Below are positions 1 through 40,477 of a DNA stretch of 40,477 nt, piece by piece. The notes under the pieces were generated by a model. It saw only the letters and a list, made by a program, of their open reading frames with translations. It was not told the origin of the DNA and ran no database searches. Origin of the DNA: Gemmatimonadota bacterium (GTDB lineage Bacteria; Gemmatimonadota; Gemmatimonadetes; Gemmatimonadales; Gemmatimonadaceae). The stretch is from positions 1 through 40,477 of the forward strand of contig JAPLKT010000037.1 in the NCBI GenBank assembly GCA_026387895.1, in the 5' to 3' direction. The position numbers were made by a program, and so were the translations under genes. Numbering within the stretch: position 1 is the stretch's first letter; the number at the start of each line of letters is the position of its first letter.

Positions 1-213
1 ATCGATCCACGCCCGCGCCATGGTGTACCCATTCGGTACCGCTGAAAAGATGCGGGTCTCGCTCTTACCCACCTTGCCCGCCGAGCTTGAGGACTTGGCC
101 ACGTTCAGCTCCCATGTGCCAAACATCCCGTCCGTAGCCTGAGCTGCAGCCACCGCAGGAAGAGCAACCGCCAGCACCGTTCCGAGCACTAGCAAGCGTG
201 TGTGGAGCGACAT
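1..213 (-). CDS. Secreted protein of unknown function, cut by window edge
   Basis: Only the first 71 codons are inside the window; the gene continues past position 1. The ATG at 213-211 follows a purine-rich stretch containing AAGGA. The product begins with a typical signal peptide: Arg at residue 6, a Leu/Val/Ala core, and probable cleavage after AAAQ near residue 25. The mature part contains FGTWELNVAKS, then KSETRIFSAVPNGYT. This pattern (a TW-x-LN-x-AKS opening followed by KSETR and VPNG) resembles small exported proteins of unknown function common in Acidobacteria and Gemmatimonadota. I cannot assign a biochemical role. The gene is separated from its upstream neighbour by a strong terminator and about 400 bases, so it probably has its own promoter. 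Confidence 0.7.
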   Translation of the reverse strand, partial: MSLHTRLLVLGTVLAVALPAVAAAQATDGMFGTWELNVAKSSSSAGKVGKSETRIFSAVPNGYTMARAWID

Positions 214-622
214 CAGAACCGTCCTTCCGCTGAACCAGCGGGATGAGTGCGTAAGGCGCACCGGCCAAACGGCTCTCGCGCCCACCCATGGCGCTAAACA
301 TGGGAGGCTAATCTTGGCGGCGGATAGGATGCGGAGCGCCAACGGTGGTGGGACGATGGTCACCGGGCGGATTTCACGATGGGCTCGCTATAGTCTAACT
401 CGTTTATTTACCGGTAGTTATGGTGTTTTATTGGTGCGCCACACACGGCGTGCTCGAGCGGATCTTTTCGCCTCAGATCCAACCGGATATCCCCGTTTCA
501 GCCCTCGCGGATGGCGACTCCGCAACGCACGGGCCGACCAAAAACTTGAATCGGACGGAGCCTCAGTCCTATTTTCGTCTATCCAAAAACTATACAGTTC
601 ACGCCACACACCCGACAACGCA
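214..622. other. Intergenic stretch upstream of the secreted-protein gene
   Basis: I see no convincing gene here; the open frames crossing it lack coding character. Around 385-435 the DNA is clearly more AT-rich than its surroundings. Read on the minus strand it contains TAGACTATAG near 391-400, which could be a -10 region for the leftward gene starting at 213. I do not see a good matching -35 hexamer, so the promoter call is tentative. Confidence 0.35.
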
Positions 623-658
623 AAGCCGCCCCGCACTCCGAAGAGTGCGGGGCGGCTT
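623..658 (-). terminator. Rho-independent terminator with UUCG loop
   Basis: A perfect 16-bp inverted repeat (623-638 pairs with 643-658) has a 4-base loop. Read leftward the loop is TTCG closed by a C-G pair, the very stable cUUCGg tetraloop. It lies 21 bases past the stop of the LVIVD-repeat gene. The downstream tail (TTTGCGTT) is only weakly T-rich. It should end the DUF305-LVIVD transcript. Confidence 0.8.
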
Positions 659-678
659 CGTTTGTGCTCAGCGTTTGC

Positions 679-2640
679 TTACAGCTTGGCCAGATCGCCA
701 ACCGAGAACGCCAGCGTGTGCGCCTTCGGGGCATCCGACGAACCGCGAGCATCGGTGTGCAGGCCCGTCGCCATCTTGGCCAGGAAATCCTTGCGCGCCT
801 GACCGCTCAGCTTCTCCGCCGCCGAGAGATCGGCACGGACGCTCGCGAGCTTCTCGGGGGCATAGCCCTTCGAGCGCTCGAGCTGATCCACATACGAACG
901 CGACAGCGAGAAGCTCGCCGGCCACACCATCTTCTGCTGGCCCTGCACGTTCAGATAGTCAAACTTCACCGTCTTCGCCGCGTCGATCTCGTTCTGCGAG
1001 ATATACGCGCTCGGCTGCAGTTCAAACACGTCCAGTCCGCGCGCAATCTCGGAGCTGTACATGTAGCCGTTGTACCAGTACACCGACCAGGTGCCGCCAT
1101 TACCCTGCACCGCGCCATCAATCGGGCCACGGTCCTGATAGGCGATCTCCTTGGGGTGCGACGGATCCGTCCATTCAAAGATCGACACACCACCCTGATA
1201 CCACGACTGCACCATGATGTCGCGCCCCGGAATCGGGATCAGCGAGCCATTGTGCGCCACGCAGTTCTCGAGGTTCGTCTGCGCGGCGGGCATCTTGTAG
1301 TAGCTCTTGAACGTCAACGACTTCTTGCCGTCCACCGTGAAGAGCGCGTCGGCCCCCCACTCGTAGTGATCGGTGGTGCGGCAACGCGGCGCGCTGCCAC
1401 CGCCCCACTCGTCGCTGAACAGCATCTTGCTGCCGTCGTTCGTGAAAGTGGCCGAGTGCCAGAACGACATGTTGGAATCGGCGGCCGCGAACACGCGCTT
1501 CGGGTTCTTCACATCACTGATGTCGAGCAGGAGGCCGTAGCCGCCGCAGGCACCACCGGCGAGACCGACCGCCGGGTAGACCGTGATATCATGGCACTGC
1601 ACTGGGCCGGCGTTGTTCGGCACCGCACCGCGTCCACCGCGTCCGGCGGCGGCCGCAGCGCCAGCCGGCGCACCAGCACGGCCACCCGCACCACCACCAC
1701 GCGCGGCCATCGTCGCGGCACGATCAGCGTTGTCCGACGCAGTACGCCCCGTGTTCTGCGGCGCGCGCGTCAACTCGGCGAGAATCGGGGCCTTGGTGAT
1801 CACCTTGGCCGCCACCGGGTTCGCGAGCGGAACCTGCACGACCTCGATCTTGAAGCGCTCGCTGTTCGGATCAAGCGACGGATCCAGGTCGGAGCAACCA
1901 GCCAGTTCCGTTGGCGAGCGAACGGCCGACGAGCCCGAGATGTAGATGTAAACGTTGGCCTTGTCGTTCGGATCCTCGACCACCGTGTGGGTGTGCGAGC
2001 CGCGGCAGGTCTGCACGCTCTGGATGTACTTCGGGTTCTTGATGTCGGTGGCGTCGTAGATGCGCACGCCGCGGAAGCGGTCCTTGCTCACCGAGTCCGG
2101 CACGCCGCCCAAGCCGCAGTCGAGGCGGCCGCTGGTGGCTTCACCGGACACGAAGATCAGGTTGCCGTACACCGACACGTCGCTCTGCGAGCCGCGGCAG
2201 ACGATCTGCTGAATGCTCTTCGGGGCACGCGGGTTCGAGATGTCAAAAATCTCGTAGCCGTCGTAGTTGCCCTGAATCACGTAGTTGCCGCGGAACGCAA
2301 GATCGGATTTCGTGACGCCGAGGAACGGGCCGTTGGCGTCGACGTTCTTCACGAGATGCATGTTCCACTCCGCCTCAGCAGCGCGGGTAGCCATCATGCG
2401 TCTCGTGGTGTCGGCAGGAACCCTGGCCGTGGTGCCAGCGCGCAGGCCAACACGCGGGTCCGGGCTCGGGGCTGCAGCAGACATGGTGATGTTCAGCGCG
2501 GGCGCGGGGGCAGCGGCGCTCGACGAGGCGCTCGACGAGCTGGTCGAGGTGGCGCAGGCAGACGCGTACAGCGAGATGCTTGCGACCGTTACCAGCGCGA
2601 GCGCAGCGGAGAACCGCCGCTGAGGATGATGCGAAGCCAT
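679..2640 (-). CDS. LVIVD-repeat beta-propeller lipoprotein
   Basis: I take the ATG at 2640 because GGAAGG lies 4 bases upstream and the product then starts with a clean lipoprotein signal ending YASAC (Cys about residue 27); an in-frame ATG at 2697 would add 19 non-signal residues. The product is about 653 aa. After a Ser/Ala/Pro-rich linker come repeats of the LVIVD type: YEIFDISNPRAPKSIQQI, VRIYDATDIKNPKYIQSV, LLLDISDVKNPKRVFAA and SIFEWTDPSHPKEIAYQD. These short repeats build beta-propellers in exported proteins. An Ala/Gly-rich insert interrupts the middle (about residues 330-365). Several conserved Cys (CRGSQ, CRGSH, CHD) and His suggest disulfides or metal binding, but no catalytic motif is recognisable. 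It lies 67 bases downstream of the DUF305 gene, probably in one transcript. Function unknown. Confidence 0.85.
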   Translation of the reverse strand: MASHHPQRRFSAALALVTVASISLYASACATSTSSSSASSSAAAPAPALNITMSAAAPSPDPRVGLRAGTTARVPADTTRRMMATRAAEAEWNMHLVKNVDANGPFLGVTKSDLAFRGNYVIQGNYDGYEIFDISNPRAPKSIQQIVCRGSQSDVSVYGNLIFVSGEATSGRLDCGLGGVPDSVSKDRFRGVRIYDATDIKNPKYIQSVQTCRGSHTHTVVEDPNDKANVYIYISGSSAVRSPTELAGCSDLDPSLDPNSERFKIEVVQVPLANPVAAKVITKAPILAELTRAPQNTGRTASDNADRAATMAARGGGAGGRAGAPAGAAAAAGRGGRGAVPNNAGPVQCHDITVYPAVGLAGGACGGYGLLLDISDVKNPKRVFAAADSNMSFWHSATFTNDGSKMLFSDEWGGGSAPRCRTTDHYEWGADALFTVDGKKSLTFKSYYKMPAAQTNLENCVAHNGSLIPIPGRDIMVQSWYQGGVSIFEWTDPSHPKEIAYQDRGPIDGAVQGNGGTWSVYWYNGYMYSSEIARGLDVFELQPSAYISQNEIDAAKTVKFDYLNVQGQQKMVWPASFSLSRSYVDQLERSKGYAPEKLASVRADLSAAEKLSGQARKDFLAKMATGLHTDARGSSDAPKAHTLAFSVGDLAKL

Positions 2641-2707
2641 CGGGCCTTCCGGGTTGGAGGTGGGGCGTGGAGCGGAACTGTGAACGAACAGGTGCACAAA
2701 CGGGTGC

Positions 2708-3334
2708 TTATTTCCCTGGGATGGTTTCGAGCATCTTGGTCATCCGCTCGACTTCCGTGGACTGATCGGCGTAGACGTCGCTCGAGAATCGATAGACGAT
2801 GTCGTCGTTCCCAGAGCCGGCACTCGCGTGGAGCTTGTTCACCATCTCGATCGCGCCGAGGTGGTGGCCGATCATGGCTTGCAGGAGGAGGCGATCAAAG
2901 TCTGAACCGCGGGATTTGTCGAGTTCGGCGAGCTGTTCGGCGTTGAGCATGCCGGGCATAAGCATCTCGTGGACCATGTCGCCCATCTTCATCTTGTGCG
3001 TGGTGGCGTCCGCGGCTGGGACGTCGACGCCGCGTTCGGCGAGCCAGCGTTGCATGAGGCCAATCTCGTCGCGCTGTCCGACCACGATACGCTGACAGAT
3101 GACGAGCACATCGCGCCGTGCGCCATGCGACTCTGCCCACCCGGCAATGAGCACCGCTTGTGCATGGTGCGGAATCATTCCCGACATGAACTCGACGTCG
3201 GCGTCGTTGATCGTGCGGACAGCAGGAGCGGGCGCTTGGCCAGCACCCGAGCCACCCCGGGTCGCAGGGGCGCAGGCGGCAAAGAGAAGGACGGCGAGCC
3301 CGAGCGGGGCACCGTGTCGGATGTTAGCAATCAT
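2708..3334 (-). CDS. DUF305 family lipoprotein
   Basis: The ATG at 3334 gives a 208-aa product with a short lipoprotein signal ending LLFAAC (Cys21). The longer in-frame extension to 3556 lacks signal character and was discarded. The body is a typical DUF305 domain, a ferritin-like four-helix fold with two paired-His motifs: MIPHHAQA (His56-57) and MIGHHLGAIEM (His157-158), plus a Met-rich stretch (THKMKMGDM, HEMLMPGM). DUF305 proteins are exported and some members, such as cyanobacterial CopM, bind copper; the His/Met content fits metal binding, but the role here is inference. It is the first gene of a likely two-gene transcript with the LVIVD-repeat lipoprotein. The 125-base gap towards argF probably holds the promoter. 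Confidence 0.85.
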   Translation of the reverse strand: MIANIRHGAPLGLAVLLFAACAPATRGGSGAGQAPAPAVRTINDADVEFMSGMIPHHAQAVLIAGWAESHGARRDVLVICQRIVVGQRDEIGLMQRWLAERGVDVPAADATTHKMKMGDMVHEMLMPGMLNAEQLAELDKSRGSDFDRLLLQAMIGHHLGAIEMVNKLHASAGSGNDDIVYRFSSDVYADQSTEVERMTKMLETIPGK

Positions 3335-3459
3335 CGGGGCGAACTCCGTACTGGAACTGGAGGGTTGGGGCGCGGCGGACCGGCGGCTGACAGCGCTGCG
3401 GGGCCACGGGTAGATGTTACCGCTTTTGGGGGCGGTTGGTAAGAGCCTGCAAGGCGGGC

Positions 3460-4410
3460 CTATTTCTTCTTGGCGGGCGCCACGAGCTTCTCCCCCCCCA
3501 TCAGCACGGCCATTACGGCCTTCTGCACATGCAGGCGGTTCTCGGCCTCGTCCCACACCACGCTCTGCGCCCCATCGATCACCTCGGCGGTGACCTCCTC
3601 ACCGCGATGCGCGGGGAGGCAATGGAGGAAAATGGCGTTCTTTTTAGCCCGCGCCATCATGGCGCTGTTCACCGTAAAGCCCTTGAATGAGCGCTCGCGG
3701 ACGGCCTGCTCGTCTTCGTGCCCCATCGAGGCCCAGACGTCGGTGTTCACGGCGTGGGCCCCTTCGATGGCTTCCTTGGGATCACGGGTCAGTGTGACCT
3801 TGGCGGACTGCTGCGCGCGGGCGAGGCAGGTGGCGTCGGGCTCGTACCCTTCAGGGCACGCGAGCGCGAGTTCAAAGCCGAGTACGGCGGCGGCATCGAG
3901 CCAGGAGTTGGCCATGTTGTTGCCGTCGCCAATCCACGCGACCTTCTTTCCCTTGTAGCTCCCCAGATGCTGGTTGATCGTGAGCAGGTCGCCGAGGATC
4001 TGGCAGGGGTGCTGCAGGTCGGTGAGTCCGTTGATCACCGGGACGTCGGCGTGGAGTGCGAGCTCCACGACCTGCGCGTGTGCGTGCGTGCGCAGCATAA
4101 TGCCGTCGACCATGCGCGAGAGCACGCGTGCCGTGTCGGCCACCGGCTCGCCACGGCCCAGCTGAATGTCTCGCGGGCTCAGAAAGAGTGGCGTGGCACC
4201 GAGTTGGGCGGCGCCCACTTCAAAGCTCACGCGGGTACGCGTGGAGTTCTTGAAGAAGATCATCGCGAGCGACTTCCCGGCGAGCGGGCGCTTCGTGTAG
4301 CGCCCGGTCCGCATGCGATCGCTCAGCGCCAGGAGCGCGTCGAGCTCGGCACGAGTGAAGTCGTCAATAGCGAGGAAATCGCGGTGCTTCCGCGCGGCGC
4401 GATCGGTCAT
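3460..4410 (-). CDS. argF: Ornithine carbamoyltransferase
   Basis: ArgF makes citrulline from ornithine and carbamoyl phosphate in cytoplasmic arginine synthesis. The product is about 316 aa, normal for the family. Visible motifs in order: STRTR (about residues 56-60, carbamoyl phosphate loop, here within FFKNSTRTRVSFE), MLRTHAH, HPCQ (about 133, catalytic), GDGNN..NSW (about 161-169, ornithine side), SMG (about 228) and HCLPAHRG (about 262, the Cys-Leu-Pro loop). The C-terminus ends in a basic PAKKK tail. The ATG at 4410 is chosen because family homology begins right after it; no strong Shine-Dalgarno is visible. It is divergent from the Uma2 gene across a 206-base gap. No other arginine genes are nearby and no ARG box was recognised. 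Confidence 0.95.
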   Translation of the reverse strand: MTDRAARKHRDFLAIDDFTRAELDALLALSDRMRTGRYTKRPLAGKSLAMIFFKNSTRTRVSFEVGAAQLGATPLFLSPRDIQLGRGEPVADTARVLSRMVDGIMLRTHAHAQVVELALHADVPVINGLTDLQHPCQILGDLLTINQHLGSYKGKKVAWIGDGNNMANSWLDAAAVLGFELALACPEGYEPDATCLARAQQSAKVTLTRDPKEAIEGAHAVNTDVWASMGHEDEQAVRERSFKGFTVNSAMMARAKKNAIFLHCLPAHRGEEVTAEVIDGAQSVVWDEAENRLHVQKAVMAVLMGGEKLVAPAKKK

Positions 4411-4616
4411 GGCAGCGTTGGGGAACGGGGAAGCCTTGAAATCTATACAGGCTAACCGGTGGGTGTACCCCGGAGGGGGCTTGGGCGGGGGTCCCCCAGC
4501 GCGGGAAGGATATGGTTTGGCGTGCAAGAAATCGGTGACGCAGCGCGGCGTCCACGGCCAGAACTTGCTCGGCGACACTATTGATTTTCTTCAACCGCCG
4601 AGCGTATCGTGTGGCC

Positions 4617-5171
4617 ATGCCTGCCATTCAGTTGTGGACGATCGCGGATCTCGACACCCTGCCGTATGACGGTGTGCGGTACGAGATCCTCGATGGGGAG
4701 CTCATCGTGAACCCGCCGCCGGGGTTGCCGCATCAGGATGCGGGCGGGCAGCTGTACATGATGCTGTATCAGTACTGTGAGGCGCAGGGCGCGGGGTACG
4801 CATTCGTCTCGCCCGTCGGCCTCCCGTTCGACCAGCACAACTACGTCGAGCCCGACGTGATCGTCTCGGAACGTCGCGACGGCAAGCGGCCGCGCGAGCT
4901 CGCGCCGGCGCGCACGCTGCTGGTGGTCGAGGTGATCTCGCCGAGTTCTGGGTCTCGCGACCGCGGGCGGAAGCGGCGGCTCTACATGGAAGGCGGGGTC
5001 GCCGAGTATTGGATCGTGGATGTGGCGAAGGGGTGCGTGGAACGCTGGTTCCCCGCGAGCGCGGCTCCTGAGCTGCTCACCGAGTCGATCGAGTGGCGCG
5101 TGAAGCCTGGCGCGGAGCCGTTTCAGCTCGACCTGATTGCGTTCTTCGAGAGGATGCAGGACGACGCCTGA
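4617..5171 (+). CDS. Uma2 family endonuclease (DUF820)
   Basis: The product is 184 aa from the ATG at 4617. It carries the hallmarks of the Uma2/DUF820 family, a restriction-endonuclease-like PD-(D/E)xK fold: YEILDGELIV near the N-terminus, HQDAGGQL, YVEPDVIVSE (the PD aspartate), LVVEVISPSS (the acidic residue of the E-x-x motif), RKRRLYMEGGVAEYWIVD and a short C-terminal strand. Such genes occur in many copies in cyanobacteria and also in other phyla; their biological role is largely unknown, and some are linked to mobile DNA or defence. Here it stands alone, divergent from argF and 64 bases before a dehydratase-like gene in the same direction. No partner suggesting a defence system is visible. 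Confidence 0.88.
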   Translation: MPAIQLWTIADLDTLPYDGVRYEILDGELIVNPPPGLPHQDAGGQLYMMLYQYCEAQGAGYAFVSPVGLPFDQHNYVEPDVIVSERRDGKRPRELAPARTLLVVEVISPSSGSRDRGRKRRLYMEGGVAEYWIVDVAKGCVERWFPASAAPELLTESIEWRVKPGAEPFQLDLIAFFERMQDDA

Positions 5172-5235
5172 CGGCGTGTTTCACACGCCACCATCTCCGC
5201 TGGAGCCCTGCGCATACGCGCAGTAGGTTTCGGGT

Positions 5236-6204
5236 ATGCCCTCAACTATCAAGTACCAAGACGTCCTCGCCGCGCGCGAGCGGATCCGTCCGCATCTCAC
5301 GCCAACGCCGCTGCGCCATTACCCCCTGCTCGATGCAGCGATCGGGCACGGGATCCGCGTGCTGGTCAAGCACGAGAACCATCACCCCACGCAGAGCTTC
5401 AAGATTCGCAATGGACTCAGCGCGATTCTCGGCCTGAGCGACGCTGAACGTGCGCGCGGGGTGATTGGGGCCAGCACCGGGAACCATGGACTCGGACTCG
5501 CCTATGCGGGCGGGCTCACCGGGACGAAGGTCACCATCTGCGTGCCCGAGGGGAACAATCCTGGCAAGAACGCGGCGATCCGTGCGCTCGGCGCAGAACT
5601 CTTGGAGATTGGCGCGTCGTACGATCAAACGATCCTCGGCTGCGCCCGCGTACGTGAGGAGCGTGGACTCACCTTGGTGCACAGCACCAACAACGCTCAT
5701 GTGATTGCCGGCGCTGGGACCATGACGATGGAGTTGCTCGAGCAAGACCCCGCGCTCGACGCCGTGATTATTGCGCTCGGCGGCGGTTCGCAGGCGGTTG
5801 GCGCGATTACGGTAGCGCGCGAGCTGAAGCCCTCGCTGGGGGTGTACGCGGTGGGCGCGGCCAGTGCGTCCGCGCAGTTCGAGAGTTGGCAGCGTGGGGA
5901 GCGTCTGTCCGGGTTGCCCGTCGCGACCTTTGCCGAGGGGATTGCGACGGGGTCGGCGTACGAGATGACCTTTGATGCGCTCAAGGAGGGACTCGCCGGA
6001 TTCGTGACCGTGAGCGAGGAGGCGATGTATCAGGCCGTCCGCGCGCTGATCAACCTCACGCACAATATTCCCGAGGGCGCAGGCGCTGCTGGTTTTGCCG
6101 GACTGAAGCTGCTGGCGCCGCAGCTCGCGGGGAAGCGCGTCGCGATCATCATGTGCGGCGGGAATCTCGCGGAACGCGATCTCAAGAAGGCGCTCGCCGA
6201 CTGA
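5236..6204 (+). CDS. Threonine/serine dehydratase-like PLP enzyme
   Basis: The 322-aa product is a fold-type II PLP enzyme of the threonine dehydratase group. The PLP lysine is in PTQSFKIRN (Lys56). The substrate loop STGNHG follows at about residue 82, and the glycine-rich phosphate-binding loop is GGGS at about 182. It is shorter than biosynthetic IlvA and lacks the C-terminal ACT-like regulatory domain, matching catabolic threonine dehydratase, serine racemase or hydroxyaspartate ammonia-lyase sizes. It should act in the cytoplasm and remove ammonia from a hydroxy-amino acid; the exact substrate cannot be read from sequence. It follows the Uma2 gene by 64 bases and ends at a strong hairpin shared with the convergent metalloprotease gene. 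Confidence 0.88.
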   Translation: MPSTIKYQDVLAARERIRPHLTPTPLRHYPLLDAAIGHGIRVLVKHENHHPTQSFKIRNGLSAILGLSDAERARGVIGASTGNHGLGLAYAGGLTGTKVTICVPEGNNPGKNAAIRALGAELLEIGASYDQTILGCARVREERGLTLVHSTNNAHVIAGAGTMTMELLEQDPALDAVIIALGGGSQAVGAITVARELKPSLGVYAVGAASASAQFESWQRGERLSGLPVATFAEGIATGSAYEMTFDALKEGLAGFVTVSEEAMYQAVRALINLTHNIPEGAGAAGFAGLKLLAPQLAGKRVAIIMCGGNLAERDLKKALAD

Positions 6205-6209
6205 GGCGC

Positions 6210-6233
6210 GCAGGCGCTCGCGCAGGCGCTCGC
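6210..6233. repeat. Two tandem 12-bp repeats after the dehydratase gene
   Basis: Two perfect head-to-tail copies of GCAGGCGCTCGC lie 6 bases past the stop codon and just before the terminator hairpin. A related GGCGCTCGCC occurs inside the last codons of the gene, so the repeat may have arisen by slippage. Confidence 0.7.
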
Positions 6234-6249
6234 GTGTGAGATGAAACAC

Positions 6250-6284
6250 GAAGGGGCGGGCCGCAGTACGCGGCCCGCCCCTTC
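6250..6284. terminator. Bidirectional hairpin terminator between convergent genes
   Basis: A perfect 15-bp GC-rich stem (6250-6264 with 6270-6284) has a 5-base loop AGTAC. It sits 46 bases after the dehydratase stop and 16 bases after the metalloprotease stop (leftward). Neither flank has a long T-run, so efficiency is uncertain, but the placement is typical. Confidence 0.8.
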
Positions 6285-6299
6285 GTCGCGCCAACACAC

Positions 6300-8930
6300 T
6301 CAATCTTTCTTATCGAAGATCTTCGCGATCTGATCGCGCGCGTCCTGCAGGTGCGCGCGCGTGGTGCGATCGCTCGTCTTGCCAATGGCCGCGGCAAGTT
6401 CCTTGTCGAGCAGGTGCATTTCGTCCTTGAGGATCGGACGGAAGTCGGCAGTGTTGACCGCCGGACCACCGAAACCACCCGCGGCCGATGCGGCCGGCTT
6501 GATCTTGCCCGCCATCGCGTCGAGGTAGGTGGTCTGGAGGCGACGACGATAGGCGTCGATCGACGCGCCGCTGTAGATCTCCTTCCAGAGGCCACGACGC
6601 AAATCGGTGAGCATCTCACCGGCGGTGTAGACCTCCGCCTTGTTGCCCTGGACTGTTTCGTACTCGACCATGCGCGACAGACGGATGTTGCTCACCAACG
6701 AGCTCAGCGCGCGCGACTGCGCGCCGGTGATCCGGCTCACGCTCCCTTCCGACTCAATCTTGCGAAGGATCGTGTTGTCGATCAGGTACTTGGGGGTCGT
6801 GAAGACCTCGTCATTGAGGAACTTCACGGCGTCCTGCTGGCGCTTCTTGCTGACCGGCGTCCAGACAGGGCCGCTCTGTCCCGCGTTCTTCTCCTGCTTG
6901 TCCATCCCGCCAACGATGCGAGCAACATGCCCCGCCTCGGTCGCCCACTGACCGACGACGGCGCCGTAGGTGGCACGGAGCAGCGAGTAATCGGCGGTCT
7001 TGTCGAGCTCAGAGGCGGGCTCCACAAGCTTCATAATGCGGGCGAGGTTCTTGAAGCCATACGTGGTGGCTTTCACTGCGTCGGCATCGCCGATCGCTTC
7101 CGACTGTTCGGCCGGATCCGCGCCACCGGCGCCCGCGTCGCTCGCAAAGCGATACCACGGAATCGTGTCCTGCATACGCGCCCACTTATCGAGCGTCGGG
7201 AGCTCCGATTCTGGGGTCTTGGCGCCAGCGATCGGCGAGTAGCCCCACATCACGGCGAACTTGTCGTACGGTCCGACGCGCGGAGTCAGATCTTCGATTG
7301 CGATGCCATCTTCTGGCTGCGCCACGTAGTTGAAGCGGGCGTAGTCCATGATCGACGGCGAGTGCCCCATCTTCGCGACCCAGGTCTTAGACCGCACACT
7401 GTCGAAGGGATACATGGAGCTTCCCTTGAAGTTGTGCGGGAAGCCCAGCGTGTGGCCGACTTCATGCGCCGCAACAAACTGGATCAGCCGCCCCATAAGA
7501 TCATCCGGGAACGGGAACTTCTGGGCACGCGTATCGAGGTGTCCGACCTGCGTGAAGTACCAGTCACGCTGGAGGTCCTGAATGTTGTGGTACATCTGCA
7601 CGTCGGCGTCGAGAATCTCGCCGCTGCGCGGGTCTACGGTGCTCGGTCCGACGGCGTTCGCCACCGGACTCGGGAGCCAGCGGACCATCGCGACGGTGGC
7701 GTCCTCACCGGAGAAGTCCGGAGTGTTCGGCGCATCGGCAGCCACAATGCCCTTATAGAAACCCGCCTGCTCAAAGGCCGGCTGCCATTCTTCAATGGCC
7801 TTCTTGATCCACGGCTGCAACCACTTGGGTGTCGCCGGGTCGACGTAGTAGGTGATCGGCTTCTTGGGGACGCACAGATTGCCGACCTTCTGGTCCGAGC
7901 ACTCCAAACGCCAGCGCGAGATATAGTTGCGGGCCAGCACACGCTGCGCGGGCGACCCGAAATCCGTGGCGCTCGGTCCAAAGTACCCAACGCGCGCGTC
8001 GCGTAGACGCGGCTGCATCGGCACATCCGGCAAGCGCACGATCGAGAAGGTGTAGGCCTCGGTCGTGGGCTGCGGCTGCGCGGCGGGGAAGCCCGGCGGC
8101 GTGGGTGCGCCACCGCCAGCCTGCGGCGTGAAGGTCTGCGACGCGGTGATGTTCACATTGCGCGAGAACACCGCCCACTTGTCGATGAACGAACGGGTCG
8201 CGTCCACCGTGGCACGACGCCCACCAGCCGTGAACTCGGGGAGTCCACCGGTGAACATGCGCGTCACTTCAATGACCGTGGCGCTGTCCTTGCCGTAGCT
8301 CTCCACGTTGAACGCGGCGATGATCGGGAAGAACTGGATCAAATTCATCGCGCGCTGCGTCGAGAGCGTGGTGTCGGTCGCGACGTTGCGGTAGTTGATG
8401 TTCCGAACGAGAATCCGGTTGTCACGGCGCTCGAAGCGAATCACCTCATTGGGGCCAAGCGTGCCGTTGATGCCGATGCCCGCTGGGGTTCCTGCGAGGA
8501 CGGTCGTGATCAGGAAATCCTTCCCCAACTCAGCGGCCGGAATCTCAAAGTAGAGACGAGTCCCAATCTGGTGCACACCGAACACGCCCGTCTTGGTCTT
8601 GGCGCGCGGGGTGATGACGGTCGCATAGGGACGCGGGACCGGATCAGCGCCGGCAGCGGCACCACCGGGGCCACCCGGGCCACCAGCACCTGGTGCGCCT
8701 GGAGCGCCTGGAGCGCCTGGAGCGCCTGGAGCGCCTGGAGCGCCTGGAGCACTTGGCGCGCCGGGAGCGCCGGGAGCGGCCGGTGCCGCTGGCGCATTGG
8801 CCATCGGGGCAGCCGCCGGAGCAGCTGCTGGAGCGGCCGCAGGCGAGGGCGCGGGGGTTGGCGCGGGAGTCGGTTGGCACGCGACCAGCAGAACACCGGC
8901 GGCGGCGAGAGTAACGGGGAGTCGACGCAT
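6300..8930 (-). CDS. Zinc-dependent metalloprotease lipoprotein (DUF5117/DUF5118 type)
   Basis: The ATG at 8930 gives an 876-aa product with a lipoprotein signal ending LLVAC (Cys18); an ATG at 8987 would add 19 residues before the signal and is less likely. Next comes a Pro/Ala-rich linker, PTPAP then AAAP repeats and collagen-like GAP repeats (about residues 20-100). The main body has a metzincin-like zinc site HEVGHTLGFPHN (His489, Glu490, His493, His499), followed by a Met-turn candidate SIMDYARFN. Such large exported zinc proteases with DUF5117/5118 regions are frequent in Gemmatimonadota, Acidobacteria and Bacteroidetes; substrates are unknown. A paralog lies at 28236-30731. The protein is probably anchored in the outer membrane with the linker as a flexible stalk. 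Confidence 0.88.
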   Translation of the reverse strand: MRRLPVTLAAAGVLLVACQPTPAPTPAPSPAAAPAAAPAAAPMANAPAAPAAPGAPGAPSAPGAPGAPGAPGAPGAPGAPGAGGPGGPGGAAAGADPVPRPYATVITPRAKTKTGVFGVHQIGTRLYFEIPAAELGKDFLITTVLAGTPAGIGINGTLGPNEVIRFERRDNRILVRNINYRNVATDTTLSTQRAMNLIQFFPIIAAFNVESYGKDSATVIEVTRMFTGGLPEFTAGGRRATVDATRSFIDKWAVFSRNVNITASQTFTPQAGGGAPTPPGFPAAQPQPTTEAYTFSIVRLPDVPMQPRLRDARVGYFGPSATDFGSPAQRVLARNYISRWRLECSDQKVGNLCVPKKPITYYVDPATPKWLQPWIKKAIEEWQPAFEQAGFYKGIVAADAPNTPDFSGEDATVAMVRWLPSPVANAVGPSTVDPRSGEILDADVQMYHNIQDLQRDWYFTQVGHLDTRAQKFPFPDDLMGRLIQFVAAHEVGHTLGFPHNFKGSSMYPFDSVRSKTWVAKMGHSPSIMDYARFNYVAQPEDGIAIEDLTPRVGPYDKFAVMWGYSPIAGAKTPESELPTLDKWARMQDTIPWYRFASDAGAGGADPAEQSEAIGDADAVKATTYGFKNLARIMKLVEPASELDKTADYSLLRATYGAVVGQWATEAGHVARIVGGMDKQEKNAGQSGPVWTPVSKKRQQDAVKFLNDEVFTTPKYLIDNTILRKIESEGSVSRITGAQSRALSSLVSNIRLSRMVEYETVQGNKAEVYTAGEMLTDLRRGLWKEIYSGASIDAYRRRLQTTYLDAMAGKIKPAASAAGGFGGPAVNTADFRPILKDEMHLLDKELAAAIGKTSDRTTRAHLQDARDQIAKIFDKKD
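8695..8748 (-). repeat. Six tandem 9-bp repeats encoding a collagen-like GAP tract
   Basis: Six perfect copies of GCGCCTGGA (plus strand) are flanked by imperfect copies. On the minus strand each unit encodes one Gly-Ala-Pro triplet in the linker of the metalloprotease. The unit length is a multiple of three, so copy-number change would lengthen or shorten the stalk without a frameshift. Confidence 0.92.
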
Positions 8931-9102
8931 GAGAATGGGAAGAAGGTCCGAAAACGGCTGGCCGCGGAACGCGGCCACTGACAACACCCTCTAAACATAG
9001 GCCTCGCTCCCCGCGCAAAGCCAGCACCCGCGCCCGTGGGCGCGTGAGCTTATATCTGGTCTTTACCCCTGTTCGGAGCGCCGCCCCTCTGCTTTTGCAC
9101 CG

Positions 9103-10032
9103 TTACGCCCGCGGATGACTCTGCTGATACACCTGCTTGAGCCGCTCCACACTGGTGTGCGTGTAAATCTGCGTGGTGCTAATGCTCGCGTGGCCGAGCA
9201 GTTCTTGCACCGCACGCAGGTCCGCGCCCGCGTCGAGCAGGTGCGTCGCAAAGGTGTGGCGCAACGAGTGCGTGGAGAGCCCTGCCCCCTCATCCACCTG
9301 CGAGAGCCACCCCACAATCGCGTTCTGCACCCCTTTCGCGCTCAAGCGTTTGCCGCGTTGACTCAGAAAGAACGCGGTGCGGTCCGCGCTCATCCCCAGC
9401 TGCTTCACGAGCGCGTCGCGCACCCGTTCGTACTCCCGCAACGCGCGCTGCGCGTGGTCGCCCACGGGGACAATCCGTTCCTTGCGCCCTTTGCCGCGGA
9501 CCTTCACCTGCCCCGCGAGCAAATCGAGATCCGCGCGATTGATCCCGCGCAGTTCGCTCAAGCGGAGTCCCGCCGAGTAGAAGAGTTCGAGCATCGCGAG
9601 GTTCCGCACGTCGGGATACTTCCCTTCACTCGCGCGCGTGGCGGCCGCCTTGAAGAGGGTCTCGACTTGGGCCCGGTCGAGATGCCCTGGGAGATACTTC
9701 TCCGTCTTGGGCGACCCCACGGTGCGCGCCGGGTTGTGCTCGACCTGGTCGTTGTGGTGCAGGAAGGCGTAGAAGGTTCGCACCGCCGACAACGTACGCC
9801 CGATACTCCGCTTGCCCAGTCCCTTACGCGTCAGGTGCGCGAGGAACGACCGCATGGCCAGCCGATCCACGGTGCCCCAGTCCCAGTCGTCCGAGCCCAG
9901 ATACGGGCCCAAGAAGGCGCAGAACTCCTCTAAGTCGCGCGTGTACGCCTTGAGCGTATTGGGCGAGACGTCGCGCTCTTTCTCGAGATGTTTCAAGAAA
10001 TGCGCCACAAGGGCCTGCGCGGGTTCAGCCAT
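9103..10032 (-). CDS. Tyrosine recombinase of the XerC/XerD type
   Basis: The 309-aa product has normal Xer length. It has an N-terminal SAM-like core-binding domain (residues 1-100) and a C-terminal catalytic domain with all active residues visible: Arg157 (SAGLRLSEL), Lys181 (VRGKGRKER), His255 and Arg258 (HSLRHTFATH), His281 (LLGHAS) and the nucleophile Tyr290 (TQIYTH). Xer recombinases resolve chromosome dimers at dif, usually with FtsK. It is not flanked by integrase-associated cargo or att repeats, so a housekeeping role is more likely than a phage or island integrase. I cannot tell XerC from XerD, or whether it is the only Xer protein. It is divergent from the kinase gene, with 43 bases between the starts. 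Confidence 0.9.
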   Translation of the reverse strand: MAEPAQALVAHFLKHLEKERDVSPNTLKAYTRDLEEFCAFLGPYLGSDDWDWGTVDRLAMRSFLAHLTRKGLGKRSIGRTLSAVRTFYAFLHHNDQVEHNPARTVGSPKTEKYLPGHLDRAQVETLFKAAATRASEGKYPDVRNLAMLELFYSAGLRLSELRGINRADLDLLAGQVKVRGKGRKERIVPVGDHAQRALREYERVRDALVKQLGMSADRTAFFLSQRGKRLSAKGVQNAIVGWLSQVDEGAGLSTHSLRHTFATHLLDAGADLRAVQELLGHASISTTQIYTHTSVERLKQVYQQSHPRA

Positions 10033-10075
10033 GGTACTCGTAAGCTATCCCCAAGAGCGCTAACTTTCTCCCCCT

Positions 10076-10744
10076 ATGCTCCTCGGTATCGCCGGCATGA
10101 TCGGGTCAGGCAAGACGACCCTCACCCAAGCGCTCGCAACGCGCTTCGGGCTTCAGCACGCGCTCGAGAGCGTCGACGGCGACAACCCCTGGCTCGACAA
10201 GTTCTACTCGGGCACCGAAGGGATGCACAAGTACGGCATGCATCTGCAGCTCCACTTCCTCGCCACCCGCTTCAAGTCGATGCGCCGCATGCGCGCCTTG
10301 GGCGGGAGCTGGGTGCTCGACCGCACCTGGTACGAGGACGCCGAAATCTTTGCGCGCGGGCTCTTCGAGCAGCGCTACATGAGTGCAGACGACTGGGGGC
10401 TCTACCAGCAGCTCTACGCCGAGTTGCTGCACGCGCCGGCCGCGCGCCCGCCGCGCCTGATGATTTACCTGCATGCGCCGCTGGCGACGATCCTTGAGCG
10501 GATCCAGACACGCGGACGTCCCAAGGAGCGCGATACCGATCCCGCGTACTTCGCCGCACTGCACGCGCGTTACGAGGGGTGGATTGGCGGCTTCACGAAG
10601 TGTCCGGTACTCACGATTGACGTACGCGACTACGATCTGATCGCGAACCCGGATTCTGCAGAGCAGATCGCCGCCCGGGTGCGTGGGGAGCTCGAGGGAG
10701 AGCTCCCACAGACCGAGTTGTGGCCAAAGATCACGACGCGATAA
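10076..10744 (+). CDS. Deoxynucleoside kinase family protein
   Basis: The 222-aa product has an N-terminal P-loop GMIGSGKTT (residues 7-15). It also has the dNK signature DRTWYEDAEIF (residues 82-92), equivalent to the DR-S/T-x-x-ED motif of deoxyadenosine/deoxyguanosine/deoxycytidine kinases, and an Arg-rich lid region ERIQTRGRPKERD. These enzymes phosphorylate deoxynucleosides with ATP for nucleotide salvage in the cytoplasm. Substrate preference cannot be deduced. The start at ATG 10076 places the P-loop at the expected position. It is convergent with trmFO, with only 10 bases between the stop codons. Confidence 0.9.
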   Translation: MLLGIAGMIGSGKTTLTQALATRFGLQHALESVDGDNPWLDKFYSGTEGMHKYGMHLQLHFLATRFKSMRRMRALGGSWVLDRTWYEDAEIFARGLFEQRYMSADDWGLYQQLYAELLHAPAARPPRLMIYLHAPLATILERIQTRGRPKERDTDPAYFAALHARYEGWIGGFTKCPVLTIDVRDYDLIANPDSAEQIAARVRGELEGELPQTELWPKITTR

Positions 10745-10754
10745 TCGGCGCGCC

Positions 10755-12083
10755 TTAGAACGTCGCCTGCCAAGCGGCGAGTGCGCTCAGGGCGCGCTCC
10801 GCATACATCTCCCGCTTCTTCCCCTTGTCGCGCGGCACGGGGCTCAGCTCCTCGAGCAACCCGAAGTTCGCGTTCATCGGCTGGAAGTGCTTGGGATCGG
10901 CCTCACGCAAATACCGGTAGAGCGCGCCGAGCATCGTCGTCGGGGGCGGAATCACGGGCTCGAGTCCGCGCAGCATACGGTCGAGATTGATCGCCGCCAG
11001 AATCCCGGTCGCGGTGCTCTCCGTGTAGCCCTCCACACCCGTGATCTGCCCGGCGAACATCACCTGCGGATCGTCGCGCAGACTCAGATGCGGCGTGAGG
11101 CTCGCGGGCGAGTTCACATACGAGTTCCGGTGAATACTCCCGAAACGCAAGAACTCGGCGTTCTCCAATCCCGGTACCATCTTCAACACCCGCTGCTGCT
11201 CGGGAATACGCAGACGCGTCTGAAAGCCGACGATGTTCCACATCCGCCCCGCACGATCCTCCTTGCGGAGCTGCACCACCGCCCACGGGCGGCGCCCGGT
11301 ACGCGGATCGTCGAGTCCCACAGGCTTCATCGGACCAAAACGCAGCGATTCCCGCCCCCGACGCGCCATCTCCTCGACGGGCATACAGCCCTCGAAGTAC
11401 GGCACCTTGTCGAACTCGTGGCTCGTGAACTGGTCCGCCGTTGCGAGCGCGTCCATGAACGCCTCGTACTGCGCCTTGTCCATTGGGCAGTTCAAATAGG
11501 CGCCGCCCTCATCCGCGCCCTCCATCGTCTCCTTTCCATAGCGCGACGCACGAAAGACTATCGAATGGTCGAGCGACTCCTCAGCAAGGATCGGCGCAAT
11601 GGCGTCGTAAAACGCGAGCGACTCCACCCCCAACCGTTCGCGGATGGCGGTCGCGAGTCCGTCGCTCGTGAGTGGACCAGTCGCGATAATCCCGGGCGAG
11701 GGGAGCGTCGTCAACTCCTCCCGCACCACGGTGATATTCGCGTGCGCATGGATGCGGTCGTGCACGGCAGCGCTGAACACATCGCGATCAACCGCGAGCG
11801 CGCTTCCGGCGGCCACGCGCGCTTCATCGGCGGCCGTAAGAATAACCGAGCCCAACTGGCGCATTTCGGCCTTCAGCAGCCCGTGCGCGTTGGTGACCTC
11901 GGTGCTCTTGAACGTATTGGAGCAGACGAGCTCGGCGAGCTTATCAGTCTTATGCGCTTCGGTGCTACGCACCGGACGCATCTCGTGCAGCACCACGCGG
12001 TATCCGCGCTCGGCGAGTTGCCAGGCCGCCTCGCTTCCCGCGAGGCCGCCTCCGACTATCTGGATTTCTTTCGACACCGTCAT
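10755..12083 (-). CDS. trmFO: TrmFO, folate/FAD-dependent tRNA m5U54 methyltransferase
   Basis: TrmFO methylates U54 in the T-loop of tRNA using methylenetetrahydrofolate and reduced FAD. The 442-aa product shows the N-terminal FAD fingerprint VGGGLAGSEAAW, the family motif HEMRP, and KTDKLAELVCSNTFKS holding the first catalytic Cys (about residue 54). The second conserved Cys is in YLNCPMDKAQYEAF (about 223), and a GVEGYTESTATG motif near the C-terminus contacts FAD. Length is normal. It is the last gene of the leftward run aroC-aroK-topA-porin-trmFO, 38 bases after the porin stop. Cotranscription with topA is plausible. Confidence 0.95.
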   Translation of the reverse strand: MTVSKEIQIVGGGLAGSEAAWQLAERGYRVVLHEMRPVRSTEAHKTDKLAELVCSNTFKSTEVTNAHGLLKAEMRQLGSVILTAADEARVAAGSALAVDRDVFSAAVHDRIHAHANITVVREELTTLPSPGIIATGPLTSDGLATAIRERLGVESLAFYDAIAPILAEESLDHSIVFRASRYGKETMEGADEGGAYLNCPMDKAQYEAFMDALATADQFTSHEFDKVPYFEGCMPVEEMARRGRESLRFGPMKPVGLDDPRTGRRPWAVVQLRKEDRAGRMWNIVGFQTRLRIPEQQRVLKMVPGLENAEFLRFGSIHRNSYVNSPASLTPHLSLRDDPQVMFAGQITGVEGYTESTATGILAAINLDRMLRGLEPVIPPPTTMLGALYRYLREADPKHFQPMNANFGLLEELSPVPRDKGKKREMYAERALSALAAWQATF

Positions 12084-12121
12084 GCCGGATGATAGCGCAC
12101 CGTCACGCGGTGCGCCCGCGG

Positions 12122-13399
12122 TCAGAAGAAGGTCTGCAGGCGGAGGTACAGCAGCTGCTCGGTGGGCCGATTGCCGCTTGTCGCGCCACTACGAAATGTC
12201 GTGACTTCGTACGCGGCCTGCGCCTTGGTATTGCGCGTCAAATACCAACTCACGCCGAGTGCCTGTTCGGTGGCCGAGCGCGCGGACACCACAGAATCGG
12301 CGAGCACCGGGAACGCCGCGTCACCGACCGAGACCTGTGCCACACGCGCCACGACCTGCCAGGCGCCCCAGTTCCCGTGCTCCGGATCAAAGACCTTGGC
12401 CGGCGCGATGCCACGGGCATCCGACAGCTCTCCCGTCATCACCCAGTCGAGCGCGAGAAAGGCGCCGGTCGACGGTACCAGCGCCTTGTCCACGCCACGA
12501 CGCACGTTCTCTAGGGTCTGATACCCTTCGGCGAATGCGCCGAAGGATCCGAATCGCGCAACAGCGAACAGGTTGTGCCGATCACGATCTCCATCGGCAA
12601 CCGCACCCGCCGTCTCGCGGTACTGGAAGAACGTCGCGGTGGCGGGCGTGGCGTAATGCGCGAGCCCCGTGGCCGTTCCCGCCGCGCGCATCACACCATG
12701 CGAGCCGCTGTAGCCGAGAATGACCCCCTGACCGTTCTTCTGCACAATGGGTCGCGTCACAACGCGGACGGTGAAGTCCTTGGCGTCGTTGACGTCACTC
12801 TCGCCGTTCGCGCCGCCGTTCGGCACACCGTTGTACATCGCAATCGTTGCCTCGACGCGGCCGTCCATCACGTCGCCCGTAAACGCAACACCCTCGTCGC
12901 GGTTCGAGGACAACTGGCTCACGATTGAGCGCTCAGGCAATGGCTGGTCGGACGCATTGATGTACCGCTCCCAACCATACGCCACCTTCTGCTTGCCCGC
13001 CCGCATCCAGAGATGCTTGCCGAGGGTGACGTCGACAAACGCATCGGCGAGGCCCGGCATGGTGGTCACCGCCAGGTCCGGCATCACGCGGAGCGCAATC
13101 CACGGATTGATGTTCAGATCGAAGATCAACCGCGCGCGCCTTGCCGCGAAGGTGTTTGGCAGCGCGTCGGTCCGGTCGCTCGAAATGAAGCGCCCGTCGA
13201 GCGCCACATAGCCGCGCAACTTTAGCTGGCGACGGCCGTCCGCCGAGTGAATACGAACCCCGTCGTCGTCGTAGACCACGGCGGCGCTGTCCTTGGTCGC
13301 GGCTGCAAGCTTCGCCTGTGCCCCGAGCGGGGCACCGAGCGGGGCACCCACGAGCCAGAGCGCAGCGACCAGTGTGGTGCCGCGCCTAGCGCGCAGCAC
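12122..13399 (-). CDS. OprP/OprO-like phosphate-selective porin family protein
   Basis: The product is 425 aa, starting at GTG 13399 inside the last codons of topA (14-base overlap). A signal peptide (Arg-rich start, VAALWLVG core) contains a doubled GAPL from a 12-bp tandem repeat at 13325-13348 and ends near GAQAK. The mature part has the beta-barrel pattern of the phosphate-selective porin O/P family: KLRGYVALDGRFI, FAARRARLIFDLNI, IALRVMPDL, ADAFVDVTLG, LWMRAGKQKVAYGWER and NRDEGVAF. It ends in an aromatic C-terminal strand LYLRLQTFF, the outer-membrane insertion signal with terminal Phe. It should form a trimeric channel in the outer membrane. Substrate selectivity is not certain, since many family members outside Pseudomonas are unstudied and no phosphate genes are nearby. 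Confidence 0.85.
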   Translation of the reverse strand: MLRARRGTTLVAALWLVGAPLGAPLGAQAKLAAATKDSAAVVYDDDGVRIHSADGRRQLKLRGYVALDGRFISSDRTDALPNTFAARRARLIFDLNINPWIALRVMPDLAVTTMPGLADAFVDVTLGKHLWMRAGKQKVAYGWERYINASDQPLPERSIVSQLSSNRDEGVAFTGDVMDGRVEATIAMYNGVPNGGANGESDVNDAKDFTVRVVTRPIVQKNGQGVILGYSGSHGVMRAAGTATGLAHYATPATATFFQYRETAGAVADGDRDRHNLFAVARFGSFGAFAEGYQTLENVRRGVDKALVPSTGAFLALDWVMTGELSDARGIAPAKVFDPEHGNWGAWQVVARVAQVSVGDAAFPVLADSVVSARSATEQALGVSWYLTRNTKAQAAYEVTTFRSGATSGNRPTEQLLYLRLQTFF

Positions 13400-15839
13400 C
13401 GTCTACCTCGACATCAGCCGGATCCACAACACTCCACTCATTGGTGCACTTGAGGCATTTGCGGAAACTGCCGCGCGTCTTGTTGCTCTTGGCCTCGGCG
13501 CCAATAAACCCGCAGTCCGGACAGGGTTCGTTCACCGGCTTGTCCCAGCAGACGAAATCGCAGTTCGGATAATTCTCGCACCCGTAGAACGCCTTGCCGC
13601 GCTTCTTCGAGCGGCGCGCGGCAATGTCACCGCCGTCCTTGGGGCACTTGACGCCAGTCGGCATTGACCGCGTGCCACGGCACTTCGGGAACGTGCTGCA
13701 CCCGAGGAACTCGCCACTCCGACCACGACGCACGACCATCATCTTGTCGCACAGGGTGCACGGATACTTGGTGAGCACAGGCGGCACACGCTCGCCCTTG
13801 AGCGGGCGCGTGTATTTGCAGGTCTTGGGATGATTCTCGCAGGCGACGAACGGGCCAAAGAATCCGCCCTTCGCCAGGAGCTTCCCGCCATCGAGCGGGC
13901 ACTTCTCGGTCTCGAGCGCACTGAGATCATGCGCGGCGTGAATGAGCCCTTCGTAGTTCACCGACGAGAGCGCGGTGTCGAACGGCCCCCAAAACTCGGT
14001 AAGCACGTCCACCCAGGGCATCTCCCCGCCTTCGACCTTGTCGAGCTCGCGTTCCATGCGAGCGGTGAAGGTCACATCGAACTCGTTGGGGAACTGCTTG
14101 ACCATCACCTTCTCCACGCTCTCGCCGAGCGGCGTGGGGAAGAAGCGGCGCTGCTCGAGCTCGGCGTAATGCCGCTCGGTGAGCGTGCTGATGATGCTCG
14201 CGTACGTGGACGGGCGGCCGATGCCGAGGCGTTCGAGCTCCTTCACGAGACTCGCTTCCGAATAACGCGGGGGCGGCTCAGTGAAATGCTGGGTCGGCTT
14301 TACTTCCGCGACCGGGACCTTCTCCCCTGGTTCAATCGCGGGGAGTGCCTGCTCGTCCTCAAGCGCCTTGGAGTCGCCTTCCTCGCGCGCCTCCTTGTAG
14401 AGCGAGAGGAAGCCCTGGAACTTGATGACGGAGCCGGTCGCGCGGAACAGATAGCGATGGTCAGCGCCGGCGAAATCAAAATCCACTGTGGTGGTATCGA
14501 ACACCGCCGGTGCCATCTGGCTCGCCATGAAGCGCTGCCAAATGAGCTGATACAGCTTGAACTGTTCGGGCGACAAATATTTCTGGACCGAATCCGGCGT
14601 GCGCACCGGGTCGGTGGGGCGGATGCCTTCGTGCGCGTCCTGCGCGTTCGTATCGCCCGCAGCGCCGTACATCATCGGCGCCTTGGCCAAGAAGGCTTCC
14701 GGGTATTGGGTTAACAAGAACTCGCGCGCCGCCGCCACTGCCGTCTCAGAAATACGGGTGGAGTCGGTACGCATGTAGGTGATCAGACCAATCGAGCCCT
14801 CCACCTTCCCCAGCTCGATGCCTTCGTACAGGTTCTGCGCCAACCGCATGGTGCGCTTTGAACCGTACCCGAGCTTCTTGGCCGCTTCCTGCTGCAGCGT
14901 GGACGTCTTGAACGGCTCCGCGGGATTCTTGCGGCGCTCACGACGCTTGATGTCGGTGACGTCGAAGATGTCGCGCGTGGCCACATCGGCAACGAGCGCA
15001 CGCGCAAGATCGCCATTCGGGATAGTCGGCTTGTTGCCGTCAAGATGATGCAACTTGGCGGTGAACGCCTGCCCGTCGTGCGACAGCGCCGCCGCGATTG
15101 TCCAATACTCGACGGGATTGAACGCACGGATCTCGCGCTCGCGTTCCACGAGAATGCGCAGCGCCACGGTCTGCACGCGGCCGGCACTCAAGCCCTTCTT
15201 GACGGTCTTCCAGAGCACCGGGCTCGCCTTGTAGCCGACCAGACGATCCAGCACACGACGCGCCTGCTGTGCATCGACCTTCTGCTGATTGATGTTACCC
15301 GCGCGCTCAATCGCACGATTCACCGCATCCTTGGTGATTTCGTGAAAGAGCACACGCTTGATCGGCGGCGCGTTCTTTCCCTTGATCTGGCTGTATACGT
15401 GCCACGCAATCGCCTCTCCCTCGCGATCAGGGTCGGTGGCGATGAACACGGCGCGTGAAATCTTGGCGGCCGCCTTCAACTCAGCGACAGTCTTCTCTTT
15501 GCCTGGAATCGTGACATAGTCGGGCTCGAACTGATCTTCGAGGTCGATGCCCAATGTTTTCGTCGGCAGATCGCGGATATGGCCCACGGTCGCCTTGACG
15601 GCGTAGCTCGAGCCGAGGTATTTGCCGATGGTCTTGGCCTTGGCGGGCGACTCGACGATTACGAGGGCCTTGCCGCTGGGTACGCCGGCTTCGACCTCTT
15701 CCTCGATTGTTTCGACCTCAGGCGCCTTTGCACGGCGCTTGGCGACGGCCTTCTTGGTGGCCGCGACCTTCTTGGTCGCGACCTTCTTCTTGGTGGCGAC
15801 CTTCGTCTTGGGTGCGGCAGCTTTCTTTTTGGTGGCCAT
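13386..15839 (-). CDS. topA: DNA topoisomerase I with histone-like N-terminal tail
   Basis: TopA relaxes negative supercoils by single-strand passage. The 817-aa product has a TOPRIM domain starting at ALVIVESPAKAKTIGKYLG with the acidic DPDREGEAIAWH motif. The toroidal core follows, with active-site Tyr355 in GLITYMRTDSTR. Several C-terminal Cys4 zinc ribbons are visible (CPLDGGK..CENHPKTC, CTLCDKM..CSTFPKC, CPKDGGD..CENYPNC, CPDCGF..CLKC). The first 45 residues are extra: a Lys/Ala/Val-rich tail with repeated ATKKK/VATKK units, like histone H1 or HU tails. The porin gene begins inside its last codons. The 112-base gap to aroK contains an AT-richer stretch with TATAGAG on the minus strand that could be a topA promoter. 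Confidence 0.95.
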   Translation of the reverse strand: MATKKKAAAPKTKVATKKKVATKKVAATKKAVAKRRAKAPEVETIEEEVEAGVPSGKALVIVESPAKAKTIGKYLGSSYAVKATVGHIRDLPTKTLGIDLEDQFEPDYVTIPGKEKTVAELKAAAKISRAVFIATDPDREGEAIAWHVYSQIKGKNAPPIKRVLFHEITKDAVNRAIERAGNINQQKVDAQQARRVLDRLVGYKASPVLWKTVKKGLSAGRVQTVALRILVEREREIRAFNPVEYWTIAAALSHDGQAFTAKLHHLDGNKPTIPNGDLARALVADVATRDIFDVTDIKRRERRKNPAEPFKTSTLQQEAAKKLGYGSKRTMRLAQNLYEGIELGKVEGSIGLITYMRTDSTRISETAVAAAREFLLTQYPEAFLAKAPMMYGAAGDTNAQDAHEGIRPTDPVRTPDSVQKYLSPEQFKLYQLIWQRFMASQMAPAVFDTTTVDFDFAGADHRYLFRATGSVIKFQGFLSLYKEAREEGDSKALEDEQALPAIEPGEKVPVAEVKPTQHFTEPPPRYSEASLVKELERLGIGRPSTYASIISTLTERHYAELEQRRFFPTPLGESVEKVMVKQFPNEFDVTFTARMERELDKVEGGEMPWVDVLTEFWGPFDTALSSVNYEGLIHAAHDLSALETEKCPLDGGKLLAKGGFFGPFVACENHPKTCKYTRPLKGERVPPVLTKYPCTLCDKMMVVRRGRSGEFLGCSTFPKCRGTRSMPTGVKCPKDGGDIAARRSKKRGKAFYGCENYPNCDFVCWDKPVNEPCPDCGFIGAEAKSNKTRGSFRKCLKCTNEWSVVDPADVEVDGAAR

Positions 15840-15951
15840 GAATCGTATGAAGAGCCCCGTGCGACGACCGTCTGGGCGGCGGCCTCCGTTTTGGGGCGGA
15901 CACTCTATAGTTGTAGCACTACCCTAATAACGACCTATGCTAGTCCGGGTT

Positions 15952-16455
15952 TCAGTCCCCCGCAAGCACTACTATGGTAGCAACAACCTCATCAAGCGAC
16001 ATCATTTCAGTGCTAACTGTATGATTTGCTTGCAGATAGCCTGATTCTCGCGCTGCCTCTAACTTGCGGAGTTCCGCCAGCGGATTAGCCCGAATTAGCA
16101 GCGGGCGAGCGGCTTGTTCGGCTCCCATTCGGGCGAGAGCGGTCACCGGACTTACCTTCAGGTACACGACGACCGAACAGCTTTTGACCGTCTCGTGACA
16201 CCCCGGGTTCGCCATCCAACCGCCCCCGGGGGCAAGCACCATCCCTGATTGCACGGCGAGCTCGCGCGTGAGTGCCAGCTCCTGCTCGCGGAACCAGGGC
16301 TCGCCACGATCGGCAAAGAGCTGGGCCACGGATGCCCCTTCGCGCCGTTCGATTTCACGATCAAAATCGACGAATGGGCGCCCGAGCCGCTTGGCAACTG
16401 CGCGCCCCACCGTGCTCTTTCCGCTCCCCGGCAACCCGACGAGCACGAGATGCAA
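15952..16455 (-). CDS. aroK: Shikimate kinase
   Basis: AroK phosphorylates shikimate with ATP in the cytoplasmic chorismate pathway. Motifs: P-loop GLPGSGKST (residues 7-15), DFDREIE (shikimate-binding Asp, about 30-36), FREQE, the glycine-rich LAPGGGW and the lid motif RPLL. I infer a TTG start at 16455, giving MHLVLVGLPGSGKS, the usual distance to the P-loop and a 167-aa enzyme. The only in-frame ATG, at 16569, would add 38 residues and overlap aroC by 95 bases. The TTG lies 19 bases after the aroC stop. The start choice is inference; the family call is firm. Together with aroC it supplies consecutive parts of aromatic amino acid synthesis downstream of pilQ. Confidence 0.88.
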   Translation of the reverse strand: MHLVLVGLPGSGKSTVGRAVAKRLGRPFVDFDREIERREGASVAQLFADRGEPWFREQELALTRELAVQSGMVLAPGGGWMANPGCHETVKSCSVVVYLKVSPVTALARMGAEQAARPLLIRANPLAELRKLEAARESGYLQANHTVSTEMMSLDEVVATIVVLAGD

Positions 16456-16474
16456 CGCGAGTCGCGCGGGAGCC

Positions 16475-17648
16475 TCAGCGCAGTCGCGTCGCAACGTGCA
16501 CGAGATAGGCGTCGTAGTTGCGACGCAACTCACCGATTGAGTCGCCGCCAAACTTTTCAACGAACGCATCGGCCATCACGAGCGCGGTCATTGCCTCAGC
16601 GATCACGCCCATCGCAGGGACCGCGGTGACATCGCTCCGCTCGGCTGCAGCCTCGGCTGGCGCCGCCGTCTTGGTGTCGATGGTGTGCAGTGGGCGCATC
16701 AACGTGCTAATCGGCTTCATCGCGACTTTGATCACGAGTGGCTCGCCGCTCGTCATCCCACCTTCGAGTCCGCCGGCGCGATTTGTCACGCGACGCACGT
16801 TGCCGGTGCGCGGCGATTCGGGCGCCATCTCAATTTCGTCGTGAACCTCGGCGCCGGTGCGGCGCGCGGCCTCGAACCCCATGCCGATCTCCACGCCCTT
16901 CACGGCGGGGATGCTCATCAGTGCGGCGCCCAACCGTCCATCGAGCTTCCGATCCCAGCTCACGTGCGAACCGAGTCCCACGGGGAGCCCGTCGACAACG
17001 ACTTCGCAGATCCCGCCGAGCGTGTTGCCCTCTTTTTTGGCGAGATCAATGCGCGCGATCATCGCGGCTTCAGCGGCAGCGTCGAGCGTACGCAGTGGCG
17101 ACCCGTCGGCAGCGGCGTTGATATCCGTTGGCATCGGATTCGGGCGGGTGGCGTCGACCCCAGGTTGCACCGCCAATGCGGACGCCGAACTCGGCGAGCA
17201 AACGACGCGCTACAGCTCCCGCGGCCACGCGGGCCGTGGTCTCGCGCGCCGACGCGCGCTCGAGGATGTCGCGTGCATCGTCTCGGTCGTACTTGAGGAC
17301 GCCGGTGAGGTCCGCATGGCCTGGGCGCACGCGCGTGACTTGGCGCTTGCGTCCTTCGGCTGTGGCGTCCTCGTCACGAGGTGCGGCGTCCATGATGGCT
17401 TCCCAGTTTTTCCAGTCGCTGTTGCGGATCAGCATCGCGATTGGTGAGCCGATGGTCTGGCCCGCGGAGAGGAACTCGGCGCGGTCAGTTTCGATCTGCA
17501 TGCGGCGGCCGCGTCCGTACCCTTGTTGACGACGGGCGAGCTGCGTGTCGATATCCTCAGCGCACAGAGGGAGTCCCGCCGGGACTCCCTCGATGAGACT
17601 CACCAGTGCTTTGCCATGCGATTCGCCGGCGGTAACGAAACGAATCAC
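16475..17648 (-). pseudogene. aroC: Chorismate synthase, interrupted by a frameshift
   Basis: Chorismate synthase converts EPSP to chorismate using reduced FMN. Both halves are well conserved but lie in different frames. The first (17648 to about 17155) starts at GTG with [12 protein letters not shown] and holds the catalytic His of SHG and of RVRPGHADL. The second (about 17160 to 16475) continues [15 protein letters not shown] and holds GSHVSWDRKLDGRL, NRAGGLEGGMTSGEPL and a normal C-terminus. The switch, around 17150-17165, needs one base skipped or two (plus multiples of three) restored. The joint also looks about three or four residues shorter than usual between EFGVRIG and GVDA, so a small deletion is as likely as one wrong base. 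Total length (about 390 aa) is otherwise normal. The GTG start overlaps the pilQ stop (GTGA). It may be functional in the cell if this is a sequence error. Confidence 0.88.
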
Positions 17649-19630
17649 GGCGTCTTGATTGGACGGACGATTTCGCCGTCGTCGATGATGCGCGGGGTAA
17701 TCAAGATGAGCAGATCCTGTTTGCGCTCGATGGTTTCGGTTTCTGAGAAGAGACGACCGAGCCCCGGAAGGTTCATGAGGAATGGGATGCCACGCCGATT
17801 GCGCGACACCTGCGTCTGCGTAAGACCGCCGATGACCGCAGTTTCGCCGTCACCAACGAGCACTTCGTTACGGCTGAAGCGTTTGTTGATCGTCGGTCCG
17901 GCGACGGTGGCACCGGCGAGCGACTGTTGCTCGGCGTACACCGACATCAGCACCTGATGATTTGCAGTCACATGCGGAGTCACGCGCAGTGTGATGCCGA
18001 CGTCTTGCCGCTGCTGCTGTGGGCCGGACGATGTGAGCTGCCCTGGAACTGTCGGCGGGGTGAGCAGATACGCGATCTGCGTGCCGGCGAACAGTTCAGC
18101 TTCGCGGTTGTCGACCGTTGTGGTGCTCGGCTCGGCCTGCACGTCCGACAGCTGTTGCTCGCTGAGCGCGTCGAGGAACGAGGTCAGGTTGAAGCCGCCG
18201 AGCGTCATGTTATAGATGAGCGCCAGCGACGACGTGGATTTGTAGGCACGACTCGCATTGGCGACTCCGGCGAGTCCATCACCGGAAATATTGACACGGA
18301 AATCACCCGGCACCACGGCCTCGCCATTCATACGCGGGAGCACCGCGTTGCTGTAGGCGCTGGCCGACCCGAGGTCGTAGCTGATGCCGAGCTGTTCGGT
18401 TCCCGTGCGATCGACGGCAATGATTTTCGCCTTGATCGCGACTTGCGGGGTGCGCACATCGAGGTCGCGGATATAGCTCGCGATGTCGGCGAGGCGCCCA
18501 GGGGTCTCGGTCACAATGACGGAGTTCGTTTTTTCGTCGAAGCTCACCACGCCGCGCGAGCTGCAGGTCACACCGACGCCACCGCCTACGGCCCCACTCG
18601 CGGGCGCCGCAGTGCCGGCACCCGACGTGCTCGACCCGAAGGCGTCAGGCACTGGTGGCTTCGGCGCACCGCTGGCAGCGCCGCCAGCGCCGCCAGCGCC
18701 GCCACACCCGGCACCCAAGAGCTGGCGTACGGTGGAGGCCATGGTTTCAGCCTTCGCGTAGTTCACTTGAATGACCTGTGTCTGCACAGGCTCCACGCGC
18801 TGCTTGTCGGCGATGTTGGAATAGCTGTCGATCGTAATGATTCCCGAAGGTTCAACCACGAGGGACAGTCCTTGCGACGACAAGATGCTCTTCAGCGCGA
18901 GGTCCCACGGTTGATCCCTGATGTCGGCGGTGACGAATCCGTCGACCTGCCGTCCCACGACGATTGTGCGCCCGCTGAACTGCGCGAAACTGGTAATGAC
19001 ATCCCGGATGTGCGTTTCCTGGAAGGTCACGGTGATTTGGCGTTCCGGCGACTTTTGCGCGGTCTCCGGGGAACTTTGAGCGCTTGTGGGACGAGGCGTA
19101 GCCTTGGGGTCCTCTGCGGCGACGGCACGGCCTGCCACCGCGACGGCACGGCCTGCCACCGCGGCTCGCGGAGCCGGCGCGGTGCCGGCTGCGAGATTCC
19201 ATGCGGGAAACTGATCGGGACCCGCGACGGAGATGCGGATCTCCTTCTCGCCGCGCGCAATCGTGTACTCTCGCGCACCGTCGAGATCGAGCACCACTCG
19301 CACGATGCCCGGCTTGTACTGGGCGAGTCGCACATTGGTGATGCCACCGCGTGCGATTTTGTCGTACAAGCGCGCGGCAACGCCAAGGGTGGCACCGCGC
19401 AGGTCGACCACAATGCGGCGTGGAGCCTCAAGTGTGAAGTCGAACACTTCAATCGGGCCTTCGATTGCGATGACAACGTCGGCGCGCCCTGTGCCTGGTG
19501 TCACGCTCACGGCCGTGACGCTCCCCGGAGCATTATCGCGCTTCGAATGCTCGGCGTCGGCACGGCGTGTGCCGAACACAGTGAGCAGGCACGCAGCCGA
19601 CAGCGCCGCGATGTGACGGACTCGCGTCAT
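17645..19630 (-). CDS. pilQ: Type IV pilus secretin PilQ
   Basis: PilQ forms the outer-membrane channel through which the pilus fibre passes. The 661-aa product has a signal peptide, an AMIN domain (about residues 38-130, [21 protein letters not shown]), and a low-complexity Ala/Arg/Val and Ser/Pro/Thr linker. It has an STN/N0 domain starting [18 protein letters not shown], an N1-type segment ([21 protein letters not shown]) and the secretin core. Core motifs visible are [60 protein letters not shown] and [25 protein letters not shown] Gly/Ala/Ser/Pro-rich insert of about 55 residues follows the N1 segment. The ATG overlaps the pilP stop (ATGA), and its TGA overlaps the aroC GTG start. Confidence 0.95.
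19119..19160 (-). repeat. Two perfect 21-bp tandem repeats in the pilQ linker
   Basis: Two head-to-tail copies (19119-19139 and 19140-19160) encode a doubled AVAGRAV in the linker between the AMIN and STN domains of PilQ. The unit is seven codons, so copy-number change keeps the frame. Confidence 0.9.
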
Positions 19631-20109
19631 TGCGGTCTCCTTGGAGTAGAACCATTGGCGTCCTTCTTCGGCGTCTTGTCCATAACGAGCACCTGCTGAC
19701 GGCTCATCCCGAACTCGTCCACCGCGAAGGTGATGTCTTGTTGCCCAATCTTTGCGACCTTCATGCGCCCAAGCACCGTGCCAACCATGACCCGGTACGT
19801 CTGACCGTTCGAGCCGTCGGCGAGGATGGCCACCGAGCGTCGCGGGGTTTCCGTGTCGTAGATCACGCCGAGGAGCGAGAGATCGGCAAGGAAAGGGCGT
19901 AGTTCGCCGGTCGACATGAGCGATACGAACGGATCGCGCCGGCCAGTGCTGCTGTAGTTATAGACTTCGCGCACGACGACCCCAGCCGCGGTGTCCTGCA
20001 CGGCGTCGGTGGGCTTGACGCGTAACTTGGCCGCCTGTGTTCCCTGGGCCAGAGCCACGACGGAAACAATCGGCAGCAGCACGAGGGCGCGGCGTAGGGA
20101 TGACGTCAT
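19627..20109 (-). CDS. pilP: PilP-like pilus assembly protein
   Basis: The 160-aa product has an N-terminal signal peptide (LVLLPIVSVVALAQG, cleavage near TQA). The body contains GRRDPFVSL, LSLLGVIYD, RRSVAILADGSNGQTYRVMVGTVLGRMKVAKIGQQDITFAV and EFG, matching the PilP pattern: an (R)DPF motif followed by a small beta-domain carrying L-x-G-x-x-x and a GxxxGxxxGxV-like turn. PilP links the inner-membrane PilN/PilO pair to PilQ across the periplasm. No canonical lipobox Cys is visible, unlike classical lipoprotein PilP. Position between pilO and pilQ supports the call. The start overlaps the pilO stop and the stop overlaps the pilQ start, both as ATGA. Confidence 0.82.
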   Translation of the reverse strand: MTSSLRRALVLLPIVSVVALAQGTQAAKLRVKPTDAVQDTAAGVVVREVYNYSSTGRRDPFVSLMSTGELRPFLADLSLLGVIYDTETPRRSVAILADGSNGQTYRVMVGTVLGRMKVAKIGQQDITFAVDEFGMSRQQVLVMDKTPKKDANGSTPRRPQ

Positions 20110-20756
20110 CCGCCACCAGCCTTTGCCACTTTCGCGGCGGGCGCTGCCGTCTTCGGTTTCGGCTTGGGTTTCGGTGGCGCGGTACGCACGACGGCAGTCT
20201 GCAACTCAAATATTGCATCCAAGTTCTGCTTGCCGCGCGTGACCTTCGTGGTCGCCGTGTTTTGGACAGTGAGATGCAAGTTCACCGGCGCGACAATCCT
20301 CGGCAGCGACCCAATATTCGCGAGCACGGCAGCAAGGTCATGATAGGGTCCGGTGAGCCGCATGCGGTAGCGATGTGTATCGAACAGTTCCCCTTCGACG
20401 ACAGGAAGCGGTTCGACGGTGCCGATATCGAGATTCGCACGACGCGCCGAGTTAGAGATTTGGTCGATAAGCGCCGACACCTCTGCTCCGTCTGGCACCA
20501 GCGTGCGCAGCGTGGCAAGATCCGCTCGGCTTCGAGCGGTGGCCGCGTCGACTTGTTTGCTGTTCCCCTTGGCGATTTCTGTTTTCGCGACCGTATTCAC
20601 ACCCTCGACGACGACGATCCGCGCACGCAGTGCCTGGATCTCGAGACGCTTTGGTTCGAAGACGGTGTACCAGTAGCCTCCCGCGACCGCAACGCCGAGG
20701 AAACCGAGGACGAAGAGCCGCTGCCCGCGCGGATCGGTGGGAAGTGCGAGTGCCAT
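20106..20756 (-). CDS. pilO: Type IV pilus inner-membrane protein PilO
   Basis: The 216-aa product has one N-terminal membrane helix (LFVLGFLGVAVAGGYWYTVF, about residues 14-33). A coiled-coil region follows (EIQALRARIVVVEGVN to TARSRADLATLRTLVPD), then a ferredoxin-like periplasmic domain containing ISNSARRANLDI and YRMRLTGPYHDLAAVLANIGSLPRIV, characteristic of PilO. The C-terminus is a Pro/Lys/Ala-rich tail (PKPKPKPK). PilO dimerises with PilN and binds PilP. Its ATG shares one base with the pilN TGA, and its stop overlaps pilP. Confidence 0.92.
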   Translation of the reverse strand: MALALPTDPRGQRLFVLGFLGVAVAGGYWYTVFEPKRLEIQALRARIVVVEGVNTVAKTEIAKGNSKQVDAATARSRADLATLRTLVPDGAEVSALIDQISNSARRANLDIGTVEPLPVVEGELFDTHRYRMRLTGPYHDLAAVLANIGSLPRIVAPVNLHLTVQNTATTKVTRGKQNLDAIFELQTAVVRTAPPKPKPKPKTAAPAAKVAKAGGG

Positions 20757-21505
20757 CAGGGACGCTCCGTCACGCGGAAGGGCGCTCGTCGGATGGCCGA
20801 AGCATCTGGTTGCTGGTAGCGCATCTCGAGCGTGAACTGCGTGGCTTCCTTCCCGGACTGAACCGCGACCAGTTCGGTTTTCATGAGATGGACATCCAGC
20901 AAGAACGGGGACGCCTCGAGTTCTTTCCAGAATCGAGTGATCGCCTGGACGTCTACGGTCTGTCCAACAATCGTGAGCTTCAGGTCTTGGGATGCTTTGA
21001 GTGTGCTGTCCGCGACTGCCGCAACCTTTGCGGCATCAGCGCTCGTGAAGAGCCCCGCGTCGATTTCGGGGGTCATCGAGGCCACGGCGCTGGTCTGCTG
21101 GATTGAGATCAGCCATGTGTAGTTCGGGAGCGCGCGACTCACGGCTTCGAGCACGTGCGGCCAGACGAAACGCGAGTCGTCGATTCTATTGACGATCCGC
21201 AGTTGGCGCGCGACCGAGTCACGCACGGCGACTGCGATGGTGCGCTGCGTGATGACTTGGGCGAAGCGCAGCGAATCGCTGTGCGCTTTCGCTTCGCGTG
21301 CCTTCACGTCGACGTAGCTTTTTTGCTGCACGTACCACATCCCCGCAACGGCACAGAGGCCGGCGACAAAGAGCGCAATCGAACCCACGAGCAGTCGGTC
21401 GATCTGAAAGCGGGAGACCAGTTCACGGAACGCCTCACCGACCTCCATGTTGGCGGGCGACGGCTGCTTGCGTTGTGCGGCTGGGATCAGGTTGATCTCG
21501 ATCAT
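20756..21505 (-). CDS. pilN: Type IV pilus assembly protein PilN
   Basis: The 249-aa product begins MIEINLIP, the short cytoplasmic INLxP motif that inserts into a groove of PilM. A single membrane helix (about residues 37-58), a coiled coil and a periplasmic alpha/beta domain follow, with LPNYTWLISI and LTIVGQTVDVQAITRFWKELE (the PilN fold). The N-terminus before the helix is longer than in Pseudomonas PilN by about 15 residues. It starts 7 bases after the pilM stop and its TGA overlaps the pilO ATG by one base, so translation is probably coupled. Confidence 0.92.
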   Translation of the reverse strand: MIEINLIPAAQRKQPSPANMEVGEAFRELVSRFQIDRLLVGSIALFVAGLCAVAGMWYVQQKSYVDVKAREAKAHSDSLRFAQVITQRTIAVAVRDSVARQLRIVNRIDDSRFVWPHVLEAVSRALPNYTWLISIQQTSAVASMTPEIDAGLFTSADAAKVAAVADSTLKASQDLKLTIVGQTVDVQAITRFWKELEASPFLLDVHLMKTELVAVQSGKEATQFTLEMRYQQPDASAIRRAPFRVTERP

Positions 21506-21512
21506 CGGGTGC

Positions 21513-22556
21513 TCACTGGTTCTGGCGCAGGGCCAGTCCGATAGGGAGCATCAAGAGCGGGGCAATCTCGTCGGCCACGAGGCCGTCGAGCGCCCCATCC
21601 ATCACGTGGAGATTCCCGAGGGCGTTTGCATGTTCAATGGCGATGCCGAGCCGCTGGCCTAGCAGGTCGTCGAGTCCTGGAATGCGCGAGCCGCCGCCGC
21701 ACAGAAACATCGTGCGCAATGCGCCGCCGTTCCGCGCATTCGTCTCCAAAAAGGAAATGGCGCGATCGATCCCGGCGATGATGTCCTCACCGCGCACGGC
21801 GACGACCGCGTCGAGAGCTTTCGTTTTGTCGTAGCCTTGAAGGAGCGCCGCGGCATCGTCGAGCGACAGCCCCCAGTCTTTCTGCAAATCCTCGCGGAAC
21901 TTGCGTGTCCCGACGGTGATGTCGCGCGTGAGAATCGGCACGCCGTCGTCGAGGATATTGATATTGGTGACTTCGTGCCCGATGTTGAGCAGCGCGACCA
22001 TCCCCGTCAGGGCGTCCGGATGATTCAACGCGAAAGCATTGTGCAGCGCGAACGCTTCCACATCGACGAGGGACGGTTCGAGCCCCGCTTCGCCAAGCAC
22101 GCGCATTTTGGACTCCACGAGCTCCCGTTTCGCGGCCACCAGCAGCACCTGCATCTGCGGGCCGGTCGCATCAGGATCGAGGATTTGGAAATCCAGTTCG
22201 ACGGACTCCATGTCGAAGGGGACGTGCTGTTCCGCCTCCCAGCGCATCAGCTCACGTGCCTGGTGTTCCTTGACGCGTTCAATTTGGATTTTTTTAATGA
22301 TGACGTCGCGCCCCCCAACGGCGACCACGACCTCCTTCGTCGTGACCCCCGCTTCTACGAGCGCGGCCGCAATCGCCTCGGACACGATACCGGGGTCCAT
22401 GATCTCCCCCTCGACAATCGCATCAGCCATCAGCGGCACGATGACAACCTTGGTGATTCTGGGCTCGCGTTTCCCGTGATCAATCACGACCACTTTTATG
22501 AGGCCGGAACCGATATCGAGACCCACGGTTGTCTTCTTGCGCTGTAAAAATGACAT
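21513..22556 (-). CDS. pilM: Type IV pilus assembly ATPase-like protein PilM
   Basis: PilM is a cytoplasmic, FtsA/actin-like protein that binds the PilN N-terminus and links the assembly platform to the membrane. The 347-aa product from ATG 22556 shows VGLDIGSGLIKVV (phosphate-1 loop), EEMRWEAE-like RWEAEQHVPFDME, LLNIGHEVTNINI (phosphate-2) and FLCGGGSRIPGLDDLL (adenosine motif). The upstream in-frame extension to 22748 is unlike any PilM and was rejected. No clear Shine-Dalgarno is visible before 22556. Spacing to pilN is 7 bases. If the pilX-like gene ends at 22727, the 170 bases before pilM may include its own promoter. Confidence 0.94.
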   Translation of the reverse strand: MSFLQRKKTTVGLDIGSGLIKVVVIDHGKREPRITKVVIVPLMADAIVEGEIMDPGIVSEAIAAALVEAGVTTKEVVVAVGGRDVIIKKIQIERVKEHQARELMRWEAEQHVPFDMESVELDFQILDPDATGPQMQVLLVAAKRELVESKMRVLGEAGLEPSLVDVEAFALHNAFALNHPDALTGMVALLNIGHEVTNINILDDGVPILTRDITVGTRKFREDLQKDWGLSLDDAAALLQGYDKTKALDAVVAVRGEDIIAGIDRAISFLETNARNGGALRTMFLCGGGSRIPGLDDLLGQRLGIAIEHANALGNLHVMDGALDGLVADEIAPLLMLPIGLALRQNQ

Positions 22557-23124
22557 GCGAAGGGGACGAAGACGCGGGCGAGCTCCGGCCGGATTTCCGG
22601 CCTTGGCACCCACCCGATACCACCAACGACGGCCCGTTCGAACTGTCAAAAGTTCGGACGGACTCCCTGCCACCATGACACGAGCGGCGGGTCGGGAAGT
22701 AACGGATGCCAGGTTGGGAGGGCGCCCTATGGGTCGGGAGCCCACCACCAGCCGGACAGGCGCTGCAGCCGTAACCTGCCTCCGCTATCTGGAAGAATAA
22801 CCAGATACGCCATGATTCGAGGCGGACCAGGGTCACGGTGGCGGTATCGCGTCCCACCACCGACTGCAGCTGGCGCAGTGAGCCCGGCTGGGCTTGCAAC
22901 CAGGCGCTGTCGGTGAGTGCGTCAAGGTAGGGCGCTAAGGCCGATTCGGCGAGCCCCTGAGCCGTGACCTGCGCGCGGCCCGCCCGTGCGAGCCGCAGGT
23001 CCTGCAGGGACGCGTCCAGCGCCATCCCGCCGAGCATCGCGACCACCAGGAGCGCCGTCAGGGCGAGGGGGAGGGCGATGCCTCGACGCGAGCCGTCAAA
23101 GCCACCCCCGCGGGGAGCCCTCAT
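22480..23124 (-). CDS. PilX-like pilus assembly protein; 3' end doubtful
   Basis: The first 100 residues look like a PilX-type minor pilin component: a basic start with RRG then IALPLALTALLVVAMLGGMAL, one membrane helix, and SLQDLRLARAGRAQVTAQGLAESAL (amphipathic helix with conserved Glu). The Glu expected at +5 of a mature pilin is absent, as is common in PilX. After RLESWR (about residue 110) the open frame continues for about 100 residues rich in Cys, Ser, Arg and rare codons and runs 77 bases into pilM, which is implausible. In the -1 frame the same DNA reads MAYLVILPDSGGRLRLQRL then SGWWWAP and stops at 22727, giving a compact 132-aa protein. The start overlaps the pilW-like stop (ATGA). 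Confidence 0.6.
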   Translation of the reverse strand: MRAPRGGGFDGSRRGIALPLALTALLVVAMLGGMALDASLQDLRLARAGRAQVTAQGLAESALAPYLDALTDSAWLQAQPGSLRQLQSVVGRDTATVTLVRLESWRIWLFFQIAEAGYGCSACPAGGGLPTHRAPSQPGIRYFPTRRSCHGGRESVRTFDSSNGPSLVVSGGCQGRKSGRSSPASSSPSHVIFTAQEDNRGSRYRFRPHKSGRD

Positions 23125-23948
23125 GGCACGCTCCGCGTCATAGGCGGCACGATGACGGTGAGCGGGCCACGCCCGAGCGTCTTGGACGCGGCCGCCCGAA
23201 CCGTAACGTCCACCACGCCGGTCGGCAGCACACGGAACCGGAGCCCGCTGTCAGCTGGCGCGGCCAGTGGTCCCGCCACCGGCTGGGACCCTCCACAGTG
23301 TCCGGGCAGATCACAGCCCCGATAGGCCAACTCCCAACTCTTGTCGGTCCCGCGCACGAGCCCCCACCGCCCTCGGCGCACAATGCGCACCGGCGTCCCG
23401 ACCACGGTACTGAGCGGGAGTGCGCTCGCTACTACCACCCGTGTCACCGGACGTCGGAATACGCTGTCGCTCCGCGTCTGAAACCCCGTGGCCGGCAGAC
23501 ACCCCGCAGGATCCACCCGTGACAGTGCGGAATCCACCAGATAGCGTCGCCACCCCAGCGACGTGGTGTCGTACACATACAGCAGATCTCCGGCCGCTGG
23601 CGTGTACCGCCACCGACTCAGGGGGCGCCCGGTGGAACTCTGCGCCGGAGGGAGCGTGAGCACGCGCGTGCCCCAACTACACACCACCGAGCTCCCCACA
23701 TGCGCAAGCAGGTCGATCGCCGTATCGCCGCGCGGGACAAGGCTATCGCCAAGCGACCCTCGAATCTCGGATCGCAGCACCGACTCGACCTCCTGCTCGA
23801 GTCGCGCCGCATCACTCGCGAAGCTCGCGGTGCGCCACCGGCGCTCCGCCGCCAGCATGGCTGCCACCGCGAGCGCCGCAACCAGGCCACTGATACCGAG
23901 CGCCACGATCATTTCCGCAAGCACGGCCCCCGGACGGCGCCTCTTCAC
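23121..23948 (-). CDS. PilW-like minor pilin
   Basis: I choose the GTG at 23948, which overlaps the pilV-like stop (GTGA) and gives a 275-aa product opening with a class III-like prepilin signal: KRRRPG cut before AVLAEMIVALGISGLVAALAV. The Glu at mature position +5 is present, as required for pilin assembly. A long helix and a large C-terminal region follow, with several Cys (WGTRVLTL..DPAGCLP, YRGCDLPGHCGG) that may form disulfides. Minor pilins of this type prime pilus assembly at the tip. The in-frame extension to 24104 has no signal and was rejected. The ATGA overlap with the pilX-like gene suggests coupled translation. Confidence 0.82.
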   Translation of the reverse strand: MKRRRPGAVLAEMIVALGISGLVAALAVAAMLAAERRWRTASFASDAARLEQEVESVLRSEIRGSLGDSLVPRGDTAIDLLAHVGSSVVCSWGTRVLTLPPAQSSTGRPLSRWRYTPAAGDLLYVYDTTSLGWRRYLVDSALSRVDPAGCLPATGFQTRSDSVFRRPVTRVVVASALPLSTVVGTPVRIVRRGRWGLVRGTDKSWELAYRGCDLPGHCGGSQPVAGPLAAPADSGLRFRVLPTGVVDVTVRAAASKTLGRGPLTVIVPPMTRSVP

Positions 23949-24292
23949 GGCGCGCAGCGCGTGGTCGCGGTGACCACCACAGCCCGCTGCGCGCGTATTG
24001 GCCGAATGCTGTCGGAGAGCAGCCATGCGCCGGCGACCGCGCGCGCAGACCAGTGCATGTCGCCCCACGCCCCACGCCGCCAGCCACTGGAGTCGGCGCC
24101 GCACGCTCGCGAGGCAAAGAGCTCGATCTGCTCCCGTACCGCGCGCGCGCCTTCGCGTTCCGCGTCGGCGATCAGTCGTAAGCGCTGTTCGGCAAGCAAC
24201 ACCGTCGCGAGGCTACCGCCGGCCACCGAGGCCAAGAGGAGCGCGACGACAACTTCGGTGAGCGTGAATCCTGCGGTGCGGGTCGTGTGCAT
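23945..24292 (-). CDS. PilV-like minor pilin
   Basis: The 115-aa product from ATG 24292 has a canonical prepilin signal: TRTAG cut before FTLTEVVVALLLASVAGGSLA, with Phe at +1 and Glu at +5. The remaining 85 residues form a short helix and a small Arg/Ala-rich domain with Cys at about residues 65 and 113. Upstream in-frame codons to 24370 overlap the pilA terminator and were rejected. It is the first gene after the pilA terminator and so the likely start of the pilV-W-X-M-N-O-P-Q transcript; no firm promoter was recognised in the 80 bases before it. Confidence 0.8.
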   Translation of the reverse strand: MHTTRTAGFTLTEVVVALLLASVAGGSLATVLLAEQRLRLIADAEREGARAVREQIELFASRACGADSSGWRRGAWGDMHWSARAVAGAWLLSDSIRPIRAQRAVVVTATTRCAP

Positions 24293-24368
24293 AGGGCGCA
24301 CGATACCGGAGCGTCCACCGCCCCTTGGCATCAAAGCATTGCCATGCAACGCAAAATCACCCGGGCAC

Positions 24369-24408
24369 AAAAAAAGCGGGCCGGACGAGAATCGTCCGGC
24401 CCGCTTTT
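24369..24408 (-). terminator. Strong Rho-independent terminator after pilA
   Basis: A perfect 17-bp stem (24372-24388 with 24392-24408) with a 3-base loop lies 12 bases past the pilA stop. Read leftward it is followed by a run of seven T (24375-24369), the textbook form. It should separate the highly expressed pilA message from the minor-pilin genes. Confidence 0.92.
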
Positions 24409-24420
24409 CACAGCAGGGTA

Positions 24421-24804
24421 TTACGGAACGTCAGTGCAGACCGGCTCGCCCGAGTTGGTCGCGGTGCCGATAGTGATTGTGCACGTCTTATTCGGCGCGT
24501 TGGTGTGCGTTGCGGTGGCCGTCCACGTGTTGACACCTACCGCACTCATCACAACCGTCACGCCAGTCGACGCCTTGTAGCTGGTGCCGAGGTCGGCGAC
24601 CGATGCCGAATAGTTGCTGGTGTGATCCGCGAAGTAGGCTTCCTGGGCGGTCACCATGTTACGCAGGTCCGACTGCATCGAGGCAACGTACGCCTTTTCC
24701 TTGGTGGTCGAGAACTTCGGAATGGCGATTGCGGCCAAAATTCCGATGATCACAACGACGATCAGCAACTCAATCAGGGTAAAGCCCTTACGCTTGGACA
24801 GCAT
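24421..24804 (-). CDS. pilA: Major type IV pilin PilA
   Basis: The 127-aa precursor has a short basic leader MLSKRKG cut before FTLIELLIVVVIIGILAAIA, the classic type IVa pilin N-terminus with Glu at +5. The mature protein is about 120 aa. The globular part is rich in Ser, Thr, Asn and Ala and ends with two Cys (108 and 123) that would close the usual C-terminal disulfide loop. AGGAG (24812-24816, minus strand) lies 7 bases before the ATG, a much better ribosome site than its neighbours have, fitting high expression. It has its own terminator and a 209-base upstream region. The Ser/Thr-rich surface makes it a possible substrate of the adjacent glycosyltransferases (inference). Confidence 0.95.
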   Translation of the reverse strand: MLSKRKGFTLIELLIVVVIIGILAAIAIPKFSTTKEKAYVASMQSDLRNMVTAQEAYFADHTSNYSASVADLGTSYKASTGVTVVMSAVGVNTWTATATHTNAPNKTCTITIGTATNSGEPVCTDVP

Positions 24805-24842
24805 TGCACAACTCCTGTTTAAACGGGGTGAGATGCCAACGT

Positions 24843-24859
24843 GGACAAGACGATTGTCC
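24843..24859. promoter_or_regulatory. Inverted repeat upstream of pilA
   Basis: GGACAA, 5-base spacer, TTGTCC (24843-24848 and 24854-24859) is a perfect dyad 38 bases upstream of the pilA ATG. It could be an operator or a 5'-leader hairpin. Further upstream the DNA is AT-rich (24895-24975) and contains minus-strand TATACAT (24899-24905), a possible -10 element; no sigma-54 GG/GC pair was found. Confidence 0.4.
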
Positions 24860-25013
24860 CTGAAAGAAGTTTCACTGGGGTCGCCCTACGTTCCGAGAAA
24901 TGTATAGCACTTGAGCCGCCTGCGGAATACCCTAAGCCTAACTACATACATTGCAACACCTTAGTAACAACAATTACCGTCCACTGGTGCCCGGTCCGCC
25001 CCGCGAGTGCCGA

Positions 25014-26762
25014 TTACGGCCTTGCGAAGTGATGCGTTTCTTTCCGCCTGTGGGTGGCGTCCCCCGAGTCGTTGGCAACCAGCGCGCTGTCCGCCACTGC
25101 CTTCATAAATGTATAGGCTGGGCGATTGCTCCCATAGGAAATCCCCACGCGGGCCTCCGTCCGCGCGGTATGCCACTGACCCAACTCCAGATGACACGCG
25201 ACAAGCTCCACCCGTGCGACCAGTAAGTTGGGATCAATGGCGAGCGCGGCTCGAAACTGAGGAATCGCTACCTGACATAAATGCGCTTCACGGTACTGGT
25301 GCGCCAAGCCAGCTCGGACGACAGCATACTCGGGGAGCAACGCAATTGCGGTCCGCCATTCACGCTCCCCTTCGACGAAGCGACGCTGATCGAATAACAG
25401 GGAACCGAGTGCGTAGTGACTCCGGTAGTTCAGCGGTGCATCGCGCGCGAGTGTCTCGAAGACCTGATCATTGTCGCGCCATGTCCGCTGGCGCTCTGCG
25501 CTGTGCGCGGTGCCGGCGACGACCAGTGCGGCCACCACGCCGCCCGCGGCGAGCTTCGCCACGCGTGGGGCATGGTGGAGTCGACGCACCATCCATCCGC
25601 CCGCGACCCCAACCGCGAGCATCGCACCCACACTTGGCAACAGCAGCGTGCGTTCCGCGAGCAGCACCCCCGTGGGGATCAGGATATTGACCACGGGTAC
25701 CAAGCAGATCGTGCTCCACACGATGCCGAAGGCCACCAGTGGTGCGCGACGCAGGCAGATAAGTGTCAACAGCGCGGTGCAACCCACAAACAGGATCCCT
25801 GGCACGAGCTCGACATGCCAGCTCGTGTGGACATGGACGAACGCCGGCGAGTAGTCGGCGTAGAGGCGCGCCGGCCACAGCAGGAGGCGTCCGAACTCTG
25901 GAACGAGTCCGAGCATCACGACTGCGCTCTGCGCCATGCTCAGGTTCTGCAGCGAGGGATGCGGGCTATCACCGACGAGATCGACCAAGACCGCGGTGCG
26001 GATCGCCAAGAAGAGCGTCGCTAGGAGGGCGAGCTTGAGCAGAAACGCCGCGGATTCGTCGAGCCGTTCGCGCCATGGGCGCGGATCCTGCACCACGAGA
26101 AGTTCGACGGCAATCAGCAGCGCTGGGAGCACAATGACATGCTCTTTGAAGAACAGGCCGACCGCGTACAGCGCAGCGATTCCCGTGGCATCGCCGCCGC
26201 GCAGGGGGAGTCCGTCCCGTCTGGCGCGCACGTAGAGTGCCGTCGCCCCGAGCACGGCGCATGCCGCCCAGAGTTCTGCTTGCCCCACGACGTTCCCGAC
26301 GGCTTCGACATGCACGGGGTGCGCCGCAAACAGCAGACCGGCGATCGTGGCAGCAACGCGCGGCAGGAGCTGCAGGGCGAGCCAGTACATGAGCACGCAC
26401 ACGGTCACGTACAGCACGATGTTGACCATGTGGAACACCAACGGCTGGCCGCCACCGACCACCCATTGGAGCGCATACACGAAAATGGCCATCGGACGGT
26501 ACAGCGAGGACCCGCGCACGCTGGGCCAGTATGATTCGGTGAAGAAATGCCACGGCGCACGCAGTGCATGCACGCGCGCGTTCTGGACGATGATCCACTG
26601 ATCGTCGTACGCAAAGCCGTTGTGGATCCCCGTGATGGACGCCGCGAGCGCCACGCACGCGATCACGACCGCCCACGGGCGCCAGTCGATTGGGTCATCC
26701 GCGCCCACGGGGCCCACCGTGCCAATGGCAGACGGCGAAACGCCCCCGTCGCGCAGACTCAC
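25014..26762 (-). CDS. TMTC-like multispanning glycosyltransferase with TPR repeats
   Basis: The 582-aa product starts at GTG 26762, overlapping the upstream glycosyltransferase stop (GTGA). It has a polytopic membrane region of about ten helices (residues 30-410). An early acidic pair lies in GFAYDDQW (Asp53-Asp54), the expected catalytic site of GT-C enzymes, and FAAHPVHVEAVGNVVGQAEL (about 145-164) resembles the HP-x-H-x-EAV signature of the TMTC O-mannosyltransferase/DUF1736 family. The C-terminal 150 residues are soluble TPR repeats (NYRSHYALGSLLFDQRRF, REWRTAIALLPEYAVV, AIPQFRAALAIDPNLLV). Family members transfer mannose from a polyprenyl-phosphate carrier to Ser/Thr of exported proteins. 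Its neighbours support this: a DPM-synthase-like gene upstream and pilA downstream. The substrate is inference. Confidence 0.8.
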   Translation of the reverse strand: MSLRDGGVSPSAIGTVGPVGADDPIDWRPWAVVIACVALAASITGIHNGFAYDDQWIIVQNARVHALRAPWHFFTESYWPSVRGSSLYRPMAIFVYALQWVVGGGQPLVFHMVNIVLYVTVCVLMYWLALQLLPRVAATIAGLLFAAHPVHVEAVGNVVGQAELWAACAVLGATALYVRARRDGLPLRGGDATGIAALYAVGLFFKEHVIVLPALLIAVELLVVQDPRPWRERLDESAAFLLKLALLATLFLAIRTAVLVDLVGDSPHPSLQNLSMAQSAVVMLGLVPEFGRLLLWPARLYADYSPAFVHVHTSWHVELVPGILFVGCTALLTLICLRRAPLVAFGIVWSTICLVPVVNILIPTGVLLAERTLLLPSVGAMLAVGVAGGWMVRRLHHAPRVAKLAAGGVVAALVVAGTAHSAERQRTWRDNDQVFETLARDAPLNYRSHYALGSLLFDQRRFVEGEREWRTAIALLPEYAVVRAGLAHQYREAHLCQVAIPQFRAALAIDPNLLVARVELVACHLELGQWHTARTEARVGISYGSNRPAYTFMKAVADSALVANDSGDATHRRKETHHFARP

Positions 26763-27460
26763 GGGAACAGATTAAACCGAATAATGTGACCGATGGCGGC
26801 GACCCCGTCGCGCCAGCCAATCTTCTTCCCTTCCGCGTAGGTACGGCCGGAATACGAAATCGGCACCTCAAAAATACGCGCGTGCCGCATGGCCAACTGC
26901 GCCGTGACTTCGGGCTCAAAGCCGAACCGTTCCGATGTGAGCGTCAGCGACCGGGCAAGATCGCCCGTGATCGCTTTGTAGCACGTCTCCATGTCGGTGA
27001 GGTTCAGATTCGTGAGCATGTTGCTGAACATGGTCAGCAGGGAGTTGCCCACCGAGTGCCAAAAGTAAAGCACCCGATGCGGACCGCCAAGGAACCGCGA
27101 GCCGAACACCGCGTCGGCGCGCCCGGCAATGATCGGGTCCAGCATCGCGGGCCAGTCGGCGGGGTCATACTCAAGATCGGCGTCCTGCACGATGACGACA
27201 TTCCCCGTGCTCGCGGCGAGCGCGGTGCGGATCGCCGACCCCTTGCCGCGATTGCGGTCGTGCAGAATCAGTACGTCGATCCGCCCTTCGTCTTTCAACC
27301 GCTGCAGAATCGCGCGCGTGCCGTCGGTCGAGGAGTCATCGACGCAGATAATCTGCTGACGCACCGGCACCGAGCGCACTTGGTCGAGGATTTGCTCGAT
27401 CGTGTTGCGCTCATTGAACACCGGGATGAGCACCGAGAGCACGAGACTCTCGATCGGCAT
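26759..27460 (-). CDS. Family 2 glycosyltransferase, dolichyl-phosphate mannose synthase-like
   Basis: The 233-aa product from ATG 27460 is a GT-A fold enzyme: LSVLIPVFNERNTIEQIL (nucleotide-sugar binding), CVDDSSTDGT, RNRGKGSAIRTAL, the metal site QDADLEYDP, and GSRFLGG. A C-terminal part GFEPEVTAQLA, ISYSGRTYAEGKKIGWRDG is typical of polyprenyl/dolichyl-phosphate mannose (or glucose) synthases without added membrane helices. It would load a sugar onto undecaprenyl phosphate for the TMTC-like enzyme encoded directly downstream (4-base overlap). Alternative in-frame ATGs exist at 27478 and 27514; none has a clear Shine-Dalgarno, and 27460 fits the family best. The sugar cannot be determined from sequence. 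Confidence 0.88.
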   Translation of the reverse strand: MPIESLVLSVLIPVFNERNTIEQILDQVRSVPVRQQIICVDDSSTDGTRAILQRLKDEGRIDVLILHDRNRGKGSAIRTALAASTGNVVIVQDADLEYDPADWPAMLDPIIAGRADAVFGSRFLGGPHRVLYFWHSVGNSLLTMFSNMLTNLNLTDMETCYKAITGDLARSLTLTSERFGFEPEVTAQLAMRHARIFEVPISYSGRTYAEGKKIGWRDGVAAIGHIIRFNLFP

Positions 27461-27693
27461 CGGAGTGACGCCGCGCATGTGGCGAGCGGGCTGGGCGATT
27501 GACGACGGTACCATAAGTGCAGAGCAAGATAGCCAAAATCGGCGTGGGGAGCAGGCTCTGGGGAAAACCGGGGGGGGAAACCCGAGGAAAACCGGGCACA
27601 GCCGGGGACGGCGCGGTGCAGTCACGCCGTCCGAGCGGACACACCGGCGCGTCCTGCGCTATCGTTCACGGGTGGGAACGTTCGCACGAGCCC

Positions 27694-27726
27694 GGGGGAA
27701 TCCAGGGGGAATCCAGGGGGAATCCA
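27694..27726. repeat. Three tandem 11-bp repeats ending at the arfB start
   Basis: Three perfect copies of GGGGGAATCCA lie head to tail and end one base before the arfB ATG. Each copy carries a G-run that could act as a Shine-Dalgarno; the last sits 7 bases from the ATG. The preceding 150 bases also contain related G-rich pieces (GGAAAACCGGG twice near 27560-27600). Confidence 0.9.
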
Positions 27727-27727
27727 G

Positions 27728-28174
27728 ATGAGTCTGCCCGCAATGGAAGTTCTGGGACTGCGCGTCAGTGCCGCCGTGACGATTCCGGCCAGCGAAATCG
27801 AGTTTCGCGCCAGCCGAAGCAGTGGACCGGGAGGGCAGCATGTGAACACCTCCAGCACCCGCGTCGAGCTCACGTGGAATGTCGTGCGCTCCGCAGCCCT
27901 GACCACCGATCAGCGCGCACGAATCCTCGCCAAGCTGTCGTCAAAGATCGACGGCGACGGCACGCTCCGCGTCGTGGTCAGCGACACGCGGAGCCAAAAG
28001 CAAAACCGCGCGATTGCCGAAGAACGACTCGCGGCCACGGTGCATCACGGACTCCTCGTGCGGAAACCGCGCAAGAAAACCAAACCGGGTCGCGCCGCGG
28101 TGGAACGTCGCATCAGCAGCAAAAAGAAGCAGGGCGCAAAAAAGAAGACCCGGCGCTTTTCCGGCGACGAGTGA
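27728..28174 (+). CDS. arfB: Alternative ribosome-rescue factor ArfB-like (peptidyl-tRNA hydrolase)
   Basis: The 148-aa product has the release-factor GGQ motif in SSGPGGQHVNTSSTRVEL (Gly35-Gln37), followed by a class I release-factor core (LRVVVSDTRSQKQNRAIAEERL). A very basic C-terminal tail (RKPRKKTKPGR, SSKKKQGAKKKTRR) in ArfB/YaeJ enters the empty mRNA channel of stalled ribosomes. It lacks the codon-recognition domains of RF1/RF2 and has the length of ArfB (about 140 aa). It frees ribosomes stuck at the 3' end of broken mRNAs. The ATG at 27728 follows three tandem G-rich repeats. It is divergent from the glycosyltransferase gene and ends at a strong terminator. Confidence 0.92.
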   Translation: MSLPAMEVLGLRVSAAVTIPASEIEFRASRSSGPGGQHVNTSSTRVELTWNVVRSAALTTDQRARILAKLSSKIDGDGTLRVVVSDTRSQKQNRAIAEERLAATVHHGLLVRKPRKKTKPGRAAVERRISSKKKQGAKKKTRRFSGDE

Positions 28175-28182
28175 ACCGGGAA

Positions 28183-28227
28183 TGACGAACGGGCGCGGCT
28201 GCCATCGGCAGCCGCGCCCGTTCGTCA
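28183..28227. terminator. Bidirectional terminator between arfB and metalloprotease genes
   Basis: A perfect 21-bp GC-rich stem (28183-28203 with 28207-28227) has a 3-base loop ATC. It is 8 bases past the arfB stop and 8 bases past the convergent metalloprotease stop, so it can serve both. There is no T-run on either side. Confidence 0.85.
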
Positions 28228-28235
28228 CACCCCAA

Positions 28236-30731
28236 CTACCAGCGGATCGTCCAGGTCGTTTCGCTCCAGCCATCACCGAACGGATCTCCAGGTGGCGCCT
28301 TGAGCGCTTCGGTGAGCACGGGCACCTCGCCCTTCTCCTGCCAGCGCCGCAGATCGCCGGCAATCGACCGCCAGTGCGCCTTGACGTCGTCGCTCGTTGC
28401 GGCAGCCTTCGCGGTTGCGGTGGCCTTGAGCTTCTCGGTCCACAAATCCGCAGTTGCTCGCACCTCGGGCGACGCGTCCTTGTCTGCCGCCAGAAGAATC
28501 AAGCGATCGCTCACGGCGCGTTGCGTCACCCGCTGAATAGCCGCGAGCTTGCCCGAGGGCGGCACGGCCGCGCTCCAGGTCCCCTTCACCAGGTCGCCGA
28601 TGGCGTCACTCAGCGAGTAGCCGCCGAGTCGTGCGGAATACTGCACCATGCGAGCGGCGCGCTCGCGCTGGAGGATCCCATCCACGATCATCTGCGCCAG
28701 CGTGCGCGCCGCGCCGAGTTCGTCGAACACGGGGGTGGTGCGTGAGCCCAGGAGCTCGACATCGCGATCGAGGCGCGGCGAGAACAAGGTGAGCACGGTG
28801 TCGGGAATCGCGAGTTCTTTTGGGTCGAGCGCGCCGAGCAGCAGGCGCATCGCCTCACGCTGCCGCGCGGCGCTGACGACCGTGGTGGCCTGTTGGCCGT
28901 CGCCCTTCAGCGGGTTGGAGTATTCGAGGCCGCCGAGTGTTTTGGTGACGCCGTTGACCGCGAAGCGGTGGAAGAAATAGAGGAGCGGGAAGCGGTCTTG
29001 GAGAATCGAGAGTGGCTCACCGTCGCGGATGTTGCGCAGGCCGAAGCGCGCGAGCGCAATGCGACGTGCGTCCATCTGCCGCTGGAGAAAGAGGTTCGGC
29101 GTTTCGGCGTCGTCCCAGAGCGTGGTGCGTGGGTCGGCGGAGTTCTCCGGACGAGCGTCGCCATCGCTCAAGTAGAGGTAGCCCTTTTTGAGTCCGTCGG
29201 CGACGATCGTCGTGAGCGAATCTTTTTCCCCAGCGGCGGGGAAGATGCCGTAGCCCCAGTGAATCGCCCACACATCATAGGCGCCGGGGCCCGTGGTGTA
29301 GGCCTGTGAGAGATCAATCTCTCCGCCCTTCACCTGCACGCGCGGGGCGGGATAATCCATCACCGAGCCGCGATCATACGTGCTGGCGAGGTAGTTGTGT
29401 TGCAGGCCCAGGGTGTGGCCGACTTCGTGCGCGCTGACTTGGCGAATGCGCGAAAGCACAAAGGCCGTGTCGGCTGCGGCTGCATCGGCGCCGAGAAGCG
29501 CGGCGTAGATGTTGTAGTCCGTGCGATTGCGATGGGAGTCCATGCGGGCCATCCCCTTGAGCATTTCGCCGGTGCGCGGATCGGTGAGGGCGCCGCCCAC
29601 ACTCCAGCCGCGTTCGTTGCGGTTCTCCCACTGGACCACATTGTAGCGCGAGTCCATCGGGTCCACCCCTTCGGGGAGCAACTCCACACGGAATGCGCCC
29701 TTGAGCCCGGCCCGATCAAAGGCCTCGCTCCAAAAGCGCACGCCTTGGAGTGTCGCCGTGCGCAACGGCTCCGGGATTCCGCGGTCCACGTAGTACACGA
29801 TCGGGTTCTTGATCGGGCTGTTGGGATCGTTAGGATTCACGCGCTCCAAGCGATGCCGCGAGGCCCAGCGCTGTTCAAGCTGCGCCTGAATGGGCTGGTT
29901 GTAGTCTTTAAAGCTGATACCCATGAAGCCGACGCGCGGGTCCGCGACGCGAGGCTTGAAATCGGCGTCTGGCAGCTTGAGCAGGGTGATGTGCTGACGG
30001 AAATCGAGCGCGCGTGCATCGGGAATCAGGCGTCCCAAGGCGCCGGACGGATTTCCTTGCGCGGCAAAGGTGAGCGCCACGTCGATCTCGGTGTTCTCGG
30101 GAAATCCTTTCGTGTACGGCTTAAAAATCCGCGAGCGATCGCGCGCCACGGCGTACTGCCCCTGCTGCGAGCGCGCGAGGGTGGTGCCAATCTCGTTCCA
30201 GTCGCGCATCATCAGCTCCGTCGCATCGACGAGCAGCTTCCCCCCCTCTTCCGCGAGGATCGGGAGCGCGGCGCTGGTGCTATTCGCGAACGATTCAGCC
30301 ACGGACCGTTGATTGTCCACCGACCCGCTCGAGCGATACGTCGTATTCTCGAAGGTGAGCAACACCCGGTCGCCCGCCTTCTGAAAGCGCGCCACACGCA
30401 CGCCGCCACCGGATCCACGATCCAAGCCAATCGGGTTCGAGCCGAGTCCGGTGGCGAGCGTCGTCATGAACAGTGCGCGGGTACCGTCGGCGGGGAGTTC
30501 GATGAGAATCCCCCCGGTGCGCTCACTGAGCCACACGGGAATAAATCCGTCGCGGCGCTCCATCCCGGCGGTACGCGCGGCGATGGTGGTAGCGGGAGCC
30601 TGAGTCGCCGCTGCTGCTGCCGCTGCTGCGGCAGGCGCCTGCTGCGCGACAAGCGACGAGGTCCCAAGGATCGACGCAAGAACCGTCGAGGTGAACCGTG
30701 CGCCGAGTGAACGAATACGGATGTTTGACAT
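28236..30731 (-). CDS. Exported zinc metalloprotease (DUF5117/DUF5118 type)
   Basis: The 831-aa product has a signal peptide ending near LVAQQ, then an Ala-rich stretch of about 15 residues and a large DUF5118/5117-like region (GILIELP, SNPIGLDRG, KFGDRVLLTFENTTY-like segment). A zinc site HEVGHTLGLQHN (His435, His439, His445) is followed by SVMDYPAPRV (Met-turn). The C-terminal helical domain is typical of these large proteases. It is a paralog of the protein at 6300-8930 but lacks the lipobox and the GAP stalk, so it is probably periplasmic or secreted. It lies 6 bases after the LolA-like gene, suggesting one transcript. The substrate is unknown. Confidence 0.9.
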   Translation of the reverse strand: MSNIRIRSLGARFTSTVLASILGTSSLVAQQAPAAAAAAAAATQAPATTIAARTAGMERRDGFIPVWLSERTGGILIELPADGTRALFMTTLATGLGSNPIGLDRGSGGGVRVARFQKAGDRVLLTFENTTYRSSGSVDNQRSVAESFANSTSAALPILAEEGGKLLVDATELMMRDWNEIGTTLARSQQGQYAVARDRSRIFKPYTKGFPENTEIDVALTFAAQGNPSGALGRLIPDARALDFRQHITLLKLPDADFKPRVADPRVGFMGISFKDYNQPIQAQLEQRWASRHRLERVNPNDPNSPIKNPIVYYVDRGIPEPLRTATLQGVRFWSEAFDRAGLKGAFRVELLPEGVDPMDSRYNVVQWENRNERGWSVGGALTDPRTGEMLKGMARMDSHRNRTDYNIYAALLGADAAAADTAFVLSRIRQVSAHEVGHTLGLQHNYLASTYDRGSVMDYPAPRVQVKGGEIDLSQAYTTGPGAYDVWAIHWGYGIFPAAGEKDSLTTIVADGLKKGYLYLSDGDARPENSADPRTTLWDDAETPNLFLQRQMDARRIALARFGLRNIRDGEPLSILQDRFPLLYFFHRFAVNGVTKTLGGLEYSNPLKGDGQQATTVVSAARQREAMRLLLGALDPKELAIPDTVLTLFSPRLDRDVELLGSRTTPVFDELGAARTLAQMIVDGILQRERAARMVQYSARLGGYSLSDAIGDLVKGTWSAAVPPSGKLAAIQRVTQRAVSDRLILLAADKDASPEVRATADLWTEKLKATATAKAAATSDDVKAHWRSIAGDLRRWQEKGEVPVLTEALKAPPGDPFGDGWSETTWTIRW

Positions 30732-30737
30732 GATCGT

Positions 30738-31529
30738 TTACGGCTTCTTCACGAGCGCCTGCACCGACGCCGGCAATGCAAACGCGGATGGGTCCACCGT
30801 GTCGAACTCGACGCTCGTCACCTCGAGCACCACGTCGGCCATGCCGAGCTTGCGCACGATCTTCGTGGGGATCTTGAGGCCGCCGAAATCCTTGTACTCC
30901 CCAATCACCGCGGTCTGATCGATGGTCTGCCCCTGCATGCTCACGCGCGAAGTCTGGCCAATGCGCAGTCCTGTCTCCGCGTCAAAATAGTTCCGGCTCT
31001 CGCTGTCGTTGAGGCGAATGATCTTCACCTCGTACGCCTTCTTTCCTTCAAAATCCATCAGCGCCACGGTCTCGGCGCTCTTCACTTTGCTCGGATCATA
31101 GAAATCGGCAAAGAAGTCGGCGTTGTTCTTGACTTCGGTCGCGGCATCCCCGTCGAGCAGCTGCGCGCCTGCCTGCGAGGAGTTGCCCCATGCCACGGTG
31201 CCGTTGAAGCCAGTGCTGATGTCGCCGAGCATGCCGAGCGACTGTTTCTGCACGAAGAGCGCGGGCTTGGCGCGCCAGATTTCGAGGGCGCCGGTGATGT
31301 TCGCGACGGCGATGCTGATAGTGCCCGTCTGGTGCAGCGAGGTGTGCTTGTCCATGGCGGCACGTCCGCCCATGGCTTGGTCGGCCTTGGCGATCAGCGT
31401 CTTGGCATCGGGGAGAGCCGGCGTGGCAGGGGCGGACTGCGCGGTACCGCGCGCGGCCGCTGCAACCGTGAGTACCACGGCCAGCGCAAGGGGACGGACC
31501 GTGGCGAGCATGCGGAGGGAATGAGTCAT
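30738..31529 (-). CDS. LolA-superfamily exported protein
   Basis: The 263-aa product has a signal peptide (LALAVVLTVAAAARG, cleavage near TAQ) and a body of short antiparallel strands. Examples are TLIAKADQAMGGRAAMDKHTS, GTISIAVANITGALEIW, FVQKQSLG, STGFNGTVAWG, YEVKIIRL, SRNYFDAETGLRIGQ, and GEYKDFGGLKIPTKIVRKLG. That pattern (helix with MGG, then FDA-x-TGL and DYR/YKDFGG-x-x-xP) is typical of the LolA/LolB/DUF4292-like half-barrel in exported proteins. Function is probably binding a lipophilic ligand or lipoprotein; I cannot say which. It is immediately upstream of the metalloprotease (6 bases). Confidence 0.78.
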   Translation of the reverse strand: MTHSLRMLATVRPLALAVVLTVAAAARGTAQSAPATPALPDAKTLIAKADQAMGGRAAMDKHTSLHQTGTISIAVANITGALEIWRAKPALFVQKQSLGMLGDISTGFNGTVAWGNSSQAGAQLLDGDAATEVKNNADFFADFYDPSKVKSAETVALMDFEGKKAYEVKIIRLNDSESRNYFDAETGLRIGQTSRVSMQGQTIDQTAVIGEYKDFGGLKIPTKIVRKLGMADVVLEVTSVEFDTVDPSAFALPASVQALVKKP

Positions 31530-31561
31530 ACCTAGACCTGTCAGAAAGTGGTGGTCAGCAA

Positions 31562-32104
31562 TCAGGGTTGGACGGGCAAGCCGGCACTGAGCGCAAGCGA
31601 CACGCGTTCCTGCTGGCGCTCGCTGCCACCGATGAGCACGGCCGCGAGGTTGTTCTGAACAATCAACTGACGCAGCACCGTCGGTTCCCCTTGCACGGGC
31701 TTGGGGCCGAGGGCAGTTGTGTCGAGCACCGTGGTCACTGCCAGACGCGCAACGGAGTCGGGATATATATACACCGTCAGACGCGACGTCCCGAGCTGAA
31801 ATACGATGCCAGGGACCCGAAAGTTTCTCGTGCCCTGTTTCGTGCCTTGTTTCGTGCCCTGTTCTCCGGCAACCGCCTGCGGGGCGAGTCCCGCGCGCAC
31901 CAGGCGTTCCACCAGATGGGCTTCGTCCCAGAGGCCGGTGGTCACCGGCGTGTCAGCCGCCGCGGCGGCCTGCTCGGCGCTTGCCTCGACCGCCGAGCGG
32001 GCTACGGCGACCGCTTTGGCGTTCTCGGCCGCTGGATCCGCGCAGCCGCTGAGGACTGCGAGCCAGGGGAGCAGCACGACGGCGGCGGGGCGTATGTGGC
32101 GCAT
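31562..32104 (-). CDS. Small lipoprotein of unknown function
   Basis: The 180-aa product begins with a lipoprotein signal ending VLSGC (Cys21). An Ala/Val-rich helix follows (ENAKAVAVARSAVEASAEQAAAAA, partly coiled-coil-like), then a region with GLWDEAHLVERLVRAGLAPQ, a tandem TKQG repeat, and a small beta domain (VPGIVFQLG, LTVYIYPDSVAR, RQLIVQNNLAAVLIGG). I do not recognise the family. It lies 32 bases upstream of the LolA-like gene, pointing the same way, so the lipoprotein, LolA-like and metalloprotease genes may be one transcript. It is divergent from hslR. Confidence 0.72.
   Translation of the reverse strand: MRHIRPAAVVLLPWLAVLSGCADPAAENAKAVAVARSAVEASAEQAAAAADTPVTTGLWDEAHLVERLVRAGLAPQAVAGEQGTKQGTKQGTRNFRVPGIVFQLGTSRLTVYIYPDSVARLAVTTVLDTTALGPKPVQGEPTVLRQLIVQNNLAAVLIGGSERQQERVSLALSAGLPVQP
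31829..31864 (-). repeat. Three tandem 12-bp repeats encoding TKQG
   Basis: Three near-identical 12-bp units (CGTGCCCTGTTT type; one or two base differences) encode the TKQGTKQGT run in the small lipoprotein, another in-frame coding repeat. Confidence 0.85.
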
Positions 32105-32181
32105 GGGTGGAATCTATTGAAAACCGGAGGAGCATGCCGGAGGAGCGTGCCGGCGCGCGGGAGGGGCCCTATCTTTGGGGC

Positions 32182-32586
32182 ATGTCACGGGAATCTGGAC
32201 GCGAGCCGCTGCGCGCGGTGCGCATCGACAAATGGCTCTGGGCGGCGCGGTTTTTCAAGACGCGCTCGATTGCCGTGGAGGCGATCGCCGGCGGGAAAAT
32301 CACGATCAACGGCGACCGGCCGAAGCCAGCGCGCGAGGTGAAAGTTGGCGACGAGCTCTGGCTACGCCTTGGCCCGTATGAACACACGGTGATCGTGAGG
32401 GCCGTGAGCGAGGCCCGAGGACCGGCGTCGCAGGCGGCGCTCCTCTACGAGGAAACGCCCGAGTCCAAGGCGGCGCGTGAGCGCCATGCGTGGACGCTGA
32501 AACATGCAGCGCCGGTGATGGATCCCGGCGAGGGGCGGCCGACTAAAAAGGACCGCCGCGACCTGGAGCGCTCGCGCGGCTGGTAG
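32182..32586 (+). CDS. hslR: S4-domain RNA-binding protein, Hsp15-like
   Basis: The 134-aa product from ATG 32182 begins with the S4 fold: VRIDKWLWAARFFKTRSIAVEAIAGGKITINGDRPKPAREVKVGDELWL, the signature of Hsp15 (HslR). In E. coli this protein binds free 50S subunits that still carry a nascent peptidyl-tRNA and helps recycle them. The C-terminus is charged (PTKKDRRDLERSRGW), also typical. The in-frame ATG at 32107 would overlap the promoter region of the divergent lipoprotein gene; GGGG just before 32182 supports the shorter form. Together with arfB 4 kb away there are two ribosome-rescue functions in the window, but they are not in one operon. Confidence 0.92.
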   Translation: MSRESGREPLRAVRIDKWLWAARFFKTRSIAVEAIAGGKITINGDRPKPAREVKVGDELWLRLGPYEHTVIVRAVSEARGPASQAALLYEETPESKAARERHAWTLKHAAPVMDPGEGRPTKKDRRDLERSRGW

Positions 32587-32599
32587 CGCGCGAGGACGT

Positions 32600-34132
32600 T
32601 CACCCCTTCACGAGCGGAATCCAGAGCCGAATCGCCGCGCCGGTCGCGTGCGCGGTGTCGACCGAGAGATCGCCCCCAATGGACTTCGCATGGGCGCGCA
32701 CCCAGGCGAGCCCCAATCCGCCACGGCCACCGTCGTCGTCCGTGATGCGTGGCACGAAGAGCGTCGCGCGTTCCGCTGCGGTCACGGGCGCGCCACTGTC
32801 GATGACGGCAAGACAGGCGTACTCCCCCGCCGTGACGTACGGAATCGTCATGTCATCGTGCAGGCCCACCCCAGTTAAGGTCTGACGAAGCAACTGCAAC
32901 GCCACCGACCCGCGCGGCGGGGTGTGCTCGCGGGCTTGCTCACACAGTTCCACCACCATGCGTTCGAGCGCTTCCTCGTCGACACGCACCAACAATCCCA
33001 CGTCGGACAACGACATGCGAAGTTGGCGCTCCGCGAAGACTGTATCGAGAATCGGCTGCATGCGCTCAAGAAACTGACTCATTTCCACCAGCGTCGGCGG
33101 GGCCGGGTCGGTGCGTGCGAACTCGAGCAGTCGGTTGAGCTTGCGCGACAATCGCTCGCTCGCCACCGCCAGTGGACCGTACTTGTCGCGCCCGTGTGGG
33201 GTGTGTCGGAGTTCAGCGGCAACGATGCTGGTAGCTTGCAAGACGTTCTTGAGATCGTGGGCCACGGTCACGGCGAACTGTCCAGCATCGGCGTCCGCAC
33301 GTCGCCCGGCAGCCAGCCGTTCTACCAGCACGGCACGCGCCGCTGCTACGTCGAAATCCGACCGCGAGAGGTGCAAGCAGAGTCCGACAACTGCGACACC
33401 GATACAACCATTAAAGGTCATCACGAGCAGGAGCGACTTGAACTGCTCGCTGGCACCCACGAAACTCTGCATCGGGGACGCGAGCGCATTAAAGGGCATT
33501 ATGAGGTACAGAGGCCGCATCAGTGACATGGCAATCAGCACCCCAACCATGCCATTGGTGGTACGGCGGCGGGGATGATCCCGCGGCACCAACGTCCAAA
33601 GCATTGCCGCCGCCGCTAACTGCGCGAGCACCTTGGTGAAAATCGCGGGGAGGATTAGCCGCGACACGTCCAGGGCCTCGGTGGGTTGCACGGTCCAGAA
33701 CGTGAGCAATGCCACCATCACCACGGCCCCGCCGACCCAGATACGCGGACGCAAGTGCGGGTAGCGTTGGCCCGACAGCTCCTCAGCGAGTGCGACCATG
33801 GCCTGGAACGCGAGGACCCAGAACACCAGCGTCACCACGAACGAGGGCAGGATAATCCAGGTGATGCGTGGATCGGTCGAGGCGATTTCGACACCGACGA
33901 GCGCGAAGGTCGCACAGCTTTGCCACAGCACGGCATTCAGAATGGCGCTCACCAGCGACTGCCGGTACACCTGTTCGATGCCGCGCACCATCGCCCATCC
34001 CCAGAGGTTCATCATGAGGACGGTCCCCCGCACCACGAAGGCAAACACCGTGGGGTCGAGGCCAGTGAGCAGCGCTGGCGAGACATTCCCGTTGGCGGCC
34101 TGCAGAGCCAAGAACCCGGAGGTAGTGATCAC
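32600..34132 (-). CDS. HK-D: 7TM histidine kinase-like protein with damaged ATPase domain
   Basis: The 510-aa product starts at GTG 34132, overlapping the HK-C stop (GTGA). Residues 25-255 contain seven hydrophobic segments. The DHp helix keeps the phospho-acceptor His292 in TVAHDLKNVLQAT. The ATP-binding domain is degenerate: the N-box Asn is Gln399 (ELCEQAREHTP), and G1 reads DSGAP (Asp445, Gly447, but Pro instead of the last Gly). The G2-like GRGGLGLAW (469-477) and the final RLWIP strand remain. It may bind ATP poorly and be phosphorylated in trans by a partner. It is the last gene of the operon and is convergent with hslR (13 bases). An active but divergent kinase cannot be excluded, because some kinases tolerate changes here. 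Confidence 0.85.
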   Translation of the reverse strand: MITTSGFLALQAANGNVSPALLTGLDPTVFAFVVRGTVLMMNLWGWAMVRGIEQVYRQSLVSAILNAVLWQSCATFALVGVEIASTDPRITWIILPSFVVTLVFWVLAFQAMVALAEELSGQRYPHLRPRIWVGGAVVMVALLTFWTVQPTEALDVSRLILPAIFTKVLAQLAAAAMLWTLVPRDHPRRRTTNGMVGVLIAMSLMRPLYLIMPFNALASPMQSFVGASEQFKSLLLVMTFNGCIGVAVVGLCLHLSRSDFDVAAARAVLVERLAAGRRADADAGQFAVTVAHDLKNVLQATSIVAAELRHTPHGRDKYGPLAVASERLSRKLNRLLEFARTDPAPPTLVEMSQFLERMQPILDTVFAERQLRMSLSDVGLLVRVDEEALERMVVELCEQAREHTPPRGSVALQLLRQTLTGVGLHDDMTIPYVTAGEYACLAVIDSGAPVTAAERATLFVPRITDDDGGRGGLGLAWVRAHAKSIGGDLSVDTAHATGAAIRLWIPLVKG

Positions 34133-35592
34133 CGCAACACTCCTTCGCGGAAACCTGCGGTCGGGGCGTGTACGGTGGAGGGAATCCACATACTGAACGT
34201 TGCGCCCTGACCGACGGTCGACTCGCAGGTGATTTCCCCGCCAATCGAACGCAGGAAGGTCCGAATGGAGGTCAATCCAAGTCCTGTCCCTTTGGTCCCC
34301 TTCGTGGTGAAGTACGGTTCGAACACGCGGCTCATCACCTCGTCGGGAATTCCTGACCCCGTGTCTCTCACCCGCACCACCACGTAGTCCCCGTCCGCTA
34401 AGCCACGGTCGCGCAGCGCTGGCGACAGGGCGCTCGTCGCGGCCTGAATCTGGATCAGGGCTCCAAGCGGGGAGGCGTCCCGCGCGTTGAGCACCAAGTT
34501 GGTGACCGCCCGCTCCAGCTCAGCTGGCGGGCAATCGGCGCGCAGGATCACATCGTCGACATTCAACCGAACGGACTGCAACGGCGACAACCGCTTGAGG
34601 ACGGGCAACGCGGTGCGCAAAACAGTCGCCACATCAACCGTGGGATTCTCGGCACCCGGCTTCGCCCGGACCTCAGTCAATCGCTGCAGGAGGACGGCGC
34701 CCTGCTCAGCCGCGAGCTCGAGCACTTCAGCCTCGTGTTGTGTGTCTGGCGATAACCGCGCTTGCGCGGCGAACTCGTTCACTGTGACAACGGTCGCGCT
34801 GATTTCCGAAGCGAGCCCCCGTGCTAAGGCCCCCAATGCCTCGCTGCGCTGCTGACGCGCCGCGCCCGCTTCTCGCCGCCACGCTGCGTCGAACCGCTCG
34901 GCGACCACCCGGCGCTCGACCAATAAGACGGCCCAGAAGTCCAGCGTCAGCATAACGGTCGACAAGATCAGCGTGCCAATCAGCAGGAGTGCCTGACGGA
35001 TGGGAGAAACCCCGTGCTGCACCGAGATGCCACCCGTGGCCCACCACACGAGCAGCGGACGACAGGCTTGCACCGCAACCCCCGTATTAATCAGCATCAT
35101 CGCGCGACGCCCCTCACCCACCAGCCCCGGCGCCCGTACCAGCATGCTGAGCAGTATGAGCATGCAACCCGTAATGAAGAGCCGAGAAATGGCTTCCGAC
35201 TGCGCCGGGAATGACAGCACGAGGGTGAGACCACAGAGCAATCCGACCGCTCCCCCAATGAGCGAGGGCTTCAGATTCAGCGGCTCGTCCACGCCCGGAG
35301 CGCGCAGACTCGCAATCAGCTGCGTCCAGAGCGGGACGATCGAGGCGACCAGAGCAGTAAAGACCGGAACGGTGATCCTCATCCATACGGTGTGCCCGGT
35401 GGTCATGGCCAGCGACCTTCCGAACTGAGCGACGGCCGAGGCCGAGGCCACCCACCACACCACGGCGAGGAGGCGCGAGAATAATGTCCCGCTGAAGCGT
35501 GCAAACAGGGTGAACGCTACCGCACCCACGCAGAACTGGGCGACCACCAGCAGGTTTACGAGTGCGACAACCCAGGCGGAACTTGTGCTCAT
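34129..35592 (-). CDS. HK-C: 7TM histidine kinase-like protein lacking the acceptor His
   Basis: The 487-aa product from ATG 35592 overlaps the HK-B stop (ATGA). Seven hydrophobic segments span about residues 8-226. At the DHp site the sequence is GALARGLASEISATV: Ser262 stands where the His of an H-E-I-N motif belongs. The C-terminal ATPase is complete: N-box VTNLVLNARDASP (Asn369), G1 VRDTGSGIP (Asp410), F-box VFEPYFTT and G2 KGTGLGLTSIRTF, then GGEITCEST and a terminal MWIP. So it should bind ATP but cannot phosphorylate its own His. It may phosphorylate HK-B or HK-D in a mixed dimer. A mis-sequenced His codon (CAC/CAT to a Ser codon needs two changes) is unlikely. Confidence 0.87.
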   Translation of the reverse strand: MSTSSAWVVALVNLLVVAQFCVGAVAFTLFARFSGTLFSRLLAVVWWVASASAVAQFGRSLAMTTGHTVWMRITVPVFTALVASIVPLWTQLIASLRAPGVDEPLNLKPSLIGGAVGLLCGLTLVLSFPAQSEAISRLFITGCMLILLSMLVRAPGLVGEGRRAMMLINTGVAVQACRPLLVWWATGGISVQHGVSPIRQALLLIGTLILSTVMLTLDFWAVLLVERRVVAERFDAAWRREAGAARQQRSEALGALARGLASEISATVVTVNEFAAQARLSPDTQHEAEVLELAAEQGAVLLQRLTEVRAKPGAENPTVDVATVLRTALPVLKRLSPLQSVRLNVDDVILRADCPPAELERAVTNLVLNARDASPLGALIQIQAATSALSPALRDRGLADGDYVVVRVRDTGSGIPDEVMSRVFEPYFTTKGTKGTGLGLTSIRTFLRSIGGEITCESTVGQGATFSMWIPSTVHAPTAGFREGVLR

Positions 35593-37139
35593 ATGGAGAC
35601 CGTCTCCGCACAGGGCACCCACAGCGTTACCGTAGTCCCTTGGCCCACCGTGCTCGTGATGGTCAGGTCACCACCGGTCACGCGGAGTTGTCCACGTGCA
35701 TTGATGAGGCCGAACCCCGCGTCGCGCGTGGGGCGCTTGGTGAAGGCCGCATCAAAGACCACGGACAGTTCCTCGGCGGACATCCCAACTCCTCGGTCGG
35801 AAATCGTGACCGCACCGTAATCGCCCGGCCGAAGGAATGGCGAGTCACCGGCGCCCACCGCGACGCGGTCGCTTCGGATGAGAATGGTGCTCTCCGTAGG
35901 CGAAAAATCTCGCGCGTTCGTGAGCACCTCCACCAAGGCGTCTTTGAGCACCTGTGGTGGCACGCGCACCAAGACGCTTCGAACACGCGACTCCTCAACG
36001 AGGTCGTGCTGCGCCAGGATTCCTTCCATCACCACGCGGAATCGTTGCAGAAATAAGGGTAGGTCGAGGTACGCTTGCTGCGATGGCCCGGGATTCGCGA
36101 ACGACGCCAGTCGCGCAATACGCTCTTCGAGGTAGTCGTTCAACTGCCGCACCGCCGTCACGCTGGTCAAGCTGGTGGAGCTGGTGGAGCTGGTGGAGCT
36201 GGTGGCCAGGTCGGCCAACGCACTGTCCAGCATGCGCACCCCCAGCATGAGGTTCCGCAACTCATGACTGAGCCCGATCACGTATTGTCCGAGGCGCGCA
36301 TCACTCGACCGTGCGTCGCGCAGCGACTCGGTCACACGGAGTTGTTCCTGGTCGAGCTTCAGCTTTTCGTAGGGGAAGCTCGCCACCACGAGCAGAAAGG
36401 AGAGGAGCAGCGCCGCGGCAATAAGAAAGATCCACTCGGCCTGCAGCAACTGCGCGAGCCCCGCCATCGGGGTATCCAGCGGCGCCATATTGAACGTCAC
36501 CTTCGATCGCGTGACCTCGGCCACGAGCGATAGCACCTGCGCTATGAGGAACATGCGCAAGGTGCGCGCGTGGATGCTGGCCCGTTCACGCCACTGGAAT
36601 ACGGTCCAAATCGCGTGCGACGCTACCACTACATTGCAGGCCGCAACCAGCCACGTATTCGGAGGGAGTCCCACCGATGGAAAGGCTTGGCGAGCGAGCA
36701 TCACCGCCGCGGCGAGCGCCACACCAAGCGTGACCGCACGCCGCACAGCGGCGGCCTCGACGCGCGGCGCTTCGCGGTCCACGAAACAGACCATGACAGT
36801 TCGCACGACAGGCACAGAGGCCACCATCATCGCAATCGTGAGCAAGGTGGCGAGGGCGGTCACCTCGGGTCCCACCGACCCGGTTGTGTCTTCGACATTG
36901 AGCAGCAACCCTCCGAGCTGCCGGACGCTCCGCAACGCGATGTAGAGCAAGAGATACTGCGAAAAATATGCTCCCGAAATAGACGAGAAACGGCGACTCG
37001 CGATTATCGCGAGCCCAATCACGGCACCATACACGAGCGCGGTGATCGCGTATTTTCCGGTGGCGTCGACCGTGAAGTGCCGCCAGGCCGGGTCGCTCGG
37101 CCCGATTTCCTGCAGATACCAAAGGGCGGCCGCGATCAT
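35589..37139 (-). CDS. HK-B: complete 7TM sensor histidine kinase
   Basis: The 516-aa product from ATG 37139 overlaps the HK-A stop (ATGA). Seven hydrophobic segments lie between about residues 29 and 254, followed by a signalling helix (EKLKLDQEQLRVTESLRDA). All kinase motifs are present: His292 in GLSHELRNLMLG, N-box LVEVLTNARDFSP (Asn408), G1 SDRGVGM (Asp448), and G2 RDAGFGLINARGQL. A tandem-repeat Ser/Thr tract (TSSTSSTSSTS, about residues 313-324) sits in the hairpin loop between the two DHp helices. It is the only full kinase in the four-gene set, so probably the source of phosphoryl groups for the receiver encoded upstream. The signal it senses is unknown. Confidence 0.9.
   Translation of the reverse strand: MIAAALWYLQEIGPSDPAWRHFTVDATGKYAITALVYGAVIGLAIIASRRFSSISGAYFSQYLLLYIALRSVRQLGGLLLNVEDTTGSVGPEVTALATLLTIAMMVASVPVVRTVMVCFVDREAPRVEAAAVRRAVTLGVALAAAVMLARQAFPSVGLPPNTWLVAACNVVVASHAIWTVFQWRERASIHARTLRMFLIAQVLSLVAEVTRSKVTFNMAPLDTPMAGLAQLLQAEWIFLIAAALLLSFLLVVASFPYEKLKLDQEQLRVTESLRDARSSDARLGQYVIGLSHELRNLMLGVRMLDSALADLATSSTSSTSSTSLTSVTAVRQLNDYLEERIARLASFANPGPSQQAYLDLPLFLQRFRVVMEGILAQHDLVEESRVRSVLVRVPPQVLKDALVEVLTNARDFSPTESTILIRSDRVAVGAGDSPFLRPGDYGAVTISDRGVGMSAEELSVVFDAAFTKRPTRDAGFGLINARGQLRVTGGDLTITSTVGQGTTVTLWVPCAETVSI
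36163..36207 (-). repeat. Five tandem 9-bp units encoding a Ser-Ser-Thr loop in HK-B
   Basis: Units of CTGGTGGAG (plus strand), three perfect (36172-36198) with one divergent copy on each side. Each encodes three residues of the Ser/Thr run between DHp helix 1 and helix 2. Confidence 0.9.
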
Positions 37140-38647
37140 TGGACTGACTCCGCCGCCGGACGGCCGTCGCTGATGCGCGACGCGCGCGCACTATCTGGAA
37201 TCCAGAGATGAATCGTCAATCGTCCCGACGGCGCATCGGACTCGGCAACAGCATCACCGCCCAGCAACCGCGCAAAGCGGCGCAACGAGGCGAGTCCTCC
37301 ATCGCCGCGGCCCCCGCCCGGTGCCTCAATCGCACCCTCGAAGGGGTTCGCCATTCCTCCACGGGCGTCATGTGGCGCGTTCCCCTGCACCGACAATCGG
37401 GCGTAATCATCCGCCGAGAGCAGCCCCGACGACGTCGACAGCCGTTGGCTCGACAACTGCACCGTGACCACCGTCTCCTGCTCCGGCGACATGTCGTGGG
37501 CCGGCCTCGCACTGAGAAACAGGATCAGGTTCATGACCGCACGCGAGAACTCTTCGGGCGGGCATTCGCAGTGGTGGAGGTGGGCGCTCGGTGTCCAGCG
37601 GATATCGACCGACGGTAACATCCGCTGGACGCGCGGCAGCGCGACTTCCACCAACGTGCCGATCTCGAGCCGATGCCCATCGACCGCTTGGATGTCAGGC
37701 TCGCGCAACATCGAGAGCAAATCCTGCCCCTTCGCCTGCACCGCGTCGATGATCGCTAACTCCGCGTGCCGACCGGGCTGTGCCCCAATCTCGAGTCGCA
37801 CTCGATCGAAGGATTCGACGAGCGAGGCCACATTCCGCGCGATGCCGCGGGCCAAATACCCCGCTGTTTCGTGGCGGCGCTGCCGCGCGGCCGCGTTTTC
37901 GGCGGTACGTAATCGGGCGGCTTGGGTGTTGAGGGCCGCGCGCTCCATGCCGAGCACGGCGATCAACTGCGTATACCCGATGGCCAACATCGTGAGCAGC
38001 GCCGCCGCAAACGATAGCAGCTGCCGGCTTTGGCTAGGACCAGGATATCCATCCCACGAGCCCACGATTGCCACCTGTTGCAATGGACGGCTCGCCAAGA
38101 GAATCATGCCGAGCACCAAGGCCCGATTCACTTCGCGATTCCTGACTTGACCGCGCCCCGCAATCGTGAAGTACACTGCGCAGGCGCTCGATATCAGAAT
38201 CATCGCGACGATAGGCGCAAAAAACCCGTGCGTCAAGTTGACGTCAGTGCGGGCCTCCCGGACCGCATAGAGCCTCGAGAGCACCGAGATCACGAGCGCG
38301 ACTGGAATCACGATCGCGAAGCGGCGGCGCAGCGCCGGAGTCGTCACCGGTTCCTCCGCCACTTCTTGAAAGGCGGCGGAAACCAGCATGGTCGCATTGA
38401 GGAGACCGACGTAGTACAGCACGCTCGCGAGCCAAATCAGCGGTTGACTGCTGCGGTACGCCGCGACAACGCCCAGCCCACCCGCGACAGCAGCGAGTGA
38501 GGCATTGGTCCAGAAGAGCGCGACAATACGGACGAGTCGCTGCTGAAACACCCGAGTGCCAATCCACGACCCAGCAGCGATGCCAATAATGACTGTGGCA
38601 ATCAGCGACTGCATGAGCAGTCGGTAGGGAACTTGATCGAGATGCAC
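37136..38647 (-). CDS. HK-A: 7TM histidine kinase-like pseudokinase
   Basis: The 503-aa product starts at GTG 38647 (an ATG 11 codons later is possible). Seven hydrophobic segments lie between about residues 12 and 233, followed by a helix (ERAALNTQAARLRTAENAA). The fold of a DHp-ATPase module is still traceable by alignment with HK-C, but key residues are gone: Arg271 in ARGIARNVASLV replaces the His; Phe377 in VMNLILFLSARP replaces the N-box Asn; the G1 D-x-G-x-G reads GNAPH (422-426); the G2 loop is only partly kept (GRGDGGLASLRRF). The last strand LTIHLWIP is normal. It is therefore a predicted pseudokinase, perhaps a pure sensor or regulatory subunit. It starts 29 bases after the receiver gene. 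Confidence 0.85.
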   Translation of the reverse strand: MHLDQVPYRLLMQSLIATVIIGIAAGSWIGTRVFQQRLVRIVALFWTNASLAAVAGGLGVVAAYRSSQPLIWLASVLYYVGLLNATMLVSAAFQEVAEEPVTTPALRRRFAIVIPVALVISVLSRLYAVREARTDVNLTHGFFAPIVAMILISSACAVYFTIAGRGQVRNREVNRALVLGMILLASRPLQQVAIVGSWDGYPGPSQSRQLLSFAAALLTMLAIGYTQLIAVLGMERAALNTQAARLRTAENAAARQRRHETAGYLARGIARNVASLVESFDRVRLEIGAQPGRHAELAIIDAVQAKGQDLLSMLREPDIQAVDGHRLEIGTLVEVALPRVQRMLPSVDIRWTPSAHLHHCECPPEEFSRAVMNLILFLSARPAHDMSPEQETVVTVQLSSQRLSTSSGLLSADDYARLSVQGNAPHDARGGMANPFEGAIEAPGGGRGDGGLASLRRFARLLGGDAVAESDAPSGRLTIHLWIPDSARASRISDGRPAAESVQ

Positions 38648-38676
38648 GAGGACGACCGCCGCGGAACGCGGGGAGT

Positions 38677-39063
38677 CTACATTCGTTCCCCGAGCACCTG
38701 GCGCACGGCGCTCAGCAACTGTGCTTCGGAGAAGGGCTTGAGCAAGGTGGCGTTGGCGCCCACCTGCGCGGCAACGGAGAGGTAGAGATCAGCCGACCCC
38801 ATGCCGCCACCGGACATGGCAATGATCGGGAGATTCGGGTGGGTGCGGCGCAGCTCGATAATGGTCTCAACCCCCTCACGGTCTGGCATCACCAAATCCG
38901 TCAGCACAAGATCAAAGCGCCCCGACTGCATGGCCTCAATCGCGACACGCCCGTCGTTGACGGCGAGCACGTCAAAGCCTGCGCGTTCGAGCACGAGCTC
39001 CAGCGACTTGAGTACCGCAGGTTCGTCGTCGACGAGGAGTACGCTGTACTGAGAATTTTCCAT
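38677..39063 (-). CDS. Stand-alone CheY-like response regulator receiver
   Basis: The 128-aa product from ATG 39063 is a single REC domain: acidic pocket VDDEP (Asp12-Asp13), phospho-acceptor Asp56 in LVLTDLVMPD, switch Ser84 in IIAMSGGG, and Lys109 in LLKPFS. No DNA-binding or enzymatic output domain follows, so it acts through protein contacts or a phosphorelay like CheY or Spo0F. It is the first gene of the operon with four histidine-kinase-like genes downstream (29-base gap, then 4-base overlaps). The upstream in-frame extension to 39123 has no family similarity. The 207-base region before it should hold the operon promoter. Confidence 0.92.
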   Translation of the reverse strand: MENSQYSVLLVDDEPAVLKSLELVLERAGFDVLAVNDGRVAIEAMQSGRFDLVLTDLVMPDREGVETIIELRRTHPNLPIIAMSGGGMGSADLYLSVAAQVGANATLLKPFSEAQLLSAVRQVLGERM

Positions 39064-39150
39064 GGTATCCCAGATGGGGGTATCAGGGGCATGATCGCCG
39101 TGCAACCACGACAGCGCGACCATGCATAAATGTCACGATATTCATCAGTC

Positions 39151-39169
39151 CTCGCGCTGATTACGCGAG
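39151..39169. promoter_or_regulatory. Inverted repeat upstream of the receiver/kinase operon
   Basis: CTCGCG, 7-base spacer, CGCGAG forms a dyad about 90 bases before the receiver ATG, between the hydrolase stop and the receiver start. Just upstream (leftward sense) lies an AT-rich TTTTTATAAATTGTG stretch (39187-39201) that could contain a -10 element. It is either an operator or a weak hairpin ending hydrolase transcription; I cannot tell which. Confidence 0.35.
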
Positions 39170-39270
39170 CCCACTCCTGCGGCTTTCACAATTTATAAAA
39201 AGATTGGGCGTACCGCTATAGGTGCGCGCAGGATAGGCATGGCACCACGTCGGAAATCTGAACGGAAGTA

Positions 39271-39966
39271 TTACCCCGAAGTTGGCTCAGCCAATCGACC
39301 CAACGTTTTTGTGTCTAATCTGTGCCCACCTCCGAACGTTTCGAAGATGTACGGAAAGTGTACAGCATCGAGACGCTCACGTTCGCGCGCGACCGTTGCA
39401 GGGGTTGCGAATCGATCGCGGGATCCCGCAACCAGCACCGTGTTGGGGCGACGCAGGGGAGTGGCAGCGCTCGCGATGTCGAGTTCGGGCGGCAGGGCAC
39501 AGCCCCAGAGGATGTGCCGAGCAACGGGGACCGAGCCGCTGGCCACCCAGCGTGCCGAGGTCGCGCCGCCCTGCGAGAAGCCGAGGACAGTGACGGCGGG
39601 AGTGGCGCCGTTGAGCTGGGTGAGGAGGTGTGCGTGGAGTCCGTTGAGGTAGGTGAGGTAGTCGTGGATTTCGTCGTCTCTCGCTTCTTTGGTCATCCAG
39701 CTCGCGCCGATCGGGACCTCTTTGCCGATGCGATCTTCGAGTCGGCCGGTGTAGTGTCGGGAGAGGGCTTCGGGGGCGACGATCAAGCGGGTGCCGTCGT
39801 CGAGGCAGCGAAAGTTCTCGAGGAACGGGGCGGCGAGTTCCCCGTAGCCGTGGAGGACAATCCAGAGCTCGCGGATTGCGGAGCGCGCGGATGGTACTTC
39901 TGGTTCGGTGGGCCCTAGGAGGGCGATCCGGGCGGTCCGCGGTGTGGTGAAGGTGTCGAGGCGCAT
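39271..39966 (-). CDS. Alpha/beta hydrolase, phospholipase/carboxylesterase type
   Basis: The 231-aa product has the core of the phospholipase/carboxylesterase family: the oxyanion-side HGYGE (about residue 39), the nucleophile elbow GFSQGG (Ser about 131), the acid in AGSRDRF (Asp about 184) and the catalytic His in FGGGHRLD (about 217). No signal peptide is visible, so it is cytoplasmic. It would hydrolyse short-chain or thio-esters; the substrate cannot be deduced. The ATG at 39966 fits the family's N-terminus. It is divergent from the small membrane protein gene and ends about 200 bases before the receiver gene; no functional link to the kinases is apparent. Confidence 0.87.
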   Translation of the reverse strand: MRLDTFTTPRTARIALLGPTEPEVPSARSAIRELWIVLHGYGELAAPFLENFRCLDDGTRLIVAPEALSRHYTGRLEDRIGKEVPIGASWMTKEARDDEIHDYLTYLNGLHAHLLTQLNGATPAVTVLGFSQGGATSARWVASGSVPVARHILWGCALPPELDIASAATPLRRPNTVLVAGSRDRFATPATVARERERLDAVHFPYIFETFGGGHRLDTKTLGRLAEPTSG

Positions 39967-40083
39967 AGGGGAAAGGTGTGGTGTGCGGGGGCGTTGGGCT
40001 AGCGACCCCGAAGCGAACCGCGTGCCACCGATTGCGGGCAGTTTGAGTGCCGATTACCCTTCACACTTCACCAGGAGCAGACC

Positions 40084-40233
40084 GTGAGCAACGCACCAGT
40101 TAATCCGTCGGCCAAGGGGTGGGGTTTCGCCCTTGCGATCATCATTCTTGCGATTGTCGCGAATGTGACGGCCTTCTCGATCCACAAGGCGACGTACCTC
40201 AAGCCGGACAGGCACGCGTCGGCTGAGAAGTAG
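40084..40233 (+). CDS. 49-residue single-helix membrane protein
   Basis: A GTG at 40084 is preceded by AGGAG at a 7-base spacing, the best ribosome site in this part of the window. The 49-aa product has a short polar start (SNAPVNPSAKGW), one membrane helix (FALAIIILAIVANVTAF) and a charged tail (HKATYLKPDRHASAEK). I do not recognise a family. The strong ribosome site, hydrophobic helix and stop at 40231-40233 make it a likely real small protein. The 117 bases between it and the divergent hydrolase gene would hold both promoters. Confidence 0.68.
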   Translation: MSNAPVNPSAKGWGFALAIIILAIVANVTAFSIHKATYLKPDRHASAEK

Positions 40234-40252
40234 CGCGTTGGCGGTCGCGTGA

Positions 40253-40471
40253 GCGGCCGCCGCCCGTCAGACCTTCCTTGCGCGCGACACGAAACAGTGG
40301 GCGCTGCTCACGAATGCCGTCTTCCGGTGGTCATTCTTTGATCCGCAGACGGCGAACTTTGATCAAATCATCATCTCCGGAGCGTTTGTGACGCCCGTGA
40401 TGGCCAACGTCTACAATGTCGAACCCTACGACAGCCTCTACGCGTGCGATCCAGAGCGACGCGGTTCGTAG
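40253..40471 (+). pseudogene. Start-less open frame, possible decayed gene
   Basis: From a TGA at 40250 to a TAG at 40469-40471 this frame reads 72 codons with coding-like composition, including QTFLARDTKQWALLTN, RWSFFDPQTANFDQ and VTPVMANVYNVEPYD. No ATG, GTG or TTG lies in the first 50 codons. It may be the 3' remnant of a gene whose start is lost, or a frame broken by a sequence error. I do not recognise the family. Confidence 0.35.
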
Positions 40472-40477
40472 GCAAGG

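Follow-up and report, generated by a model that had tools for sequence, protein, structure and literature searches.

A five-gene operon encoding a standalone receiver and four histidine-kinase-like membrane proteins (HK-A to HK-D) with complementary losses of catalytic motifs was identified in a 40,477-nucleotide stretch of Gemmatimonadaceae DNA (hereafter the window). Judged from these motifs, the proteins probably form heteromeric kinases, in which the His-less subunits HK-A and HK-C together with the His-bearing partners HK-B and HK-D phosphorylate one receiver. All five genes are located on the minus strand (39063-32600). The CheY/DivK-like receiver (128 aa, 38677-39063) is separated by a gap of 29 bases from HK-A (503 aa, GTG start, 37136-38647), which is followed by HK-B (516 aa, 35589-37139), HK-C (487 aa, 34129-35592) and HK-D (510 aa, GTG start, 32600-34132). 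Successive HK genes overlap by 4 bases each, with the sequence ATGA between HK-A and HK-B (37136-37139) and between HK-B and HK-C (35589-35592), and GTGA between HK-C and HK-D (34129-34132). The initial annotation, which had described a receiver followed by four 7TM kinase-like genes with these overlaps, was confirmed from the sequence. A sigma-70-like promoter was looked for upstream of the receiver gene and was not found.

Each HK protein comprises about 500 residues and combines a hydrophobic half with a DHp-CA kinase module, which is degenerate in HK-A. Seven membrane helices had been predicted for all four proteins; hydropathy analysis revealed seven segments in HK-A, HK-C and HK-D, but only six clear ones in HK-B. 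AlphaFold2 models of HK-A and HK-C (pLDDT 55 and 61), from which only the secondary structure and the fold of the cytoplasmic part were taken, placed seven helices ahead of the DHp helices with low confidence, and the loop charges of both proteins fit an N-terminus-out orientation. The Pfam domain HATPase_c was found in HK-B, HK-C and HK-D. No match was obtained in the Pfam scan of HK-A, which was recognised by alignment, a weak NCBIfam kinase match (E 1.9e-4) and the fold of its model. The models of HK-C and HK-A matched DHp-CA structures with modest confidence, those of RetS and DivL being among the many kinases matched by HK-A, in keeping with the DHp-CA fold of orthodox sensor kinases (HisKA plus HATPase_c). 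Neither in HK-A to HK-D (E up to 1) nor in seven relatives (E up to 10) was a Pfam match obtained for the membrane domain, and by this criterion they were not assigned to the known 7TM receptor families (7TMR-DISM, 5TMR_LYT, MASE). The LytS-type 7TM kinase BtsS likewise has seven TM helices, an N-terminus outside and a C-terminal kinase (PMC10653868). However, it contains 5TMR_LYT and GAF domains, and Pfam 5TMR_LYT is absent in HK-A to HK-D and the scanned relatives. Between the two DHp helices of HK-B lies a Ser/Thr run, TSSTSSTSSTSLTS, which originates from a short repeat (window 36165-36204); in the other species that carries the operon, this run in the DHp hairpin is about 6 residues shorter.

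Catalytic motifs were read from an alignment of HK-A to HK-D with single-gene relatives. In HK-A, Arg271 replaces the histidine, and neither the G1 Asp nor the second Asn of the N-box is retained, suggesting that HK-A has no acceptor and is probably devoid of ATP use. HK-B contains His292 (SHELRN), the N-box EVLTNARD, the G1 motif DRGVG and the G2 motif AGFGL, which points to an acceptor and an ATP-binding domain that are largely kept. The earlier statement that only HK-B has all kinase motifs was nearly correct: His292, the second N-box Asn, DRGVG and GFG are in place, but the first N-box Asn is changed to Glu. HK-C, in which Ser262 replaces the histidine, harbors the most canonical ATP-binding domain of the four (NLVLNARD, DTGSGIP, GTGLGL). 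HK-D keeps His292 (AHDLKN), and its N-box (ELCEQARE) and G1 motif (DSGAPV) are degenerate, the asparagines of the N-box and a portion of G1 being lost. Compared to an orthodox kinase, the H-box histidine is present in HK-B and HK-D and missing from HK-A and HK-C, while the N, G1 and G2 motifs are preserved in HK-C, largely preserved in HK-B, and lost in part in HK-D (N-box) and HK-A (N-box and G1). Acceptors in HK-B and HK-D and ATP sites in HK-B and HK-C are therefore credible predictions. By their motifs, HK-D and HK-C carry acceptor and ATP function, respectively, on separate proteins in both species, as in a split kinase; HK-B appears to keep both functions, so that the split among the four would be partial. 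The receiver retains all of its catalytic residues (D12, D13, D56, S84 and K109, read from the translation), and with acidic pocket, acceptor Asp, Thr/Ser and Lys all there it belongs to the standalone kind. Response_reg (E 2.7e-26) was the only Pfam domain above its cut-off; given the absence of an output domain, the receiver would have to act on targets elsewhere.

Two carriers of the operon are known. In a sample of 18 genomes of the genus, one further species (G015; L010) was found to harbor the cassette. There, a 308,726-base contig matches the window in all five genes, their order, the overlaps and the motif defects. A search of genome contigs gave one match, apparently contig C14 of G015, and no match was obtained in plasmids or viral contigs. 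No additional carriers were detected among 179 genomes of the family or, at a strict cut-off, among 395 sampled genomes of the phylum; in these large searches, scores were calculated for the best 3-8 candidates of each genome. The co-occurrence of all four kinase genes in conserved order, which the initial annotation had proposed as a check, was found in both carriers. True orthologues were not encountered as one or two genes with the order lost; the wider 7TM-kinase family consists mostly of single genes.

Between the two carriers, dN/dS values of 0.31 (HK-A), 0.27 (HK-B), 0.29 (HK-C) and 0.40 (HK-D) were obtained, with 95% upper limits of 0.52 or below, and all four kinases are under purifying selection. 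The receiver is 98% identical in G015 (dN/dS 0.04). The recurrence of the same genes, order, overlaps and defects in a second species, together with the low dN/dS, indicates that the operon is more than a chance arrangement. The histidine is kept in HK-B and HK-D and missing from HK-A and HK-C in both species. In the DHp domain of HK-D, only 3 of 94 residues are changed between the species (97% identity; Fisher p 5e-6 versus the rest of HK-D), whereas 26 of 160 residues are changed in its ATP domain (CA; Fisher p 0.001 for DHp versus CA). Such a tight DHp domain fits the idea that HK-D has been retained to accept phosphate and to provide a docking surface. In HK-A, the contrast between DHp and ATP domain was not significant at the protein level. 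At the N-box site, HK-D has Gln or Arg depending on the species and HK-A has Phe/Tyr, suggesting that loss of the ATP site is tolerated. The membrane halves of HK-B and HK-D are 70-75% identical and their DHp domains 91-97% (L010 versus window); the membrane halves thus diverge faster, as if ligand specificity were changing.

Comparison with genus members without the cassette delimited the inserted segment to 32587-39270. The esterase gene (39271-39966 in the window) and the S4-domain gene (stop codon at 32586) that flank it here adjoin each other directly, with unchanged gene order, in five further species of the genus, which indicates that the cassette was either acquired or built up between them as a single block. 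The base composition gave no sign of foreign origin (GC content of 63.5% in the cassette versus 64.1% in the preceding portion of the window). No direct repeats of at least 10 bases flank the insertion, and one 10-base inverted match was found in the flanks.

To understand how the four kinases are related, trees were calculated from different parts of the proteins. HK-B grouped with HK-D in the whole-protein tree (support 100/98), in the kinase-core tree (99/99) and in the core without catalytic columns (100/99.9). The corresponding values for HK-A with HK-C were 94/87, 95/90 and 95/77, and for all four together 93/95, 94/90 and 96/90. With the core without catalytic columns, groupings of HK-A with HK-B (p-AU 0.0037) and of HK-C with HK-D (p-AU 0.0016) were both rejected, while the membrane part alone neither supported nor rejected the A-C and B-D kinship. 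As the A-C support drops to 36 or 82 when HK-B or HK-D is left out and long branches are present, B-D kinship can be regarded as firm and A-C kinship as moderately supported. Given this core tree and the gene order A-B-C-D, a duplicated unit of one His-less and one His-bearing gene is suggested; in the simplest history, a duplication would have given rise to a His-less and a His-bearing gene, and this pair would then have been duplicated. Such a history speaks more for pairs than for a complex in which four subunits combine freely.

About 30 full-length relatives were found in the Gemmatimonadaceae, nearly all of them single genes with a canonical H-box. These single-gene 7TM kinases are homologous to HK-A to HK-D over their full length and share their layout and size, but differ in being single genes with canonical histidine and N-box. 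One genome of another genus (G123; L069, G123:C13) contains an overlapping pair of 7TM kinase genes (4878-6422 and 6419-7861), in which the first member has Arg in place of the histidine and keeps the N, G1 and G2 motifs, and the second is canonical. This pair looks like a simpler, two-gene version of the cassette; a receiver related to that of the window was not found within the 14-kb stretch around it. An independent loss of the histidine in this pair was considered and dropped, as grouping with HK-A and HK-C was not rejected (p-AU 0.07). In the overlapping tandem pairs of G120 (L098, G120:C30, 5928-9079) and G122 (L097, G122:C231), both members possess the histidine. The second member of the G120/G122 pair has an odd H-box, AHDLHRRF. 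Of the 8 tandem genes, 3 encode a protein without the histidine, compared with none of the 22 single genes (Fisher p 0.014; kinship among the rows is uncorrected).

Histidine kinases dimerise through their DHp helices. For the system described here, we infer from the sequences that mixed pairs would be formed between the two subunit classes, the His-less HK-A/HK-C and the His-bearing HK-B/HK-D. The clearest case is the C-D pair, in which HK-C would use its ATP-binding domain to phosphorylate His292 of HK-D in trans. From HK-D and HK-B, the phosphate would be passed on to Asp56 of the receiver, and both may also dephosphorylate the receiver via the HE/DxxN motif. HK-A, presumably dead in both respects, may serve as an allosteric or sensing partner of HK-B, which would work with HK-A or by itself. 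Divergence among the seven-helix domains of the four proteins suggests that each would respond to its own ligand or to a separate aspect of a common one, with all signals converging on the one receiver. The C-D scheme needs trans-phosphorylation, as kinases that phosphorylate in cis would leave this pair inactive.

The initial annotation had proposed a hetero-oligomeric sensor with labour divided among its subunits. The complementary losses in both carriers, purifying selection, gene order and overlaps speak for such a division, but the tree favours pairs. A four-subunit sensor composed of two duplicated obligate 7TM hetero-pairs, with four divergent receptor domains, divided catalysis and one receiver, is conceivable, although we regard this fuller version as somewhat doubtful. 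That all four proteins instead assemble into one A-B-C-D complex is very improbable: the coupled genes and their fixed order in both carriers would suit a fixed stoichiometry, but DHp domains of known kinases form dimers and the pattern of pair duplication fits pairs.

Against the heteromeric reading, HK-B could act alone as a homodimer with HK-C as a scaffold. As an alternative, HK-B would do most of the work on the receiver as an ordinary homodimer, and HK-A, HK-C and HK-D would be accessory membrane sensors or inhibitors that titrate or lock it via DHp contacts, with no phosphate passing through HK-C or HK-D. HK-B keeps both activities by its motifs, RetS (PMC12148439) and DivL (PMC9491836) are known partners of such a kind, and the structures matched by the HK-A model include both, among many other kinases. 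Left unexplained, however, are the canonical ATP domain of HK-C without an acceptor and the acceptor of HK-D with its near-unchanged DHp domain, and we consider this explanation unlikely. Still less can be said for the degenerate copies being decaying duplicates on their way to loss, with one or two genes that matter. The cassette is rare and the ATP-binding domains are loosest in HK-A and HK-D (dN/dS 0.45 and 0.35), but all frames are intact in two species, the overlaps are preserved and the whole-gene values of HK-A and HK-D (0.31 and 0.40) have upper limits well below 1, which makes decay very improbable.

To our knowledge, only few cases of heteromeric histidine kinases have been described. 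The nearest one published is FasBC-FasA of group A Streptococcus, which consists of two co-transcribed six-TM kinases and one regulator; FasB and FasC formed a heterodimer, and not homodimers, in two-hybrid tests, FasC was proposed to be a pseudokinase and the FasB kinase domain is thought to act on His246 of FasC (PMC12675982). Compared by description, both systems have adjacent multi-TM kinases and one regulator in an operon (PMC12675982). In contrast, FasBC-FasA has two kinases with six TM segments and a regulator with a DNA-binding domain, whereas here the histidine itself is lost in two of four kinases. With no DNA-binding output domain in its receiver, the operon was not placed in the FasBCA family proper. 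The claim that no such system had been described thus stands for the operon of four such kinases, which was not found in the literature searched (mostly without subscription journals), but not for heterodimeric kinase pairs, of which FasBC-FasA is a published example (PMC12675982). What is new here would be the four kinases in one operon, the two-kinase precedent having been published.

In CheA3/CheA4-CheY6 of Rhodobacter sphaeroides, ATP use and phospho-acceptance likewise reside on separate, mutually dependent proteins (PMC3591291), but these two CheA-type proteins lack whole domains, compared with point losses here, and have no membrane sensor domain. RetS and GacS of Pseudomonas aeruginosa are membrane kinases that form a DHp-DHp heterodimer, in which RetS blocks GacS autophosphorylation (PMC12148439); here the difference is that RetS is an inhibitory partner and that the two are not tandem genes of one receptor family. 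In Caulobacter, the pseudokinase DivL tunes the real kinase CckA (PMC9491836), but the two are not a tandem gene set and DivL receives its input from a response regulator. The operon described here is a compact, testable system in which phylogeny and motif losses agree with the order and overlaps of the genes, and two-gene pairs in other genera look like simpler stages. The switch from homodimer to obligate hetero-pair, as well as the sharing of one receiver by several receptors, would thereby become testable.

The closest other receivers, with 56% identity, stand alone (L131, G006:C13, 8526-8972; also L129 and L130). In L131, receiver-GGDEF and receiver-EAL proteins are encoded next to them, which hints at a possible link between receivers of this type and c-di-GMP signalling.
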